Shown: positions 1-64,000 of the stretch, in pieces
How the letters are laid out: every line of letters starts with the position of its first letter
How positions within the stretch are numbered: the first letter of the stretch is position 1
DNA from: Lysobacteraceae bacterium
Lineage (GTDB): Bacteria > Pseudomonadota > Gammaproteobacteria > Xanthomonadales > Rhodanobacteraceae
DNA: 64,000 nt
Direction: 5' to 3'
Assembly (NCBI GenBank): GCA_004143945.1
Contig: SEHB01000009.1
Location: forward strand, 1-64,000
The notes under the pieces: generated by a model
The model's input: the letters and a program-made list of their open reading frames with translations, nothing else
Databases searched by the model: none
Told to the model about the DNA's origin: nothing
Program-made: the position numbers and the translations under genes

Positions 1-1221
1 ATCGATCCCGACCGCGCCAAGGGCATGGACACCCGGCTGATGCGCATGGTGCTCGACTCCGCCGCCGAACGCGCCGGTCGCGAACTCGCGGGGCAGCTCG
101 ACGTGCGCGCGGAAATCGAGTTCACGATCGCGGGCAGCTATGCCTCGATCGGCGAACGCGCGATCGCGGGCACGCACTATGAGGCCGCCCTCGCGGCCGC
201 GCGCCGTGCCGGCCAGCCGCTCGCGCGACAGGGGCGCATCGCGATGCGCCTCGCGCAGAACATCGACAACCAGGGCAAGGCGCAGGAAGCCCTCGTCGAA
301 GCGCAGAAGGTCTTCGCGACCGTCCAGGCGCTGCCGCAGGACGACAGCGACCGCCTGTTCCTCGAATCGGCGCTCGCGGGCATCGAGACCGATGCCGGCC
401 AGCTCGACGCCTCACGCGCGCGCTTCGCACGCGTGCTCGCGCGCCAGCGCGCGACGCTCGGCGACGACCATTCCGACACGCTCGATTCCCTCGAAGGCCT
501 CGCGATCGCGAATTCGAACATGTCGCGCTTCGATGAATCGCGCGCGCTCTACATGGAGCTCATCGAACGCCGACGCCGGCTGTTCGGCGAGGACAACTCC
601 GAGACGCTCGGGGCGCTCAACGGCCTCGCCGTGCTGGAACTCGAGCAGAAGCACTTCGCCGAGGCCGAGAAGCTGCTCGCACCGATGATGCCGTTCTATG
701 AACGCATCTACGGCCCCGAGCACCCGAGCACCCTGCGCATCGTCAACAACCTCGGTGGCGCGATCCGCCAGCAGGGTCGCAACGAGGAGGCGCGGCCCTA
801 TTACGAACGCGCGCTCGTGCTCGCGCGCAAGCTGTTCGGGCCGAACTCGCCCGCCGGCGCGATCGCCGAGACCAACCTCGCGCTGCTGCTGCGCGACGCG
901 GGCGAACTCGAGCAAGCCGAACGTCACGCGCGCACGGGCGCGGCCGCGGCCGACATCGCGTTCGGCACCAATCCGATGCGCGCGATCATGCATCGCGAAT
1001 ACGCGACCGTGCTGACGCGGCTCGGCCGATATGCCGAGGCCGAGAAGGAACTCGACCTCGCCTGGAACGTGTTCAACGCGGATCCCGCGTATGGGCCGAC
1101 GCATACGCGCGCGCAGGACGTGGTGCAGGCGTACATCGAGCTTTACGCCGCCTGGGGCAAGGCGGCCAAGCAAGCCGAATGGATCGCGAGAACGGCCGGC
1201 AAGGACGCCAACCCGGGCTGA
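1..1221 (+). CDS. TPR-repeat protein, 5'-truncated by the window edge; resembles the C-terminal part of a Ser/Thr kinase-TPR protein
   Basis: Frame open from base 1; repeated TPR motifs (ALVEAQKVFATVQ, DTLDSLEGLAIANSNMSRFDESRALY, STLRIVNNLGGAIRQQGRNEEARPYYERAL). Similar to the C-terminal half of the kinase at 53162-56089. Confidence 0.8.
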   Translation: MDPDRAKGMDTRLMRMVLDSAAERAGRELAGQLDVRAEIEFTIAGSYASIGERAIAGTHYEAALAAARRAGQPLARQGRIAMRLAQNIDNQGKAQEALVEAQKVFATVQALPQDDSDRLFLESALAGIETDAGQLDASRARFARVLARQRATLGDDHSDTLDSLEGLAIANSNMSRFDESRALYMELIERRRRLFGEDNSETLGALNGLAVLELEQKHFAEAEKLLAPMMPFYERIYGPEHPSTLRIVNNLGGAIRQQGRNEEARPYYERALVLARKLFGPNSPAGAIAETNLALLLRDAGELEQAERHARTGAAAADIAFGTNPMRAIMHREYATVLTRLGRYAEAEKELDLAWNVFNADPAYGPTHTRAQDVVQAYIELYAAWGKAAKQAEWIARTAGKDANPG

Positions 1222-1412
1222 GCACCCGTGAATGCGCGCGGTCTTCGCGCACTCCAACGCCCACCAGCGCATCATCCGAAGCAATCGATGCATCGCGGGA
1301 CGCCGGTCCGACGCATCGGCCGCACCGCATGTGCAGTACGCTACGGGTCCCGCTACGCCCGCGCGCAGCCTTTGCGCGCGGATCACCCCGTACCGACGTG
1401 ATCGGAGGTTGC

Positions 1413-1892
1413 ATGGTGCCGAAGAACAGGATCTGCCTCTGGTTCGACCACGAGGCGCTCGAAGCCGCGCAGTTCTATGCGGCGACGTTTCCCGACAGCG
1501 AGGTCGGCACGGTCATGCGTGCGCCGGCCGATTTTCCGTCCGGGAAGAAAGGCGACGTGCTGACCGTCGACTTCACCGTGCTCGGCATTCCGTGCATCGG
1601 CCTCAACGGAGGCAGCGCGTTCACGCAAAGCGAGGCGTTCTCGTTCCAGGTCGCGACCGAGGACCAGGCCGAGACCGACCGCTACTGGAATGCGATCGTC
1701 GGCAACGGCGGGCGCGAGAGCGCGTGCGGCTGGTGCAAGGACAAGTGGGGCGTGTCGTGGCAGGTCACGCCGCGCGTGCTAACCGAAGCGATGACCGGGG
1801 CCGACAGCGAGGCCGCCAGGCGTGCATTCGAGGCGATGATGACGATGACGAAGATCGACGTCGCGAAGATCGAGGCGGCACGCAGGGGCTGA
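1413..1892 (+). CDS. VOC superfamily (PhnB-like) protein
   Basis: ATG at 1413 after AGGAGG-like ATCGGAGGTTGC; MVPKNRICLWFDHEALEAAQFYAATFPDSEVG...GLNGGSAFTQSEAFSFQV...CGWCKDKWGVSWQVTP is typical of the PhnB-like VOC family. Confidence 0.9.
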   Translation: MVPKNRICLWFDHEALEAAQFYAATFPDSEVGTVMRAPADFPSGKKGDVLTVDFTVLGIPCIGLNGGSAFTQSEAFSFQVATEDQAETDRYWNAIVGNGGRESACGWCKDKWGVSWQVTPRVLTEAMTGADSEAARRAFEAMMTMTKIDVAKIEAARRG

Positions 1893-2017
1893 GCCGGCGC
1901 AGCGGCGGCGCACGCGCGTTGGAGCCTGCCGCCGGGACGAATGGCATCCGGCCGATGAAGATGCAGGCGCGGGGACCATACCGACTGCCGCGTGGTCGTG
2001 GACGTGTTGCGGCGTCG

Positions 2018-3292
2018 CTACGGTGCAATGCACGCATCGCGCGCGCCCGTGCGTTCGGCGAGTTCCGTGCACAGATGCTCGGCTTGCGCGGCCTCCCCTG
2101 CCGCGCGCAGCAGGTGCGCCAGGCCAGCGGTCGCGCCGGGATGCAGGGGTGATTGCGCCAGCACGCGCCGGTACCAGCCCTCGGCCAGCGCCATCTCGCC
2201 ACGCGCGCGCCGACGGTCGCCGATCAGCACGCCAAGTTGCGCATGCCACGGGCGTACCTGCACCGGCGTGCGTTCGTAGACGCGCATCATCGCCGCGTGG
2301 GCCTGCTCGAACCACGACAATGCCTGGTCGCCCTTGCCGGTGATCTCGTGCAGGTCGCCGATGTTGATCATCGGTCCCCATGCGTCGGGATCGAGCGCGA
2401 CCGCCGTGCGGTAGGCGACGAACGCGGCATCGAACCGGCGCTGTGCGCTCGCGACGAAGCCGAGCGCCTTGTGCGTGGCAGCGGACCCTGGAGCGAGTTC
2501 CACCGCGCGTTGCGCAAGGAGCGCCGCACGTCGCAACTGTGAACGTGCCGGTTCGCGATCGAGATGGCCGTCGGCCAGCGCGTCGCCGAGTCTGTCGAAA
2601 CTGCGCGACGGCTCACCCTCCGGCCAGCGCACGCTGCGCTGCACGAGTGCGTTGGCGAGCCCGGCCATCGCCAGCGGGTCGTCCGGACGCAGGCCGAGCA
2701 CGCGCTGGTAGAGCTCGATCGCGGCCTCGTTGTCGCCACGCGAGAACTGGAAGTAGTAGTCGTCCGCGCGCTCGACCCACCGCGCGCCCGCATCGGGCGG
2801 CTGCGGGCGCGTGCCAGAGAGAAAGGCCCACGCCAGGCTGATGCCGACCGTCGCCGCGAGCGCAAGCACGGTCCATCGCGGGCGGGTGGAGACGCGCTGC
2901 GTGCCGCCAGCCCGGCGCGGACCCTGCCCGATGTCGCTGCTGGAATCGATCGGTTGCACGCCCGCCAGCAGGCGATAGCCGCGCTTGGCGATCGTCTCGA
3001 CATAGCGCGGCGCCTTCGCATCGTCGCCGAGCGCCCGGCGCAATTTCGAAACCGTGCGCGCCAGGCTGTCTTCGCCGACCACCAGGCCCGGCCACAGCGC
3101 AGCCATGATCTCCTCGCGCGCGACCGCTCGTCCGTCTCGCGCAGCCAGGAAGGCCAGCAGGTCCATGACCTTGGGCTCCAGCCGCTGCTGGCCGTCCGAG
3201 CCGGTCAGCGTTCCGCCGGCCCGATCGGCCGCGAACTCGCCCACGCGGAACGTCGCGAGGAAATCGTCAGGAAATGAGGAGGGTCCGGTCAT
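2018..3292 (-). CDS. Winged-helix (OmpR/CadC-type) transcriptional regulator with C-terminal TPR region
   Basis: N-terminal FRVGEFAADRAGGTLTGSDGQQRLEPKVMDLLAFLAARDGRAVAREEIMAALWPG...VGEDSLARTVSKLRRALGDDAKAPRYVETIAKRGYRL, then TM and TPR region. Confidence 0.88.
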   Translation of the reverse strand: MTGPSSFPDDFLATFRVGEFAADRAGGTLTGSDGQQRLEPKVMDLLAFLAARDGRAVAREEIMAALWPGLVVGEDSLARTVSKLRRALGDDAKAPRYVETIAKRGYRLLAGVQPIDSSSDIGQGPRRAGGTQRVSTRPRWTVLALAATVGISLAWAFLSGTRPQPPDAGARWVERADDYYFQFSRGDNEAAIELYQRVLGLRPDDPLAMAGLANALVQRSVRWPEGEPSRSFDRLGDALADGHLDREPARSQLRRAALLAQRAVELAPGSAATHKALGFVASAQRRFDAAFVAYRTAVALDPDAWGPMINIGDLHEITGKGDQALSWFEQAHAAMMRVYERTPVQVRPWHAQLGVLIGDRRRARGEMALAEGWYRRVLAQSPLHPGATAGLAHLLRAAGEAAQAEHLCTELAERTGARDACIAP

Positions 3293-3350
3293 TGCGGGTT
3301 AGCATCGCTTCACCTGCAATGCGCGGCAACCCATTGCGGCGAGGCCTCCG

Positions 3351-4832
3351 ATGTCGTCCCTGACCAAGACCCTGCTCGTGCTCGCCCTGTTCCTCGGGGC
3401 GCTGCCCTGCCTCGCGACCGGAACCGTCTCCCCGGCGCCCGCCGAATTGCCCGCGGCCGTGGTGCGCGCGGACCTCGATGCCTTGTATGCAGGACTCCAG
3501 GCCAGCCACTACGACCTCTACGCGCACCGCCCGCGCGAACAGTACGAGGACCTGTATCGGCGCACGCGTGCAGCGATCCGCGGGCCGCTGCCGCCGCTCG
3601 AAGTCTGGCGTCGATTCCAGCGGTTCGTCGCGTACGGGAACGTGGCGCACGCGCGCATCGACCCTCCGGCCGCAGCATGGGAGGCCTTCCGCCAACGCGG
3701 TGGAAAGGCGTTCCCGCTGTTCCTGCGTGTCGTGGGCGACACCGTGCGCGTGAGCCGCGATCTGTCCGGCGTGCCGGGCATCGCCATCGGCGACGAGGTC
3801 TCTTCGATCGACGGGGAAGCGGCGCTGCAATGGCTGCAATCGGCACGTGCACTGGTCTCGGCCGACAACGACTACCTCGCGCATGCCCAGATGGAAGTGC
3901 AGTTGCCGCTGCTGGTCTGGCTCTCTGGCGCGACCGCCGCGTCGTGGAGCCTCGTGCTGCGCAAGCCCGACGGGCGCCGGGTCGCGCTTGCCATCACCGC
4001 GCGTGACCGCGCAGGATTCGAAGCGTCCGTGGCGAATCGAGCGAGCGCGTTCGAGCTGGACGCGAACCTGCGCGAAGCGCGCGTACTCGAGGATGGCACC
4101 GCCTACTTGCGGCCGGGCCCGTTCTACGACAACCGGCCGCAGGCCACGGATCCGTGGGACACGCGTGCGTTCGTGGCATTCATCGACGAGGCGTTCGCCA
4201 CCTTCATCGAACGGCGCGCGCCGCGCCTGCTGATCGACCTGCGCGACAACCCGGGTGGCGACAACTCCTTCAGCGACCGGCTGATTGCATGGTTCGCCGA
4301 TCGCCCGTTCCGCTTCTGCAAGCGCTTCGACATCAAGGTCAGCGCGGCGGCGATCGCCGCGAACCGCAAGCGCGTGGATTCCGCGAGCGGAGGCGCCGAT
4401 TCGATCTCGCTCAAGCTGGCGGCCGCGTACGCGGGGCGGAAACCGGGCGAGCACGTGGACTTCCCGATCCCGTGGGTGTCGCCGCGCGACGGCACGCGCT
4501 ACGAAGGCGAAGTCTACGTGCTGGTCAACCGGCACTCCTACTCCAACAGCGTGCTCGTCGCCGCGACGGTGCAGGACTTCGGCTTCGGCACGATACTCGG
4601 CGAGGAAACCGCGGACCTCGCGAGCACGTACGGGGCGCTGGAGAAATTCACGCTCGCGGGCACCGGCCTCGAAGCGAGCTTCCCGAAGGCACGCATCCAG
4701 CGTCCCAATGGCGACATGGCGGCGCGCGGCGTGATACCGGACCTGGTGATCGTCATGCCCGCCGACGCAGGGAAGGACGATCGTGTCCTGCGGCAGGCGT
4801 TGGCCGCGATGGCCGCGCCGCCAAGTCGCTAA
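3351..4832 (+). CDS. S41 family peptidase, secreted
   Basis: Signal peptide; LIDLRDNPGGDNSFSDRL and NRHSYSNSVLVAATVQDFGFGTILGEETAD match the S41/CTP catalytic region. Confidence 0.85.
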   Translation: MSSLTKTLLVLALFLGALPCLATGTVSPAPAELPAAVVRADLDALYAGLQASHYDLYAHRPREQYEDLYRRTRAAIRGPLPPLEVWRRFQRFVAYGNVAHARIDPPAAAWEAFRQRGGKAFPLFLRVVGDTVRVSRDLSGVPGIAIGDEVSSIDGEAALQWLQSARALVSADNDYLAHAQMEVQLPLLVWLSGATAASWSLVLRKPDGRRVALAITARDRAGFEASVANRASAFELDANLREARVLEDGTAYLRPGPFYDNRPQATDPWDTRAFVAFIDEAFATFIERRAPRLLIDLRDNPGGDNSFSDRLIAWFADRPFRFCKRFDIKVSAAAIAANRKRVDSASGGADSISLKLAAAYAGRKPGEHVDFPIPWVSPRDGTRYEGEVYVLVNRHSYSNSVLVAATVQDFGFGTILGEETADLASTYGALEKFTLAGTGLEASFPKARIQRPNGDMAARGVIPDLVIVMPADAGKDDRVLRQALAAMAAPPSR

Positions 4833-4928
4833 CCGCGACCTGCCGCGGGAGCGCCGGGGGATGAATCTCCGCGGCAGGAACCTGGCCGACGTCCACGCTG
4901 CCACTCCGCAGCACCGCGCATGGCCGCA

Positions 4929-5026
4929 GGTGCCGGTGCCGGTGCCGGTGCCGGTGCGAGTGCGGGTACGGGTGCGGGTGCGGGTGCGGGTGCTGGTGCG
5001 GGTGCGGGTGCGGGTGCGGGAGCAGG
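4929..5026. repeat. Hexanucleotide tandem repeat (GGTGCC then GGTGCG variants)
   Basis: Read directly: ggtgccggtgccggtgccggtgccggtgcgagtgcgggtacgggtgcgggtgcg..., period 6, in a convergent intergenic region abutting the 3' end of the alcohol dehydrogenase gene. Confidence 0.95.
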
Positions 5027-5032
5027 TTGCGC

Positions 5033-6085
5033 TCAGGCCGACATCGTCGCGCAGTCGATCACGAAGCGGTATTTGACGTCGCTCTTCAGCATGCGTTCGT
5101 ACGCCGCGTCGATGCCGTCGGCGCGGATGATCTCGATGTCGGCGACGATGCCGCGCTCCGCACAGAAATCGAGCATTTCCTGGGTTTCGGCGATGCCACC
5201 GATCAGCGAGCCTGCGATCGCGCGGCGCCTGAAGATCAGCGGCGCGACCATCGGGGACGGATGCGGATGCTCGGGCACGCCGACGAGCACGAGCGTGCCG
5301 TCGCGCTTGAGCAGGGTCGTGTACGCGTCGAGCGAATGGCTCGCCGCGACGGTGTCGAGGATGAGGTCGAAGCTGCCCGCGTGCTTCTTCATCTCGCCCG
5401 CATTACGCGAGACGACGACCTCGTCCGCGCCGAGGTCGAGCGCGGCCTGGCGCTTGCCCTCCGACGAGGTGAACGCGACGACCTCGGCGCCCATCGCATG
5501 CGCGAGCTTGACGCCCATGTGGCCGAGCCCGCCGATGCCGACCACGCCGACCTTGCGCCCCGGCCCCGCGTTCCAGTGGCGCAGCGGCGAATACGTCGTG
5601 ATGCCCGCGCAGAGCAGCGGCGCGACCGCGGCGAGCTGCTCCTCGCGGTGGCGGATCTTCAGCACGAAGCCCTCGTCGACGACGATGCGCTGCGAATAGC
5701 CGCCGAGCGTATGGCCGGGGGCATCCGGCGTCGGGCCGTTGTAGGTGCCGACGAAGCCGTTTTCGCAGTATTGCTCGAGGCCTTCCGCGCAGGAGCCGCA
5801 GCGCTGGCAACTGCCGACGAGGCAGCCGACGCCGACGACGTCGCCGACCTGGTGCCCCGCCACGGCCTTGCCGACGGCGCTGACGCGACCGATGATTTCG
5901 TGCCCCGGCACGCACGGATACAACGTGCCGCCCCATTCCGCGCGCACGGTGTGCAGGTCCGAATGGCAGACGCCGCACCATGCGATATCGACTTGCACGT
6001 CGCGCGGCCCGGGCGCGCGGCGCTGGATGTCCATCGGCTCGAGTGGCCGGTCGGCAGACTGGGCGCCGTAGGCTTGGGTGGTCAT
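5033..6085 (-). CDS. NAD(P)-dependent zinc alcohol dehydrogenase (YahK/Adh family)
   Basis: MTTQAYGAQSADRPLEPMDIQRRAPGPRDVQVDIAWCGVCHSDLHTVRAEWG...GHEIIGRVSAVG...GVGCLVGSCQRCGSCAEGLEQYC; Zn-binding and Rossmann motifs. Confidence 0.93.
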   Translation of the reverse strand: MTTQAYGAQSADRPLEPMDIQRRAPGPRDVQVDIAWCGVCHSDLHTVRAEWGGTLYPCVPGHEIIGRVSAVGKAVAGHQVGDVVGVGCLVGSCQRCGSCAEGLEQYCENGFVGTYNGPTPDAPGHTLGGYSQRIVVDEGFVLKIRHREEQLAAVAPLLCAGITTYSPLRHWNAGPGRKVGVVGIGGLGHMGVKLAHAMGAEVVAFTSSEGKRQAALDLGADEVVVSRNAGEMKKHAGSFDLILDTVAASHSLDAYTTLLKRDGTLVLVGVPEHPHPSPMVAPLIFRRRAIAGSLIGGIAETQEMLDFCAERGIVADIEIIRADGIDAAYERMLKSDVKYRFVIDCATMSA

Positions 6086-6147
6086 CGCGGGCTCCTTCGG
6101 ACACGGGGGAGCCCACGATAGCGCGTACGCGCGCCGCCTGCGCGCGC

Positions 6148-6360
6148 CTATGACGTGGGCGTTGCGCGCCGCGTGACGTAGGGCAATGCGAACAGGTACA
6201 GCCCGGTCAGCGCGAGCAGCGCGAGCGGCAGCAGCGGCACGTAGGCCATCCATGCGACCGGGTTTTCCCTTGCGAGCGCGACCGACGTCGCGACGACGCA
6301 CAGCACGAACACGATCGACGTCCAGCGGTGGAACTGGCGTACCCATGCATTGGGGTTCAT
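6148..6360 (-). CDS. Small two-TM membrane protein
   Basis: 70 aa, MNPNAWVRQFHRWTSIVFVLCVVATSVALARENPVAWMAYVPLLPLALLALTGLYLFALPYV; two hydrophobic segments. Confidence 0.75.
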   Translation of the reverse strand: MNPNAWVRQFHRWTSIVFVLCVVATSVALARENPVAWMAYVPLLPLALLALTGLYLFALPYVTRRATPTS

Positions 6361-6390
6361 CGGATTCTCCTCGAGGTCGTGGCAGGCCCG

Positions 6391-6801
6391 TCAACGCGCT
6401 TCGTTGATGCGCACGTGGTTGCCGGCCGGATCGCGGAACGCGCAGTCGCGGATGCCGTAGGGTTGCAGCGTCGGTTCCTGGATGACCTCGGCGCCGCTCG
6501 CCTGCAGGCGGGTGAACGTCGCGTCGAGGTCGGGCGTCGCGAGGATCACCATGCCCCAGGTGCCCTTCGCCATCATTTCGCCGATGACGCGCCGTTCGTC
6601 GTCGGTGATGCCGGGATTCGATCCGGGCGGGTGCAGCACGATCGATGTATCGGGCTGGCCTGCCGGGCCGACGGTGATCCAGCGCATGCCCTGGTAGCCG
6701 ACATCCTTGCGCACCTCGAAGCCGAGGGTGTCACGCCAGAACGCGAGCGCGGCATCGGCATCGTCGTGCGGGAGGAAGCTCGAGTGGATCGAAAGGTTCA
6801 T
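6391..6801 (-). CDS. VOC/glyoxalase family protein
   Basis: MNLSIHSSFLPHDDADAALAFWRDTLGFEVRKDVGYQGMRWITVGPAGQPDTSIVLHPP...FRDPAGNHVRINEAR. Confidence 0.9.
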   Translation of the reverse strand: MNLSIHSSFLPHDDADAALAFWRDTLGFEVRKDVGYQGMRWITVGPAGQPDTSIVLHPPGSNPGITDDERRVIGEMMAKGTWGMVILATPDLDATFTRLQASGAEVIQEPTLQPYGIRDCAFRDPAGNHVRINEAR

Positions 6802-6829
6802 CGCAATGCTCCGGGTTGGGGTGGCGGGT

Positions 6830-7279
<450 letters not shown>

Positions 7280-7443
7280 GGCGCGATCGTGCCAAGGGGA
7301 GCTCCGGCGTGTCCAGCGCGCTGCGCGCGGCCGTCGCACGCCTGCTCGCAACGCGCCGCGAAACTGCCTATGCTTGGGCCCAGGCGCGCAAGAAGCAGGG
7401 ATTGCGGGCCGTTGGGACGCCGGCACGGATCGGAGACCTCCGA

Positions 7444-9735
7444 ATGGCCTTGGGCGACTACAACGAAGACTTCTATCGGCTGCTGTTCCTCAACAACCCG
7501 CTGCCGATGTGGGTATACGACCTCGAGACCGGGCGCTTCGTCGCGGTCAACGCCGAGGCGTGCCGCCATTACGGCTACACCGAAGCCGAATTCCTCGGCA
7601 TGACGATCGCGGACATCCGCCCCGCGGAAGACTTGCCGCGGCTCGACGCACTGCGCGCCTCCGGTGGTTCGGGCCACAACCTCGCGGGCCGCTGGCGCCA
7701 CGTGAAGAAGGGCGGTGAACTCATCGAGGTGGAGATCACCTCCGACGACATCGTGTTCCGCGGCCGGCCTGCACGCGTCGTGCTCGCCCACGACATCACG
7801 CGCCGCGTGCGCTCCGAAGACGCGCTGCGCGCGCGCGACGAGCGCCTGCGCTACGTCGCGCGCGCGACCGAAGACGCCATCTGGGACTGGAGCGTCGTCG
7901 ATGACGTGATCTGGTGGGACGGCAGCCTGAACCGACAGTTCGGGCTCGTCCCGGCCGCGGTCGACAGCTACGAGCGCTGGCTCGCGCGCGTGCACCCCGA
8001 CGACCGCGCGCGCGTCGGCGGCGGGCTGCGCGCGGCGATCGACGACCCCGGCACCGAGCAATGGTCGAGCGAGCACCGTTTCGAGCGCAGCAACGGCGAG
8101 CATGCCTGGGTCTGGGACCGCGGTTTCGTGATCCGCGACGTCGACGGCAAGGCGATCCGCATGGTCGGCGCGATGACCGACGTGACCGAGCGGCGCCGGC
8201 ACGAGGAACGCCTGCGCGAGCAGGCCACGCTGCTCGACGGCGCCAAGGATGCGATCCTCGTGTGCGACCTGCACGAGCGCCTGCGCTACTGGAACAAGGC
8301 CGCGGCGCGCATGTACGCGCTCGGCGAGGACTCGTCCGGCCCCGACAACCCCGACCTCCCCTTGCCCGACGACGCGGGCATCCGGCATTCACTGCAGCAG
8401 GTGCTCGCGCACGGCGAATGGTCCGGACGGGTCGAGCGCGATGCGGGCGGTCGGAAGTTCATGGTCGACAGCCACTGGATGCTGCTTCGCGACGCCGGCG
8501 GCGAACCCACCGGCATCCTGATGATCTGCACCGACGTCAGCGAGCGCGTCGATCTCGAGCAGCGCCTCGCGCAATCGCAGAAGCTCGAATCGATCGGCCA
8601 GCTGACCGGCGGCATCGCGCACGACTTCAACAACCTGCTCACGGTGATCATCGGCAACGCCGAAATGCTCGCGGACGAACTCGGGCGCGATTCACGGCTC
8701 GCGCCGTTCGCGCGCCTGGTGCTGTCGGCCGGCGAGCGCGGCGCCGAACTCGTGCGCCGGCTGCTCGCGTTCGCGCGTCGCCAGGCGCTGGAACCGGAGC
8801 TCGTGCATCCGGGCGAGGTCGTCGACGGCATGCGCGACCTGCTGCGGCGCACGCTCGGCGAGAACATCGAGCTCGAATTCAAGAACACCGGCTCGCCGCT
8901 GGTGGTCTCGATCGACCCGGGCCAGCTCGAATCGGCGCTGCTGAACCTGTGCATCAACGCGCGCGACGCGATGCCCGATGGCGGGCGGCTCATGATCGAG
9001 GTCAGCGACGTGATCCTCGACGAGGCCTACGCGAGCCAGCGCGCGGACGTGGTGCCCGGCGCGTACGTGCAGGTGTCGGTGTCCGATACCGGCGGCGGCA
9101 TGACGCCGGACGTCGCCGCGCGCGCGTTCGATCCGTTCTTCACGACGAAAGCGAAGGGCAAGGGCACCGGCCTCGGCCTCAGCATGGTGTACGGCTTCAC
9201 CAAGCAATCGGGCGGGCACGTCGCGATCTACTCCGAGGCCGGCATCGGCACGGTGGTCAAGCTCTACCTGCCTCGCATCGATGCACCGGTCACGGTCGCC
9301 GCGCCTTCGCCGGTGGATCGCGAACGCGAGGGAGGCGGCGAGACGATCCTGCTGGTCGAGGACGACGAACTGGTGCGCACGCACGCGGGACAGTTGCTGC
9401 GCCAGCTCGGCTACCGCGTGCTGAGCGCCTCGGGCGGGCCGGAGGCGCTCGAGCTGCTGCGTGCCAATCCCGACATCGACCTGCTGTTCACCGACGTGAT
9501 CATGCCCGGCGGCATGAACGGACCGCAGCTCGCCGAAGCCGCGCACCGCCTGCGCCCCGCGCTGCCGGTGCTCTACACCTCCGGCTACACCGAGAACGCG
9601 ATCGTGCACCACGGCCGCGTCGACCCCGGCGTCAACCTGCTGCACAAGCCCTATCGCCGCGAGACGCTCGCATCGAAGATCCGCGCTGCTCTCGATCCCG
9701 CGGTCGTCGCGAACGGGGTCCGTGTCGATGCCTGA
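7444..9735 (+). CDS. PAS domain hybrid sensor histidine kinase with C-terminal receiver
   Basis: PAS repeats (FYRLLFLNNPLPMWVYDLETGRF), HisKA GGIAHDFNNLLTVIIGNAEML, HATPase DTGGGMTPDVAARAFDPFFTTKAKGKGTGLGLSMVYG, REC ILLVEDDELVRTHAGQLL...DLLFTDVIMPGGMNG. Confidence 0.93.
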   Translation: MALGDYNEDFYRLLFLNNPLPMWVYDLETGRFVAVNAEACRHYGYTEAEFLGMTIADIRPAEDLPRLDALRASGGSGHNLAGRWRHVKKGGELIEVEITSDDIVFRGRPARVVLAHDITRRVRSEDALRARDERLRYVARATEDAIWDWSVVDDVIWWDGSLNRQFGLVPAAVDSYERWLARVHPDDRARVGGGLRAAIDDPGTEQWSSEHRFERSNGEHAWVWDRGFVIRDVDGKAIRMVGAMTDVTERRRHEERLREQATLLDGAKDAILVCDLHERLRYWNKAAARMYALGEDSSGPDNPDLPLPDDAGIRHSLQQVLAHGEWSGRVERDAGGRKFMVDSHWMLLRDAGGEPTGILMICTDVSERVDLEQRLAQSQKLESIGQLTGGIAHDFNNLLTVIIGNAEMLADELGRDSRLAPFARLVLSAGERGAELVRRLLAFARRQALEPELVHPGEVVDGMRDLLRRTLGENIELEFKNTGSPLVVSIDPGQLESALLNLCINARDAMPDGGRLMIEVSDVILDEAYASQRADVVPGAYVQVSVSDTGGGMTPDVAARAFDPFFTTKAKGKGTGLGLSMVYGFTKQSGGHVAIYSEAGIGTVVKLYLPRIDAPVTVAAPSPVDREREGGGETILLVEDDELVRTHAGQLLRQLGYRVLSASGGPEALELLRANPDIDLLFTDVIMPGGMNGPQLAEAAHRLRPALPVLYTSGYTENAIVHHGRVDPGVNLLHKPYRRETLASKIRAALDPAVVANGVRVDA

Positions 9736-10939
9736 GCACCGCCTGATCGTGCTCGACGACGACGCCGACGTCGCCGATACCGTCGCGCTGGTCGCGCGCA
9801 GCCACGGCTTCGAAGTGCGCACCACGGCCGCACCCGACGAGTTCTTCGCCTGGGTCGACGACTGGTCGCCGACGCATGTCGCGGTGGACCTGCTGATGCC
9901 CGCGATGGACGGCATCGAGATCCTGCGCGCGCTCGCGAGCGGGCATTGCGAGGCGCGCATCATCCTCATGAGCGGCGTCGGCGCGAAGATCCTCGAATCG
10001 GCCGCGCACGGCGCGCGCGAACGCGGGCTGCGCCTGCGCGGCGTGCTGCCCAAGCCGTTCCGCCCGGCGGAACTGCGCGAACTGCTCGACGACGAGCGCG
10101 ACGAAGGCAGCCAGGCGCCGCGCGCGCCCGAGCGCTCGCGCGGCGGGCCCGAGGAAGAGCTGCGCCACGAACTCGACGAGGCGTTGCGCGGCCATCAGTT
10201 CGTGCTCCACTACCAGCCGAAGGTCAGCCTCGCCACGTCCCGCATCGAGGGATTCGAGGCGCTGCTGCGCTGGCAGCATCCGCGCCATGGCCTGGTGCCC
10301 CCGGGCTGGTTCATCACGCTGGCCGAACGGTCGGGCCGCATGGACGCGCTCACGCGCGAAGTCGTCGAGCTCGGCCTGCCGTGGCTGGCGCGGCAAGAGG
10401 CGCGCCCGTGGCTCTCGCTCGCGATCAACGTGTCCGCGCGCAACCTCGGCGACGTGCGCTTCGCGGACCAGATGCACGAGCAGTGCCGGCGCCACGGCAT
10501 CGATCCGCGCCGCATCATCCTCGAGCTGACCGAGAGCAGCGCGACGCAGGACCACGCCGTCGCGCTCGACATCCTCACGCGGATCCGGCTCAAGGGCTTC
10601 AAGCTCAGCATCGACGATTTCGGGACCGGCTACTCGTCGATGACCAAGCTCGCGCAATTGCCGGTGTCGGAGATCAAGATCGACCGCTCCTTCGTCGGCT
10701 CGATCACGCGCTCGCAGGAGTCACGCACGATCGTCGAGTCGACGCTGGGCCTCGCGCGCTCGCTCGCGCTGACGACGGTCGCCGAAGGCGTCGAGGACGC
10801 CGCGACGCTCGAACTGCTGCGCACGCTCGGCTGCGACCTCGCGCAGGGCTACCACCTCGCGCGACCGATGGACGCGCAGGCGGCGAACGATTGGCTCGTG
10901 GGCTGGGAACGGGACCACCCACCGGGCGTGCCCGCCTGA
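9722..10939 (+). CDS. Response regulator with EAL (c-di-GMP phosphodiesterase) domain
   Basis: REC VLDDDADVADTVAL...VAVDLLMPAMDG; EAL GFEALLRWQHPRHG, ELTESS, IDDFGTGYSS, KIDRSFV, VAEGVED all present. Overlaps the kinase by 14 bp. Confidence 0.93.
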   Translation: MSMPEHRLIVLDDDADVADTVALVARSHGFEVRTTAAPDEFFAWVDDWSPTHVAVDLLMPAMDGIEILRALASGHCEARIILMSGVGAKILESAAHGARERGLRLRGVLPKPFRPAELRELLDDERDEGSQAPRAPERSRGGPEEELRHELDEALRGHQFVLHYQPKVSLATSRIEGFEALLRWQHPRHGLVPPGWFITLAERSGRMDALTREVVELGLPWLARQEARPWLSLAINVSARNLGDVRFADQMHEQCRRHGIDPRRIILELTESSATQDHAVALDILTRIRLKGFKLSIDDFGTGYSSMTKLAQLPVSEIKIDRSFVGSITRSQESRTIVESTLGLARSLALTTVAEGVEDAATLELLRTLGCDLAQGYHLARPMDAQAANDWLVGWERDHPPGVPA

Positions 10940-10972
10940 CGCGGCGGGCGACGCATCGCGGGACGGGGCGCC

Positions 10973-11545
10973 TCAGAACGTGCGAATGCGCCGCGGCTTC
11001 AGCAACATCGACATGCCGAGGCCGGCAAGCAGCCAGCCGCCGAACTGGTCCGCGAGGTCGCCGAGCAGGAACGGCGTCGCGAAGCCGTACCAGTTCCATT
11101 GGGACACCGAGATCGACAGCCACGCGGCGACGCCGACGAGCGCGAGCGACAGCACGCGCCGCCCGGGGCCGCCCGGCAGTTGCACCAGCAACAGCGCGCC
11201 GAGCAACGCAGCGAGCAGGTTGGAGACGAACTCGGTCACGAGCTGGCGCGGCGACATCGCCTCGCCGCCGTTCGGCTTGTAGACGAGCAGGCCCGAGGGC
11301 CCGCTCGCGAGCTTGAGCTCCCATTCGGCCTGCTGTTCCGGCGGCGCCTTGCCGTACAAGTCGATCCACGGGAAGTAGTACATGCCCGGCTGGTCGATGT
11401 TGGCCGAGAGCGCCGACAGCACCTGGGCTTCGTTCGGCAGCGGCTTCAGTGCGTTGCGCTCGAACGGCAGCAGCATGTGGGACACCGCACCCCAGGCGAA
11501 CATCAGCACGCCGCCGACGATCGCGGCGAGGACGATACGGATCAT
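10973..11545 (-). CDS. Hypothetical membrane protein
   Basis: 190 aa, N-terminal TM MIRIVLAAIVGGVLMFAWGAVSHMLLP and C-terminal TM segments. Confidence 0.75.
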   Translation of the reverse strand: MIRIVLAAIVGGVLMFAWGAVSHMLLPFERNALKPLPNEAQVLSALSANIDQPGMYYFPWIDLYGKAPPEQQAEWELKLASGPSGLLVYKPNGGEAMSPRQLVTEFVSNLLAALLGALLLVQLPGGPGRRVLSLALVGVAAWLSISVSQWNWYGFATPFLLGDLADQFGGWLLAGLGMSMLLKPRRIRTF

Positions 11546-11614
11546 CGGGTCACTCCGCTTGCGGGCCGGCGGCCACGAGAGGCCGCATCATACGCGCACC
11601 GCGACCGCGCGACG

Positions 11615-12964
11615 TCACGGCGCGACCGCGCGCTGCCCTGCGTTGGCGGTCGGGTTGTCCTGGTTTTCCTTGAACCATTCCATCGAGCGTCGCACGCGGT
11701 CGTAACCGCTCGGATGGTCATAGAACAGGAATTCCTCGACCGGCCCCGGCTGGATCTTGCGATACGCGGACAGCCGCATCGCCGCCATCGCGAAGCCATG
11801 CGGCTCGCGCGCGGCGTCGATGCCGAACATGTCGGCCTCGGCCTCGGCCTGCCGGATGATCGTGTTGAGGACCGGCGTCGCGAGGAAGAAGAACAGCGAC
11901 AGGATCGCGACCGCGAGCGGCAACGCGGCCGGATCCGCGCGGTCGCGCAGGCCGAGGCGCGTGCCCCAGCGCGCGAGCGCGACGTCGAACACGCGATGCA
12001 CGAACCAGAAGCCGAGCGTGAGCACGAGCGACACGTAGACGACGAGGCGGAACGCGTGGTTCAGCACGTAGTGGCCCATCTCGTGGCCCATCACGGCCTT
12101 GATCTCGGGCTCCGAGGTGCGGTCGAGCAGATTGTCGTTGAGCGCGACGCGCGTGGTGCCGAGGAAGCCCGCGACGTTCGCGCTGATGCGCGTGGTCTGG
12201 CGCGAGGCGTCGAACTCGACCACGTTGTCGACCGGAATGCGGTTCGCGCGCGCGAGCGACAGCACCGACTCGCGCACGCTGCCCTCGCGCAGCGGCTTGT
12301 AGTCGTTGAACAGCGGATCGATGAAGACCGGTGCGAGCATCATCAGGAACAGCGTCAGCGCGAATGCGCCCGCGCTCGCGCCGATCCACCAGCGCGCACC
12401 CATGCGCCGCACCGCGGCGTAGAGCGCGGCGAGGATCGGCGGCACGAGCACGAGTCCGACCATGAGCTCTTTCAACTGGTCGCCGAACCAGCCGCCGAAG
12501 TCCTGGGTCGCGAGCCCGTACTGGTGCTCGCGAACGAAGTCCTGGTAGACCACGAGCGGCAGGCTCAGCACGAAGCCCACCAGCATCCACTGCAGGCCGT
12601 AGAGCATCGCCTGCACCCACGGCCTGCGGCTGCGGCGTTCGGCGAAATCGCGCATGCGGCGCGAGAGGCCACTGCCGAGCAGCACCGCGGCCACCGCGAA
12701 GCCGTACAGGAGGCCCCACAGCTGCAGCCAGTAGCCGCCCTCGAAATACGCATCGGACTTCGCGCGCTGCTCGGGTGTCAGCAGGTCGACATAGGCCTGC
12801 GTCGCGCGTTCTACATCGAATCTTGGACCCGGCCGCGCCGCGTCGGGTATCTGCAGGCCGGGCGGCAGGTCGCGGGTAGCGGTCGCGGTTTCCGCGGCGT
12901 ACGCGGGGAAAGCCTGGCTCGCGAATATCGCGACCAGGACGAGCATGCGCAGCAGGCACTTCAT
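11615..12964 (-). CDS. M48 family metallopeptidase (Ste24-like)
   Basis: HExxH in VMGHEMGHYVLNHAFRLVVY; multiple TMs; IIRQAEAEADMFGIDAAREP. Confidence 0.93.
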   Translation of the reverse strand: MKCLLRMLVLVAIFASQAFPAYAAETATATRDLPPGLQIPDAARPGPRFDVERATQAYVDLLTPEQRAKSDAYFEGGYWLQLWGLLYGFAVAAVLLGSGLSRRMRDFAERRSRRPWVQAMLYGLQWMLVGFVLSLPLVVYQDFVREHQYGLATQDFGGWFGDQLKELMVGLVLVPPILAALYAAVRRMGARWWIGASAGAFALTLFLMMLAPVFIDPLFNDYKPLREGSVRESVLSLARANRIPVDNVVEFDASRQTTRISANVAGFLGTTRVALNDNLLDRTSEPEIKAVMGHEMGHYVLNHAFRLVVYVSLVLTLGFWFVHRVFDVALARWGTRLGLRDRADPAALPLAVAILSLFFFLATPVLNTIIRQAEAEADMFGIDAAREPHGFAMAAMRLSAYRKIQPGPVEEFLFYDHPSGYDRVRRSMEWFKENQDNPTANAGQRAVAP

Positions 12965-13043
12965 GGCGGATCCCCGAGGGTGCGACCAGGCGCAGCCTCG
13001 GGGATCGCGGGTCCGGCGTCAATGCGCCGGAAGGCAGGGACGC

Positions 13044-13505
13044 TTACTCCTTCGCGTCGCCCGCGCGGCTCAGCGTGAAGCCGCCGACACTGACGCCGAG
13101 TTCGACGCCTTCACCCGCACCGGCGAGCGCGAGCGAGACCGTGCCCTTGCTCAGCACCTGCGCAGTGCCCGACTTGCCCGCGCCGGCGCTCGCATCGCCC
13201 TGAGCGTAGGTGCCGAGCACGTCCTCGATCTTGTGCACGTCGGTGAAGTGGCCGGTGCCATTGTCGATGTGCGACTTGCCGACCGTGAGGCCACCGCCCT
13301 TCGCTTCGATCTTCACGGCCATCGTCTGGCCGTTCTCGCACGAGACGGTACCGTGGCCTTCGGCGTGCTTGAACACGAGCGACCAGCCCGTCAGCGAGAA
13401 CTTGAGCTTGCAGTCGAGTTCCGCGGCCGAAGCCGGGCTCGACGCGGCCATCGCGAGGCCGAGGACAACGGCCGCGCCGAGTAGATGGCGGGATGCATGG
13501 TTCAT
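13044..13505 (-). CDS. Hypothetical secreted protein
   Basis: Signal peptide MNHASRHLLGAAVVLGLAMAASSPASAAELDC; 153 aa. Confidence 0.7.
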   Translation of the reverse strand: MNHASRHLLGAAVVLGLAMAASSPASAAELDCKLKFSLTGWSLVFKHAEGHGTVSCENGQTMAVKIEAKGGGLTVGKSHIDNGTGHFTDVHKIEDVLGTYAQGDASAGAGKSGTAQVLSKGTVSLALAGAGEGVELGVSVGGFTLSRAGDAKE

Positions 13506-13589
13506 CGTCGATCCTCCTGCTGCGACATGCAGCGCGCGCAGTGTCGGCACGATCGGCTGAACGCGGCGCGACTCGCCGCACCCGCGCGT

Positions 13590-14159
13590 TCAGGGGGGGC
13601 TGTCGCGGCCGGTGCCGAGGTCCCGCACCGCGCGCCAGCGCGCGAGCTTCTCGGCGCGCGGGATCGAGGCGTTGGCCGGACTCGTCGACGGCAGCGCGAG
13701 CACGCCGAGGCGCGCGCGGCGCGCGGGCGCGATCGCAGGTTCGATGCGGCGCTGGAACACCTGCAGCGCCTTCGCGCCATTGATCGCGAGTGCGCCGATC
13801 GTCGGATGCCGCTCCAGCAGCGCCGGGATGTCGTTCGCGATCTCGCTGCCGGGGCGGATCGCGCTGTCGAGGCTGCCCGGGCGTTCGCAGCTTTCCAGTA
13901 CGTCCCAGATGCCGATGCCGCGGTGATGCAGGCGCGCGATGCGTTCCTCGTAGGGAAGCTCCGGGCCCGCATCGAACAGCTCGCCCATGAATGGCCAGAA
14001 CAGGTTCTGCGGATGCGCATAGGACTGCTGCAGCTCGAGCGAGCGCACGCTCGGCGCGGTGCCGAGCACGAGCACGCGACAGCCCTCGCCCACCTGCGGC
14101 GCGAAACTGCTGACGCGCGCGTCGCCGAGGCCTGGCGAGCCGCTGCGCGCACGCGCCAT
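13590..14159 (-). CDS. DNA-deoxyinosine glycosylase (UDG superfamily)
   Basis: VLVLGTAPSVRSLELQQSYAHPQNLFWPFMGELF...HHRGIGIWDVLESCERPGSLDSAI...LALPSTSPAN. Confidence 0.85.
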   Translation of the reverse strand: MARARSGSPGLGDARVSSFAPQVGEGCRVLVLGTAPSVRSLELQQSYAHPQNLFWPFMGELFDAGPELPYEERIARLHHRGIGIWDVLESCERPGSLDSAIRPGSEIANDIPALLERHPTIGALAINGAKALQVFQRRIEPAIAPARRARLGVLALPSTSPANASIPRAEKLARWRAVRDLGTGRDSPP

Positions 14160-14160
14160 C

Positions 14161-14697
14161 TCAACCGCCCGCCGGATCCTTGCGCAGCGCCGCGAGGTCC
14201 GCGAGCACCTGCTTCGAATTTTCCTTCGGGTCGACATCGCGGTAGCGTCGCGCGACCTTGCCCGCGGGATCGATCAGGAAGGTTTCGCGGCGCGCGTACT
14301 CCATGCCGAGCTTCGAAACCAGGACGCCGTAGGCCCTCGCCACGGCCTGGTCCGCATCCGACAGCAGCGGGAACGGCACCTTGTACTTCTGCGCGAACTC
14401 CGCATGCGAAGCGACGTCGTCGAGGCTGACGCCCCAGACGTCGGCGCCGGCCTTGCGCAGCGCGATGATGTCGTCGCGGAACGTGCACACCTGGGTGGTG
14501 CAGCCGGGCGTGAAATCCTTCGGATAGAAATAGAGCACGGTCCACTCGCCTGCACGGTCGGCCAGCGCATGCCAGTTGCCTTTCTGGTCCTGCAGGCGGA
14601 ACGCGGGCGCCGCTGCGCCGGGTTCGGGGCCGCCGGCTTGCGCGTGCACGAAGCCGGGGACGGCGAACGACAGTGCGAGCAGCAGGATGCGAAGCAT
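14161..14697 (-). CDS. Peroxiredoxin (Bcp-like) with signal peptide
   Basis: MLRILLLALSFAVPGFVHAQ; WTVLYFYPKDFTPGCTTQVCTFRDDIIALRKAGADVWGVSLDDVASHAEFAQKYKVPFPLLSD. Confidence 0.92.
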   Translation of the reverse strand: MLRILLLALSFAVPGFVHAQAGGPEPGAAAPAFRLQDQKGNWHALADRAGEWTVLYFYPKDFTPGCTTQVCTFRDDIIALRKAGADVWGVSLDDVASHAEFAQKYKVPFPLLSDADQAVARAYGVLVSKLGMEYARRETFLIDPAGKVARRYRDVDPKENSKQVLADLAALRKDPAGG

Positions 14698-14834
14698 GGC
14701 GAACCTCCGGAACAGGCGCGCGACCGCTGGCTGCGGTCGGATGCACGAGTCTAGCGCGCGCTTACCCAACGCCCACGAAACGCCACGTTCAGGCTTGGCG
14801 CTGCATCGTGGCCGATGCGACGGAGCGGGCAGCC

Positions 14835-15053
14835 ATGGTCCTCAAGCACATCTACCATGCGCGCGGCAGCGACGGGCACGACTACGAGATCCACGTCTAC
14901 GTCGAGCCGGCGAGCCACGCGAACGCGCACATCGAGAAGATCACGAAGGTATGCCTCGCCGACGGCGGCGAGTTGCGCGTGCTGTCGCATCGCCACTACG
15001 AAGTGCTGGCCACGGGCGTCCGGCTTGAGGCGGGAGATCCGGAGGCGATCTGA
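14835..15053 (+). CDS. Hypothetical protein (72 aa)
   Basis: MVLKHIYHARGSDGHDYEIHVYVEPASHANAHIEKITKVCLADGGELRVLSHRHYEVLATGVRLEAGDPEAI; compact, good codon usage. Confidence 0.7.
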   Translation: MVLKHIYHARGSDGHDYEIHVYVEPASHANAHIEKITKVCLADGGELRVLSHRHYEVLATGVRLEAGDPEAI

Positions 15054-15117
15054 CGCGCGCCGGGCGGGCGCCCGCGCGCGCCGGCTGGATGCGCGGCTCG
15101 GTGCAGATTGGGCACGA

Positions 15118-15192
15118 GATTGAAACACGGGGCACGAGGAGAACGACAAGGGCGTTATCCCGTGCGCCTGTCTCGTGTGCGCCGTGCGCTGC
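15118..15192. repeat. Dispersed CACGGGG/GGCACGAG repeat, inverted pair
   Basis: ttgaaacacggggcacgaggagaacg ... cccgtgcgcctgtctcgtgtgcgccgtgc; the arms are imperfect reverse complements, and related sequence occurs near 26560-26720 and 27773-27795. Confidence 0.6.
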
Positions 15193-15224
15193 CGGACGTG
15201 CCGGCCGGCCTGCGGCCGTCCAGC

Positions 15225-15959
15225 CTACGGCTTGGCCGATTTGGCGGGTTTCTCGGGCACGGGCCAGCGCGCGCCATCGAACCCGCCGACTTCGAACACC
15301 AGCGTGCGCGGCGACTTGCCGTTCTCGCGCACGTCGAGTTCGATCCGGCGCGCGCCTTCGAGCGTCGCGAGGAACGCCTTGTCGTCGCGGATGAACAGCG
15401 CCGGTTCGCCGGTCGCCGGAAGATAGGCCTTGATCTTCGCGGGCTTGCCGTCGACGCGCGCGTCGAGGCTGCAATTGCCGCGACATTCGAAGCCCTTGCC
15501 CGAGCCGAACAGGTACACGCTCTGGCCCCAGTCGGTGTGCCGGCGCAACACGAGCCGCACGCGCGCGCTCGCGACCGCGTCGCTGCTGTAGATCGATGCA
15601 ACGTTCTGCTGCCCGCCCGATTCCTCGCCCGACTGGTAGATCCAGAGCTGTTGCAGACGTCGGCGCGCGGCGATTGCCTCGCCCTTCGTGCGCGCGTCCG
15701 CGAGCGTCGTCGCGACTTCGGTGGCGGCGGCGCTGCCCGGGTACTTGTCGACGATTTCCTGCCCGATCGGCGCCGCGAGCTCCCAGGACTGTTCCTTGAC
15801 GAGCGTGCGATAGAGTTCGAGCGCCTTGTTCGCCTGCGCTTCCACCGCGGCGGCCGCTGCGGCGGCCTGCTCTTCGGGTGTCGGGCCCGATGGCGAGCAC
15901 GCGGCGACCAGGGCGGCCAGCAGCAGGGCTGCCGGCAGGATGCGGGGCCGCATGCGCAT
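15225..15959 (-). CDS. Hypothetical lipoprotein
   Basis: MRMRPRILPAALLLAALVAACSPSGPTPEEQ (lipobox LVAAC); 244 aa. Confidence 0.8.
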   Translation of the reverse strand: MRMRPRILPAALLLAALVAACSPSGPTPEEQAAAAAAAVEAQANKALELYRTLVKEQSWELAAPIGQEIVDKYPGSAAATEVATTLADARTKGEAIAARRRLQQLWIYQSGEESGGQQNVASIYSSDAVASARVRLVLRRHTDWGQSVYLFGSGKGFECRGNCSLDARVDGKPAKIKAYLPATGEPALFIRDDKAFLATLEGARRIELDVRENGKSPRTLVFEVGGFDGARWPVPEKPAKSAKP

Positions 15960-16039
15960 GTTCGAAGCTCCGGTTCGCGGGACCGCATCGTACCGCGCCG
16001 GCGCGCGGCCAGCGACGCCGCCCGCGGCCCGGCCGCGGT

Positions 16040-16597
16040 TCAGAACCGTCGGCAGGGATCGCGCCCGAGGTTGCGCTCGTACGTCGTCACGGTTTCGTCG
16101 CGTTCGCGCCCGGCGCGCCCGCTGCGCGCGCCCGCCTCGATCCGGCGGCAGGCTTCGCGCCGCGGCACCGGCGTCGCGCGCACGCCGACGCTGCCCGCGG
16201 CGCCGCGGCTCGGGCGTCGCGCCGACGCGCCTGCCGGGATCGAGCCGGGGCAGCGTGCGTGGCGATAGAACACCTCTCCGTTGGTCGCACGGCACTCGAA
16301 GGATTGCACCGGTTTCGCCGAACGCGTCCTGCGCGCCGACACGCGCGGCGCACGCCCGCTACGCGGTGTCGCGTTCGCCACGGGCCCGGTCGCCGCAGCG
16401 GCGGGTATCGCTGCGAACTCGATCAGTTGCTGGCGCGCCGGATCGGTGCAGGGTCGATCCTGGAAGACGGCCGGACCCGTGCCCGCCGTGCATCGATACA
16501 CCTTCGGTGCCGCACCCGCCGCGCAGGGCGCGAGCACGCACGCCAGTGCGAGCCACCGCGCTCCGCCGCGGAGCATCGGCCAACATCCCTGTCGCAT
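16040..16597 (-). CDS. DUF4124 domain-containing secreted protein
   Basis: MRQGCWPMLRGGARWLALACVLAPCAAGAAPKVYRCTAGTGPAVFQDRPCTDPARQQ. Confidence 0.75.
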   Translation of the reverse strand: MRQGCWPMLRGGARWLALACVLAPCAAGAAPKVYRCTAGTGPAVFQDRPCTDPARQQLIEFAAIPAAAATGPVANATPRSGRAPRVSARRTRSAKPVQSFECRATNGEVFYRHARCPGSIPAGASARRPSRGAAGSVGVRATPVPRREACRRIEAGARSGRAGRERDETVTTYERNLGRDPCRRF

Positions 16598-16747
16598 CGA
16601 CGCAGCCTCCTGGCCATTCGTGATGATGCGCATCCTGCATGACGACGGATCGCTAGGCGAGCCGCTTGCGTCGCGCGAACGCGTAGGAAATCGACGCCGT
16701 CGCGGGTAGGCCGCGGTAGCATCGGGAACCCGCCGGACCGCCTTCGG

Positions 16748-17827
16748 ATGCGCAAGTACATCCACATCGACATGGACGCGTTCTACGCGTCGGTGGAGCA
16801 ACGCGACGATCCCTCGCTGCGGGGCCGGCCGGTGGTGGTCGCGTGGCGCGGTGCGCGATCAGTCGTGTGCGCGGCGAGCTACGAGGCGCGCAGGTTCGGC
16901 GTGCGCTCGGCGATGCCGGCCGTGCGGGCCGAGCGCCTGTGTCCCGACGCGGTGTTCGTGCCGCCGGATTTCGCGCGCTACCAGGCCGTGTCGAACGCCG
17001 TGCGCGAGATCATGCTGCGCCACACCGACCTCGTCGAGCCCCTGTCGCTCGACGAGGCCTATCTCGACGTCACGTCGCCGAAAACCGCACTCGCGAGCGC
17101 GACCGCGATCGCCAGGGCGATCCGCACCGAGATCCGCGAGTCGACCGGCCTCACCGCCTCGGCCGGCGTCGCGCCGGCGAAATTCCTGGCCAAGATCGCG
17201 TCGGACTGGCGCAAGCCCGATGGCCTGTTCGTGATCCGCCCGCACGAGGTCGATGCGTTCCTCGCGCCGTTGCCGGTGTCGCGCATCCACGGCGTGGGCA
17301 AGGTCATGGACGGGCGGCTCGCGGCGCTGGGCATCCGCACCGTGGGCGAGCTGCGTGCGTTCGATGCACGTGCGCTCGAGGCGCGCTTCGGGCGATACGG
17401 TCGTCGGCTGTCGGAACTCGCGCATGGCATCGATCACGGCGAAGTGCGCCCGGATCGGCCGACGCAGTCGATCTCGTCGGAGGACACCTTCGCCGACGAC
17501 GTGCCGCTCGCAGCGCTCGCGCCGAAGATCGCCGAACTCTCGGACAAGACCTGGCAGGCCGCGAGCCGCACCGAGCGCATCGGCCGCACCGTGGTGCTGA
17601 AGCTCAAGACGCGCGAGTTCCGCATCCTGACCCGCAGCCGCACGCCCGATTCGCCACCGCGCTCGCCACGGGAACTGTGCGCGATCGCGCTCGCGCTGCC
17701 GGACCAGGTCGACCTGCCCGCCGACACGCTGTACCGGCTCGTCGGCGTCGGGCTTTCGAACTTCCACGATCCCGACGACACGCCAGCGCAACCCGAGCTG
17801 TTCGCGGAACCGGCCGACCTCGCGTGA
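16748..17827 (+). CDS. dinB: DNA polymerase IV (Y family)
   Basis: MRKYIHIDMDAFYASVEQRDDPSLRGRPVVVAW...SLDEAYLDVT...TASAGVAPAKFLAKIASDWRKPDG. Confidence 0.97.
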   Translation: MRKYIHIDMDAFYASVEQRDDPSLRGRPVVVAWRGARSVVCAASYEARRFGVRSAMPAVRAERLCPDAVFVPPDFARYQAVSNAVREIMLRHTDLVEPLSLDEAYLDVTSPKTALASATAIARAIRTEIRESTGLTASAGVAPAKFLAKIASDWRKPDGLFVIRPHEVDAFLAPLPVSRIHGVGKVMDGRLAALGIRTVGELRAFDARALEARFGRYGRRLSELAHGIDHGEVRPDRPTQSISSEDTFADDVPLAALAPKIAELSDKTWQAASRTERIGRTVVLKLKTREFRILTRSRTPDSPPRSPRELCAIALALPDQVDLPADTLYRLVGVGLSNFHDPDDTPAQPELFAEPADLA

Positions 17828-17933
17828 GCCCAGGCGCTTCCCGCGGGAGCGGCGCAGCGGCGACCTTCCTCGCTCGCGACGGTGCGGCATGCCTCTGCGC
17901 GGCTGCGTCCCACCCTGCGGACCGGCGGTTCGC

Positions 17934-18200
17934 ATGGGAGGGATTTCAGGCCCGAGCTTCGCGTGGGCACCGGCGATCGGATCGAAGAGCTCGGGGCTGA
18001 AGCCCCTCCCACAGGGAGCGCGAGTACGCGCGGCGATCGGATCGAGGGGCTCGGGGCTGAAGCCCATCCCACGGGGACCGCCAGTACGTGCGGCGATCGG
18101 ATCGAAGGGCTCGGGGCTGAAGCCCCTCCCACAGGGAGCGCGAGTACGCGCGGCGATCGGTTCGAAGGGCTCGGGGCTGAAGCCCTCCCGCACGTCCTGC
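17934..18200. repeat. 60-bp tandem array (about 3.7 copies) of a GGGGCTGAAGCCCC palindromic element, preceded by one degenerate inverted copy
   Basis: cggcgatcggatcgaagggctcggggctgaagcccctcccacagggagcgcgagtacgcg repeated at exact 60-bp spacing from 17971; inverted copy tgggagggatttcaggcccgagctt at ~17935-17960. Confidence 0.95.
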
Positions 18201-18228
18201 TCGGTGTCCCCACCGCACGCGTGGACCC

Positions 18229-19203
18229 TCAGCGGATCTGGATCCGCACGCCCTGCGTGATCGCGACGCAGGCCGCGCGCAGGCACGCCTGCGAAAGGCG
18301 CGGCGGCGGGGGCGACGCGGGCTTGCGCGATCCGCGCACCGTCAACGCGACGCCGCCGAGCGTCAGCGCGCCACCAACGAGCGTCAGCGGACCCACCGTC
18401 TGGCCGAGCCAGGCCCACGCGATCAGGCTCGCGAGCAGCGGCTGCGCGTAGAGCATGCTCGACACGGTCGATGCGGGCGCACGCGACAGCGCCCAGTTCC
18501 AGAGCACGTAGCCGAACACGGTCGGCACGATCGCGAGGTACGCGGCACTCGCAACCTGCGGCAACGGCGCGAGCATGAGCTTCTCCGGCATGTGCAGGCC
18601 GAACGGCAGCAGGCCGAGCGTCGCCGCGAAGATGCTCGCGGTGGTGAAGCCGATCGGCGTCGTGCGCGCGAGCAGCGGCTTCTGCCAGACGAAGTACACG
18701 CTGGTCGCGAGCACCGCGACCAGCACCAGCAGCGCGAGCGGTTCGAAGCGCATCGCATGGCCGGTGCCGAACGTCACCAGCACGACGCCGACGAATGCGA
18801 CGCCGAGCCCGAGCGCCATGCCGGGCCGCAGTGGTTCACGCAGCCGCAACGCGGCGAGCAGCGCCGTCACGCCCGGCGCGAGCGCGATGATGACCGCGAC
18901 CGCCCCGACCGACACGCGCGTCATCGCATGCCCGAACGCGAGCTGGTAGAGGGTCATGCCGATCAGGGCGAGCAGCGCGACCGCGGGCCAGTCGCGCCGT
19001 GGCGGCAGGCGGATCCAGCCGAGCGCGACGGCGGGCGCGAGCACGAGCGAAGCGATGCCGAAGCGCAGCAACGCGAGCTCGGCCGGCGTGAATGCGCGCA
19101 ATCCGTGCGCGACAGCGGCGAATGCGGACGACCATGCGACGGTGGCGAGGGCCGCGCCCGCGAGCGGCAGCCACGGCGCGTCGCGCCATGCGGTGGCGTT
19201 CAT
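18229..19203 (-). CDS. EamA (DMT) family transporter
   Basis: 10-TM pattern; ATVAWSSAFAAVAHGLRAFTPAELALLRFGIASLVLAPAVALG...APGVTALLAALRLREPLRPGMALGLGVAFVGVVLV. Confidence 0.92.
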   Translation of the reverse strand: MNATAWRDAPWLPLAGAALATVAWSSAFAAVAHGLRAFTPAELALLRFGIASLVLAPAVALGWIRLPPRRDWPAVALLALIGMTLYQLAFGHAMTRVSVGAVAVIIALAPGVTALLAALRLREPLRPGMALGLGVAFVGVVLVTFGTGHAMRFEPLALLVLVAVLATSVYFVWQKPLLARTTPIGFTTASIFAATLGLLPFGLHMPEKLMLAPLPQVASAAYLAIVPTVFGYVLWNWALSRAPASTVSSMLYAQPLLASLIAWAWLGQTVGPLTLVGGALTLGGVALTVRGSRKPASPPPPRLSQACLRAACVAITQGVRIQIR

Positions 19204-19397
19204 CGGCGCACCCCCAGCCAGGCCGGCGATCGGGCGAGGCGGCCGGCGCCCGCGCGCGACGTGCGGATACCGGCACGCGCGGCCGGCACGCGCACGCGGA
19301 GGGTCTCGGCGAGCCGCGATGGCGTGACCGGCGGCGACACCGGATAACCCTGCAGGCCGAGCAGGCCCGCGAAGATGCTGTTCAATTCCTTCAACAT
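19200..19397 (-). CDS. Small hypothetical protein (65 aa)
   Basis: MLKELNSIFAGLLGLQGYPVSPP...; overlaps the EamA start by 4 bp (ATGA) and lies divergent to the LysR gene. Confidence 0.45.
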   Translation of the reverse strand: MLKELNSIFAGLLGLQGYPVSPPVTPSRLAETLRVRVPAARAGIRTSRAGAGRLARSPAWLGVRR

Positions 19398-19506
19398 GGC
19401 TGGACCCTCTCCGTTTGCAGCACTTGCTGCTCGACACGAAGATTAGGCATCCTTCCGCGCAGCCGGAAGCGACATCTTTGACAGCCTGCCTTGAGGTTTT
19501 TCGAAC

Positions 19507-20460
19507 ATGGATCGACCGCCGCTGAATGCGTTGCAGGTGTTCGTGACGGCCGCACGCGCCGGCAACATGACGCGCGCAGCCGAGCGCCTGCACCTGACCG
19601 TGAGCGCGCTGAGCCACCAGGTGCGGCTGCTCGAGAGCCGGCTCGGGCGCACCCTGTTCGTGCGCGGCCCGCGCGGGCTCAAGACCACGGCCGAAGGCGA
19701 ATCGCTGCTGCAGCGCGTCGGTCCGCACCTCGACGCGATCGACGCGGCATTGCAGCCGCTGCGCGTGCGGCGCGACTGCGTGCTCAGCATCAGCGCGCTG
19801 CCGACGCTGGCATCCAGCTGGCTGATGCCGCGGCTCGCGCGCTTCGTCGAGAGCCACCCCGACTACGAATTCAACCTCGACTCCTCGATCGCGCGCGTGG
19901 ACTTCGCCGACGGTCGCTTCGACGCGGGCCTGCGTTACGGACCCGGCACCTGGACCGGCCTGACCGCCGAATTGCTGTTCGAGGAATGGCTGACGCCGGT
20001 GGCGAGCCCGGCGTTGCTCGAAGGGCGCAAGCGGCCGCGCCTCGCGCAGCTCGGCGATTGGCCGCTGTTGAGCCCCGATGATCCCTGGCCGCAATGGTTC
20101 GAGCGGTTCGGCGGCACGCAACCGACGCGCTATGTGGCGACTTTCAGCGACACCGACACGCTGCAGCGCGCCACGCTCGAGGGCATGGGCATCTCGCTCG
20201 GCCGCGAAACGCTGATCCGGCCGCAGGTGCAGGCGGGTCGGCTCGTCGTGCTGTTCCCCGAACGCATGAAGGCGCGCTACGCGCACTACCTCGTCTATCC
20301 GGAGCGATCGCGCAACCACGCGGGCTTCCTCGCATTCCGCGACTGGCTGCATGCGGAGGCGAACGCATTCCGCGAAGGCAAGGACGTCGATTCGATGCGT
20401 GCGCAGGCGCGCGCGGGGCGCAACGACCGCGCCGCGCGGAGTCCGCGCAAGCGCGGATGA
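19507..20460 (+). CDS. LysR family transcriptional regulator (GcvA-like)
   Basis: MDRPPLNALQVFVTAARAGNMTRAAERLHLTVSALSHQVRLLESRLGRTLFVRGPRGLKTTAEG. Confidence 0.95.
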   Translation: MDRPPLNALQVFVTAARAGNMTRAAERLHLTVSALSHQVRLLESRLGRTLFVRGPRGLKTTAEGESLLQRVGPHLDAIDAALQPLRVRRDCVLSISALPTLASSWLMPRLARFVESHPDYEFNLDSSIARVDFADGRFDAGLRYGPGTWTGLTAELLFEEWLTPVASPALLEGRKRPRLAQLGDWPLLSPDDPWPQWFERFGGTQPTRYVATFSDTDTLQRATLEGMGISLGRETLIRPQVQAGRLVVLFPERMKARYAHYLVYPERSRNHAGFLAFRDWLHAEANAFREGKDVDSMRAQARAGRNDRAARSPRKRG

Positions 20461-20583
20461 CGCACTGCGCGGTCCGGCTCGTGGTCGACGCCGCGAAGGC
20501 CAATGGCGAAGGACGGAGCGCGCCGACTCGCGCGGCTGCGGCGCATCGGCCCGCGCGAAGACTGAGCCCGCGACGCGTGCAGA

Positions 20584-22308
20584 TCAGGCCGCGGCGCGCG
20601 CGCGGCGCTCGAGCCACCAGAGCATCGACGCCAGCGCGAGCCAGGCCAGCAGGAACGGCCAACGCGGCAGTCGCACCGGTGTCGCCGCGCGTGTCGACGC
20701 CGCCGCGCCGCCGACGAGGGCACGCGTCGCGCGCGCGGTTTCCGCTGCCGCGAGCGTGCGCGCATCGTCGACGCCACGCACATGGAACGGCCAGCGTCGC
20801 GCGCCGGCGAGCAGCTCGTGCCAACCGCGTTCGGTCGGGAAGTACGCGGCGCAGGCGCGCCCGTCCGGCATCGCGACCGGTACCAGCGCGACCGACGTGC
20901 GATCGGGCGCCTCGACGCGTGCAGCGCCGTCCATGCCGCAGATCAGCACACGCTCATCCACGCGCGCGCGGGTCGGAAGCGCGGGCTGCGCGCTCGCCTG
21001 CGCGCGTGCGAGCGTCGAGAACGTCGAAGCCCAGAGGCTCGCGTGGCGTGCCGGGTCGCCCGCGAGCACGAGGCGGAAACTGTCGGCGAGCCACCAAGCG
21101 CCGATGCGGCCATGGCCCTCGATGCGCCACGCCGCGAGCACGGATCCGTCGGCGGCGCGCAGCAGCGGCGTCGCATCGCGCGCGTCGACGCGGACCGGAG
21201 ACGGCGTCAGCTTCTGCGCATCGGCCGCGTCCATGCCGGCCAGCGCGACATTCGCGGTCGCCGCGACATGCTCGATGCCGAATCCGAGCGCCGCCCATTC
21301 GGCGACCGTCGTCGCGTCGGGCACGCCGGTCACGCGCAGCAGCAGGCCGAGGCCCGCCTCCAACGCGCCGCGCAATGCGGCCTTCTGCCCGGCATCGAGC
21401 AGCGCCCACGCGCGTTCGTCGACGACGACGAGATCGGTGGCGGCGAGCGCCGCGGGATCCAGTGCCGCCAGCCCGCCTTCCGTCAGCGCGATGCCGTCGC
21501 TGAGGCGGATGCGGCTGTCGAGTGCGAGGCCGGCGTCGCTCGCCCACCGACGCAGGTACTTGAGATCGGGATCGGGCGCGCCCGCAAGCACGTGCACGCG
21601 CAGCGGCACGCCGTCGCGCACGAACAGCGGCAGCTCGACGCGCTCGCGCTGCACGCCGGCTGCATCGACGACACGCAACGCGAACAGCAGGCGTCCCTGC
21701 GCGCGCGCCTGCGCCGCGAGCGCGAAACGGCCGTCGCTGCCGGGTGTCGCCGACGCGATGACTTCGCCGGCGGGATCGAGCAGTTCGACGCGGCTGCCGT
21801 CGATGCGCGCGACGCGACCCGCAAGCAGCCAGCGCGCACCGGTCGCGACGCGCTGCGGGGCCTCGAGTTCGACCAGCCCCGCGGGCAACGGCGCCTCATC
21901 GAACGCGACCACGCGTCCACGCGCGGCGTCGCGATCGCGCGCGGGCAAGCCGCCGCCGACGACATGCAGGCGGCGCGCATCGGGATGGCGGCGCAATGCG
22001 CTCGCGAGATCGGGCACGCGTTCGATCGCACGCGCTGCCTGCGCACCCGGCAGCGCGACGACGCGCGCCGCGCGCGATGGCGTGCCACCCGGCGCTGCCT
22101 CCGCGGAAGGCGTCAGCACGACGAGCGTCGCGGCGTCGAGCGGTTCGTCGTGCATGGGCGGGAACAGGCCGAGCGCGAGTGCGACACCGACGAGGACCTG
22201 CAGCACGGGGCGCGCGATCCGGTGCGCGCGGCCGTCGCGCAGGCTGCGCACGATCCCCGCGAGCACCGCGAACCCAAGCAGCAGGAGGGTCACGAGGGAA
22301 AGGCTCAT
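20584..22308 (-). CDS. Large membrane-anchored protein, glutamine-amidotransferase-like fold (BatA/DUF-type operon member)
   Basis: N- and C-terminal TMs (MSLSLVTLLLLGFAVLAGIV; WPFLLAWLALASMLWWLERR); 4-bp overlap with the upstream gene. Confidence 0.8.
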   Translation of the reverse strand: MSLSLVTLLLLGFAVLAGIVRSLRDGRAHRIARPVLQVLVGVALALGLFPPMHDEPLDAATLVVLTPSAEAAPGGTPSRAARVVALPGAQAARAIERVPDLASALRRHPDARRLHVVGGGLPARDRDAARGRVVAFDEAPLPAGLVELEAPQRVATGARWLLAGRVARIDGSRVELLDPAGEVIASATPGSDGRFALAAQARAQGRLLFALRVVDAAGVQRERVELPLFVRDGVPLRVHVLAGAPDPDLKYLRRWASDAGLALDSRIRLSDGIALTEGGLAALDPAALAATDLVVVDERAWALLDAGQKAALRGALEAGLGLLLRVTGVPDATTVAEWAALGFGIEHVAATANVALAGMDAADAQKLTPSPVRVDARDATPLLRAADGSVLAAWRIEGHGRIGAWWLADSFRLVLAGDPARHASLWASTFSTLARAQASAQPALPTRARVDERVLICGMDGAARVEAPDRTSVALVPVAMPDGRACAAYFPTERGWHELLAGARRWPFHVRGVDDARTLAAAETARATRALVGGAAASTRAATPVRLPRWPFLLAWLALASMLWWLERRARAAA

Positions 22309-24434
22309 CGGTCGCCGCCCGCATCATGCAGCGCGTCGAGGTAAGTGCGCCCCGCTGCGTCGGGCACCACGCGCGCCGCGCTCTGCGCGGGCAGCGGCGG
22401 CAACGCACGCCAGAGCAGTCCGCGCACTTGCGCGCTGCAGTTCGCGCAGGCGGGATCGCGGCGTGCCGCGTCGATCGCGGCGATCAGGCCGAGCGCATCC
22501 GGCAACTTCGCGCGGTTCGCGGCGATCCAGCGCAGGGATTCCTCCCAGTCCGGCACCTCGCCTGCATCGAGCGACTGCCACAGCGCGCGCAGTGGTGCCG
22601 CCTCCGCTGGTGCGCGCGGCAAGGTCCCGGCGCGGTCGGGCACGCCCTCGCGGTCGCCGCCGAGGCGGCGCGATTCGTCCGGCGCGGGCAATTCGAGGCC
22701 GACGCGCGCGAGATAGATGCGCGTGGACTGCTGCACGCGCTTGATCAGGTCGAGCGCGCGGTATTCGTAGGGCAGTGCGAGGTGCGGTTCGCCCTGGCGC
22801 AGGTGCAGTTCCGACTGCCACATCTCGGCCAGTGCCGCGCGCAGCGTCTCCTTCGTCTCCGGATCGAGCAGGGTCGCGGCCTCGGCGATGTCGTGCACGT
22901 GGCCGTACTCGGCGACGACGTCGGCCGCATCGCCGAAGCGGCCCGGAGCGGGCGCGTCGTGGCCGTGCGCGTCGACCGGCGCTTGCGCGCCGTCGTGCGC
23001 CTCTCCTTGCGCATGCGTGTCGCCCGCAGGTGGTTGCGGCGTCTCGGTCTCCTCGCCGAGGAACTGGCCGTAGCGCAGCCGCAGCACGCGCTGGTCGACG
23101 CCGAGCGCATCGGAACGCGCGAGAAAGCGATCGGGCGCTGGGCGCGGCTGTTCCGCGAGCAGCGCCTCGGTGTCGATGATGATCTGGCGCTGGCTGCGGA
23201 AGTACGCGGGCAGCACGTGCTGCACGACGCCTTCGAGGCCCGCGCCGTCGCCGGCGGCTTCGGCCGGCCAGCGCAGGATGAAGCTCGGGCTGCGCGTCGT
23301 GTTCGGCTCGGGCTCGCGGTTGTCGGCGACGCGTAGCCGCACGATCACGTCGTCGCCGGCCGCGATGCCGAGCGTCCCGAGATCGAGCGAGTGGCGGTAG
23401 CGTTGCTGGCGCCTGCCGTCGACCTCCTCGATCGCAGGCGCGATGTCCCGTTCGCTGAACGTCACGTTCTCGCCGCCGCCCCGTGCGAGCGTCAACGACA
23501 GCATCGGGTCGGCGAGCGCGTGGTCGTCGTCCGCTTCGAACTCGAGTTCCCAGCGCTGCTGTCCCGGCTCGACGAGGGTGAGGCTGCGTTCCGGGCGGAT
23601 CACGCGTACTTCGGGCGCGCGGTCCGCGATCGCATCGAGCCGGTGCAGGCGATCGTCCTCGGGCGGCGGCGCGCCTTCGAGCGTGATGCGGTAGAGCGCG
23701 GACGCCTCGAGGCGCCGTTGTGCGCGCCAGGCCTCTCCGTCGCGTTCGAGCGGCACGCGTTCGCCATCATGGAACGCAAGGCTCGCCGAGGACGGTTGCG
23801 GATCGAAGCGCAGCCGCCAGTGCAGTTGCGACCCTTCGGGCGCCTTCGCATCGAGCGTGCCCTCGCGCCGCGCAGGCAGGCGCGTGTACGCCGGCGGTTC
23901 GATCGCGAGTTCGGCCTGCACGATGCGCGTCGCCAGCGCGCGCGACGCCGTCGCCGCGGCGGCTGGACCGTTCGCGTCGACCGGCTTGCGCGTGGGCCAC
24001 GCGATGCCGATCGCGAGCAGCGCAAACGCGAGCGCGGCCGCGAGGCCGACCGCTCGTCGCGGCCAGGCTTCGCGCAGGTCCGGCGTCGCGCGCGCGAGGC
24101 GCGTCGCGAGGCGCGCGCGCTGCAGGGGCTCGAGGCCCTTCAGCGCCGAAGGCTCGCGCAGCAGCAACGCGGCGCTGTCTTCCAACCGCGGCAGCGCGGC
24201 GTCGAGCGCGCGCGCGAGCCAGCGCGCGTCGAGTCGACGGACTGCGCGCGAGGCAACCCATGCAGCGATCGCAATGCCGGCGATCGCGAGCACGCCGGCG
24301 GCGGCGATCGACGCGCGCATCGCGCAGACCGCCACGATCGCCGCGAGGGGCGGCAGCGCGCACGCGAGCACGATCGCGACTCGCCGCCGCAGCGCGCGCC
24401 GATGCAGGCTCGCGAGTCGGGGCTCGCGGCTCAT
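22305..24434 (-). CDS. DUF4175-like large membrane protein
   Basis: MSREPRLASLHRRALRRRVAIVLACALPPLAAIVAVC...; long periplasmic region containing TRSPSFILRWPAEA; ATGA overlaps on both sides. Confidence 0.75.
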   Translation of the reverse strand: MSREPRLASLHRRALRRRVAIVLACALPPLAAIVAVCAMRASIAAAGVLAIAGIAIAAWVASRAVRRLDARWLARALDAALPRLEDSAALLLREPSALKGLEPLQRARLATRLARATPDLREAWPRRAVGLAAALAFALLAIGIAWPTRKPVDANGPAAAATASRALATRIVQAELAIEPPAYTRLPARREGTLDAKAPEGSQLHWRLRFDPQPSSASLAFHDGERVPLERDGEAWRAQRRLEASALYRITLEGAPPPEDDRLHRLDAIADRAPEVRVIRPERSLTLVEPGQQRWELEFEADDDHALADPMLSLTLARGGGENVTFSERDIAPAIEEVDGRRQQRYRHSLDLGTLGIAAGDDVIVRLRVADNREPEPNTTRSPSFILRWPAEAAGDGAGLEGVVQHVLPAYFRSQRQIIIDTEALLAEQPRPAPDRFLARSDALGVDQRVLRLRYGQFLGEETETPQPPAGDTHAQGEAHDGAQAPVDAHGHDAPAPGRFGDAADVVAEYGHVHDIAEAATLLDPETKETLRAALAEMWQSELHLRQGEPHLALPYEYRALDLIKRVQQSTRIYLARVGLELPAPDESRRLGGDREGVPDRAGTLPRAPAEAAPLRALWQSLDAGEVPDWEESLRWIAANRAKLPDALGLIAAIDAARRDPACANCSAQVRGLLWRALPPLPAQSAARVVPDAAGRTYLDALHDAGGDR

Positions 24435-25603
24435 GCGTCGCGCCCGGTTCGCTGCGCCGTCGCGACGAGGCGTTCGACGACGAACAGTGCCGCCACGAGC
24501 AAGGCGAGCCAGGCATCGAGCGGGCGTGCCCCGGACCACATCGTGCCGTTCCGGCGTGGTGCCGCCGCGTCCTGCGCGAGCGGTGGCACCGCATCGGCCG
24601 GCGCGCGGTCGGGTGGCGCGATCACGCCTTCGAAAGCGGCCAGCAGGCGCATCGGGAAGTCCGCTTCGAGCAACAGCGGCAATGCTTCCGGCACCAGCGC
24701 GCCGGGCATAGCGATCACGCGCCCTTGCCCGACCGCAAGGCTGCGCGCGAGCACGCGCGCCTGCGCGTCGCGCCAGAGCACGTCGCCGCGCGGATCGTCC
24801 TGTTCGATGCGCAAGGCCGTGCCGCCACGCGCGATCCAGTCGTCGACCGCGGCGGGCGCCTGTGCGGACAGCCACGCGAGCCAGCGCGTGCCTTCCGCGA
24901 TCGGCACGTCCGTCGTGGCCTCCTCGAGCAGGTAGCGGCCGGGTTCGCGCTGGTTCCACGCCGCGACTGCGGCGCGCAGCCAGCGCGGCGTCGCAGTGTC
25001 GGCCGCATCGTGACGCAGCGCGATGCGGATCGGCGCGCGCGCGGGCGCGTCGCCGACCGGCGAACGGCCATCGACGATGCGCCAGTCGACCGCGTGCGCG
25101 AGTCGCACGCGCTCGCCATCGAGTCCACCGAGCTCGCGCGGGACCACCACGCGCAACGTCGCTCCGGCCGCAAGGCCTTCATCGGCTTCACGCAACAGGC
25201 TCGCAACCGGAACCGCGCCGGTCGGCATCGGCTCGTGCAGCAACGGGAAACCGGGCGCGAGCCAGTGCACCTGTGCACCGTCGCCGCCGATCGCGGCCTG
25301 CGCGGCCGCTCGCTCGACCCCGGGCGCGACGAACACACGCGGCTGCGACGCGGGCGCGATCGCCTTCCATACCGGCTCGGCGAGCAGCACGACCAGCAGC
25401 GTCACCAGCAGCACGCGCAGCAGCAGCAGCCAGGGACGTTCGACGCGGATGCGCCGACGCGGCGGCACGCGCGCGGAGATCCAGCGCAGCGCCGCGAACT
25501 GGACCGCATGCAGTTCCACGCGCCGCACCAGGTGCAGCAGGATCGGGAGCGCGACCGCGGCCAGCGCGAACAGCGCAGCGGGAACCAGCAGCGCGACGTT
25601 CAT
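24431..25603 (-). CDS. BatA domain-containing membrane protein
   Basis: MNVALLVPAALFALAAVALPILLHLVRRVELHAVQFAALRWISARVPPRRRIRVERPWLLLLRVLLVTLLVVLLAEPVW is the aerotolerance-regulator N-terminal signature. Confidence 0.88.
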   Translation of the reverse strand: MNVALLVPAALFALAAVALPILLHLVRRVELHAVQFAALRWISARVPPRRRIRVERPWLLLLRVLLVTLLVVLLAEPVWKAIAPASQPRVFVAPGVERAAAQAAIGGDGAQVHWLAPGFPLLHEPMPTGAVPVASLLREADEGLAAGATLRVVVPRELGGLDGERVRLAHAVDWRIVDGRSPVGDAPARAPIRIALRHDAADTATPRWLRAAVAAWNQREPGRYLLEEATTDVPIAEGTRWLAWLSAQAPAAVDDWIARGGTALRIEQDDPRGDVLWRDAQARVLARSLAVGQGRVIAMPGALVPEALPLLLEADFPMRLLAAFEGVIAPPDRAPADAVPPLAQDAAAPRRNGTMWSGARPLDAWLALLVAALFVVERLVATAQRTGRDA

Positions 25604-26526
25604 CGCGCGGCCCGCGTCGACGCGCCCGGGGGTGCCGCCGACGCTGCGCCGCGGGCGCCGAACAGGCGTTGCAGCGGCGCGTCGAGCGGCTCGTCGAGCA
25701 GGTGCTCGACGTGGCGGATGCCGGCCGCGCCGAAGCGCCGTGCGAGCGCGACGCGCATCGCCTCGAAGCGCGCGAGGAAGTCGTCGCGCACGGCGGCGGC
25801 TTCGACACGCTTCTCCGATCCCGACTCCGGGTCGATGAAGCGATGGCCGCCCGTGAACGGGAAGTCGCGTTCGTCGGCGCCGAGCAGTTGCACGCTGGCG
25901 ACGTCGCGGCGCGCACGCGCGAAGCGATCGACGAGGTCGATCGCGGCCTCGTCGAAGAAGTCGGACGCGCACACGAGCAGCGACGCAGGCGCGATGCGCT
26001 CCCACAGCACGCGCATCGCGTGTTCGGCTGGCCAGTTGCCCGCTGCGCTGCAGCGCCCGAGCTCGAGCAGGCAACGATCGCGCTGGCGTGCGCCGGTTGC
26101 CGCGGGGATCACGCGCGGGAACCCGCCGCCGACGATCACGAGGCCGAAACGGTCGCCCTGTCGCAGCGCGAGTTCGACGACGCAGGCCGCGAGCGAGCGA
26201 GCGGCGTCGAGCTTGGACCAGCCTGGCCGCGCAAGGTCGGACTGGCGCATCGACGCGGTCGCATCGACGAGGATCCATGCGACCAGCGGACTGTCGCGTT
26301 CGGCCTCGCGCACGAAGTAGCGATCCGAGCGCGCGAACAGCTTCCAGTCGATGCGACGCGGCTCGTCGCCGGGCTCGTAGGCGCGGTACTGCGCGAACTC
26401 GAGCCCGGCGCCCCGACTGCGGCTCGAATGCTGCCCGAGCCCGTCGCCCGCGGCCGCATGGCGCACCGCGAGTCGCAGGTCGCGCAACCGCGCGCGCACG
26501 TCGGGCGGGATCAGGTCGGCTGCCAC
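25600..26526 (-). CDS. DUF58 domain-containing protein (VWA-like)
   Basis: GLGQHSSRSRGAGLEFAQYRAYEPGDEPRRIDWKLFARSDRYFVREAERDSPLVAWILVDATASMRQ; GTG start at 26526 inferred. Confidence 0.92.
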   Translation of the reverse strand: MAADLIPPDVRARLRDLRLAVRHAAAGDGLGQHSSRSRGAGLEFAQYRAYEPGDEPRRIDWKLFARSDRYFVREAERDSPLVAWILVDATASMRQSDLARPGWSKLDAARSLAACVVELALRQGDRFGLVIVGGGFPRVIPAATGARQRDRCLLELGRCSAAGNWPAEHAMRVLWERIAPASLLVCASDFFDEAAIDLVDRFARARRDVASVQLLGADERDFPFTGGHRFIDPESGSEKRVEAAAVRDDFLARFEAMRVALARRFGAAGIRHVEHLLDEPLDAPLQRLFGARGAASAAPPGASTRAAR

Positions 26527-26554
26527 TTCCTCGCTACCTTGCCGGGACGAAACC

Positions 26555-26725
26555 GGAGCTTGAAGCACGGGGCACGCCGTGGACACGGAGATCGCGTCCC
26601 CTGCTCCGATCGCGGCACGAGGACGCAGGCCAACGATGCGGCGCACGTGGAACCAGGCGCTCGAAGGGGACGTTGCCCTTTTCCGCGCGTGCTCGGTGTG
26701 CTCCGTGTTTCATGCTGTGCCTCCG
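26555..26725. repeat. Inverted pair of CACGGGG/CACGGAG dispersed repeats in the MoxR-DUF58 gap
   Basis: ttgaagcacggggcacgccgtggacacggag ... cgcgtgctcggtgtgctccgtgtttcatgc; the reverse complement of the second arm is gcatgaaacacggagcacaccgagcacgcg. Confidence 0.65.
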
Positions 26726-26734
26726 ATCGCCCGG

Positions 26735-27763
26735 CTACGGCGCGGGCATCGCGCGCAGCAGCGCGGCGACGACGTCGTCGCTGCCGCGCTGCTCTGCTTC
26801 CGCCGCGAACGAGAGCAGCAGGCGATGGCGCAACACCGGCGCGGCAAGCGCGTACACGTCATCGCGCGTCGCTGCGAGGCGCCCATGGATCAGCGCGCGC
26901 GCCTTGGCCGCGAGCACAAGCGACTGGCCGGCGCGCGGGCCTGCACCCCATCGCACCCAGTCTCGCACCTCGGCGATCGTGCTCGCCTGCGGACGCGTCG
27001 CGCGCACGAGGCGCGTGATCCACGCGAGCAAATCCTCGCCGACATGCACCTCTCGCACGAGGTCCTGCAACGCGATGACTTCGTCGCCGGACATTACCGG
27101 ATCGATGCGCGCGGCGGCGCGACCCGTGGTCTGCTCGATGATCGCGCGCTCCTCCGATTCGTCCGGGTAATCGACGCGGACGTGCAGCAGGAAGCGGTCG
27201 AGTTGCGCCTCGGGCAGCGGATAGGTGCCCGCCTGCTCGAGCGGATTCTGCGTCGCGAGCACGAAGAACGGGCGCGGCAGCACGTGGGTGGTACCCGCGT
27301 AGCTGATCGTGCGCTCCTGCATCGCCTCGAGCAACGCGGACTGCGTCTTCGGCGGCGTGCGGTTGAGCTCGTCGGCGAGCAGCAGGTTCGTGAACACCGG
27401 GCCCTGCTGGAACTTGAAATAGCGCTTGCCGGTGCCGTGGTCCTCCTCGAGGATCTCGGTGCCGACGATGTCGCTCGGCATCAGGTCGGGCGTGAACTGG
27501 ATGCGCCGGAAATCGAGCGCCAGCGCCTCGCCGAGCGAGCGCACGAGCAGCGTCTTGCCGAGGCCCGGCACGCCTTCGAGCAGGCAGTGCCCGCCCGCGA
27601 GCAGGCCGATCAGCAACTGCTCGACCACCTCATGCTGGCCGACGACCGCGCGGCCGATCGCCTCGCGCAGCGCCTCGAGCCTCGAGAGCTGCTTCTGGAT
27701 GGATGCCTCGTCGATCACGTCGAAGGTTCCTGCAGGTTGGAATGGATCCGGATGGGGGCGCAA
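26735..27763 (-). CDS. MoxR family AAA ATPase
   Basis: LLEGVPGLGKTLLVRSLGEALALDFRRIQFTPDLMPSDIVGTEIL...GPVFTNLLLADELNRTPPKTQSALLEAMQE. Start ambiguous (27763 or ~27718). Confidence 0.95.
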   Translation of the reverse strand: MRPHPDPFQPAGTFDVIDEASIQKQLSRLEALREAIGRAVVGQHEVVEQLLIGLLAGGHCLLEGVPGLGKTLLVRSLGEALALDFRRIQFTPDLMPSDIVGTEILEEDHGTGKRYFKFQQGPVFTNLLLADELNRTPPKTQSALLEAMQERTISYAGTTHVLPRPFFVLATQNPLEQAGTYPLPEAQLDRFLLHVRVDYPDESEERAIIEQTTGRAAARIDPVMSGDEVIALQDLVREVHVGEDLLAWITRLVRATRPQASTIAEVRDWVRWGAGPRAGQSLVLAAKARALIHGRLAATRDDVYALAAPVLRHRLLLSFAAEAEQRGSDDVVAALLRAMPAP

Positions 27764-27872
27764 GACTGGAATGCCTGGAACACGGGGAACACGCAGGCAA
27801 TGCCGATCGATTCATTCGCGGTTGTTTCATCGCCCCCTGCCAGGCGTGCTGCGTGGCTCGATCTTCCCGGCA

Positions 27873-28607
27873 TCAGGCGGTCAGCGCATACACGACGATG
27901 TTGACCGCGAACTTCGTGTTGTCCTCGGCGAGGAAGCGCTTGTTGCGCCAGTCGTAGTCCCACTCGCAGCCGTAGTCCTTGTTGCTGTAGAGCACGCCGA
28001 GGCGCCCGCCGATCTCGATGCCCTTGAGGTAGTCGTGGACGAGGTCGTCGCCCCAGCCGTTGAGCTCGAAGCCGGTGTTGGGCGGGCCGTCGAACGTGAA
28101 GAAGCTCTCGAACAGCGGATGTCCTTTCGGCAGCTTCTGCAGCGCGTCCTCCCCGAATATCGTCGCCATCTCGCGCTCGAACGATTTTGCGAACAGCCCG
28201 TCGATGTCGTGGTTGCAGTCGTCGACGAAGACGAACCCTCCGTTGCGCACGTAGCGCTCGAAGTTGCGCCGCTCGTCCGGATTGAACTCGACCAGCTTGT
28301 GTCCGGCGAGGTAGCAGAAAGGCTGTTCCAGCACGCGTGCGTCGGCGAGCGGCAGGATCCGTTCGCGCGTGTCCACGCGCAGCGTGGTGTACTGGATCAG
28401 CGCATCGAGCAGGTTCGACGGCATCCGCTGGTCGACATCCCAGTCACCCGACTCGTACATGAGGCGGGTGAACCAGAAGTCGTGGGAGCCGGGAATCGGG
28501 AATCGGGAATCGGGAGTGGGAGCAGGATCCTGCGCGCGCGCGCCTTGCGCGAGCGCGAGAACGGCCGCGCCGGACAGCATCGAGCGGAGGAATTCGGAAC
28601 GGGTCAT
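27873..28607 (-). CDS. DUF4159 domain-containing protein, exported
   Basis: MTRSEFLRSMLSGAAVLALAQGARAQDPAPTPDSRFPIPGSHDFWFTRLMYESGDWDVDQRMPSNLLDAL...NGGFVFVDDCNHDIDG. Confidence 0.88.
   Translation of the reverse strand: MTRSEFLRSMLSGAAVLALAQGARAQDPAPTPDSRFPIPGSHDFWFTRLMYESGDWDVDQRMPSNLLDALIQYTTLRVDTRERILPLADARVLEQPFCYLAGHKLVEFNPDERRNFERYVRNGGFVFVDDCNHDIDGLFAKSFEREMATIFGEDALQKLPKGHPLFESFFTFDGPPNTGFELNGWGDDLVHDYLKGIEIGGRLGVLYSNKDYGCEWDYDWRNKRFLAEDNTKFAVNIVVYALTA
28491..28520. repeat. GGGAATC heptad repeat (3-4 units) inside the DUF4159 coding sequence
   Basis: gggaatcgggaatcgggaatcgggagtggg; on the minus strand it encodes TPDSRFPIPGS. Confidence 0.9.
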
Positions 28608-28680
28608 GGCATACAGGAATTGGAGAACGGATGCGAATCCGCGCGTCGCCGCGATGGCGCAGGAAATGCGCGGTTCGCGA

Positions 28681-28712
28681 CGATTCCCTATTCCCTCATC
28701 CCCATTCCCTGC
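28681..28712. repeat. GGGAATA-type repeat, inverted relative to 28491-28520
   Basis: cgattccctattccctcatccccattccctgcg. Confidence 0.85.
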
Positions 28713-28713
28713 G

Positions 28714-30048
28714 TCAAACCGCATCCGACAACGACGAGAACGTGAAGTCGCGGATCTTCATCGACGGGATCATCATCACGAACGGCGACTCGTCGTCGCC
28801 GACGCGCACCGGCTTGCCGATCTCCTCGATGTTGTTGAGCATGATCGCGGGCGACTCGTTGAAGCGGAAGTTCTTGATCGGGTACTTGATCTCTCCGTTC
28901 TCGATGTAGAAGGTGCCATCGCGCGTGAGGCCGGTCAGCAGCACGGTCTGCGGATCGACCATGCGGATGTACCAGGTACGCGTCACCAGCACGCCCTTTC
29001 TCGTCGACTTCACGAGGTCCATCGTCGACTTGTCGCCGCCGGCCATGATCAAGTTGCCGGGCTGGCCGACCGCGGTCTTGCCCTGCTTCTGCGCCCAGTA
29101 GCGCGAGTACTGCAGGTAGTCGATCTTGCCCTTGGTGATGATGGGCGTGCGTTCGCGCGCGAGGCCGTCGTTGTCCCACGGCAATACCGCGCACTCGGGA
29201 TCCCAGGGATCGGAATGGATCGAGACGCGCTCGTCGAACAGCTTCTCGCCGAGCTTGTTGCCGCCGCCCTTCTTCGACAGGAAGCTGCGGCCCTCGTCGG
29301 CCTGGCGCGCGTCGAAGCCGAACATCATGAACGAGATCAGGCCCGCGGTTGCCGCCGGCTCCATGACGACCGTGTACTTGCCGGGTTCGAGCGCCTTCGC
29401 GTCGACCGAGCGCTTCGCCTTGTCCATCGCGGTGCGGATGTCGCTCTTGACGTCGAACTTGGCGACGTCGCCGAGGTTGCGCGCGACCCAGCCCGAGCCC
29501 TTGGCATCGTCCGTGCGCACGGTGCAGGTGAAGTCCATGCCGGTCGACTTCTGGTAGCCGAAGTTGCCCTTGCTGTTCGCGATCGCGGAGAACGTCTGCG
29601 CGTCGGAGAAGAAGCCCGCGGCGACGAGCTTTTCCTTGCGGCAAGGCTCGATGCAGGCCGCGGCGATCTCGGCGCGCTGCGCCGGCGTGACCGCGGCGGT
29701 GCGCTCGACGAAGGTGCCGCTCGGCTTGTAGGCCTGCTTCGCGATCGCCGGCACGAACTCCGGATTCTCCGGCGCGAGTCGCGCGAGCTCCTCGGCGCGC
29801 CTCACGACCGCTTCGATCGAGGCATCGTCGAAGCGGTTGGTGGTCGCGGTGCCGACGCGCTTGCCGAACGCGACTTCGACCGCGAGGTCGCAGTCGCTGA
29901 CGTGGCCGCTGGTGGAAACGCTGTTGAGCGCATAGCGGATGTTGCCGCCGCTCTGGCCGTTCAGCGTCGCGCTGCACTGGTCGGCCTTCGACGCCTTGAT
30001 CGCCTTGTCGAGGATCGCCTTGGCCTGCTCTTCGGTGTAGATGCTCAT
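28714..30048 (-). CDS. TldE/PmbA-like peptidase-family protein (no HExxxH)
   Basis: MSIYTEEQAKAILDKAIKASKADQCSATLNGQSGGNIRYALNSVSTSGHVSDCDLAVEVAFGKRVGTATTNRFDD; C-terminal TRDGTFYIENGEIKYPIKNFRFNESPAIMLNNIEEIG; the metal motif is absent. Confidence 0.9.
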   Translation of the reverse strand: MSIYTEEQAKAILDKAIKASKADQCSATLNGQSGGNIRYALNSVSTSGHVSDCDLAVEVAFGKRVGTATTNRFDDASIEAVVRRAEELARLAPENPEFVPAIAKQAYKPSGTFVERTAAVTPAQRAEIAAACIEPCRKEKLVAAGFFSDAQTFSAIANSKGNFGYQKSTGMDFTCTVRTDDAKGSGWVARNLGDVAKFDVKSDIRTAMDKAKRSVDAKALEPGKYTVVMEPAATAGLISFMMFGFDARQADEGRSFLSKKGGGNKLGEKLFDERVSIHSDPWDPECAVLPWDNDGLARERTPIITKGKIDYLQYSRYWAQKQGKTAVGQPGNLIMAGGDKSTMDLVKSTRKGVLVTRTWYIRMVDPQTVLLTGLTRDGTFYIENGEIKYPIKNFRFNESPAIMLNNIEEIGKPVRVGDDESPFVMMIPSMKIRDFTFSSLSDAV

Positions 30049-30184
30049 TGACGGCACTCCGGATTCTGGGGCGTTGAGGGTCGAGGCTGAGGGCCGGGGG
30101 CCGAGGGCGGAAGAGCAGGATGGTGGGCACCGCACGGTGGCGCCGTTCTGCGCTCAGCTCCCTGCCCTGGGTCCTGTGGTCGAA

Positions 30185-31822
30185 TCAGCCCAGACTCCTC
30201 GCTGTATTGATGACGTTCGCGCCGTTGAAGCGCGCGGTACTCGAACCGTGCGACACCGCCGAGACCTGACCGGGCTGGCCCTTGCCGTCGAAGAACGAAC
30301 CGCCGAAGCGGTAGTCCGCTTCGTCGCAGATCGCGGAGCACGAGTTCCAGAACTCCGGCGTGCGGATCTGGTAGGCGACGTCCTCGATCATGCCGCCGAC
30401 CTTGCCGTCCTTGATCTCGTAGAACAGCTGGCCGCCGAATTGCGCGTTGTAGCGTTGCTGGTCGATCGAGAACGAACCGTCGCCGACGATGTAGATGCCG
30501 TTCTCGATGTCCTTGACCATGTCGGCGGGCGTCAGCTTCTGCTTGCCCGGTGCGAGCGAGACGTTGGCCATGCGCTGGAACTGCACGCTCGACCACGAGT
30601 CGGCGTAGCAGCAGCCGTGCGATTCCGCATGGCCGAGGATGTGCGCCTGGTCGCGGATCGCCTGGTAGTCGACGAGGATGCCGTCGCGGACGATGTCCCA
30701 GCGGCGCGTCTTGACGCCTTCGTCGTCGTAACCGACCGCGCCGAGCGTGCCCGGCTGCACCTTGTCGGCGAACAACGTGACGAGGTCGCTGCCGTACTGG
30801 AAGTTCTTCGACTTCCACTTGTCGAGCGTCGCGAAACTGGTGCCGGCGTAGTTCGCCTCGTAGCCCAGCACGCGGTCGAGTTCGGTCGGATGGCCGACCG
30901 ATTCGTGGATCGTGAGCCACAGGTGCGAGGGATCGAGCACGAGGTCGAACTTGCCCGGCTTCACCGACGGCGCGGTGAGCTTCTCCTTCGCCTGCCTGGC
31001 GGCCGCGATCGCGTCCTCCTTCATGTCGTAGGAGTCCTTGTAGACGATCGCGCCGCACGGCAGTTCGACCTTGTCGGAGGCCTTGCCGTCGAGGTATTCG
31101 TATCCCATGCCGCGCGGATCGGACAGCCCCGCGCGGATGCGGAACTTGCCGGTCTTCTGGTCGACCGCGGTGACCTGCATCGGGGACCAGATGCGGTGCA
31201 CGTCCTGGTCGATGTAGGAACCGTCGCTCGACGCGAAATACTTCTGTTCGTTGACGAGGAACAGGATCGAGTTGATGAAGCTCGCGCCGGCCTGCATCGC
31301 GGCCGCGTTGACGTCGAGCAGCAGGTCGACCTTGTCCTTGATCGGCACTTCCATCGCGTTCTTGACGATCGGCGTGGCCCAGCTGACCTCGCCGACGCCC
31401 TTGACCGGCGCGAGCTCGACCGGCTTGGCCTGCAGGCGCGCGTTCGCCTTCGCGATCGCGGCGGCCTGGCGCGCGGCGCCCGCGACCGCGTCTTCGCTCA
31501 TGTCACTGGTCGCGGCGAAACCCCAGGTGCCGTTCGCGATCACGCGGATGCCGACTCCGGTAGATTCGGTGTTGACGACGTTCTCGACCTTGTCCTCGCG
31601 CGTGATCACGAACTGGCGCAGGTAGCGTCCGATGCGCACGTCGCAATAGCTCGCGCCGGCGCTGCGCGCGGCCGCGAGTGCAGCGTCGGCGAGGCGCTTC
31701 CGGGTCGCGACGTCGATCTTGCCGAGCAGGGCTTCCGCGGCGATCACGCGGCCGTGGAACGCGGGCAACAGCAGTCCACCGAGGCCGATGCCCGTGAACC
31801 TGATGAAATCTCGTCTGTCCAT
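30185..31822 (-). CDS. TldD-like metalloprotease with twin-arginine signal
   Basis: MDRRDFIRFTGIGLGGLLLPAFHGRVIAA (RRxFI Tat-like motif); HExxxH in LWLTIHESVGHPTELDRVLGYEANYAGTSF. Confidence 0.92.
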   Translation of the reverse strand: MDRRDFIRFTGIGLGGLLLPAFHGRVIAAEALLGKIDVATRKRLADAALAAARSAGASYCDVRIGRYLRQFVITREDKVENVVNTESTGVGIRVIANGTWGFAATSDMSEDAVAGAARQAAAIAKANARLQAKPVELAPVKGVGEVSWATPIVKNAMEVPIKDKVDLLLDVNAAAMQAGASFINSILFLVNEQKYFASSDGSYIDQDVHRIWSPMQVTAVDQKTGKFRIRAGLSDPRGMGYEYLDGKASDKVELPCGAIVYKDSYDMKEDAIAAARQAKEKLTAPSVKPGKFDLVLDPSHLWLTIHESVGHPTELDRVLGYEANYAGTSFATLDKWKSKNFQYGSDLVTLFADKVQPGTLGAVGYDDEGVKTRRWDIVRDGILVDYQAIRDQAHILGHAESHGCCYADSWSSVQFQRMANVSLAPGKQKLTPADMVKDIENGIYIVGDGSFSIDQQRYNAQFGGQLFYEIKDGKVGGMIEDVAYQIRTPEFWNSCSAICDEADYRFGGSFFDGKGQPGQVSAVSHGSSTARFNGANVINTARSLG

Positions 31823-31949
31823 TGCTCTCTCCGGGAAGACAGGGTCGCGCGAAGCGCCACGCGTCCGCCATCTTGGAACAAGCCACCGGAGTTCGCCACG
31901 TGACCAACGGCAGGGGCGCGTTCCCGAACCCGAGTCCTTTCCCGGGCGC

Positions 31950-32220
31950 GGCCCCTGCGCTCAGGGCGAACGGAGTGGGTAGGGCGTGCGGCTGCTGCGC
32001 TCGGGGGGGGGGACCGAGTGGTCGGGCGTGGCCGCTGCGCACGGCGTTGACGCGCACCCCACGCCGTTCGCCCTGAGTGCGGGCCGGAGGCCGGAGTCGA
32101 AGGGCCGCGTGCGGCGAGCGTCGCTTCGACTCCGCGGCCTGCGGCCGCTGCGCTCAGCGCGAACGGAGTGAGTGGGGCCTGCAGCCGCTGCACTCGGCGC
32201 GTACGGTTTGGGTGTTCCCT
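31950..32220. repeat. Composite dispersed-repeat region (CGCTCAGGGCGAACGGAGTG / CTTCGACTCCG family)
   Basis: gctcagggcgaacggagtgggt (31963), caccccacgccgttcgccctgagtg (inverted, ~32056), cgcttcgactccgcggcctgcggccgctgcgctcagcgcgaacggagtgagtgg (~32122), cactcggcgcgtacgg (~32190); also a 9-G run near 31998. Confidence 0.85.
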
Positions 32221-32283
32221 GGCGTCGCGCTGCGTCGGCTCAGTCGAAAGCGTCGGCGAACAGCAGATCGCTTTCGAGCGCCA

Positions 32284-32472
32284 TCACCGACTGCATCCGC
32301 GCCTGGCCCGGCCGGTCTCCACGTCAACCGGCTTCCAGCGCGCGACGTGGTCGCCGGCGCGCGTGCCGGTACGCACGATCGATCCGTCCTCGAGCAGCAC
32401 GCTGCCGCCGCTGGTGCCCGCGATCCAGTCGGGCAGCCCGAGCGGAATGCACACGCTGTAGGCCCGGGCCAT
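32284..32472 (-). CDS. Small hypothetical protein downstream of rsgA, possibly frameshifted at its 3' end
   Basis: MARAYSVCIPLGLPDWIAGTSGGSVLLEDGSIVRTGTRAGDHVARWKPVDVETG...; the other frame continues as MQSVMALESDLLFADAFD-stop. Confidence 0.45.
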   Translation of the reverse strand: MARAYSVCIPLGLPDWIAGTSGGSVLLEDGSIVRTGTRAGDHVARWKPVDVETGRARRGCSR

Positions 32473-32484
32473 CGGCGCCGCCCC

Positions 32485-33552
32485 TCAGTGGCGCCCGTAC
32501 TTCTCGTCGAGCCGGCGTCCGAGCGCGCGCGTGACGACGCGCTCTTCGCCCTTGCGCCGCAGCCGGCTCTCGAGCGTGTCGGCCGCCGCCGCGAGCTCGT
32601 CGCGCAGCTTCAGGTAGTTCTGCCAGCGGGCGGCGTCGAGTTCGCCGTCCTCGAGCGCGGCACGCACTGCGCAGCCGGGTTCGCCGACGTGCGCGCAATC
32701 ACCGAAGCGGCAGCGTTCGGCCAGCGCTTCGATGTCGGCGAACTGGCCTTCGTCGATCTCTTCCTCGCCCGTCAGCTTGAGCTCGCGCATGCCCGGCGTG
32801 TCGATCAGGCAACCGCCGCTCGGCAACGCGATCAGCGCGCGGTGCGTGGTCGTGTGGCGGCCGCGGCTGTCGCTCTCGCGCACCGCTGCGGTCGCCTGGC
32901 GCACCTGGCCGAGCAGGGTATTGGTCAGCGTCGACTTGCCCACGCCGGAGGAACCGACCAGCACCGCGGACTGCCCGGGCCCGAGCCAGGCAAGCAGCGG
33001 CGCGATGCTCTCGTCCGACTTCGCGTTGACCGCGAACATCGGCACGCCGGGCAGGCGTCGCGCGAGTTCGGCCAAGGCTGCTTGCGCATCGAGCGTGTCG
33101 GCCTTGGTCAACACCAGTACCGGGGCCGCACCGCTCGCCTGCACGAGCAGCAGATAGCGCTCGATGCGCGCGGGATTGAAATCACCATCGAGCCCGTTCA
33201 GCACGAACACCGTGTCGATGTTCGCGGCGATGATCTGGCGCTGTCCGCTCTCGCCCGCGGCGCCACGCTGCAGTTCGGTGTGGCGCGGCAGGATCTGTTC
33301 GATGACGGGCGGCTTGCCCTGCGCGTACAGCACGAAGTCGCCCACCGCGGGGCGCTCGGTCGGGTCCAGCCCGCGCTTGAGGAAGCGCGCGGCCGGTTGC
33401 GCGTTGAACATCTGTTCGCCGTCATGCAACTGATAGCCCGCGCGATGCTGCGCGACGACGCGCGCGACCGCGCGTCCCTCGGCATCGGATGGCGCATCAC
33501 GATCACGCCAGCCGATGCGGGCGAGGCGCTCGAGGTCGGCAGCGGACGTCAT
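32485..33552 (-). CDS. rsgA: Ribosome small subunit-dependent GTPase A
   Basis: Circularly permuted GTPase motifs VLTKAD, GSSGVGKSTLTNTLLG, DTPGMRELKL; Zn site CRFGDCAHVGEPGCAV. Confidence 0.96.
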   Translation of the reverse strand: MTSAADLERLARIGWRDRDAPSDAEGRAVARVVAQHRAGYQLHDGEQMFNAQPAARFLKRGLDPTERPAVGDFVLYAQGKPPVIEQILPRHTELQRGAAGESGQRQIIAANIDTVFVLNGLDGDFNPARIERYLLLVQASGAAPVLVLTKADTLDAQAALAELARRLPGVPMFAVNAKSDESIAPLLAWLGPGQSAVLVGSSGVGKSTLTNTLLGQVRQATAAVRESDSRGRHTTTHRALIALPSGGCLIDTPGMRELKLTGEEEIDEGQFADIEALAERCRFGDCAHVGEPGCAVRAALEDGELDAARWQNYLKLRDELAAAADTLESRLRRKGEERVVTRALGRRLDEKYGRH

Positions 33553-33696
33553 CGGCCGATTCTAGCAATGCGCCCGTCACCGCGGCGGGCGCAGGCGCTC
33601 CCCCGACGGACGTCCCGGGCACCGGGCGCCGGCAGCCCACGGGCTTCAGCCCTCAAGCTGCTAGCATTTGCCGATCGCTTCCGAACAGAACCCTCC

Positions 33697-34935
33697 ATGC
33701 AAGACGCCGGGATTGCCGTCAGCAGCCGCCTGGAACAGGTGCGGTACGACATCCGCGGCCCGTTGAGCCGCCGCGCACACGAACTGGAGGCGGCCGGCCA
33801 TCGCGTGCTGCGCCTCAACATCGGCAACCCGGGCCTGTTCGGCTTCCGCGTGCCGCAGCACCTGCGCGACGCGATCTCGGCCTCGCTGCCGCGCAGCGAA
33901 GCGTATTGCCACCAGCAGGGCCTGGCCGACGCGCGCGAGGCGATCGCCGCTCAGCACCGGCGCAACGGCGCCGACGCCGATGCGTCGCGCGTGTTCATCG
34001 GCAACGGCGTCAGCGAACTCATCGACCTCAGCCTGCGCGCGCTGCTCGAGCCCGGCGACGAAGTGCTGGTTCCCGCCCCCGACTATCCGCTCTGGAGCGC
34101 GGCCACGCGGCTCAACGGCGGCGTGCCCGTCTACTACGACTGCCCGCCCGAGCGCGCGCACCTGCCCGATCCCGACGAGATCGCGTCGCGCATCACCGCG
34201 CGCACGAAGGCGCTCGTGCTGATCAACCCGAACAATCCGACCGGCGCGGTGTATCCGCGCGAGTTGCTGGTCGCACTCGTCGACCTCGCGCGCCGGCACC
34301 GACTGGTCCTGCTCGCCGACGAGATCTACGACAGCGTGCTGTATGACGGCACGGGATTCGAGCCGCTCGCGCCGCTCGCGGACGGTGTGCCGTGCCTGAG
34401 CTACGGCGGCTTGTCGAAGGTGCACCTCGCCTGCGGCTACCGCGTCGGCTGGTTGTCGCTGACCGGTGCCGGCACGCACGAACTCGAGCGCGCGCTCGAC
34501 CTGCTCGCGAGCCTGCGCCTGTGCAGCAACGTGACCGCGCAATGGGCGATCCGCCCCGCACTCGAAGGCCCGAACGAGATCGGCGCGCTGACGCGTCCCG
34601 GCGGCCGCCTGCATGCGGCGCGCGCAGCGATCATCGACGCGGTCGCGGCCAGCGAGTTCCTCGAGCTGGTGCCGCCCGCGGGTGCGCTGTACGCATTCCC
34701 GGGGGTCGACGCCGAGCGCCTGCCCGCGTTCGACGACGAGGCGTTCGCGCTCGACCTGCTCGAACGCGAGCACATCATCCTGGTGCCGGGCAGCAGCTTC
34801 AACATCGGCGCGCGCAACCGCTTCCGCGTGACGATGCTGCCCGAACCCGACGTGCTCGCCGATGCGTTCGCGCGCATCGAGCGCGAGCTCGCGCGCTGCG
34901 CCGAATCGGGCGCGGCCACGCGCCGCGTCGCGTGA
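33697..34935 (+). CDS. Pyridoxal-phosphate-dependent aminotransferase (AlaA/class I/II)
   Basis: RLNIGNPGLFGFRVPQHLRDAI...FIGNGVSELIDLSLRALLEPGDEVLVPAPDYPLWSAATRLNGG...LVLINPNNPTGAVYP...LSYGGLSKVHLACGYRVGW. Confidence 0.95.
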   Translation: MQDAGIAVSSRLEQVRYDIRGPLSRRAHELEAAGHRVLRLNIGNPGLFGFRVPQHLRDAISASLPRSEAYCHQQGLADAREAIAAQHRRNGADADASRVFIGNGVSELIDLSLRALLEPGDEVLVPAPDYPLWSAATRLNGGVPVYYDCPPERAHLPDPDEIASRITARTKALVLINPNNPTGAVYPRELLVALVDLARRHRLVLLADEIYDSVLYDGTGFEPLAPLADGVPCLSYGGLSKVHLACGYRVGWLSLTGAGTHELERALDLLASLRLCSNVTAQWAIRPALEGPNEIGALTRPGGRLHAARAAIIDAVAASEFLELVPPAGALYAFPGVDAERLPAFDDEAFALDLLEREHIILVPGSSFNIGARNRFRVTMLPEPDVLADAFARIERELARCAESGAATRRVA

Positions 34936-34942
34936 TTCCGCC

Positions 34943-35614
34943 GTGACGACGCGGCGCTACCTCGCACTCGGCGATTCCTACACGATCGGCGAAGGCGTCG
35001 AGGCCGCGGAGCGCTGGCCTGCACAGCTCGTGCGCCGCCTGCGTGCGCTCGGGATCGGGATCGAGGAGCCCGCGGTGGTCGCGCGCACGGGTTGGACCAC
35101 CGACGAACTCGCCGCGGCGATCGAAACGGCGACACCCGAACCTCCGCATGCGCTCGTGAGCCTGCTGATCGGCGTCAACAACCAGTACCGCGGACGCGCG
35201 CTCGAGGAGTACGCGGAGCAGTTCGACCAGCTGCTCGCGATCGCGATCGCGCAGGCCGGCGAAGACGCGCGGCGCGTGGTCGTGGTCTCGATCCCGGACT
35301 GGGGCGTGACCGGCTTCGCGCGTGCGGAAGGCCGTGACGCGCGCGCGATCGCCGACGCGATCGATGCGTTCAATGCGCGCGCACGCGCCGCCTCGCTCGC
35401 CGCGGGGGCCGCGTTCGTCGACATCACGGGGGTCTCGCGCGAGGCCGGCGATTCGCCCGCGATGCTCGTGACCGACCGGCTGCACCCGTCCGCGGCGCAG
35501 TACGCGCTCTGGGTCGAGGAAATCCTGCCCGCCGCGAGGCGCGCGCTCGCGACGACGGGCTCTCGCGGGAGGGACTTCAGTCCCGAGCTGTCCGCGCCAA
35601 AGCCTCGGGACTGA
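34943..35614 (+). CDS. SGNH/GDSL hydrolase family protein
   Basis: GTG start; RRYLALGDSYTIGEGV (block I), LIGVNNQYRG (block III), DRLHPSAAQYALW (block V). Confidence 0.93.
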   Translation: MTTRRYLALGDSYTIGEGVEAAERWPAQLVRRLRALGIGIEEPAVVARTGWTTDELAAAIETATPEPPHALVSLLIGVNNQYRGRALEEYAEQFDQLLAIAIAQAGEDARRVVVVSIPDWGVTGFARAEGRDARAIADAIDAFNARARAASLAAGAAFVDITGVSREAGDSPAMLVTDRLHPSAAQYALWVEEILPAARRALATTGSRGRDFSPELSAPKPRD

Positions 35615-35626
35615 GTCCCTCCTGTC
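35560..35626. repeat. Palindromic REP-like element (GGGAGGGACTTCAGTCCCGAG ... CTCGGGACTGAGTCCCTCC) overlapping the SGNH hydrolase 3' end
   Basis: tctcgcgggagggacttcagtcccgagctgtccgcgccaaagcctcgggactgagtccctcctgt; each arm is itself palindromic and the two arms are inverted. Confidence 0.9.
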
Positions 35627-35794
35627 AGTCCCCGCAGACCTCGTGCGCGCACCCGCTGCGGCAATGCACCGACGATACGCGTCGCTGGATCCGCCCGGAG
35701 CACGTGGTGGAACGCCCGACGCGCCGGATTTCCGCCGCCCGGTTGGCACCCCGATGCGGACCCGTGTCACACAAATATCGCGTCGCGGGGCATT

Positions 35795-35907
35795 TCTTAA
35801 CGGGAGCCAAACAATTCCCGGCGGGGCGTTTGCTAGTTTCGCCGCTCCACGGGGGTGGGCGGCTCAGCCGGTGCGCACCCTTTCGACCAGGAACGGGACG
35901 ACACCGA
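35795..35907 (+). promoter_or_regulatory. Candidate structured 5' leader of the NlpC/P60 gene
   Basis: CGGGA(35801)..TCCCG(35820) and CCAAAC(35807)..GTTTG(35832) are mutually overlapping potential stems; GGGTG(35853)..CACCC(35880) forms a third. Confidence 0.3.
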
Positions 35908-36522
35908 ATGCCATTCCATCGAATGACGGCTTTGCTCGTGCTCGCTTTCGCCGCGATGCCCGCTGCCCCCGCGCTCGCCGCACCCTCATTGCCCGGCGAC
36001 TTTTCGAACTGGACGCTCGACGCGTCCGATACCGTGTCCACCTCGCCGATCCTCTCGGCCTCGGTGCCTGCCGTCGACGCGCCCGCCGCGCTGCCGGTCG
36101 CCGGCGACGAACCGGTTGCGGTCGCCAAGCCCGCCTCGCGCCTGCGCCGGATGCTCGCCGACCTCTCGATGAGCCTGCGCCACATCCGCTACAAGAGCGG
36201 CGGCCGCGATCCCGCGACCGGCTTCGACTGCAGCGGCTTCGTGCGCTACGTGTTCCGCCACGGCGCCGGCACCGAGCTGCCGTCGGACTCCGCGAGCCAG
36301 TACCGCACCGGCAAGCTCGTCACGCGCAAGGACATGCAGACCGGCGACCTCGTGTTCTTCCGCATCAAGGGCACGCGGGTCTCGCACGTCGGCATCTACA
36401 TCGGCAATGGCCGCTTCATCCATGCGCCTTCGAAGGGCAAGGCGGTCAGCATCAGCCGACTCGACGAGTCCTACTGGTCGAAGCGCTTCGCCGGCGCGAA
36501 GCGTCCCGAAGTCCTCGCCTGA
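35908..36522 (+). CDS. C40 (NlpC/P60) family peptidase, secreted
   Basis: Signal peptide; TGFDCSGFVRYVFRHGAGTELPSDSASQYRTGKLVTRKDMQTGDLVFFRIKGTRVSHVGIYIGNGRFIHAPSKGKAV. Confidence 0.95.
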   Translation: MPFHRMTALLVLAFAAMPAAPALAAPSLPGDFSNWTLDASDTVSTSPILSASVPAVDAPAALPVAGDEPVAVAKPASRLRRMLADLSMSLRHIRYKSGGRDPATGFDCSGFVRYVFRHGAGTELPSDSASQYRTGKLVTRKDMQTGDLVFFRIKGTRVSHVGIYIGNGRFIHAPSKGKAVSISRLDESYWSKRFAGAKRPEVLA

Positions 36523-36592
36523 GGCGATCGCGCGGCTTGCGATCCGCCGGAACGGACGCAGATCCGGACATTCCCTTGCAAGGAATGCCCGC

Positions 36593-37540
36593 ATGACCGC
36601 CCGCACGCTCGGACACTCCGGCCTCACGGTCCAGCCGCTCGCGCTCGGCGGCAACGTGTTCGGCTGGACCCTCGATGAAGCCGCCTCGTTCCGCGTGCTC
36701 GACGCGTTCGTCGATGCCGGACTCGACCTCATCGACACCGCAGACGTCTACCCGGCCTGGGTGCCCGGCAACGAGGGCGGCGAATCCGAAGCGATCATCG
36801 GCCGCTGGCTCGCTCAGGGCGGACGGCGCGACAAGGTCTTGATCGCGACCAAGGTCGCGAAGTGGGATCGGCGCAAGGGTCTGTCACCCGCGAACATCGA
36901 AGCCGCTGCCGACGATTCGCTGCGCCGACTCGGCGTCGACGTGATCGACCTCTACTTCGCGCACGAAGACGACGCCTCGGTCGCGCTCGAGGACACGCTC
37001 GGCGCGTTCGCCCGCCTGATCGAGCGCGGCAAGGTGCGTGCGATCGGCGCCTCGAACTACGACGCGAGTCGCCTCGCCGAAGCACTCGACACGAGCGCGC
37101 GGCACGGCCTGCCCCGCTACGAGGTCCTGCAGCCCGAGTACAACCTCGTCGCGCGCAAGGACTACGAAACCCGGCTCGCGCCGATCGTGGCCGGACACGG
37201 ACTCGGCGTCGTGCCGTATTACGCGCTCGCGAGCGGATTCCTGACCGGCAAGTACCGCAGCGAAGCCGACCTCGGCAAGAGCAAGGCGCGCGCTGGCGCG
37301 GCCGCGCGCTACCTCAACGGCCACGGCCTGCGCGTGCTCGCGACGCTCGACGACGTGGCGAAGCGCCACGATGCGACACCGGCGCAGGTCGCGCTCGCGT
37401 GGCTGATCGCGCGCCCCGGCATCACCGCGCCGATCGCGAGCGCGACCAGCGTCGCGCAGGTGCAGGAACTCGCGGGCGCGGTGCGGCTGAAGCTGTCGCG
37501 CGACGATCTCGACGCGCTCGAGCTCGCGAGCAACGCCTGA
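36593..37540 (+). CDS. Aldo/keto reductase
   Basis: MTARTLGHSGLTVQPLALGGNVFGWT...DLIDTADVYPAW...LIATKVAKW...DLYFAHEDD...VRAIGASNYDASRLAEAL. Confidence 0.95.
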   Translation: MTARTLGHSGLTVQPLALGGNVFGWTLDEAASFRVLDAFVDAGLDLIDTADVYPAWVPGNEGGESEAIIGRWLAQGGRRDKVLIATKVAKWDRRKGLSPANIEAAADDSLRRLGVDVIDLYFAHEDDASVALEDTLGAFARLIERGKVRAIGASNYDASRLAEALDTSARHGLPRYEVLQPEYNLVARKDYETRLAPIVAGHGLGVVPYYALASGFLTGKYRSEADLGKSKARAGAAARYLNGHGLRVLATLDDVAKRHDATPAQVALAWLIARPGITAPIASATSVAQVQELAGAVRLKLSRDDLDALELASNA

Positions 37541-37627
37541 GAGGGGCCGCGCGAGCGCGACGAAACCCGCCGCGCGCGCTGAGCGCTTCACGCCGGAGCA
37601 TATGCCCGCATCGCCGCGGGCGAACGC

Positions 37628-38401
37628 TCAGGCGCTCTCCGCCAGCACGCTCGCAGACAGCGTCGCCGGCGCGAGCGCGCGGCCGATGAACCGGTAGCTC
37701 GGCACGCGCGCGAGCGGCAGCCACGGCAGCGGCGACGACGCCTCGACGACATGGTGCAGCGGCAGGCACCGACGCAGCGCCGGCAGGTGCGCGGGGTCGA
37801 GGCGCACGCCGTCGTGCGCGAACCAGCGTGGCCAGAACCAGCGCATGAGCGCGTGATGCTGCACGCGGCCGCGATCGGCCTGCGCAGGCGAGACGTGGAA
37901 GTCGACCACGGCGAGTACGCCACCGGGCCGCAGCATCGCGACTGCATTGTCGATCGCGGCGCGCCAGTCGGGAATCATCGTCAGCGCATAGGACAGGATC
38001 ACGACGTCCGCAGGCACGGCCGGTTGCCAGCGCGTCGCGTCCGCTTCGATCACGTGCATCTGCGGGATCCGCCGCGCGCGCTCGCGCGCGCGGGCGAGCA
38101 GCGGCGCGCAAAGGTCGACGACCTCGTACGACGCGATGCGCGCGAGGCGTTCGCCGAAGAACTCCGCATTGCGCCCGGTGCCACCGCCGAGTTCGATGAT
38201 GCGCGCCTCGGCCGGCAACTCGATCGAGGCGACGAGCTCGGCACGGCCGGCCAGCAGGCGTTCGCGGAACGCGTCGTAATGCGCCGATTGCGCCGAGTAG
38301 AAGCGCGTCAGCGCCTCGGCATGCGAGCCCGCGCGCGGCATCCCGCGCAACAGGCGCGCGAGTACCGCCGCATCGCCGCGCAGCGCATCAAGCCGGGACA
38401 T
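37628..38401 (-). CDS. btaB: SAM-dependent methyltransferase, BtaB-like
   Basis: YSAQSAHYDAFRERLLAGRAELVASIELPAEARIIELGGGTGRNAEFFG...VVDFHVSPA...WPRWFAHDGVRLDPAHLPAL; overlaps btaA by 14 bp. Confidence 0.8.
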   Translation of the reverse strand: MSRLDALRGDAAVLARLLRGMPRAGSHAEALTRFYSAQSAHYDAFRERLLAGRAELVASIELPAEARIIELGGGTGRNAEFFGERLARIASYEVVDLCAPLLARARERARRIPQMHVIEADATRWQPAVPADVVILSYALTMIPDWRAAIDNAVAMLRPGGVLAVVDFHVSPAQADRGRVQHHALMRWFWPRWFAHDGVRLDPAHLPALRRCLPLHHVVEASSPLPWLPLARVPSYRFIGRALAPATLSASVLAESA

Positions 38402-39590
38402 CGGCGATCACGAAGCCGGGATAGGTGTGCACGCGATCGTGCGGCTGCAGCGCGATCGCTTCGCCGTCCATGAAGCGGAACGCATCACGCAGGCGCTCCC
38501 GCGCGGGCCCGATGCGCACCTGCTCGAGGTAGGCCGGCCGCGCCTGCGCGCTGCGCAGCAGGATGCGCGCGCCCGGCGCCGCGCGCGCACGGATCGCCTC
38601 CCATTCCTCGACGAGCGCATCGGGGTGGCACGAACTCATCCAGTCCATGTGGTCGAGCAGCACGAAGCGCGAGATCTGCGCGTCGTGCGCCTGCAGGAAG
38701 CGCGTGACCGTGGTCGTGCGGGTTTCGATGCGGTCCGCGAGGCCGTGCTTGAGGCGTTCGAAATTGGCGGGCTTCAGGTATTCCGGGCAGCAATCGCGGC
38801 GGTAGCGGCCGGCGAGGTAGACGTGCCAGAAGTAGTTGTCCGACAACGGCAGCTGCCGACACACGTACTGGATCGCAGCGCGGATGTAGCCCGCCGCGCC
38901 GCCCGCATGCTGTGCCTCGACCAGCCGTCGCTGCGCGGTCGGCACGCCGAGCAGGCTCATCACCGATTGCCGCGCGATCAGCCAGTTCACCGGCCCGCTC
39001 CACAACGCGGGCGCGACGCGCCGGTCGTAGATCGCGCGCTGGCGCACCAGGTCGCGCGCGCCGAGCAGGTCCTCGACCGCGTCGCGCAGGCGCGGCCGCG
39101 CCGCGAAGTATGCGCGGACGCCGCGCGCGACGAGCCCGGACAGGCCGCGGAAATAGAAGCCGGTGTCCTTGCACGTGAACCAGTGCGTGCGTTCGTCCCA
39201 CCACGTGCGCGCGACGTCGGGAAGGTCCGCGCGCAGCACGTCGTGGTAGGCCTGCAGGAAGCGCGGATGGTGGCCCTCGCCGAACAGCGCGAAGAAGTCG
39301 TCGAAAGCGAGGCGGCGCACGCCCGCGAGCTTGAGCTGCAGCAGCGCGTTCTGGCGTGGATTCGCATCGACCGCGAAGATCCGGCGCGGCGCGTCGAGTG
39401 CGTAGTCGAGCGCATTGCAGCCCGCGCTGGTGATCGCGAGCACGCTGTCGTCGGCGCCCAGCGCGAGCGCGCGGCGATCCACCGCGGGATCTTCCCAGCA
39501 CGTGTTGTAGACGAGGCTGCGCGAGGTGATCGCGTCGAAGATCCGCTGGTCGAGCTTTTCGCGCAGGGTCGGATGGGCCATGGCCGGCAA
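38388..39590 (-). CDS. btaA: DUF3419/BtaA-like S-adenosylmethionine:diacylglycerol 3-amino-3-carboxypropyl transferase
   Basis: RIFDAITSRSLVYNTCWEDPAVDRRALALGADDSVLAITSAGCNALDYALDAPRRIFAVDANPRQNALLQLKLAGVR...FLLDHMDWM: DUF3419 signature. Confidence 0.88.
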   Translation of the reverse strand: MPAMAHPTLREKLDQRIFDAITSRSLVYNTCWEDPAVDRRALALGADDSVLAITSAGCNALDYALDAPRRIFAVDANPRQNALLQLKLAGVRRLAFDDFFALFGEGHHPRFLQAYHDVLRADLPDVARTWWDERTHWFTCKDTGFYFRGLSGLVARGVRAYFAARPRLRDAVEDLLGARDLVRQRAIYDRRVAPALWSGPVNWLIARQSVMSLLGVPTAQRRLVEAQHAGGAAGYIRAAIQYVCRQLPLSDNYFWHVYLAGRYRRDCCPEYLKPANFERLKHGLADRIETRTTTVTRFLQAHDAQISRFVLLDHMDWMSSCHPDALVEEWEAIRARAAPGARILLRSAQARPAYLEQVRIGPARERLRDAFRFMDGEAIALQPHDRVHTYPGFVIADVPA

Positions 39591-39627
39591 TGCCGCAGGT
39601 GCGATGCGCGCACGCTAGCCAGCCGAT

Positions 39628-39658
39628 GTGACAGCCGCGTGGCCGCGCACGCTGTCAC
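39628..39658. promoter_or_regulatory. Perfect 8-bp inverted repeat GTGACAGC-N15-GCTGTCAC in the divergent btaA/phosphoesterase promoter region
   Basis: gtgacagc cgcgtggccgcgcac gctgtcac read directly; candidate operator. Confidence 0.45.
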
Positions 39659-39755
39659 CGCCGCGAAACCGCATCGACACCGGCCGGCAACCGCATGGAA
39701 ATGCCCGCGTGACGCGAGCAGGCGAGCATGCGCCGGACCGGAAAGGGGACCCGCG

Positions 39756-40550
39756 ATGAACCGCACATCGTATCGCAGCGTATTCGTTTCCGACGTGCAC
39801 CTCGGCCTCGCCGACTGCCAGGCGGGCTTCCTGCTCGACTTCCTGCGCTCGATGCGCTGCGAACGCCTGTACCTGGTCGGCGACATCATCGACCTCGAGA
39901 ACATGGCGCGCCGGCCGTACTGGCATTCGAGCCATGGCGCGGTCGTCGCCGAGGTGATCGCGATCGCCGCGCTTGGAACGCGCGTGACCTACATCCCGGG
40001 CAACCATGATGCAGCGCTGCGCCAGCTCGCCGGACAGCGCATCGCGGGCATCGACTTCGCGCTCCACGCGAACCACGTCGCCGCCGACGGCCGGCGCTAC
40101 CTCGTCTCGCACGGCGACGAGTTCGACGCGCACGGCTCCACGCCAGCCTGGCTGCTGCGGCTTGGCGACGTGCTTCAGGGCGTCGTGTGCGCGCTCAATC
40201 GCCGCTGCAACCGCGTGCTGCGCTTCTGCGGCTGCGACTACCGGCCGCTGTCGGTCGGCATCAAGGCGCGCATCGGCGCGGCGCGGCGCTTCATCCACGA
40301 CTTCGAGCGGCGCGTGGCCGAGCACGCGCGCCGCGAGGGCTACGACGGACACATCTGCGGCCACATCCATTTCGCCGCGATGCGCGAACATGCAGGCGCG
40401 CTCTACCTCAACGACGGCGACTGGGTCGAACACTGCACGGCACTGGTCGAGCATGCCGACGGCACGTTCGAGCTGCTGCACTGGACTGGCCGGGGCGTGA
40501 GCCTCGCGCAAAGCGCCGCGCAGCCGATCGCATTGCCGGCGGCCGCGTGA
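39756..40550 (+). CDS. Calcineurin-like metallophosphoesterase of the LpxH/PlcP-like family
   Basis: VFVSDVHLGLADCQAGFLLDFLRSMRCERLYLVGDIIDLENMARRPYWHSSH...YIPGNHDAALRQ...YLVSHGDEFDAH...GYDGHICGHIHFAAM...YLNDGDWVEHCTALVEHADGTFELLHW. Confidence 0.9.
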   Translation: MNRTSYRSVFVSDVHLGLADCQAGFLLDFLRSMRCERLYLVGDIIDLENMARRPYWHSSHGAVVAEVIAIAALGTRVTYIPGNHDAALRQLAGQRIAGIDFALHANHVAADGRRYLVSHGDEFDAHGSTPAWLLRLGDVLQGVVCALNRRCNRVLRFCGCDYRPLSVGIKARIGAARRFIHDFERRVAEHARREGYDGHICGHIHFAAMREHAGALYLNDGDWVEHCTALVEHADGTFELLHWTGRGVSLAQSAAQPIALPAAA

Positions 40551-40577
40551 TCGATGCGCGGTGCTCGCGTGCATTGC

Positions 40578-40650
40578 GGCGATCGGAGCGCACGGCCCGG
40601 GGCTGAAGCCCCTCCCACGAGAGCGGGCCCGCGCGTCCTGCTACGTCCCG
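40578..40650. repeat. Dispersed palindromic element (CGGCGATCGGA..CGGGGCTGAAGCCCCTCCCAC)
   Basis: cggcgatcggagcgcacggcccggggctgaagcccctcccacgagagcgg; shares flanks with the 60-bp array at 17971. Confidence 0.85.
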
Positions 40651-40672
40651 CCCTGCACGTTCGCCAAGGCCA

Positions 40673-42718
40673 TCAGCCGTGCGGCGGCAGCTCGTAGACG
40701 TACACCGAGATCGTGCCGGTCGCGGTGCCGCCGCGACCGTCGGAGACGGTGTACTCGAACCAGTCCTGCCCGAACCAGCCGTGCACCGATTCATAGTGCA
40801 CGCTGCCGTCGGGATTGAGCGTGACGGTATTGGTCGGCAGGGGACCCGTGTGGTTGACCGAGACCACGGTCAGCACGTCGCCGTCGGGATCGGAAGTGGC
40901 CTGCAGCACGGGGATGTCGATCGAGCTGCCCTTGAGCACGCGCACCGACAACGGTCCCGCGGCCGGAGGCTGGTTCGGCGCGCTCACGCTGACGTGCACA
41001 GTCGCGCTCGCCTCGCCGCCGCGACCATCGCTGATGGTGTAGCTGAAGCTGTCCTCGCCGAGGTAGCCGGCCGCGGGCGTGTAGCTGACGCCACCCGCGG
41101 TCGCGACCGCGCTGCCATGCGCGGCACCGGACACCGCGATGACGAGGAGCGGATCGCCGTCCGGATCGCTGTCGTTCGCGAGCACCGCGACCGGATTGTC
41201 CTGCGAGTCCGGCGCGACCGCGATCGTGTCGTCCTGCGCGACCGGCGGCTGGTTCACGTATTCCTTCGGCCCGAGCGTGGTCGTGCTCGACGTCTCCTCG
41301 AATCGGTACACGTCGACCGTGCGCTTGTGCTCGGCCGGGTTGCGCAATGCGCGCTCGATCCATGCCGGGGGCGCGGCGACGGGTTCACGCACCCACTCGA
41401 CCTGCGATTCCGGCGGCAGTGGCGGCGGCGCGACCGTGCGTTCCTCGATCGTCAGGAAGTCGACGTCGACGCGGCGGTTCTTCTGCCGGTTCGCGGGCGT
41501 GTCGTTCGGGAACGCGGGATTGAGCTCGCCCTCGCCGCGCGCGTCGATCTGGTCGGCGGGCACGCCGCGCGAGACGAGATAGCGCTTCGCGCTTTCGGCG
41601 CGGCGTTCGGACAGTTTCTGGTTGTACGCGACGCTGCCGACCGCGTCGGCATGGCCGACTACCGAGATGCGGCTGACGCGCTCGACGCCGTTGAGCCTGG
41701 CGACGAGTTCGTCGAGCGCGGCGATCGCGTCGGGACGCAGTTCGTCGTGGTCGAAGTCGAAGAATGCGTCGCCGTCGAGGCGCACCTCGTTGCGGATCAC
41801 CTGCGGCGCCGCAGGCGGCGCCGGATCGGCGACGCTGCGCTCGACCTCGACCATCCGGTAGGGCTCGCGTGCGCGATGGTTCTCGCCGATGTCGTAGCGC
41901 AGCAGCAGCCACGCGCGCGTGTCGTTGCGGTCGATCTCGAAATCGCCGTTCTTGCGCAAGCCCTCGCCGAGCAGCGACAGGCTGAAGCCGGTGTTCGCGA
42001 AGTACTTGTCGAGCCCGAGCGAGACCGTCCACTGGTCCGAGTCGTGGTCCCCGCGTTCGTAGTCGAGGCCGCCGCGGAGGCGCAGCAGCGGCGCATCGAA
42101 GTAGCGACCGAAGCGCACGCCAATGCCGTTGTCGTACGGATGCTCGAACAGTTTGGTCAGCGTCTCGATCGTCTGCGTCTGCGTGTAGTCGCCGTTCGCG
42201 TCGCTGCCCGAGATCTGCGTGATGTCGGTCACCAGCGTGCTGCCCGCGAAACGCGAACCCGAGGTCGCATGCATGAGGTAACCGTCGATCGAGAAGTCGC
42301 GCTTCTCCCAACCGAGGCCGAGCGAGACCTTGCGGTCCTTCCACGCGTTCTGGTCGAACGCGCCGAACGCCTTGAGCACGCTCACGGAATCGGGGGCGTC
42401 GATGGCCTCGCGCGCGTCGCCGCGCAACCAGTGGTAGCCCAGCTGCACGCCGCCGGCGCCGCCATGGCCGAGCCAGAGCTGGCCGAGCCAGGCGCGCTCG
42501 TCGGTCTTGCCGAAGATCGCGAGCACCTCGCCGAGCACTTCGCCGTCGTCATCGATGCCGAGCGACACGCGCGCATTCGATCCGACGTAGGTGATCGGCA
42601 CGCTCGCATCGGAGCCGGGTCGCGGTGCGTCCGGCGTGGCGGGCGGCGCGACCTGCGCGCAGAGCGTGGACGACAATGCGAATCCGATCGCGACCGGCAA
42701 CAGCTTGCGACGAGCCAT
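40673..42718 (-). CDS. Outer-membrane protein: beta-barrel-like N-terminus, OmpA C-like domain, then two Ig/cadherin-like domains
   Basis: Signal peptide MARRKLLPVAIGFALSSTLCAQ; OmpA: FFDFDHDELRPDAIAALDELVARL...YNQKLSERRAESAKRYLVSRGVPADQIDARGEG...NRQKNRRVDVDF; VNQPPVAQDDTIAV..VLANDSDPDGDPL..YTPAAGYLGEDSFSYTISDGRGG and a second copy. Confidence 0.9.
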   Translation of the reverse strand: MARRKLLPVAIGFALSSTLCAQVAPPATPDAPRPGSDASVPITYVGSNARVSLGIDDDGEVLGEVLAIFGKTDERAWLGQLWLGHGGAGGVQLGYHWLRGDAREAIDAPDSVSVLKAFGAFDQNAWKDRKVSLGLGWEKRDFSIDGYLMHATSGSRFAGSTLVTDITQISGSDANGDYTQTQTIETLTKLFEHPYDNGIGVRFGRYFDAPLLRLRGGLDYERGDHDSDQWTVSLGLDKYFANTGFSLSLLGEGLRKNGDFEIDRNDTRAWLLLRYDIGENHRAREPYRMVEVERSVADPAPPAAPQVIRNEVRLDGDAFFDFDHDELRPDAIAALDELVARLNGVERVSRISVVGHADAVGSVAYNQKLSERRAESAKRYLVSRGVPADQIDARGEGELNPAFPNDTPANRQKNRRVDVDFLTIEERTVAPPPLPPESQVEWVREPVAAPPAWIERALRNPAEHKRTVDVYRFEETSSTTTLGPKEYVNQPPVAQDDTIAVAPDSQDNPVAVLANDSDPDGDPLLVIAVSGAAHGSAVATAGGVSYTPAAGYLGEDSFSYTISDGRGGEASATVHVSVSAPNQPPAAGPLSVRVLKGSSIDIPVLQATSDPDGDVLTVVSVNHTGPLPTNTVTLNPDGSVHYESVHGWFGQDWFEYTVSDGRGGTATGTISVYVYELPPHG

Positions 42719-42922
42719 GACACCCTCCCGAGTCGATGCAGCAGTCCTTGCAGGCTCGAGCCGTCCGCGTCGCGGCGGTTCGAACCCGGCACCACCATGC
42801 CCTTGTGGAAAACGCGTCACCGCGCGATCCGGCGCGCAGTATCGCCGATATCACCGGCACCACCAAACGCCGGCCGCGGCCGACCGGCGTATCATGGCGG
42901 GCCCGTTTTCCCGGAAAATCCC

Positions 42923-43846
42923 ATGACGCTTGCCCCCGCCACGCGCGCCCGCATCGAGGCGTTGCTCGCCGACCACCCGGTCGTCCTGTTCATGAAAGGC
43001 ACGCGCGAGGCACCGCAGTGCGGCTTTTCGGCCGCCGCGATCGACCGCCTCGACGCCCTGCTGGAGCACTACGCGACGGTCGACGTGCTCGCCGACGAGG
43101 AAATCCGCTCGGGCATCAAGGCGTTCGGCAACTGGCCGACGATCCCGCAACTCTATGTCGGCGGTGAACTCGTCGGCGGATCGGACATCGTGCAGGCGAT
43201 GTTCGATTCGGGCGAACTGCACCGCCTGCTCGGCGCGTCCGAGCCGGACCGCTCCCCGCCCGAGCTCACGATCTCCGACGCTGCGGTCGAGAAGGTGCGC
43301 GCCGCGCTCGCCGAAGCCGGCGACCTGCGCCTGTTCCTGATCGTCGATGGCCGCTTCCAGCCGCAGTTCCAGCTGCGCGAACCCGGCGCCAACGACATCG
43401 TGACGGTCGCGAACGGCCTCGAGCTGCGCTTCGACGTCGCCAGCGCGCAGCGCGCGCGCGGCGCCAGCATCGACTGGACGCGCACGCCGCACGGCGAAGG
43501 CCTCGCGATCCACCTGCCGATGGCGCCGCAGGCGATCAAGTCGCTCGACGTGCAGGCGCTCAGGCACCGCCTCGACAGCAGGGACATCACGGTCATCGAC
43601 GTGCGCCCCGAGGCCGATCGCGCACGCGCGCCGTTCGCGGGCGCCGAGGTGTTCGAGCCGGAGACGCATGCGCGCCTGACTTCGCTGCCCAAGCACACGC
43701 CGCTCGCGTTCATCTGCCACCACGGCAACTCGAGCCGCAACGCGGCCGAACACTTCCGCGAACACGGCTTCACCGATCTCTACAACGTCGAAGGCGGCAT
43801 CGACGCATGGTCGCGCGAGGTCGATCCGTCGGTGCCGCGCTACTGA
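42923..43846 (+). CDS. Monothiol glutaredoxin (Grx4 type) fused to an IscA-like region and a rhodanese domain
   Basis: VVLFMKGTREAPQCGFSAAAID..FGNWPTIPQLYVGGELVGGSDIVQAM; ELTISDAAVEKVRAAL; rhodanese VIDVRPEADRA..FICHHGNSSRNAAEHFREHGFTDLYNVEGGIDAW. Confidence 0.95.
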   Translation: MTLAPATRARIEALLADHPVVLFMKGTREAPQCGFSAAAIDRLDALLEHYATVDVLADEEIRSGIKAFGNWPTIPQLYVGGELVGGSDIVQAMFDSGELHRLLGASEPDRSPPELTISDAAVEKVRAALAEAGDLRLFLIVDGRFQPQFQLREPGANDIVTVANGLELRFDVASAQRARGASIDWTRTPHGEGLAIHLPMAPQAIKSLDVQALRHRLDSRDITVIDVRPEADRARAPFAGAEVFEPETHARLTSLPKHTPLAFICHHGNSSRNAAEHFREHGFTDLYNVEGGIDAWSREVDPSVPRY

Positions 43847-43933
43847 ACGGCCGGACGCCTGGCGCCTCCGGAATGCGCCAGGCCGGACTGGCTGCAGCCT
43901 CCGCCACTCAATCCCCGATCGGGCCTTCATCGC

Positions 43934-44455
43934 ATGCATTCCATCGAGGCCCTGATCCGCCCGATCACGGACTTCCCGGCGCCGGGGGTCACCTTCCGCG
44001 ACATCACGCCGTTGCTCGCGGATGCGGCCGCGTTCGCGCGCAGCATCGAGCTGCTCGCCGAACCGTGGCACGGTGCGCGCGTGCAGGTGGTCTGCGCGAT
44101 CGAGGCGCGCGGATTCGTGTTCGGCGCCGCGCTCGCGCAGTCGCTGGGCTGCGGCTTCGTGCCGCTGCGCAAACCCGGCAAGCTGCCGCCGCCGGTGCGC
44201 ACGGTCGAATACGCGCTCGAGTACGGCAGCGACCGCCTCGAGATGCGGGCCGACGCGTTGCAGGCCGGCAGTCGCGTGCTGCTCGTCGACGATGTGCTCG
44301 CGACGGGCGGCACGCTGATCGCTGCGCGCACGCTGGTGGCGCAGGCAGGCGTCGTGGTCGTCGGCGCCGCCGTGTTGCTTGAACTGCCCGCGCTCGGAGG
44401 GCGGGCGCGCTGGGGCGGCGGCGCGCCCCTGCACAGTCTCCTGCTCTGCGTGTAG
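43934..44455 (+). CDS. apt: Adenine phosphoribosyltransferase
   Basis: LIRPITDFPAPGVTFRDITPLLAD...AIEARGFVFGAALAQSLGCGFVPLRKPGKLP...VLLVDDVLATGGTLIAARTLV. Confidence 0.97.
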   Translation: MHSIEALIRPITDFPAPGVTFRDITPLLADAAAFARSIELLAEPWHGARVQVVCAIEARGFVFGAALAQSLGCGFVPLRKPGKLPPPVRTVEYALEYGSDRLEMRADALQAGSRVLLVDDVLATGGTLIAARTLVAQAGVVVVGAAVLLELPALGGRARWGGGAPLHSLLLCV

Positions 44456-44528
44456 GTACGCGGAGGCGCCATCGGATCGCCGCGGACACATGCGGGCGTT
44501 CCGCCGCGATGTCGTGGCGGGTGCCGCA

Positions 44529-45314
44529 TCAGGAACTTTCGTCTTCGAACCGCAGGTGCTTCACGCTGCGGCCATTGCGGCGCACGAGCTTCAGCGCCTC
44601 GATGCCGATGCGGATGTGCGCGTCGACGAAGTTCGCGGTGATCGAGCGGTCGCTCGCCTCGGTTTTCACGCCCTCGGGGATCATCGGCTGGTCCGACACC
44701 AGCAACAGCGCGCCACACGGGATGTGGTTCGCGAAGCCGGCCGCGAAGATCGTCGCGGTTTCCATGTCGATCGCCATGCAGCGCGTGCGGCGCAGGTAGT
44801 CCTTGAACGCGGTGTCGTGCTCCCACACGCGCCGGTTGGTCGTGTAGACCGTGCCGGTCCAGTAGTCGTGTCCGAGGTCGCGGATCATCGTGGAGACCGC
44901 GCGCTGCAGCTGGAACGCGGGCAACGCTGGCACTTCGGGCGGAAGATAATCGTTGCTCGTGCCCTCGCCGCGGATCGCGGCGATCGGCAGCACGAGGTCG
45001 CCGAGACGGTTCTTGCGCTTGAGGCCACCGCACTTGCCGAGGAACAGGCAAGCCTTCGGTGCGATCGCCGCGAGCAGGTCCATCATCGTCGCCGCGTTCG
45101 GGCTTCCCATGCCGAAGTTCACGAGCGTGATGCCGTCCGCGGTCGCGTTCGGCATCGGGCGGTCGCGACCGTTGACCGGCACGCCGTGCCACTCGGCGAA
45201 CACCTCGACGTAGTGACCGAAGTTCGTCAGCAGCACGTGCTGTCCGAACGCTTCGAGCGGCGTGCCGGTGTAGCGCGGCAGCCAGTTGTCGACGATCTCC
45301 TTCTTGTTCTTCAT
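44529..45314 (-). CDS. amn: AMP nucleosidase
   Basis: MKNKKEIVDNWLPRYTGTPLEAFGQHVLLTNFGHYVEVFAEWHGVPVNG...NFGMGSPNAATMMDLL...KACLFLGKCGGLK...CMAIDMETATIFAAGFAN. Confidence 0.93.
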   Translation of the reverse strand: MKNKKEIVDNWLPRYTGTPLEAFGQHVLLTNFGHYVEVFAEWHGVPVNGRDRPMPNATADGITLVNFGMGSPNAATMMDLLAAIAPKACLFLGKCGGLKRKNRLGDLVLPIAAIRGEGTSNDYLPPEVPALPAFQLQRAVSTMIRDLGHDYWTGTVYTTNRRVWEHDTAFKDYLRRTRCMAIDMETATIFAAGFANHIPCGALLLVSDQPMIPEGVKTEASDRSITANFVDAHIRIGIEALKLVRRNGRSVKHLRFEDESS

Positions 45315-45424
45315 CGCGTGATGGTCGCAGGTCCGCGTCGGTCGCCGCAATCGTCGCGACCCGGCGTCCCGGTCAGTTCAGCCGACGCAGGCATAATCGT
45401 GCACGGATTCCCGCGGAGGCCGTC

Positions 45425-47842
45425 ATGCTCGTCACCTTCATCCTTGCGCTGGCGGTCTTCTGTGCGCTCGCATTCCGCGGGCTCGGCTTCCTCGCCTGGG
45501 TCGCCGCAGCCGGTGTCTGGCTCGCGGGCTGGCGCATCGTCGGAGTCGAGTCGCCGGCCCTGTTCGCGAGCATCGCGTTCGCGCTGATCGTGCTCGTCGC
45601 GGTGTTCGGGCTGCCGGTGCTGCGCCGCGAAGGGGTGTCGCGCTTCCTGATGCCGCGCTTCGCGAAGGTGCTGCCGCGGCTCGGTGAAACCGAACGCGTC
45701 GCGCTCGAGGCGGGCACGGTCTGGTGGGATGGCGACCTGTTCGGCGGCATGCCGGACTGGCAGAAGCTGCTCGATTTCGCGCCCGCACCGCTGTCGGCCG
45801 AGGAGCAGGCGTTCCTCGACGGCCCGGTGGAGGAGCTGTGCCGGCGCATCGACGACTGGCAGGTCTACCAGCAGCGCGACCTGTCGCCCGACATCTGGGC
45901 GTTCATCAAGCGCGAGCGCTTCCTCGGCATGATCATTCCGAAGGAATTCGGCGGCCTCGGCTTCTCCGCGCTCGCGCACTCACGCGTGGTCACGCGGCTG
46001 TCGAGCCGCTCGATCACCGCTGCGGTCACCGTGATGGTGCCGAATTCTCTCGGTCCCGGTGAACTGCTGCTGCACTACGGCACCGGCACGCAGAAGCAGC
46101 GCTGGCTCGCGCGGCTCGCGCGCGGCGAGGAGATCCCGTGTTTCGCGCTGACCGGCCCGGAAGCAGGTTCGGACGCGGCGGCGACCCAGTCGGAAGGCAT
46201 CGTCGAGAAGCGCGTCATCGATGGCGTCGAAGTGCTCGGCCTGCGGCTCAACTGGAAGAAGCGCTACATCACGCTCGCGCCGGTCGCGACGCTGATCGGC
46301 CTCGCGTTCCGGCTCAAGGATCCGAACCGCCTGATCGGCGACGAGGAAGACCGCGGCATCACCTGCGCGCTGGTCCCGCGCGACCTGCCCGGCATCGAGA
46401 TCGGCCTGCGCCACGACCCGATGGGCGTGCCGTTCCACAATGGCCCGATCGTCGGCCGCGACGTGTTCGTGCCGCTCGACGAAGCGGTGATCGGCGGGCG
46501 CGCGCAGATCGGCCAGGGCTGGCGCATGCTGATGGAATCGCTCGCGGCCGGCCGCTCGATTTCGCTGCCCGCGCTGTCGATCGGCGCGGCCCAGCTCGCG
46601 ACGCGGCTGTGCGGTGCGTATGCGACCGTGCGCGAACAGTTCGACACGCCGATCGGGCGCTTCGAGGGCATCGAGGAACCGCTCGCGCGCATCGCCGGGC
46701 TGACCTCGATCATGACCGCCACGCGCGACCTCACCTGCGGCGCGCTCGACGCGGGCGAGAAGCCGGCGGTGATCGGCAACATCTGCAAGGCCTACCTGAC
46801 CGAGAGCATGCGCCAGGTGGTCTCGGACGCGATGGACATCCGCGCCGGCAGCGCGATCCAGCGCGGTCCGCGCAACCTGCTCGCGCGCGCATGGGACGCG
46901 GTGCCGATCGGGATCACGGTCGAGGGCGCGAACATCCTGACGCGCTCGATGATCGTCTACGGCCAGGGCGCGATCCGATGCCATCCGTTCGTGCAGAAGG
47001 AAATCGCGGCGGTCGCGACCGACGACCTCGTCGCGTTCGACCGCGCGATCTTCGGCCACGTGAACCTGTTCGTCACCCGCGCGGTGCGCGCGAAGCTGCT
47101 CGCATGGAGCGGCGCGCGGCTCGCCGGCGTGCCGCGCACCGCGGACACCGCGCGCTACTACCAGCACCTGTCGCGCTTTTCGGCCGCGTTCACGATCGTG
47201 TCCGACGTCGCGATGGGTACGCTCGGCGGAACGCTGAAACGGCGCGAGAAGCTGTCCGGGCGGCTGGCCGACGCACTCGCGTGGCTCTACCTCGCGAGCG
47301 CCGCGCTCAAGCGCTACCACGACGGGCCGAAGACGCGCGCGAACCATGCGCTCGCGCGCTGGTCGGCGGAGCTGTGCCTCTACCGCATCCAGGAAGCGCT
47401 GGTCGGCGTGCTCGACAACCTGCCCGCGCGTCCGGCCGCCTGGCTGCTGCGCTGCGCGATCTTCCCGCTCGGCGCGCGCTTCCGTCCGCCCTCGGACCGC
47501 CTCGGCGCGGAAGTCGCGCGCGACATCCTCGAGGACCGCGATGCGCGCCGCACGCTGACCGCCGACGTGTTCGTGCCGCCGCCAGGCGAGCCCGGCCTCG
47601 GCGCGCTGGAGGCCGCGCTCGACAAGGCGGTGCGCGCGCTGCCGATCGAGACCAAGCTGCGCGACGCGGTGCGCGCGGGCACGCTCGATCGCGCGCCCGG
47701 CTACATGCTCGACGATACCGGCGTCGCCGCGGGCGTGATCACCGGCGACGAGTACGACCTGCTCAATGACGCGCGCGATGCACGCGACGAAGTCATCGCG
47801 GTCGACGCGTTCGATCCCGAGCTGTTCAGGACGCTGCGTTGA
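45425..47842 (+). CDS. fadE: Acyl-CoA dehydrogenase FadE-type
   Basis: ~805 aa; CFALTGPEAGSDAAATQSEGIV...GITVEGANILTRSMIVYGQGAIRCHPFVQKEIAA; N-terminal TMs. Confidence 0.95.
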   Translation: MLVTFILALAVFCALAFRGLGFLAWVAAAGVWLAGWRIVGVESPALFASIAFALIVLVAVFGLPVLRREGVSRFLMPRFAKVLPRLGETERVALEAGTVWWDGDLFGGMPDWQKLLDFAPAPLSAEEQAFLDGPVEELCRRIDDWQVYQQRDLSPDIWAFIKRERFLGMIIPKEFGGLGFSALAHSRVVTRLSSRSITAAVTVMVPNSLGPGELLLHYGTGTQKQRWLARLARGEEIPCFALTGPEAGSDAAATQSEGIVEKRVIDGVEVLGLRLNWKKRYITLAPVATLIGLAFRLKDPNRLIGDEEDRGITCALVPRDLPGIEIGLRHDPMGVPFHNGPIVGRDVFVPLDEAVIGGRAQIGQGWRMLMESLAAGRSISLPALSIGAAQLATRLCGAYATVREQFDTPIGRFEGIEEPLARIAGLTSIMTATRDLTCGALDAGEKPAVIGNICKAYLTESMRQVVSDAMDIRAGSAIQRGPRNLLARAWDAVPIGITVEGANILTRSMIVYGQGAIRCHPFVQKEIAAVATDDLVAFDRAIFGHVNLFVTRAVRAKLLAWSGARLAGVPRTADTARYYQHLSRFSAAFTIVSDVAMGTLGGTLKRREKLSGRLADALAWLYLASAALKRYHDGPKTRANHALARWSAELCLYRIQEALVGVLDNLPARPAAWLLRCAIFPLGARFRPPSDRLGAEVARDILEDRDARRTLTADVFVPPPGEPGLGALEAALDKAVRALPIETKLRDAVRAGTLDRAPGYMLDDTGVAAGVITGDEYDLLNDARDARDEVIAVDAFDPELFRTLR

Positions 47843-47853
47843 GGCGCGAGGCA

Positions 47854-48510
47854 ATGCCCTCGCATGATCCGATCCAGGCTCGCTGGTACTTCGATTTCAT
47901 TTCGCCGTTCGCGTACCTGCAGCTGCCGCGCGTGCTCGCGCTGCGCGCGCGCGCGGATCTCGTGCCCGTGCCGATCGTGTTCGGCGCGCTGCTCGCGCAC
48001 CATGGCCAGCTGGGCCCGGCCGAGATCGCGTCCAAGCGCGCGTTCACCTATCGCTTCGTGCAGTGGCAGGCAGGCCGCGCCGGCATCGCGTTGCGATTCC
48101 CGCCCGCGCATCCGTTCAATCCGCTCGCCGCGTTGCGCCTGTGCATCGCCGCGGGCGCGGGCTGGGACGCGGTCGAGCGCGTGTTCGCGCACATCTGGCA
48201 CGACGGCGGGAGCGGCGTCGACGCGAGCGAGCTCGCGCCCGTCGCGCTGGCGCTCGGCCTCGCCGATGCCGCGTCGGCGATCGCCGATCCCGCCGTGAAG
48301 GCGCGGCTCCGTGCGAACACCGAGGCCGCGATCGCCGCGGGCGTGTTCGGCGTGCCGACGATCGCGGCTGCGGGCGAGACGTTCTGGGGACTGGATGCGA
48401 CGCCGATGTTCGAGGACTGGCTCGGCGATTCCGGGCTGTTCGAGCGCGGGGAATACGCGCGCCTCGCGACGCTGCCCGAGGGCACGCGGCGCGCGAACGG
48501 AGCACGCTGA
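47854..48510 (+). CDS. 2-hydroxychromene-2-carboxylate isomerase (DsbA-family)
   Basis: ARWYFDFISPFAYLQLPRVLALRARADLVPVPIVFGALLAHHGQLGPAEIASKRAFTYRFVQWQA...GVFGVPTIAAAGETFWGLDATPMFEDWL. Confidence 0.92.
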   Translation: MPSHDPIQARWYFDFISPFAYLQLPRVLALRARADLVPVPIVFGALLAHHGQLGPAEIASKRAFTYRFVQWQAGRAGIALRFPPAHPFNPLAALRLCIAAGAGWDAVERVFAHIWHDGGSGVDASELAPVALALGLADAASAIADPAVKARLRANTEAAIAAGVFGVPTIAAAGETFWGLDATPMFEDWLGDSGLFERGEYARLATLPEGTRRANGAR

Positions 48511-48511
48511 A

Positions 48512-50251
48512 TCAGGCGGTGGTTTCCGCGCCGGGTTCTGCGACCGCGTTGAAGTCGTGCACGCAGACCCGATTGCGGCCGCTGGCCTTCGCGCGATAGA
48601 GCGCGGTATCGGCGCCTTCGATCAGCTGCTCGGGCGTGGCCACGCCCTCGTCGAGCGCGGCGATGCCGATGCTCAGGGTCAGGCCGATGCGCGACCCCGA
48701 CACCATCAATGGCAACTGCTCGATGCAGGCGCGGATGCGTTCGGCGACGACGCAGGCATCCTGCGCATCGGCACCGGGCAGCACCGCGAGGAACTCCTCG
48801 CCGCCCCAACGCCCGAACGCATCGCCGAGGCGCAATTCGCCCGCGATCGGCGCGATCACCGCGCGCAGGCACACATCGCCGGTGCGGTGGCCGAAGGTGT
48901 CGTTGATCTGCTTGAAGTGGTCGAGGTCGAGGAACAGCACCGCGAGCCCGCTGTGCGTCGCGCGCGCGGAATGGAAGCAGGTGCGCAGGCGCGCGAGCAC
49001 CGCGCGCCGGTTCAGCACGCCGGTCAGCATGTCCTGCTCTGCGAGGCGGTGCGCGACGTCGCGCTCGTGCCGCACCGACAAGGTCTGCTCCGCGAGGCCG
49101 AACGCGAGCACGAGGCTCGCGAACGCGAACGCGGCCGGCAGCGCGAATTCGAGCCACGTCGGCAGCGGCCAGTGCAGCGCGAGTTGCAGCATGCGCGCGA
49201 GCGTGAGCATCAGGCCCGGGATCCAGGCGGCGAGGAAGTAGCCGCCGCGCGCGCTGCCGCGCTGCCACGCGACCATGCCCGCCGCGCACAGGAGCGGCGT
49301 GACGACGAGCCCGGCCAGCACGATCAGGTCCTCGGCCCACAATGCGCCGCCCGGCGCCACGAGCACCGCGGCGACGAGCGCGAGCAGCGGCCAGCGCAAC
49401 AGCGCGACCGCGCGATCGAGGCGCGGCGCGCAAGCCTGCAGCTGCAGGTACTCGCGCGTGAACTGCATCAGCAGCGCCAGCGCGCAGGCGCCCGCCGCCC
49501 AGGTCACGCTGCCGCCGAGCGGACCGAGCAGGTCGAACGGCGGCAGTTCGAAACCCAGCCCGAATGCGTACAGCTCGTACACGATGATCAGCAGCATGCT
49601 GATCACGTACCACGCGTACATGCGTTCGCGCAGCGCGAGGAAGAAGCTCAGCATCACGAGCAGCGTCGCGAGCTGCACCGACGGGAACAGCACATCGAGA
49701 CGCGCGCGCACGAGGTCGGCGCGGCGCGCCTCGGTGGCGCTCTCGACCGATATTCGCCGCGGCACTTCGCGCTCCTCGGCGACGCCGAGCAGCACCGAAT
49801 CGGCCGAGCGCAGCGACGCGGGCAGCATGAACACGAGCACGTGGCGCGTGAATCCGAGTTCGTTGCCCGCATCGTGGACGCTGCGCAGGCCGGTGCCGGT
49901 GCCGTCGGGTAGCCAGGCTTCGACGCGCAGGCCCTGCGGGTCGGAAATCGACAACACCGGCGGCACGCTTCCACGCCAGTTCTCGGCGAGTCGCACGCGG
50001 TACCAGCGCATGCCGTCGCGCGAGGGCGTGATCGCCGCGTAGTCCTCGCCGACGAAGCCGCTCTCGTGGCGCCCGGCCAGGATGTCGACCGCGGTCGCGG
50101 CAGGCACGCCGTCGAGGCGTTCCACCCGCAGCGGCACGGCGCGAGCGGGCGCCGGCAGCACGAGCAGCGCGCACGCCAGCAGCAGCACGAAGCCGAGGAT
50201 CCGCCGGGGCAAGGGCAGATTGTGTCGCTGGCGGGCGGTGGAAACGCGCAT
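48512..50251 (-). CDS. 7TM-DISM type diguanylate cyclase (GGDEF)
   Basis: Signal peptide, DISM-like periplasmic domain, 7 TMs, GGDEF FGRWGGEEFLAVLPG with RLGD I-site 5 aa upstream. Confidence 0.92.
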   Translation of the reverse strand: MRVSTARQRHNLPLPRRILGFVLLLACALLVLPAPARAVPLRVERLDGVPAATAVDILAGRHESGFVGEDYAAITPSRDGMRWYRVRLAENWRGSVPPVLSISDPQGLRVEAWLPDGTGTGLRSVHDAGNELGFTRHVLVFMLPASLRSADSVLLGVAEEREVPRRISVESATEARRADLVRARLDVLFPSVQLATLLVMLSFFLALRERMYAWYVISMLLIIVYELYAFGLGFELPPFDLLGPLGGSVTWAAGACALALLMQFTREYLQLQACAPRLDRAVALLRWPLLALVAAVLVAPGGALWAEDLIVLAGLVVTPLLCAAGMVAWQRGSARGGYFLAAWIPGLMLTLARMLQLALHWPLPTWLEFALPAAFAFASLVLAFGLAEQTLSVRHERDVAHRLAEQDMLTGVLNRRAVLARLRTCFHSARATHSGLAVLFLDLDHFKQINDTFGHRTGDVCLRAVIAPIAGELRLGDAFGRWGGEEFLAVLPGADAQDACVVAERIRACIEQLPLMVSGSRIGLTLSIGIAALDEGVATPEQLIEGADTALYRAKASGRNRVCVHDFNAVAEPGAETTA

Positions 50252-50334
50252 GGAAACGGTAAAGCAAGATCGAGGCCATGCGCCGTCGTATGGATGTGGT
50301 GCCGCGCAATGCGGGCACGCGTAGAATCGCGGGC

Positions 50335-50979
50335 ATGCGCCGGATCGTGCTGCTCGCCCTGCTTCCGGGTGCTTGCGCCAGCTTCGCGCAGGCCGTGGAC
50401 GTGCTGCGATGCGTGGCCGCCGACGGCTCGGTCATCTACCAGGACCGACCCTGCGCTGCCGGCCAGGCCGGCGAGCGCCTGCGCTTGCCGGACGATCCGG
50501 CCCCGCCTGCACCGGCGCCCGCCGACGCGCCGGTTCCCGCGCTGCAGGCAGAACCCGCCGCCACGTCGGAGCCGATCGTCGTCGAAGAGGCCGGGCCTCG
50601 CTTCCAGCTCTGCACGCGCGCCGATGGCAGCCAGTACATCAGCGACGACGGCTGGATCGGCGGCACCGGCGTGCCTTACGGGATGGTCGGGGGCTCGGGC
50701 ATGGGACTCGCACAGGTCTACGGCGCGCTGGGCGCCGGCGTGTCGGCGCCGGGGTTGCGCACGGCTCCGCGCATCCCCGCAGGCAATCATCCGCATGCGG
50801 GGGCGATGATCTGGATCGACGACCAATGCCACGAAGCGGCGCCGCGCGAAGCCTGTACCTGGCTCGCGCGCCGGCACCGCGATGTCGCGCGCAGGCTCGA
50901 GCATGCATTCAGCGATCAGGCGCCGCAGTTGGAGCATGAGCAGGCTGCATTGCGCGAACGCATGCATGGGTGTGGCTGA
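50335..50979 (+). CDS. DUF4124 domain-containing secreted protein
   Basis: MRRIVLLALLPGACASFAQAVDVLRCVAADGSVIYQDRPCAAGQAGERL. Confidence 0.82.
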   Translation: MRRIVLLALLPGACASFAQAVDVLRCVAADGSVIYQDRPCAAGQAGERLRLPDDPAPPAPAPADAPVPALQAEPAATSEPIVVEEAGPRFQLCTRADGSQYISDDGWIGGTGVPYGMVGGSGMGLAQVYGALGAGVSAPGLRTAPRIPAGNHPHAGAMIWIDDQCHEAAPREACTWLARRHRDVARRLEHAFSDQAPQLEHEQAALRERMHGCG

Positions 50980-51004
50980 GCGCGTCTGCCGCCGAAGGTT
51001 TCCG

Positions 51005-51055
51005 CCGACTGGATCGAAAAGCTCGGGGCTGAAGCCCCTCCCACGAAAGGGGCGG
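51005..51055. repeat. Dispersed palindromic element copy
   Basis: ccgactggatcgaaaagctcggggctgaagcccctcccacgaaagg, same core as 17971-18195 and 40578-40650. Confidence 0.85.
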
Positions 51056-51056
51056 A

Positions 51057-51560
51057 TCAGGCCAGACGCAGCACCGCGCGCGGTGCATGCCGACGTTCGT
51101 GCTCGAGCAGCCATTGCTTGGTCGGCAGGCCGCCGCCGAAACCCGTGAGCTTGCCGTTCGCACCGATCACGCGATGGCAGGGAACGATGATCGGCAACGG
51201 GTTCGCGCCGTTCGCGGCGCCGACCGCGCGGCTCGCCGATGCATCGCCGATGCGGCGTGCGAGTTCGCCGTAGCTGATCGTCTCGCCGTACGGGATCCCG
51301 GCAAGCGCACTCCACACGGTCTTGCGGAACGGCGTGCCCGCGGGTGCGAGCGCGAGGTCGAAGTCCTGGCGCGTACCCGCGAACCACGCCTCGAGCTGCG
51401 CGATCGCGTCTCCGATGCGCGCACGGCTGCGACGCCAGCCGGGACCGATGCAGGCGCCCTGGTCCGCGCGCGGAAACTCGATCCGACGCAGGCCCGCGTC
51501 GTCGCCCGCGACCAGCAGGCGGCCGATCGGTGTGTCGAGGTAGTCGTAGTCGATCGTCAT
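51057..51560 (-). CDS. ogt: Methylated-DNA-[protein]-cysteine S-methyltransferase
   Basis: FRKTVWSALAGIPYGETISYGELARRIGDASASRAVGAANGANPLPIIVPCHRVIGANGKLTGFGGGLPTKQWLLEHE. Confidence 0.96.
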   Translation of the reverse strand: MTIDYDYLDTPIGRLLVAGDDAGLRRIEFPRADQGACIGPGWRRSRARIGDAIAQLEAWFAGTRQDFDLALAPAGTPFRKTVWSALAGIPYGETISYGELARRIGDASASRAVGAANGANPLPIIVPCHRVIGANGKLTGFGGGLPTKQWLLEHERRHAPRAVLRLA

Positions 51561-51580
51561 CGTCGCACCTTCGCGCACGT

Positions 51581-53065
51581 TCACGCATTGCGCCAGAGCA
51601 GCATCACCGCATAGGCGCGCCACGGGCGCCACGCGAGCGACAGTGCCTCGAGCTCGCGCGTCGACAGCGTGCGACCCTGGCCCGCGGCGCGGCGCAGGAT
51701 CAGGTCGGCGGCCGGGAACGCGTCGGGCTGCGCGAGCGCGCGCATCGCGATGTACTGCGCGGTCCACGCACCGATGCCCGGCAACGCGACGAGTTCGCGC
51801 TCGAACTCTGCCAGCGGCTGTTCCGGACGGAACGCGATGCGCCCGTCGAGCAGCGCCTGCGCGAGGCCGCGGATCGTCGCCGCGCGCGCGCGCGTGATGC
51901 CGCAGGTCTCGAGCGGCGCGTCGGCGAGCGCGGCCGCGTCGGGGAACAGCACGCCGACGCCGACCTGCGCGCCGTCGTCGTAGCACCGACCCCAGTTCGC
52001 CGCGACGCGCGCGGCCAGCGTGCGCGCGGCCGCGACGCTGACCTGTTGCCCGAGCACCGCGCGCACCGCGAGTTCGAAGCCGTCCCAGGCGCCGGGCAAC
52101 CGCTGGCCCGGCCAGCGCCGGACCAGTGGACCCAGCACCGCGTCGGCGCGGAACGCAGCGGCGAGCGCACGCGGATCCGCGTCGAGGTCGAACATGCGCT
52201 TGACGCGCGCCGCGATCGCGCCGAGTGCGCCGCTGTCGGGATGGTGCACGCGCAATGCGAGTGCCGAGTCGTCGCGCGTGCCCGGCGCGACCTCGAACCA
52301 GCCGGGCACGCCGTCGACGACGATGCTGCGCCGATAACCGTGGTCGTCGACCGCTTCGACGCCCGGGATCATGCGCCGTGCGTAGAACGCGAGCAGGTGC
52401 GCGAAGTCGTACGGCGCGCGCCAGGGCAGGCGCAGTTCGATCGCGGCCGGATCGCGTGTCGCCGGCGCGGCATCGACCGTCGCGCGCCGCGGGCGGCGCA
52501 ATTCGCGCGGCGGCCTGCCGTAGCTCGCGACGAACGCCGCGTTGAAGCGCCGCAGGCTGCGATAGCCGGCCGCGTCCGCGATGCGGGCGATCGGAAGTTC
52601 GGTCTCGACGAGCAGCTGCCGCGCGAACAGCAGCCGGCGCACCGCGGCGACATCGAGCGGACTCGCGCCGAGTTCCTCGGAGAACACGCGCCGCAGGTGG
52701 CGTTCGCCGACGCCGACGCGCGCGGCGAGCGCCGGCAGCGTGCCTGCGTCGAGCGCGCCCTGCTCGATCAACCTGAGCGCGCCCGCGACCAGATCGGACT
52801 TCGCCCGATGCAACGGCGAGCCCGGCGCGGCCTCCGGCCGGCAGCGCAGGCACGGCCGGAAACCCGCGGCTGCAGCGGCCGCGGCGCTGTCGTAGAAGCG
52901 CACGTTGCACGCCTTCGGTGCCGGCACCGGGCAGACCGTGCGGCAGAAGATGCGGGTCGAGGTGACCGCGATGAAGAACAGGCCGTCGAAGCGCGGATCG
53001 CGCGCGCGGCGCGCGCGTTCGCAGACGCGCAGGTCGAGCGTAGTGGCGTGTGCGAGCAGGGACAT
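51581..53065 (-). CDS. alkA: Ada N-terminal/AraC HTH/AlkA DNA-3-methyladenine glycosylase fusion
   Basis: FFIAVTSTRIFCRTVCPVPAPKACNVRFY...GFRPCLRCRPE (Ada Zn site); AraC HTH; HhH-GPD GIGAWTAQYIAMRALAQPDAFPAADLILRRA. Confidence 0.94.
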   Translation of the reverse strand: MSLLAHATTLDLRVCERARRARDPRFDGLFFIAVTSTRIFCRTVCPVPAPKACNVRFYDSAAAAAAAGFRPCLRCRPEAAPGSPLHRAKSDLVAGALRLIEQGALDAGTLPALAARVGVGERHLRRVFSEELGASPLDVAAVRRLLFARQLLVETELPIARIADAAGYRSLRRFNAAFVASYGRPPRELRRPRRATVDAAPATRDPAAIELRLPWRAPYDFAHLLAFYARRMIPGVEAVDDHGYRRSIVVDGVPGWFEVAPGTRDDSALALRVHHPDSGALGAIAARVKRMFDLDADPRALAAAFRADAVLGPLVRRWPGQRLPGAWDGFELAVRAVLGQQVSVAAARTLAARVAANWGRCYDDGAQVGVGVLFPDAAALADAPLETCGITRARAATIRGLAQALLDGRIAFRPEQPLAEFERELVALPGIGAWTAQYIAMRALAQPDAFPAADLILRRAAGQGRTLSTRELEALSLAWRPWRAYAVMLLWRNA

Positions 53066-53161
53066 GGCGCGATGCTACCGCCGATCGCGGCGCCCGACTC
53101 GCCGTTTCCGGCTGTCGATGCGCGCGCCCGATCCGCCCTGCGCCATGTCGAACGCGGCGAG

Positions 53162-56089
53162 CTACTTGGCGAGCGCGTGGAACGCGCGCGCCTGCGCGGT
53201 GTCGACCTGATCGGCCAGCAGCAGCTCGCGTGCGCGGGCGTCGCTCGTTGCATCGGGTGGCCCGCCCGCGAGCCGCCGCGAAGCCCAGGCGCTGGCCCAG
53301 TGCGTGCCGTCCGTTGCGGGCGCGAGGAGGGCGAGCGCCTCATCGGCGAGGCGCCGGGCAACGGCGTACTGTCCCGCCGCCAGCGCCGCCTGCGCGAGCT
53401 CGCTCGACATCCAGCCGAGTTCGGGTGCGTTGTGCCCCGGCGTGTCGCGGTATTCCGACAGCGCTTGGACGATGACGCGCTCGAGCAGTTCGACGTCGCC
53501 GCGCGTGCCCGCAAGTTGCGCACGCGCGACGAACGTCCATGCGCGGCTGCGCGCACGATCGGCCGGCAGCGTGCGTTCGAGCAGCGGCGCGGCCACGTCG
53601 AGCGCGGCGCCGGCCTCGTCGACGCGGCCGAGCCCGAGCAGCGCGAACGCGCGCTGCTGCGCGATCTCGAGCGCGAACGCGTCGTTGTTCGCCAGCGTCG
53701 CCGCCTGCAGTTGCGCGGCGCGCTCGATCTCCACCAGCGCGGCGGCGTGGCGGCCCTGCGCGATCGCGATCCGCGCGCGCACGAGCCGGCCGTGCACCTG
53801 CATGTAGGGCTGGCCGATGCGCTCGAAGACTTCCGATGCACGATCCGCGTGGCGCTCCGCCTCGAGCAGCGCACCGCCGTTGTACGCGATCACCGCGAGA
53901 TTGCTCATCGCGACCGCGGCGTTCGCGCCGTCGGCGCCCGCGCCGGCGCGGTAGATCGTGAGCCCGCGCAGGCACAGTTCGCGCGCGATCGCCATCTCGC
54001 CCGCTTCGAGCCGCGACACGCAGGCGTCGACCAGAGCGCGCGCGACGCGCGGGTGCGAGTTCCCCAGCAACGCCTCGAACCGCCGGGCCGCGCGTTCGAA
54101 TTGCGGCGCCGCCGCGACCGGGCCGCTCACGAGCGAGTCGATCTCGGCGAGCACCGACGCGAGTTCGGCGTCGACGACGCCCCCGCCCTCCTCGCGTTCG
54201 GCGCGTGGCGCGATGCGCGCGCGCAAGGCGCGCAGCCCGTCGAGCTGTCCGGCATGTCCGAGGTAACGCACGTGGCGGTCGAGCGCGCGTACGTGGTCGA
54301 TGCCGGCCGCGTCGAAGTCGGCCAGCACCAGCGGCATCGCGGACGCGAACGCGTCGCCCGCCTCGTCGAGGCGGGCCGCGCGCCGCAGCAGGTCGCCGAG
54401 TTGCGCCTCGGCGAACGCAAGCGACAACCGCGGCGCACCGGCGGATCGCATCAGTTCGGTCGCTTCGCGCTGGCTGGCGATCGCGGCGTCGAGTTCATCC
54501 GCATCGGATTCGGTCGCTGCGCGCGCGGCGAGCAGTTCGGCGCGCAGCGCGGGGGCCTCGCCCGCGCGCGTCCCGAGCGATTCGCTCGCCGTGTCGAGCA
54601 GCGTGCGCGCGGCCGCCGGCCGGCCGCGCGCGAGCTGCAGCTGCGCGAGCGCGAGGCCGAGTTGCGCACGCGTGCGCGCATCCAGCCCCGCTGCATCCTC
54701 GAGCAGGCCTGCGCCGAGCGCGGCGATCGTCGCGAGCGGATCGCGTTCATCGTCGCGCAGGTACGGACTCGCGGCGCGGAATGTCTCGGACAGGAAGCGC
54801 TCGACCTGTATCGCGCGCTCGGCTTCGGCGAGGCGCTCGCGCTGTGCCTCGCGCATGCGCAGCAGCGCGAAGCCGCTCGCGACGAGCGCCGCGGCGATCG
54901 CGAGCGCGACCACTGCGCTGGCCCAGGCATGCCGGCGCAGGAACATGCCGAGCCGCAGCCCGGCGCCACCCGCCCGCGCACGCACCGGGCGCGTCGCGAG
55001 CCAAGCCTCGAAATCTTCGCGCAGCTCGGCGCAGGTCGCATGGCGGCGTTCGGGATCGGGTTCGAGGCAACGCGACACGATCGCGTCGAGATCCCCCGAG
55101 AGCGCGCGGCGCAGCGCGCTCGCGCGCGGCAGGCCACGCGCTTTCGCGAGCGCGTCGCCCTCGGCTTCGGGCAGCGCGGCGATCGCGGCGGACGGCGTCG
55201 ATGCGGATACATCGCCGGCTCGCGCGCGAGCCGTGCCCGCGAGCAGCCGCCACGCCAGCGCGCCGACCTGGAACACGTCGGTCGCGGTGGTGGGTTCCTT
55301 GCCTGCGAGTTGCTCCGGTGCCGCGCAGTCGGGGGTGAAGGCGCGCACGCCGGGCGCCGCGTCGTTCGAGGCGTCGCTCGCGATTCCGAAATCGACGAGG
55401 CGCAAGCGCTGGTCCGCATCGACGAGCACGTTCGCCGACTTCACGTCGCCGTGCACGAGCCGGCGCGCGTGCGCATGCTCGAGCGCGCGGCACAGATCGA
55501 CCAGCAGGCGCACGCGCGCGCGCAGGTCGAGGCGCAACCGGTCCGCGTGCGCGAGGATCGGTTCGCCGTCGACTAATTCCATCGCGAGCCAGAGATCGCC
55601 CTCGGGTCCCTCGCCCGCATCGATGAAGCGCGCGATGCCCGGATGGTCGAGGCGTGCGAGCGCGCGCTGCTCGTGGCGCAGCGTGTCGGCACGCAGCGCA
55701 GCGTTGCCTTCGCGACGGATCAGCTTGAGCGCGACGGTCGCGGCGAACCCCTCGTACGCACGCGTCACGCGATAGACCTCGGACATGCCGCCGCGTCCGA
55801 CCGGTGCCTCGATGCGAAACCCGCAGAACGCCTCGCCCGCGGCGAGCAGCGGTGCGTCATCGTCGAGCAGGTCGCCGAGCAGGCCCGCGTGCAGCACGCC
55901 GGCCGGCGGCAGCGTGGTCGACTCCTGTTCCGCGAGCGCGAGCAGGCGCGCGAGTCGCGCGGCGAGCGCAGGTTGCTTCGCGGCGAGGTTGGCGAGGCGC
56001 CGGTCGCGCTCGGGCCCGGGCAAGTCGAGCAACGATTCGAGCAGGCGGTCCAGCAGGCGCTCGTCCTGGCCTCCGGCGGCGGCGGTCAT
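53162..56089 (-). CDS. Serine/threonine protein kinase with TPR C-terminus
   Basis: P-loop GRGGMSEVYRV, VALKLI, catalytic loop LVHGDVKSANVLVD, DFG VDFGIA; TM VVALAIAAALVASGFALLRM; long TPR region. Confidence 0.93.
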   Translation of the reverse strand: MTAAAGGQDERLLDRLLESLLDLPGPERDRRLANLAAKQPALAARLARLLALAEQESTTLPPAGVLHAGLLGDLLDDDAPLLAAGEAFCGFRIEAPVGRGGMSEVYRVTRAYEGFAATVALKLIRREGNAALRADTLRHEQRALARLDHPGIARFIDAGEGPEGDLWLAMELVDGEPILAHADRLRLDLRARVRLLVDLCRALEHAHARRLVHGDVKSANVLVDADQRLRLVDFGIASDASNDAAPGVRAFTPDCAAPEQLAGKEPTTATDVFQVGALAWRLLAGTARARAGDVSASTPSAAIAALPEAEGDALAKARGLPRASALRRALSGDLDAIVSRCLEPDPERRHATCAELREDFEAWLATRPVRARAGGAGLRLGMFLRRHAWASAVVALAIAAALVASGFALLRMREAQRERLAEAERAIQVERFLSETFRAASPYLRDDERDPLATIAALGAGLLEDAAGLDARTRAQLGLALAQLQLARGRPAAARTLLDTASESLGTRAGEAPALRAELLAARAATESDADELDAAIASQREATELMRSAGAPRLSLAFAEAQLGDLLRRAARLDEAGDAFASAMPLVLADFDAAGIDHVRALDRHVRYLGHAGQLDGLRALRARIAPRAEREEGGGVVDAELASVLAEIDSLVSGPVAAAPQFERAARRFEALLGNSHPRVARALVDACVSRLEAGEMAIARELCLRGLTIYRAGAGADGANAAVAMSNLAVIAYNGGALLEAERHADRASEVFERIGQPYMQVHGRLVRARIAIAQGRHAAALVEIERAAQLQAATLANNDAFALEIAQQRAFALLGLGRVDEAGAALDVAAPLLERTLPADRARSRAWTFVARAQLAGTRGDVELLERVIVQALSEYRDTPGHNAPELGWMSSELAQAALAAGQYAVARRLADEALALLAPATDGTHWASAWASRRLAGGPPDATSDARARELLLADQVDTAQARAFHALAK

Positions 56090-56697
56090 GGGCTCGTTCC
56101 GTCTGCCGCGGGCGTCGAATCGAGCCATTCGCGCAGCCATGCGCGCGCGCGCATCCAGTCACGCTGCACGGTGCGCAGCGGAACTTCGAGCGCTTCGGCG
56201 GTCTCGCCTTCCGAGAGGCCCGCGAAATAGCGGCATTCGAACACGCGCACGAGGCGCTCGCTGATGCCGGCGAGGCGGTCGAGTGCCTGGTCGACGAGAA
56301 CCAGCTGTTCGGCCTGCGCCTCGATCGGCAACTGCGTGGCGTCGAGGTCGAGCGCGACCGCCTGCGGCCCGCCGCGCTTGTCCGCCTGGCGCTCGCGCGC
56401 GTGGCTCACGATGAACTGGCGCATCGCGCGTGCGCAGATCGCGAGGAAATGCCCGCGGTCGCGCGCGTCCATGCGCGATTGGCCCGCGATCTTGAGGTAG
56501 GCCTCGTGCACGAGCAGCGTGGTGTCGAGCGTGTGGCCACGGCTCGCGCGCAACTGGCGTCGCGCGACGCGACGCAGGTCGTCGTAGACGTGCGGCACGA
56601 GCCGGTCGAACGCGCCGGCCTCGCCCGCGCGCCATGCCGCCAGCAACGCGCCGAACGCCGCGCCATCGATGGGTGTCTCGCGCTCGCCCGCGTGCAT
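56086..56697 (-). CDS. ECF-type RNA polymerase sigma factor
   Basis: LVPHVYDDLRRVARRQLRASRGHTLDTTLLVHEAYLKIAGQ...RDRGHFLAICARAMRQFIVSHARERQADKRGG...YFAGLSEGETAEALEVPLRTVQRDWMRARAWL; ATGA overlap with the kinase. Confidence 0.92.
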   Translation of the reverse strand: MHAGERETPIDGAAFGALLAAWRAGEAGAFDRLVPHVYDDLRRVARRQLRASRGHTLDTTLLVHEAYLKIAGQSRMDARDRGHFLAICARAMRQFIVSHARERQADKRGGPQAVALDLDATQLPIEAQAEQLVLVDQALDRLAGISERLVRVFECRYFAGLSEGETAEALEVPLRTVQRDWMRARAWLREWLDSTPAADGTSP

Positions 56698-56704
56698 GGC
56701 CGCC

Positions 56705-57487
56705 TCAGAAGCCGTAGCGCAGGAAGCCGCCGTCGACCGCGATGCATTCGCCGGTCACGTAGCTCGAGGCCGGCAGGCACAGGAACGCGACCGCGCCGGC
56801 GACTTCCTCCGGTTCCCCGATGCGCCCCATCGGCGTGCGCAGCAGCACGTCGTCGAGGTAGTCCGGATCGGCGAGCGGGCCTTCGGTGCGCTGCGTGCGG
56901 ATGTACCAGGGCGCGACCGCATTGACCCGGATGCCGTCCTCTGCCCATTCGCAGGCGAGGTTGCGCGTGAGCTGGTGCAGCGCGGCCTTGGTGAAGCCGT
57001 AGGGCGCGCCCGTGCGCACGTGCGTCAGGCCCGAGACCGAGCCGACGTTCACGATCGCCGCGTTGCCGTGCTCGGCCAGGTGCGGATGCGCGAGCCGGCA
57101 CATCTCGAACGCGCCGAGCACGTTGGTCTCGATCAGCGCGCGCACTTCGTCGAGTTCGTAGTCGAGCACGGGGCGGGCCACGTTGCCGCCGACGTTGTTG
57201 ACGAGCAGCGACAGCCCGGCGTCGAGGTCGGCGATCCAGTCGAACACTTCGAGGCGCTGTTCCTGCTGCGACAGGTCGGCGTCGCAGGCGAGGATCTCCC
57301 GTTCGGGGAACTCTTCCGCGAGATCCGCGCGCATCTGTTCGAGATGCACCTCGTCGCGCGCGACCAGCAACAGGTCGGCGCCGAGCGCGGCGAGTTCGCG
57401 CGCGCAGGCCAGGCCGATGCCCTTGCTCGCGCCGGTGACCAGCGCGGTGCGCCCGTCGAGCCGCCAGCGTGATGCATTCGCCGTCAT
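56705..57487 (-). CDS. SDR family oxidoreductase
   Basis: [34 protein letters not shown]...[10 protein letters not shown]...[54 protein letters not shown]. Confidence 0.95.
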
Positions 57488-57548
57488 CGGTGCATCCTCC
57501 CGCTTGTTGCCGCCGCGGCCACGGTGCAGACTTTAACGGAAGCCGCCC

Positions 57549-57779
57549 ATGCCGGAGTACGCGATGTTCCGCATCCTCGTGATCTGCGCAATCTGCGCAT
57601 TGGCCGCATGTTCCGATGCGGGCACGCCCGTCCCGGAGGCCGAAACCGAGGCGCCGCCCGCGCGAAAGACGGTCGTCGACGACCAGCTCCAGGCACTCGA
57701 GAAGGCGAAGGCGGTCGGCCAGCAGCTCGAGGAGGAAAAGGCGCGCACCGACCAGGCGATCGAGGACCAGGGCGGCTAG
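57549..57779 (+). CDS. Small hypothetical lipoprotein
   Basis: MFRILVICAICALAACSDAGTPVPEAETEAPPARKTVVDDQLQALEKAKAVGQQLEEEKARTDQAIEDQGG; lipobox LAAC. Confidence 0.75.
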   Translation: MPEYAMFRILVICAICALAACSDAGTPVPEAETEAPPARKTVVDDQLQALEKAKAVGQQLEEEKARTDQAIEDQGG

Positions 57780-57782
57780 TGG

Positions 57783-57823
57783 ATGCGGGGAATAGGGAAT
57801 AGGGAATAGGGAATAGGGAATCG
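57783..57823. repeat. GGGAATA heptad repeat array
   Basis: gcggggaatagggaatagggaatagggaatagggaatcgaag; inverted partner tccttttccctgttcgctattccccgcc at 57897-57924. Confidence 0.92.
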
Positions 57824-58010
57824 AAGCGCACATGCGCGGAAAGTGCCCGCGGGGCAGCGTGGCATTCCGGCAGGGCAACCCCATTCGCTGCGGATGTCCT
57901 TTTCCCTGTTCGCTATTCCCCGCCATGGTGCGCCGCACCTTTGCGCCGCCGCGGCAGCCGACTAGGCTCGGCCCACGCCGATCTCCCAGCGTTTCAGCCA
58001 GGAGGCTGAG

Positions 58011-59861
58011 GTGCAGCCCACCGATATCCGCGATCCCGCGTACTTCCACAAGGTCGTCGATTGCCAATGGGCCTGCCCGGCCCACACGCCGGTCCCCGAA
58101 TACATTCGCCTGATCGCGGCGGGCCGATACGACGACGCCTACCTCGTCAACTGGACTTCGAACGTGTTTCCGGGCGTGCTCGGGCGCACCTGCGATCGGC
58201 CTTGCGAACCTGCATGCCGCCGCGGTCGCGTCGAGGCGAGTACCGGTGGCACGCCCGAGCCGGTCGCGATCTGCAGGCTCAAGCGCGTCGCCGCCGACTT
58301 CAAGGGCGATGTGCGCGCGCGGATGCCGAGGCCCGCGGAGAGGAAGAACGGTCGCCGCGTCGCCTGCATCGGCGCAGGACCGGCCTCGCTCACGGTCGCG
58401 CGCGACCTGGCGCCGCTCGGCTATCACGTCACCGTGTACGAGGCGGATGCGAAGGCCGGCGGCTTCATGCGCACGCAGGTGCCGCGGTTCCGCCTGCCCG
58501 AAGAAGTGATCGACGAGGAAACCGGCTACATCCTCGACCTCGGCGTCGAGTTCGTCGGCGGCCGCCGCATCGATTCGCTGAAAGCGCTGCTGGCCGAGCA
58601 GCACGATGCGGTGTTCGTCGGCTGCGGCGCGCCGCGCGGGCGCGACCTCGACTTGCCGGGTCGACACGAGGCCGCGCAGGACATCCACATCGGCATCGAC
58701 TGGCTCGCCTCGGTCTACTTCGGCCACGTCGAGAAGGTCGGTCGCCGCGTGATCGTGCTCGGCGGCGGCAACACCGCGATGGACTGTTGCCGCTCGGCGC
58801 GCCGGCTCGGCGGCGAGGAGGTCACCGTCATCGTGCGCTCGGGCTTCGACGAGATGAAGGCGAGCCCGTGGGAGAAGGAGGACGCGATGCACGAAGGCAT
58901 CCCGATCCTCGATTGCCGCGTGCCGAAGGCGTTCGTGCACGAAGGCGGCCGCCTGGCCGGCATGACGTTCGAGAAGGTGCGGCCCGAATACGACGCGGAC
59001 GGTCGCCGCCGCCTCGTGCCGACCGGCGAACCCGACGAACTGCACGCCTGCGACGAAGTGCTGATCGCGGTCGGACAGGAGAACGCGTTCCCGTGGATCG
59101 AGCGCGACATCGGCATCGCGTTCGACGCGCGCCACGACATGCCTGTGGTCGACGCGACCACGCTGCAGTCGAGCCTGCCGCACGTGCTGTTCGGCGGCGA
59201 CGCGGCATTCGGACCGAAGAACATCATCTGGGCGGTCGCCCACGGGCACGAGGCTGCGCTCACGATCGACCGCATGCTCGCGGGCGAGGACGTGCGCGAG
59301 CGGCCGCTGCCGATCGTCGAGACGATCTCGCAGAAGATGGGCATCCACGAGTGGAGCTACGACAACGACGTGTCGCCCGACGAGCGGTACAAGGTGCCGT
59401 GGGCCGATCCCGCGCTGACGTTGAAGAGCATCAAGCTCGAGGTCGAGCTCGGCTTCGACGCCGCGACCGCGTGGAAGGAAACCCAGCGCTGCCTCAACTG
59501 CGACGTGCAGACGGTGTTCACCGATCCGCTCTGCATCGAGTGCGACGCCTGCGTCGACATCTGCCCGATGGACTGCATCACGTTCACCGCCAATGGCGAA
59601 GAACCCGAGCTGCGCCTGCGGCTGTCGGCGCAGGCGCTCAACACCGACCAGGACCTGTACGTGTCGGGCGGCCTCAAGACCGGACGCGTGATGGTCAAGG
59701 ACGAGGACGTGTGCCTGCACTGCGGCCTCTGCGCCGAACGCTGCCCGACCGGCGCCTGGGACATGCGCAAGGTGCTCATGCAGATGACGCATGCGGGCGA
59801 AGGCTGCCGTTCGGCAGCGCCGCGCGAGCGCGCCGCTGCCGCGACGACGGCCGACGCATGA
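58011..59861 (+). CDS. GltD-like FAD/NAD(P)-dependent oxidoreductase with C-terminal 4Fe-4S ferredoxin domain
   Basis: GTG start after AGGAGG; CQWACPAHTPVPEYIRLIAAGRYDDAYLVNWTSNVFPGVLGRTCDRPCEPACRRG; VACIGAGPASLTVARDLAPLGYHVTVYEA; CIECDACVDICPMDC and CLHCGLCAERCPTGAW. Confidence 0.94.
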   Translation: MQPTDIRDPAYFHKVVDCQWACPAHTPVPEYIRLIAAGRYDDAYLVNWTSNVFPGVLGRTCDRPCEPACRRGRVEASTGGTPEPVAICRLKRVAADFKGDVRARMPRPAERKNGRRVACIGAGPASLTVARDLAPLGYHVTVYEADAKAGGFMRTQVPRFRLPEEVIDEETGYILDLGVEFVGGRRIDSLKALLAEQHDAVFVGCGAPRGRDLDLPGRHEAAQDIHIGIDWLASVYFGHVEKVGRRVIVLGGGNTAMDCCRSARRLGGEEVTVIVRSGFDEMKASPWEKEDAMHEGIPILDCRVPKAFVHEGGRLAGMTFEKVRPEYDADGRRRLVPTGEPDELHACDEVLIAVGQENAFPWIERDIGIAFDARHDMPVVDATTLQSSLPHVLFGGDAAFGPKNIIWAVAHGHEAALTIDRMLAGEDVRERPLPIVETISQKMGIHEWSYDNDVSPDERYKVPWADPALTLKSIKLEVELGFDAATAWKETQRCLNCDVQTVFTDPLCIECDACVDICPMDCITFTANGEEPELRLRLSAQALNTDQDLYVSGGLKTGRVMVKDEDVCLHCGLCAERCPTGAWDMRKVLMQMTHAGEGCRSAAPRERAAAATTADA

Positions 59862-61750
59862 CGACGATCACGGCGACCAACGACTTCGTCGTCAAGTTCG
59901 CGAACGTCAACGGTTCGGGTTCGGCGTCGGCGAACGAGCTGTTCGCGAAGGCGATCCTGCGCATGGGCGTGCCGGTGAGCCCGCGCAACATCTTCCCGTC
60001 CAACATCCAGGGCCTGCCGACCTGGTACGAGGTGCGCGTCAGCGAAGCGGGCTGGCTCGGCCGGCGCGGCGGCGTCGACCTCATGGTCGCGATGAACCCG
60101 CAGACCTGGGACGCCGACCTCGCCGAGATCGAGACCGGCGGCTACCTCGTCCACGACTCGACGCGACCATTGCCGGCCTCGAAGTTCCGCGACGACATCG
60201 CGGTGATCGGCATCCCGCTGACCGCGATCTGCAACGGCACCTGGAGCGACGCGCGCCAGCGCCAGCTGTTCAAGAACATCATGTACGTCGGCGCGCTGTC
60301 GATGCTGCTCGGGATCGAGGTCGAGGTGATCGAGCGCCTGCTCGCCGAACAGTACAAGGGCAAGGAAAGGCTCATCGATGCGAACCGGCAGGCACTGCGC
60401 CTCGGTCGCGACTGCTTCACCGACGCATCGATCGAGCACCGCCCTTCGCTGACCGGCATCGCGAGCCCGCAGCAGTTCGGCCTGCGCGTGCAGCGCGCCG
60501 ACGCGGTCGGCGAGCGCATCTTCGTCGACGGCAATACCGCGGCGGCACTCGGCTGCGTCTACGGCGGCGCGACCGTGTGCGCGTGGTATCCGATCACGCC
60601 GTCCTCGTCGCTGGCCGAGGCGTTCCAGAAATACTGCATGAATTATCGCGTCGATCCGGAGACCGGCGCGAACCGCTTCGCGATCGTGCAGGCCGAGGAC
60701 GAGATCGCCTCGATCGGCATGGTCGTCGGCGCGGGCTGGAACGGCGCGCGCGCGTTCACTACGACCTCGGGCCCCGGCGTTTCGCTGATGACCGAGTTCA
60801 TCGGCCTCGCGTACTTCGCCGAGATCCCGGTCACGATCATCGACGTGCAACGCGGCGGCCCCTCGACCGGCATGCCGACGCGCACGCAGCAGGCCGACCT
60901 CGTCTCGAGCGCGTACGCCTCGCACGGCGACACCAAGCACGTGCTGCTGTTTCCCGAGGATCCGAACGAGTGCTTCGAGTTCTCTGCGCAGGCGCTCGAC
61001 CTCGCCGACCGGCTGCAGACGCCGGTGTTCGTGATGACCGACCTCGACATCGGCATGAACCAGCGCCTCAGCGCGCCGTTCGCGTGGGACGATGCGCGCG
61101 CGTACGACCGCGGCAAGGTGATGAGCGCAGCCGAGCTCGAAGCGGGCAGGGATTTCGGCCGCTACAAGGACGTCGATGGCGACGGCATCCCGTGGCGCAC
61201 GTATCCCGGCACGCATCCGCAGCGCGGCGCCTACTTCACGCGCGGAACCTCGCGCGATCCGTACGCACGCTATTCCGAGCGCGGCGCGGATTACCTCTAC
61301 AACATGCAGCGCCTGCTCGCGAAGTTCGACAGTGCGAAGGCGCTGGTGCCGCAGCCGGTCCTGCGCCAAGCCGCGCGCGCCGCGCGTTTCGGCGCGATCC
61401 ATTTCGGCTCCACTGCGCCCGCGATGGACGAGGCGATCGTCGCGCTCGAGCGCGAAGGCCTGTTGCTCGACACCTTGCGCATCCGCGCATTCCCGTTCCC
61501 CGACTCGGTCGCCGACTTCATCGCCGCGCACGAACGCGTGTTCGTGATCGAGCAGAACCGCGACGCGCAACTGCGCTCGATGCTCGTCAACGAGTTCGGC
61601 ATCGATCCCGCGCGGCTGGTGCCGGTGCTGCACTACGACGGCACGCCGATCACGGCGAGATTCATCGTGGGAGCGGTTGCCGAGCGAATGCGGGCCGGGC
61701 GAGTGCGGTCGGCCTCGATTGCCGAGGAAGGGCTGAGGGCCGAGGGCTGA
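59858..61750 (+). CDS. korA: 2-oxoacid:acceptor oxidoreductase, fused gamma-alpha subunit (KorA-like)
   Basis: VVKFANVNGSGSASANELFAKAILRMGVPVSPRNIFPSNIQGLPTWYEVRVSEAGWLGRRGGVDLMVAMNPQTW; WYPITPSSSLAEAF; TTTSGPGVSLMTEFIGLAYFAEIPVTIIDVQRGGPSTGMPTRTQQADL. Confidence 0.93.
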   Translation: MTTITATNDFVVKFANVNGSGSASANELFAKAILRMGVPVSPRNIFPSNIQGLPTWYEVRVSEAGWLGRRGGVDLMVAMNPQTWDADLAEIETGGYLVHDSTRPLPASKFRDDIAVIGIPLTAICNGTWSDARQRQLFKNIMYVGALSMLLGIEVEVIERLLAEQYKGKERLIDANRQALRLGRDCFTDASIEHRPSLTGIASPQQFGLRVQRADAVGERIFVDGNTAAALGCVYGGATVCAWYPITPSSSLAEAFQKYCMNYRVDPETGANRFAIVQAEDEIASIGMVVGAGWNGARAFTTTSGPGVSLMTEFIGLAYFAEIPVTIIDVQRGGPSTGMPTRTQQADLVSSAYASHGDTKHVLLFPEDPNECFEFSAQALDLADRLQTPVFVMTDLDIGMNQRLSAPFAWDDARAYDRGKVMSAAELEAGRDFGRYKDVDGDGIPWRTYPGTHPQRGAYFTRGTSRDPYARYSERGADYLYNMQRLLAKFDSAKALVPQPVLRQAARAARFGAIHFGSTAPAMDEAIVALEREGLLLDTLRIRAFPFPDSVADFIAAHERVFVIEQNRDAQLRSMLVNEFGIDPARLVPVLHYDGTPITARFIVGAVAERMRAGRVRSASIAEEGLRAEG

Positions 61751-61876
61751 GGGCTGGCGCCACGGCGACCGCGAGGGCTTCATGATCGATCGAAATGTTC
61801 CGAACTGCAGCAGGAAGCACGAGCCGGCCCCTCCGGTGCGCCCGGCTTTTCAGTCCTCGGCCCTCAGCCCTCAGCG
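61731..61876. repeat. Inverted pair of GGGCTGA/GGGCCGA repeats between korA and korB, first arm inside the korA 3' end
   Basis: ggctgagggccgagggctgagggctgg (61731-61757) and cagtcctcggccctcagccctcag (61851-61874); 15-bp exact complement GGCTGAGGGCCGAGG / CCTCGGCCCTCAGCC. Confidence 0.88.
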
Positions 61877-61885
61877 CGCTCACCC

Positions 61886-62941
61886 ATGACCTACATCGCC
61901 AAACCGAAGCTCCACCACCCCACCCTCGCCTGCAACGCGATCGGCTTCACGCGGCGCGACTACGAGGGGAAGATCTCGACGCTGTGCGCGGGGTGCGGCC
62001 ACGATTCGATCTCGGCCGCGATCATCCACGCGTGCTGGGAGCTTTCGATCGAGCCGCATCGGGTGGCCAAGCTCAGCGGCATCGGCTGCAGCTCGAAGAC
62101 ACCGGACTACTTCCTCGGCCAGTCGCACGGTTTCAACACCGTGCACGGGCGCATGCCCTCGGTGCTGACCGGCGCGAACCTCGCGAACCGCGACCTGATC
62201 TACCTCGGCGTCTCCGGCGACGGCGACTCCGCCTCGATCGGCATCGGCCAGTTCGTGCATGCGATCCGCCGCGGCGTGAACATGGTCTACATCGTCGAGA
62301 ACAACGGTGTCTACGGCCTGACCAAGGGCCAGTTCTCGGCCACCGCCGACCAGGGCTCGATGTCGAAGAAGGGCGTCGCGAACACCGACGCGCCGATCGA
62401 CCTCGTCGGCCTCGCGATGCAGCTCGGCGCAAGCTTCGTCGCACGCGGATTCTCGGGCGACAAGCACCAGCTCGTGCCGCTGATCAAGGCCGCGATCGCG
62501 CACCGCGGCGCCGCGTTCATCGACGTGATCAGCCCTTGCGTCGCGTTCAACAACCACGCCGGCAGCACCAAGAGCTACGAATACGTGCGCGAGCACAACG
62601 ACGCGGTCAACCGCCTCGACGTGATCGAGGAGCGCGCGCCGATCAGCGTCGCCTATGAACCCGGCGAAACCGTCGAGGTGCAGCAACACGACGGCACCAC
62701 GCTGCGCCTGCACAAGCTCGATGCGAGCCACGACCCGACCGACCGCGTCGCTGCGATGAACTACGTGCACGCGCACCATGCGAGCGGCGAAGTCGTGACC
62801 GGCCTGCTCTACGTCGACGGCGATGCGCAGGACCTGCACCAGCACCTGAACACGGTTGCCGTGCCGTTGAATGCGTTGTCGGAGCGGGAGTTGTCGCCCG
62901 GGGCTGCGATGCTCGCGAGGATCAACGCGGGCCTGCGCTGA
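61886..62941 (+). CDS. korB: 2-oxoacid:acceptor oxidoreductase beta subunit (KorB-like, TPP-binding)
   Basis: STLCAGCGHDSISAAIIHACWELSIEPHRVAKLSGIGCSSKTPDYFLGQSHGFNTVHGRMPSVLTGANLANRDLIYLGVSGDGDSASIGIGQFVHAIRRGVNMVYIVENNGVYGLTKGQFS. Confidence 0.95.
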   Translation: MTYIAKPKLHHPTLACNAIGFTRRDYEGKISTLCAGCGHDSISAAIIHACWELSIEPHRVAKLSGIGCSSKTPDYFLGQSHGFNTVHGRMPSVLTGANLANRDLIYLGVSGDGDSASIGIGQFVHAIRRGVNMVYIVENNGVYGLTKGQFSATADQGSMSKKGVANTDAPIDLVGLAMQLGASFVARGFSGDKHQLVPLIKAAIAHRGAAFIDVISPCVAFNNHAGSTKSYEYVREHNDAVNRLDVIEERAPISVAYEPGETVEVQQHDGTTLRLHKLDASHDPTDRVAAMNYVHAHHASGEVVTGLLYVDGDAQDLHQHLNTVAVPLNALSERELSPGAAMLARINAGLR

Positions 62942-63044
62942 GCCCGCGATCCGGCGGATCTGCCAGGATCTCCCGCCTGAAGAGCGCCCGGCCATGATCG
63001 CGGCCCGGAAGCAGGCTCGCTTCGAATCCCGGAATCGGAGTTCC

Positions 63045-63443
63045 ATGGACCCCACGCTCTACGCCTCACTCGCCAACCGCGCATCGGACCTCGTCGAAGC
63101 CGGCGAGCACCTGCAGGCGATCGGAATCCTCGAGCAACTCGTCGAGAGCGACCTGCCGGATTTCGACAAGGCGGTGATGCAGCTCAACATCGCGACGGTG
63201 CGCGACAAGATGGGCGATCGTGAGGGTGCGCTCGCGAGCTACGCGACCGCGCTCGATTTCGAAGCGCGGACCGATGCGTATTTCGTCGCGCAGCAGTACG
63301 CGGCCTACCTCGCCCAGCTCGGGCGATATGCCGATAGCATCACGGTCTATCAGGGACTCATCGAGCGGCCGGACCTGAAGCCGGAATCGCGCGAGATGTT
63401 CGTCGCGAACGTGGCGACGTTGCAGGACCTCGCGCGCGGTTGA
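63045..63443 (+). CDS. Small TPR-like hypothetical protein
   Basis: MDPTLYASLANRASDLVEAGEHLQAIGILEQLVESDLPDFDKAVMQLNIATVRDKMGDREGALASYATALDFEARTDAYFVAQQYAAYLAQLGRYADSITVYQGLIE. Confidence 0.82.
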   Translation: MDPTLYASLANRASDLVEAGEHLQAIGILEQLVESDLPDFDKAVMQLNIATVRDKMGDREGALASYATALDFEARTDAYFVAQQYAAYLAQLGRYADSITVYQGLIERPDLKPESREMFVANVATLQDLARG

Positions 63444-63455
63444 CGGCCGCGCGGC

Positions 63456-63517
63456 ACCTTCTCGCGCGAGCGGGAGAAGGGAAAAGGGGGCACCTTCCCC
63501 CGCAGGCGGGAGAAGGA
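63456..63517. repeat. Two tandem imperfect palindromes CCTTCTC..GAGAAGG
   Basis: ccttctcgcgcgagcgggagaagg and ccttcccccgcaggcgggagaagg, between convergent genes. Confidence 0.85.
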
Positions 63518-63545
63518 ATGGCGGAAGCCGCGTCCGCGCTGCGCG

Positions 63546-64000
63546 TCAGCGCAGGTCGCAGAAGCAATGCGCGAACGCGCCGTAGCGCTTGCCGCGCAGC
63601 GAGTCGAGGATGCCGGCGAGGCGCTCCAGTTCGTGCTTCGCGAACATTCCGCGCGGCAGGCTCAGGCCCGCGCTGCGCGCGAGGCGCAGCATCGCCTCGC
63701 TGTCGCTGAGGCTCAATGCGAAGCGCTCCCACGCACCGAGTTCGCGTTCGACGTAGCGCACGTGGAAGCCCTCGGCGATGCCCGCGCGCGACGCCGCTGC
63801 GGCGATCGCGTCCTCGAGCCCGCCGAGCTTGTCGACGAGGCCGCGCTCCTTCGCCTGCGCGCCGGTCCACACGCGCCCCTGCGCGATCTCGTCGACCTGC
63901 TGCGGCGTCTTGTTGCGCGCATCGGCGACCTTGCCGATGAACTGCGCGTAGCCGCGTCGGATCACGCTCGTGATGATCGACTCCAGCTGCGGCGACAGCG
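63546..64000 (-). CDS. sppA: Signal peptide peptidase SppA-like protease, 5' end beyond the window
   Basis: [74 protein letters not shown]; frame open to the window edge. Confidence 0.88.

Follow-up and report, generated by a model that had tools for sequence, protein, structure and literature searches.

The closest described counterpart of the locus analyzed here is the plcP-btaA-btaB cluster (type 1) of Phaeobacter sp. MED193, which makes DGTS on phosphate starvation; deletion of plcP in this organism abolishes DGTS, and putative Pho boxes have been reported for the plcP clusters of MED193 and its relatives (PMC4796936). The same enzymes occur in Sinorhizobium meliloti, but plcP and btaAB lie ~390 kb apart on the record of strain Ak57. 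A gammaproteobacterial PlcP belongs to the plcP-agt1 pair (PA3219-PA3218) of Pseudomonas aeruginosa, in which it is accompanied by an Agt-like glycosyltransferase under Pho control and which makes glycolipids; btaA is not mentioned in the paper describing this pair (PMC8528852). PlcP also shares the calcineurin-like phosphoesterase superfamily and fold with the lipid A enzyme LpxH (TIGR01854).

The window, that is, the whole 64,000-nucleotide stretch of DNA analyzed here, comes from a bacterium belonging to Dokdonella or its vicinity (Rhodanobacteraceae, Lysobacterales; Dokdonella fugitiva and Dokdonella sp. are the closest records with a name) and carries the same three gene families as the Phaeobacter cluster, likewise adjoining and likewise furnished with putative Pho boxes (Table 1). 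Unlike in Phaeobacter, where plcP is followed downstream by btaA and btaB, in the window btaBA diverges from plcP across two back-to-back boxes, and the host belongs to a different class, the Gammaproteobacteria. The gene set is thus of a known kind, described from marine and soil bacteria with a published parallel (PMC4796936), to which our analysis adds the divergent arrangement around common Pho boxes, a lysobacteralean host, a probable double origin of the gene pairing and its loss as a block. The initial annotation had considered such a cassette surprising in a probable Xanthomonadales genome; its presence is confirmed, whereas the surprise is diminished by the earlier description of the type 1 arrangement. 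Our searches of the accessible open literature yielded no account of DGTS or PlcP from Lysobacterales. From the computed gene identities, separation of PlcP from LpxH, co-inheritance and promoter sites, we conclude that the cassette very probably serves to swap phosphorus-containing membrane lipids for a betaine lipid devoid of phosphorus once phosphate is exhausted.

Table 1. Features of the btaBA-plcP locus and its borders (positions within the window)
Feature	Position	Strand	Assignment and remarks
aldo/keto reductase gene	36593-37540	+	left border, outside the system; kept in 6 of 8 cassette-less relatives
btaB	37628-38401	-	SAM-dependent N-methyltransferase, predicted to convert diacylglyceryl-homoserine to DGTS; methyltransferase Pfam matches, overlap with btaA
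btaA	38388-39581	-	predicted S-adenosylmethionine:diacylglycerol 3-amino-3-carboxypropyl transferase (DUF3419 family); PF11899 match
btaA promoter element TGTCAC-N10-TAGCGT	39612-39633	-	Pho-box half-site and -10-like hexamer; conserved in relatives
plcP Pho-box-like site CTGTCACCGCCGCGAAAC	39652-39669	+	11-bp repeat, followed by a third, weaker repeat TCGACAC; conserved in relatives
plcP	39756-40550	+	PlcP-type metallophosphoesterase (phospholipase C), predicted to convert phospholipid to diacylglycerol
OmpA-like gene	40673-42727	-	right border, outside the system; in cassette-less G029 it lies ~80 bp from the aldo/keto reductase gene

The three genes lie where the initial annotation had placed them, and the 14-bp overlap of btaA and btaB that it described is exact (38388-38401). 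Its divergent gap of ~165 bp holds as to the divergence, but this length fits a btaA start at TTG 39590; comparison with relatives favors ATG 39581, which leaves 174 bp. The OmpA-like protein at the right border contains repeated Ig/cadherin-like segments and is retained in some relatives and absent from others.

The phosphoesterase scores above the cut-offs of both PF12850 and PF00149, and retains intact metal-site motifs DxH, GD, GNHD, and GHxH; residues D13, H15, G42, D43, G82-D85, H119, and G202-H205 are invariant in the alignments. The characterized PlcP genes were recognized by their gene neighborhoods. The phosphoesterase is 43% identical to the S. meliloti protein whose gene occupies the PlcP position, near those for an acyl-homoserine-lactone synthase and LuxR; we take this gene to be SMc00171, the characterized PlcP. 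It is also 42-43% identical to the product of a P. aeruginosa gene that is followed by a glycosyltransferase gene, matching the plcP-agt1 pair (PMC8528852). Public records of PlcP relatives (plasmid records H12-H40) as a rule carry the annotation UDP-2,3-diacylglucosamine diphosphatase, that is, LpxH, and one could therefore suppose that the gene encodes LpxH for lipid A and neighbors btaBA by chance. LpxH structures also come first, as the nearest solved fold, in a search with an AlphaFold model of the protein; this is to be expected within the superfamily, and the model, built from an alignment of the locus proteins only, is of moderate quality (pLDDT 76.7, with a poorly resolved C-terminal metal-site region). 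By sequence, neither PlcP nor BtaA has a solved-structure relative at an E value of 0.01.

Against the LpxH models, which have cut-offs of 134 and 190 bits, the phosphoesterase attains only ~25 bits (25.4 bits for TIGR01854, equivalog cut-off 190.35), whereas a canonical LpxH scoring 303 bits is encoded elsewhere in the genome (G000:C19:67672-68355) and is 24% identical to it; the result that would have refuted the initial annotation, a phosphoesterase grouping with true LpxH as the only such gene of the genome, was thus not obtained. A 43-sequence tree separates LpxH from the phosphoesterase and the characterized PlcPs with 100/100 support, and the gene is dispensable, lacking a match in 10 of the 16 genus genomes. 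LpxH identity is rejected on the score, the separate gene, the low identity and the tree, and the chance-neighbor explanation as a whole is extremely improbable. Two of the checks proposed by the initial annotation, placement relative to the PlcP and LpxH clades and a search for a separate lpxH, thus favor it, and by sequence the phosphoesterase is a member of the PlcP group. The stretch carrying lpxH (G000:C19:67672-75977, L122) also encodes a ppx/gppA-type phosphatase, ppk, a pstS-like gene, phoR, and phoB.

The pairing of btaA with btaB is a feature of characterized systems, and btaB directly follows btaA at all 80 related loci fetched. BtaA matches nearly the entire DUF3419 profile (PF11899; positions 8-383 of 385, 379.7 bits, E = 2.4e-113, cut-off 28.2), is encoded by a single-copy gene, and shares 57-76% identity with its homologues at the 80 loci and ~30-34% with rhizobial BtaA. 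The family match of BtaA, the methyltransferase Pfam matches of BtaB and the pairing agree with the initial annotation of both enzymes. Nevertheless, no dedicated BtaB model was matched in the libraries searched, and BtaB is assigned by its neighborhood and by 38% identity over 149 aa, a match confined to about the N-terminal half, to the methyltransferase encoded behind the S. meliloti btaA homologue, with generic or other methyltransferase models as its only profile matches. The head group could accordingly be a different one, diacylglyceryl-homoserine or a partly methylated form, if BtaB were a different methyltransferase; given that the pair is kept at every related locus, as in characterized systems (PMC4796936), we consider this quite improbable and retain DGTS as the predicted product.

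Several records of btaA deserve comment. In S. meliloti Ak57 (L114, CP090106), the btaA homologue is matched in two separate pieces with no gene listed, and it may therefore be disrupted or affected by a sequencing error. BtaA proteins of five metagenome-assembled genome records (L065, L071, L095, L096, L101) group with those of environmental beta- and gammaproteobacteria, and the titles of these records, Bordetella parapertussis or Klebsiella pneumoniae, look wrong. In two genomes of another genus of the family, btaA is broken or fragmentary (L029 in G212; L028/L030 in G211), suggesting ongoing loss or assembly gaps.

Phosphate control, which the initial annotation had assumed, is supported by the divergent promoter. 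The aligned promoters of relatives conserve TGTCAC-N10-TAGCGT on the btaA side and CTGTCAC-N4-GYGNAAC, with a period of 11, on the plcP side. The former occurs only twice in the 3.67-Mb genome, once in the cassette and once ahead of a pstC-like gene, for which PstC is the best-matching model (157.8 bits, under the cut-off of that model). The pattern CTGTCAYNNNNGYGNAAC is likewise found only twice, in the cassette and ahead of phoB, behind which lie phoR and a gene of the PstS family. Base composition would predict 0.17 and 0.28 occurrences genome-wide, respectively, and reversed-pattern controls yielded 0. Because the patterns were chosen with the alignments already in view, these counts are descriptive. 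In a scan with the canonical Pho-box consensus, tandem 11-bp repeats of the form CTGTCAT-N4-CTGTCAT, the two boxes of the cassette rank 2 and 3 in the window. A relaxed pattern allowing one mismatch gave 7 matches in comparison with 14 for its reversed control, a count that is not significant; three of the 7 fall at plcP, phoB, and an Agt-like glycosyltransferase gene. Period-11 Pho-box-like pairs (shuffle p <= 0.05) precede 33 of 79 BtaA loci, with ~4 expected. Taken together, the back-to-back Pho-box-like sites, which recur at phoB and the pstC-like gene, support the prediction that the cassette belongs to the Pho regulon.

We infer the PhoB binding, the enzyme activities and the lipid itself from these assignments and regard a PhoB-controlled lipid-remodeling cassette as the highly likely function of the locus. 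At low phosphate, PhoB would bind the back-to-back boxes in the 174-bp gap and switch on plcP in one direction and btaA-btaB in the other. PlcP would then cut membrane phospholipid into diacylglycerol, freeing phosphate; BtaA would move the 3-amino-3-carboxypropyl group from S-adenosylmethionine to diacylglycerol; and BtaB would methylate the amine three times, yielding the phosphorus-free betaine lipid DGTS. Part of the diacylglycerol would probably pass to the Agt-like glycosyltransferase, a GT4 enzyme 41% identical to P. aeruginosa Agt1 and the one clearly Agt-like protein of the genome.

The gene for this enzyme, unlike agt1 of P. aeruginosa, is unlinked to plcP. It diverges from the pstC-like gene (G000:C17:481276 onwards; L156, L196), with Pho-box-like sites facing both ways, and the repeat located 94 bp before its start is conserved in relatives. 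It is present in all 7 genomes that carry the cassette and in 2 of the 9 others, in one of them as two broken pieces (hypergeometric p = 0.003, kinship ignored), and this co-occurrence implies that PlcP may feed two lipids, DGTS and a glycolipid. The three-gene cassette proposed initially stands, but the description of it as self-contained is slightly too strong. One might go further and propose that PlcP chiefly feeds the glycosyltransferase, with btaBA as a secondary partner, as would befit a gene that tracks the cassette from its Pho-boxed position opposite the pstC-like gene and the occurrence of PlcP without BtaA in most genomes of the family. Within the genus, however, plcP is physically tied to btaBA through a common promoter region, and the two roles are compatible; we therefore view a primarily glycolipid-directed PlcP as rather unlikely and keep DGTS formation as the main predicted role of the cassette. 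A plcP-glycosyltransferase pair like PA3219-PA3218 also resides on the P. aeruginosa plasmid pHPA0698-2 (L113), and three P. aeruginosa plasmid records contain such a PlcP match.

Across the 80 BtaA loci, a PlcP homologue is encoded alongside in 25, being divergent in 6, downstream in 14, and upstream in 5. With btaB invariably behind btaA, these frequencies show that the arrangement is not due to chance, and the recurrence of the same partners in different gene orders argues strongly for a functional connection. PlcP is not generally dependent on BtaA, given that among 234 genomes of the family PlcP is found in 155 and BtaA in 29; the reverse case is represented by the Tahibacter-group genome G232 (95% complete), in which BtaA is present and PlcP was not found. 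In most family genomes, a vertically inherited PlcP gene occurs without btaA beside a gene for a GDSL lipase (for example, L144, L149, L152, and L153). All inspected family plcP genes away from btaAB adjoin this lipase gene, several with a glutaredoxin/rhodanese gene on the opposite side.

The plcP gene of the window is found in the same neighborhood, with the GDSL lipase gene at ~34.9 kb and the glutaredoxin/rhodanese gene at 42.9-43.8 kb, and its product lies inside the vertical family clade (100/98), so insertion of btaBA beside an old plcP is the likeliest history. In a second genus, g4, BtaA is sister to the group of the window (SH-aLRT 89), but the PlcP encoded behind btaAB is 44-48% identical to that of the window, falls outside its clade, and clusters most closely with PlcPs of betaproteobacteria, at modest support (86/78). 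Because closely related btaAB genes are thus joined to plcP from another lineage, the pairing probably arose twice.

Within the genus, btaA is present in 7 of 16 genomes, in 6 of them with adjoining plcP; the contig breaks off close by in the seventh, which is 77% complete. The remaining 9 genomes have neither gene. In all 8 cassette-less relatives fetched, the flanks are kept in order and btaA, btaB, and plcP are all missing at the site. The genus tree, in which some deeper forks are weak, implies at least 4 changes between presence and absence, and G029, without the cassette, is sister to G030, which carries it (100/100). The three genes are therefore all present or all absent, and have been lost repeatedly as a block. 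Such losses in the genus, along with the broken btaA of the family member G212, might indicate that this strain, too, carries a decayed or unexpressed cassette. We deem this very unlikely, considering that none of the three reading frames is disrupted, that their motifs are conserved, and that the promoter sites agree with the ones found at phoB and the pstC-like gene. We lean, by a small margin, toward a scenario for Lysobacterales in which the PlcP-BtaAB pairing arose at least twice, btaBA in Dokdonella joined an ancestral plcP that had been passed on by vertical descent, sharing Pho boxes with it, and the trio became one dispensable block, repeatedly lost as a unit together with the unlinked Pho-controlled glycosyltransferase.

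These results have several implications. Many of the proteins labeled UDP-2,3-diacylglucosamine diphosphatase in public records appear to be PlcP relatives, which looks like widespread misannotation. DGTS-type membrane remodeling, studied mainly in marine bacteria and rhizobia, would be extended to Lysobacterales. The sister genomes G030 and G029, with and without the block, offer a natural comparison for the costs and gains of the trait. If the proposed scenario is correct, phosphorus-sparing lipid remodeling would be acquired and lost at the level of the genus on an all-or-nothing basis.
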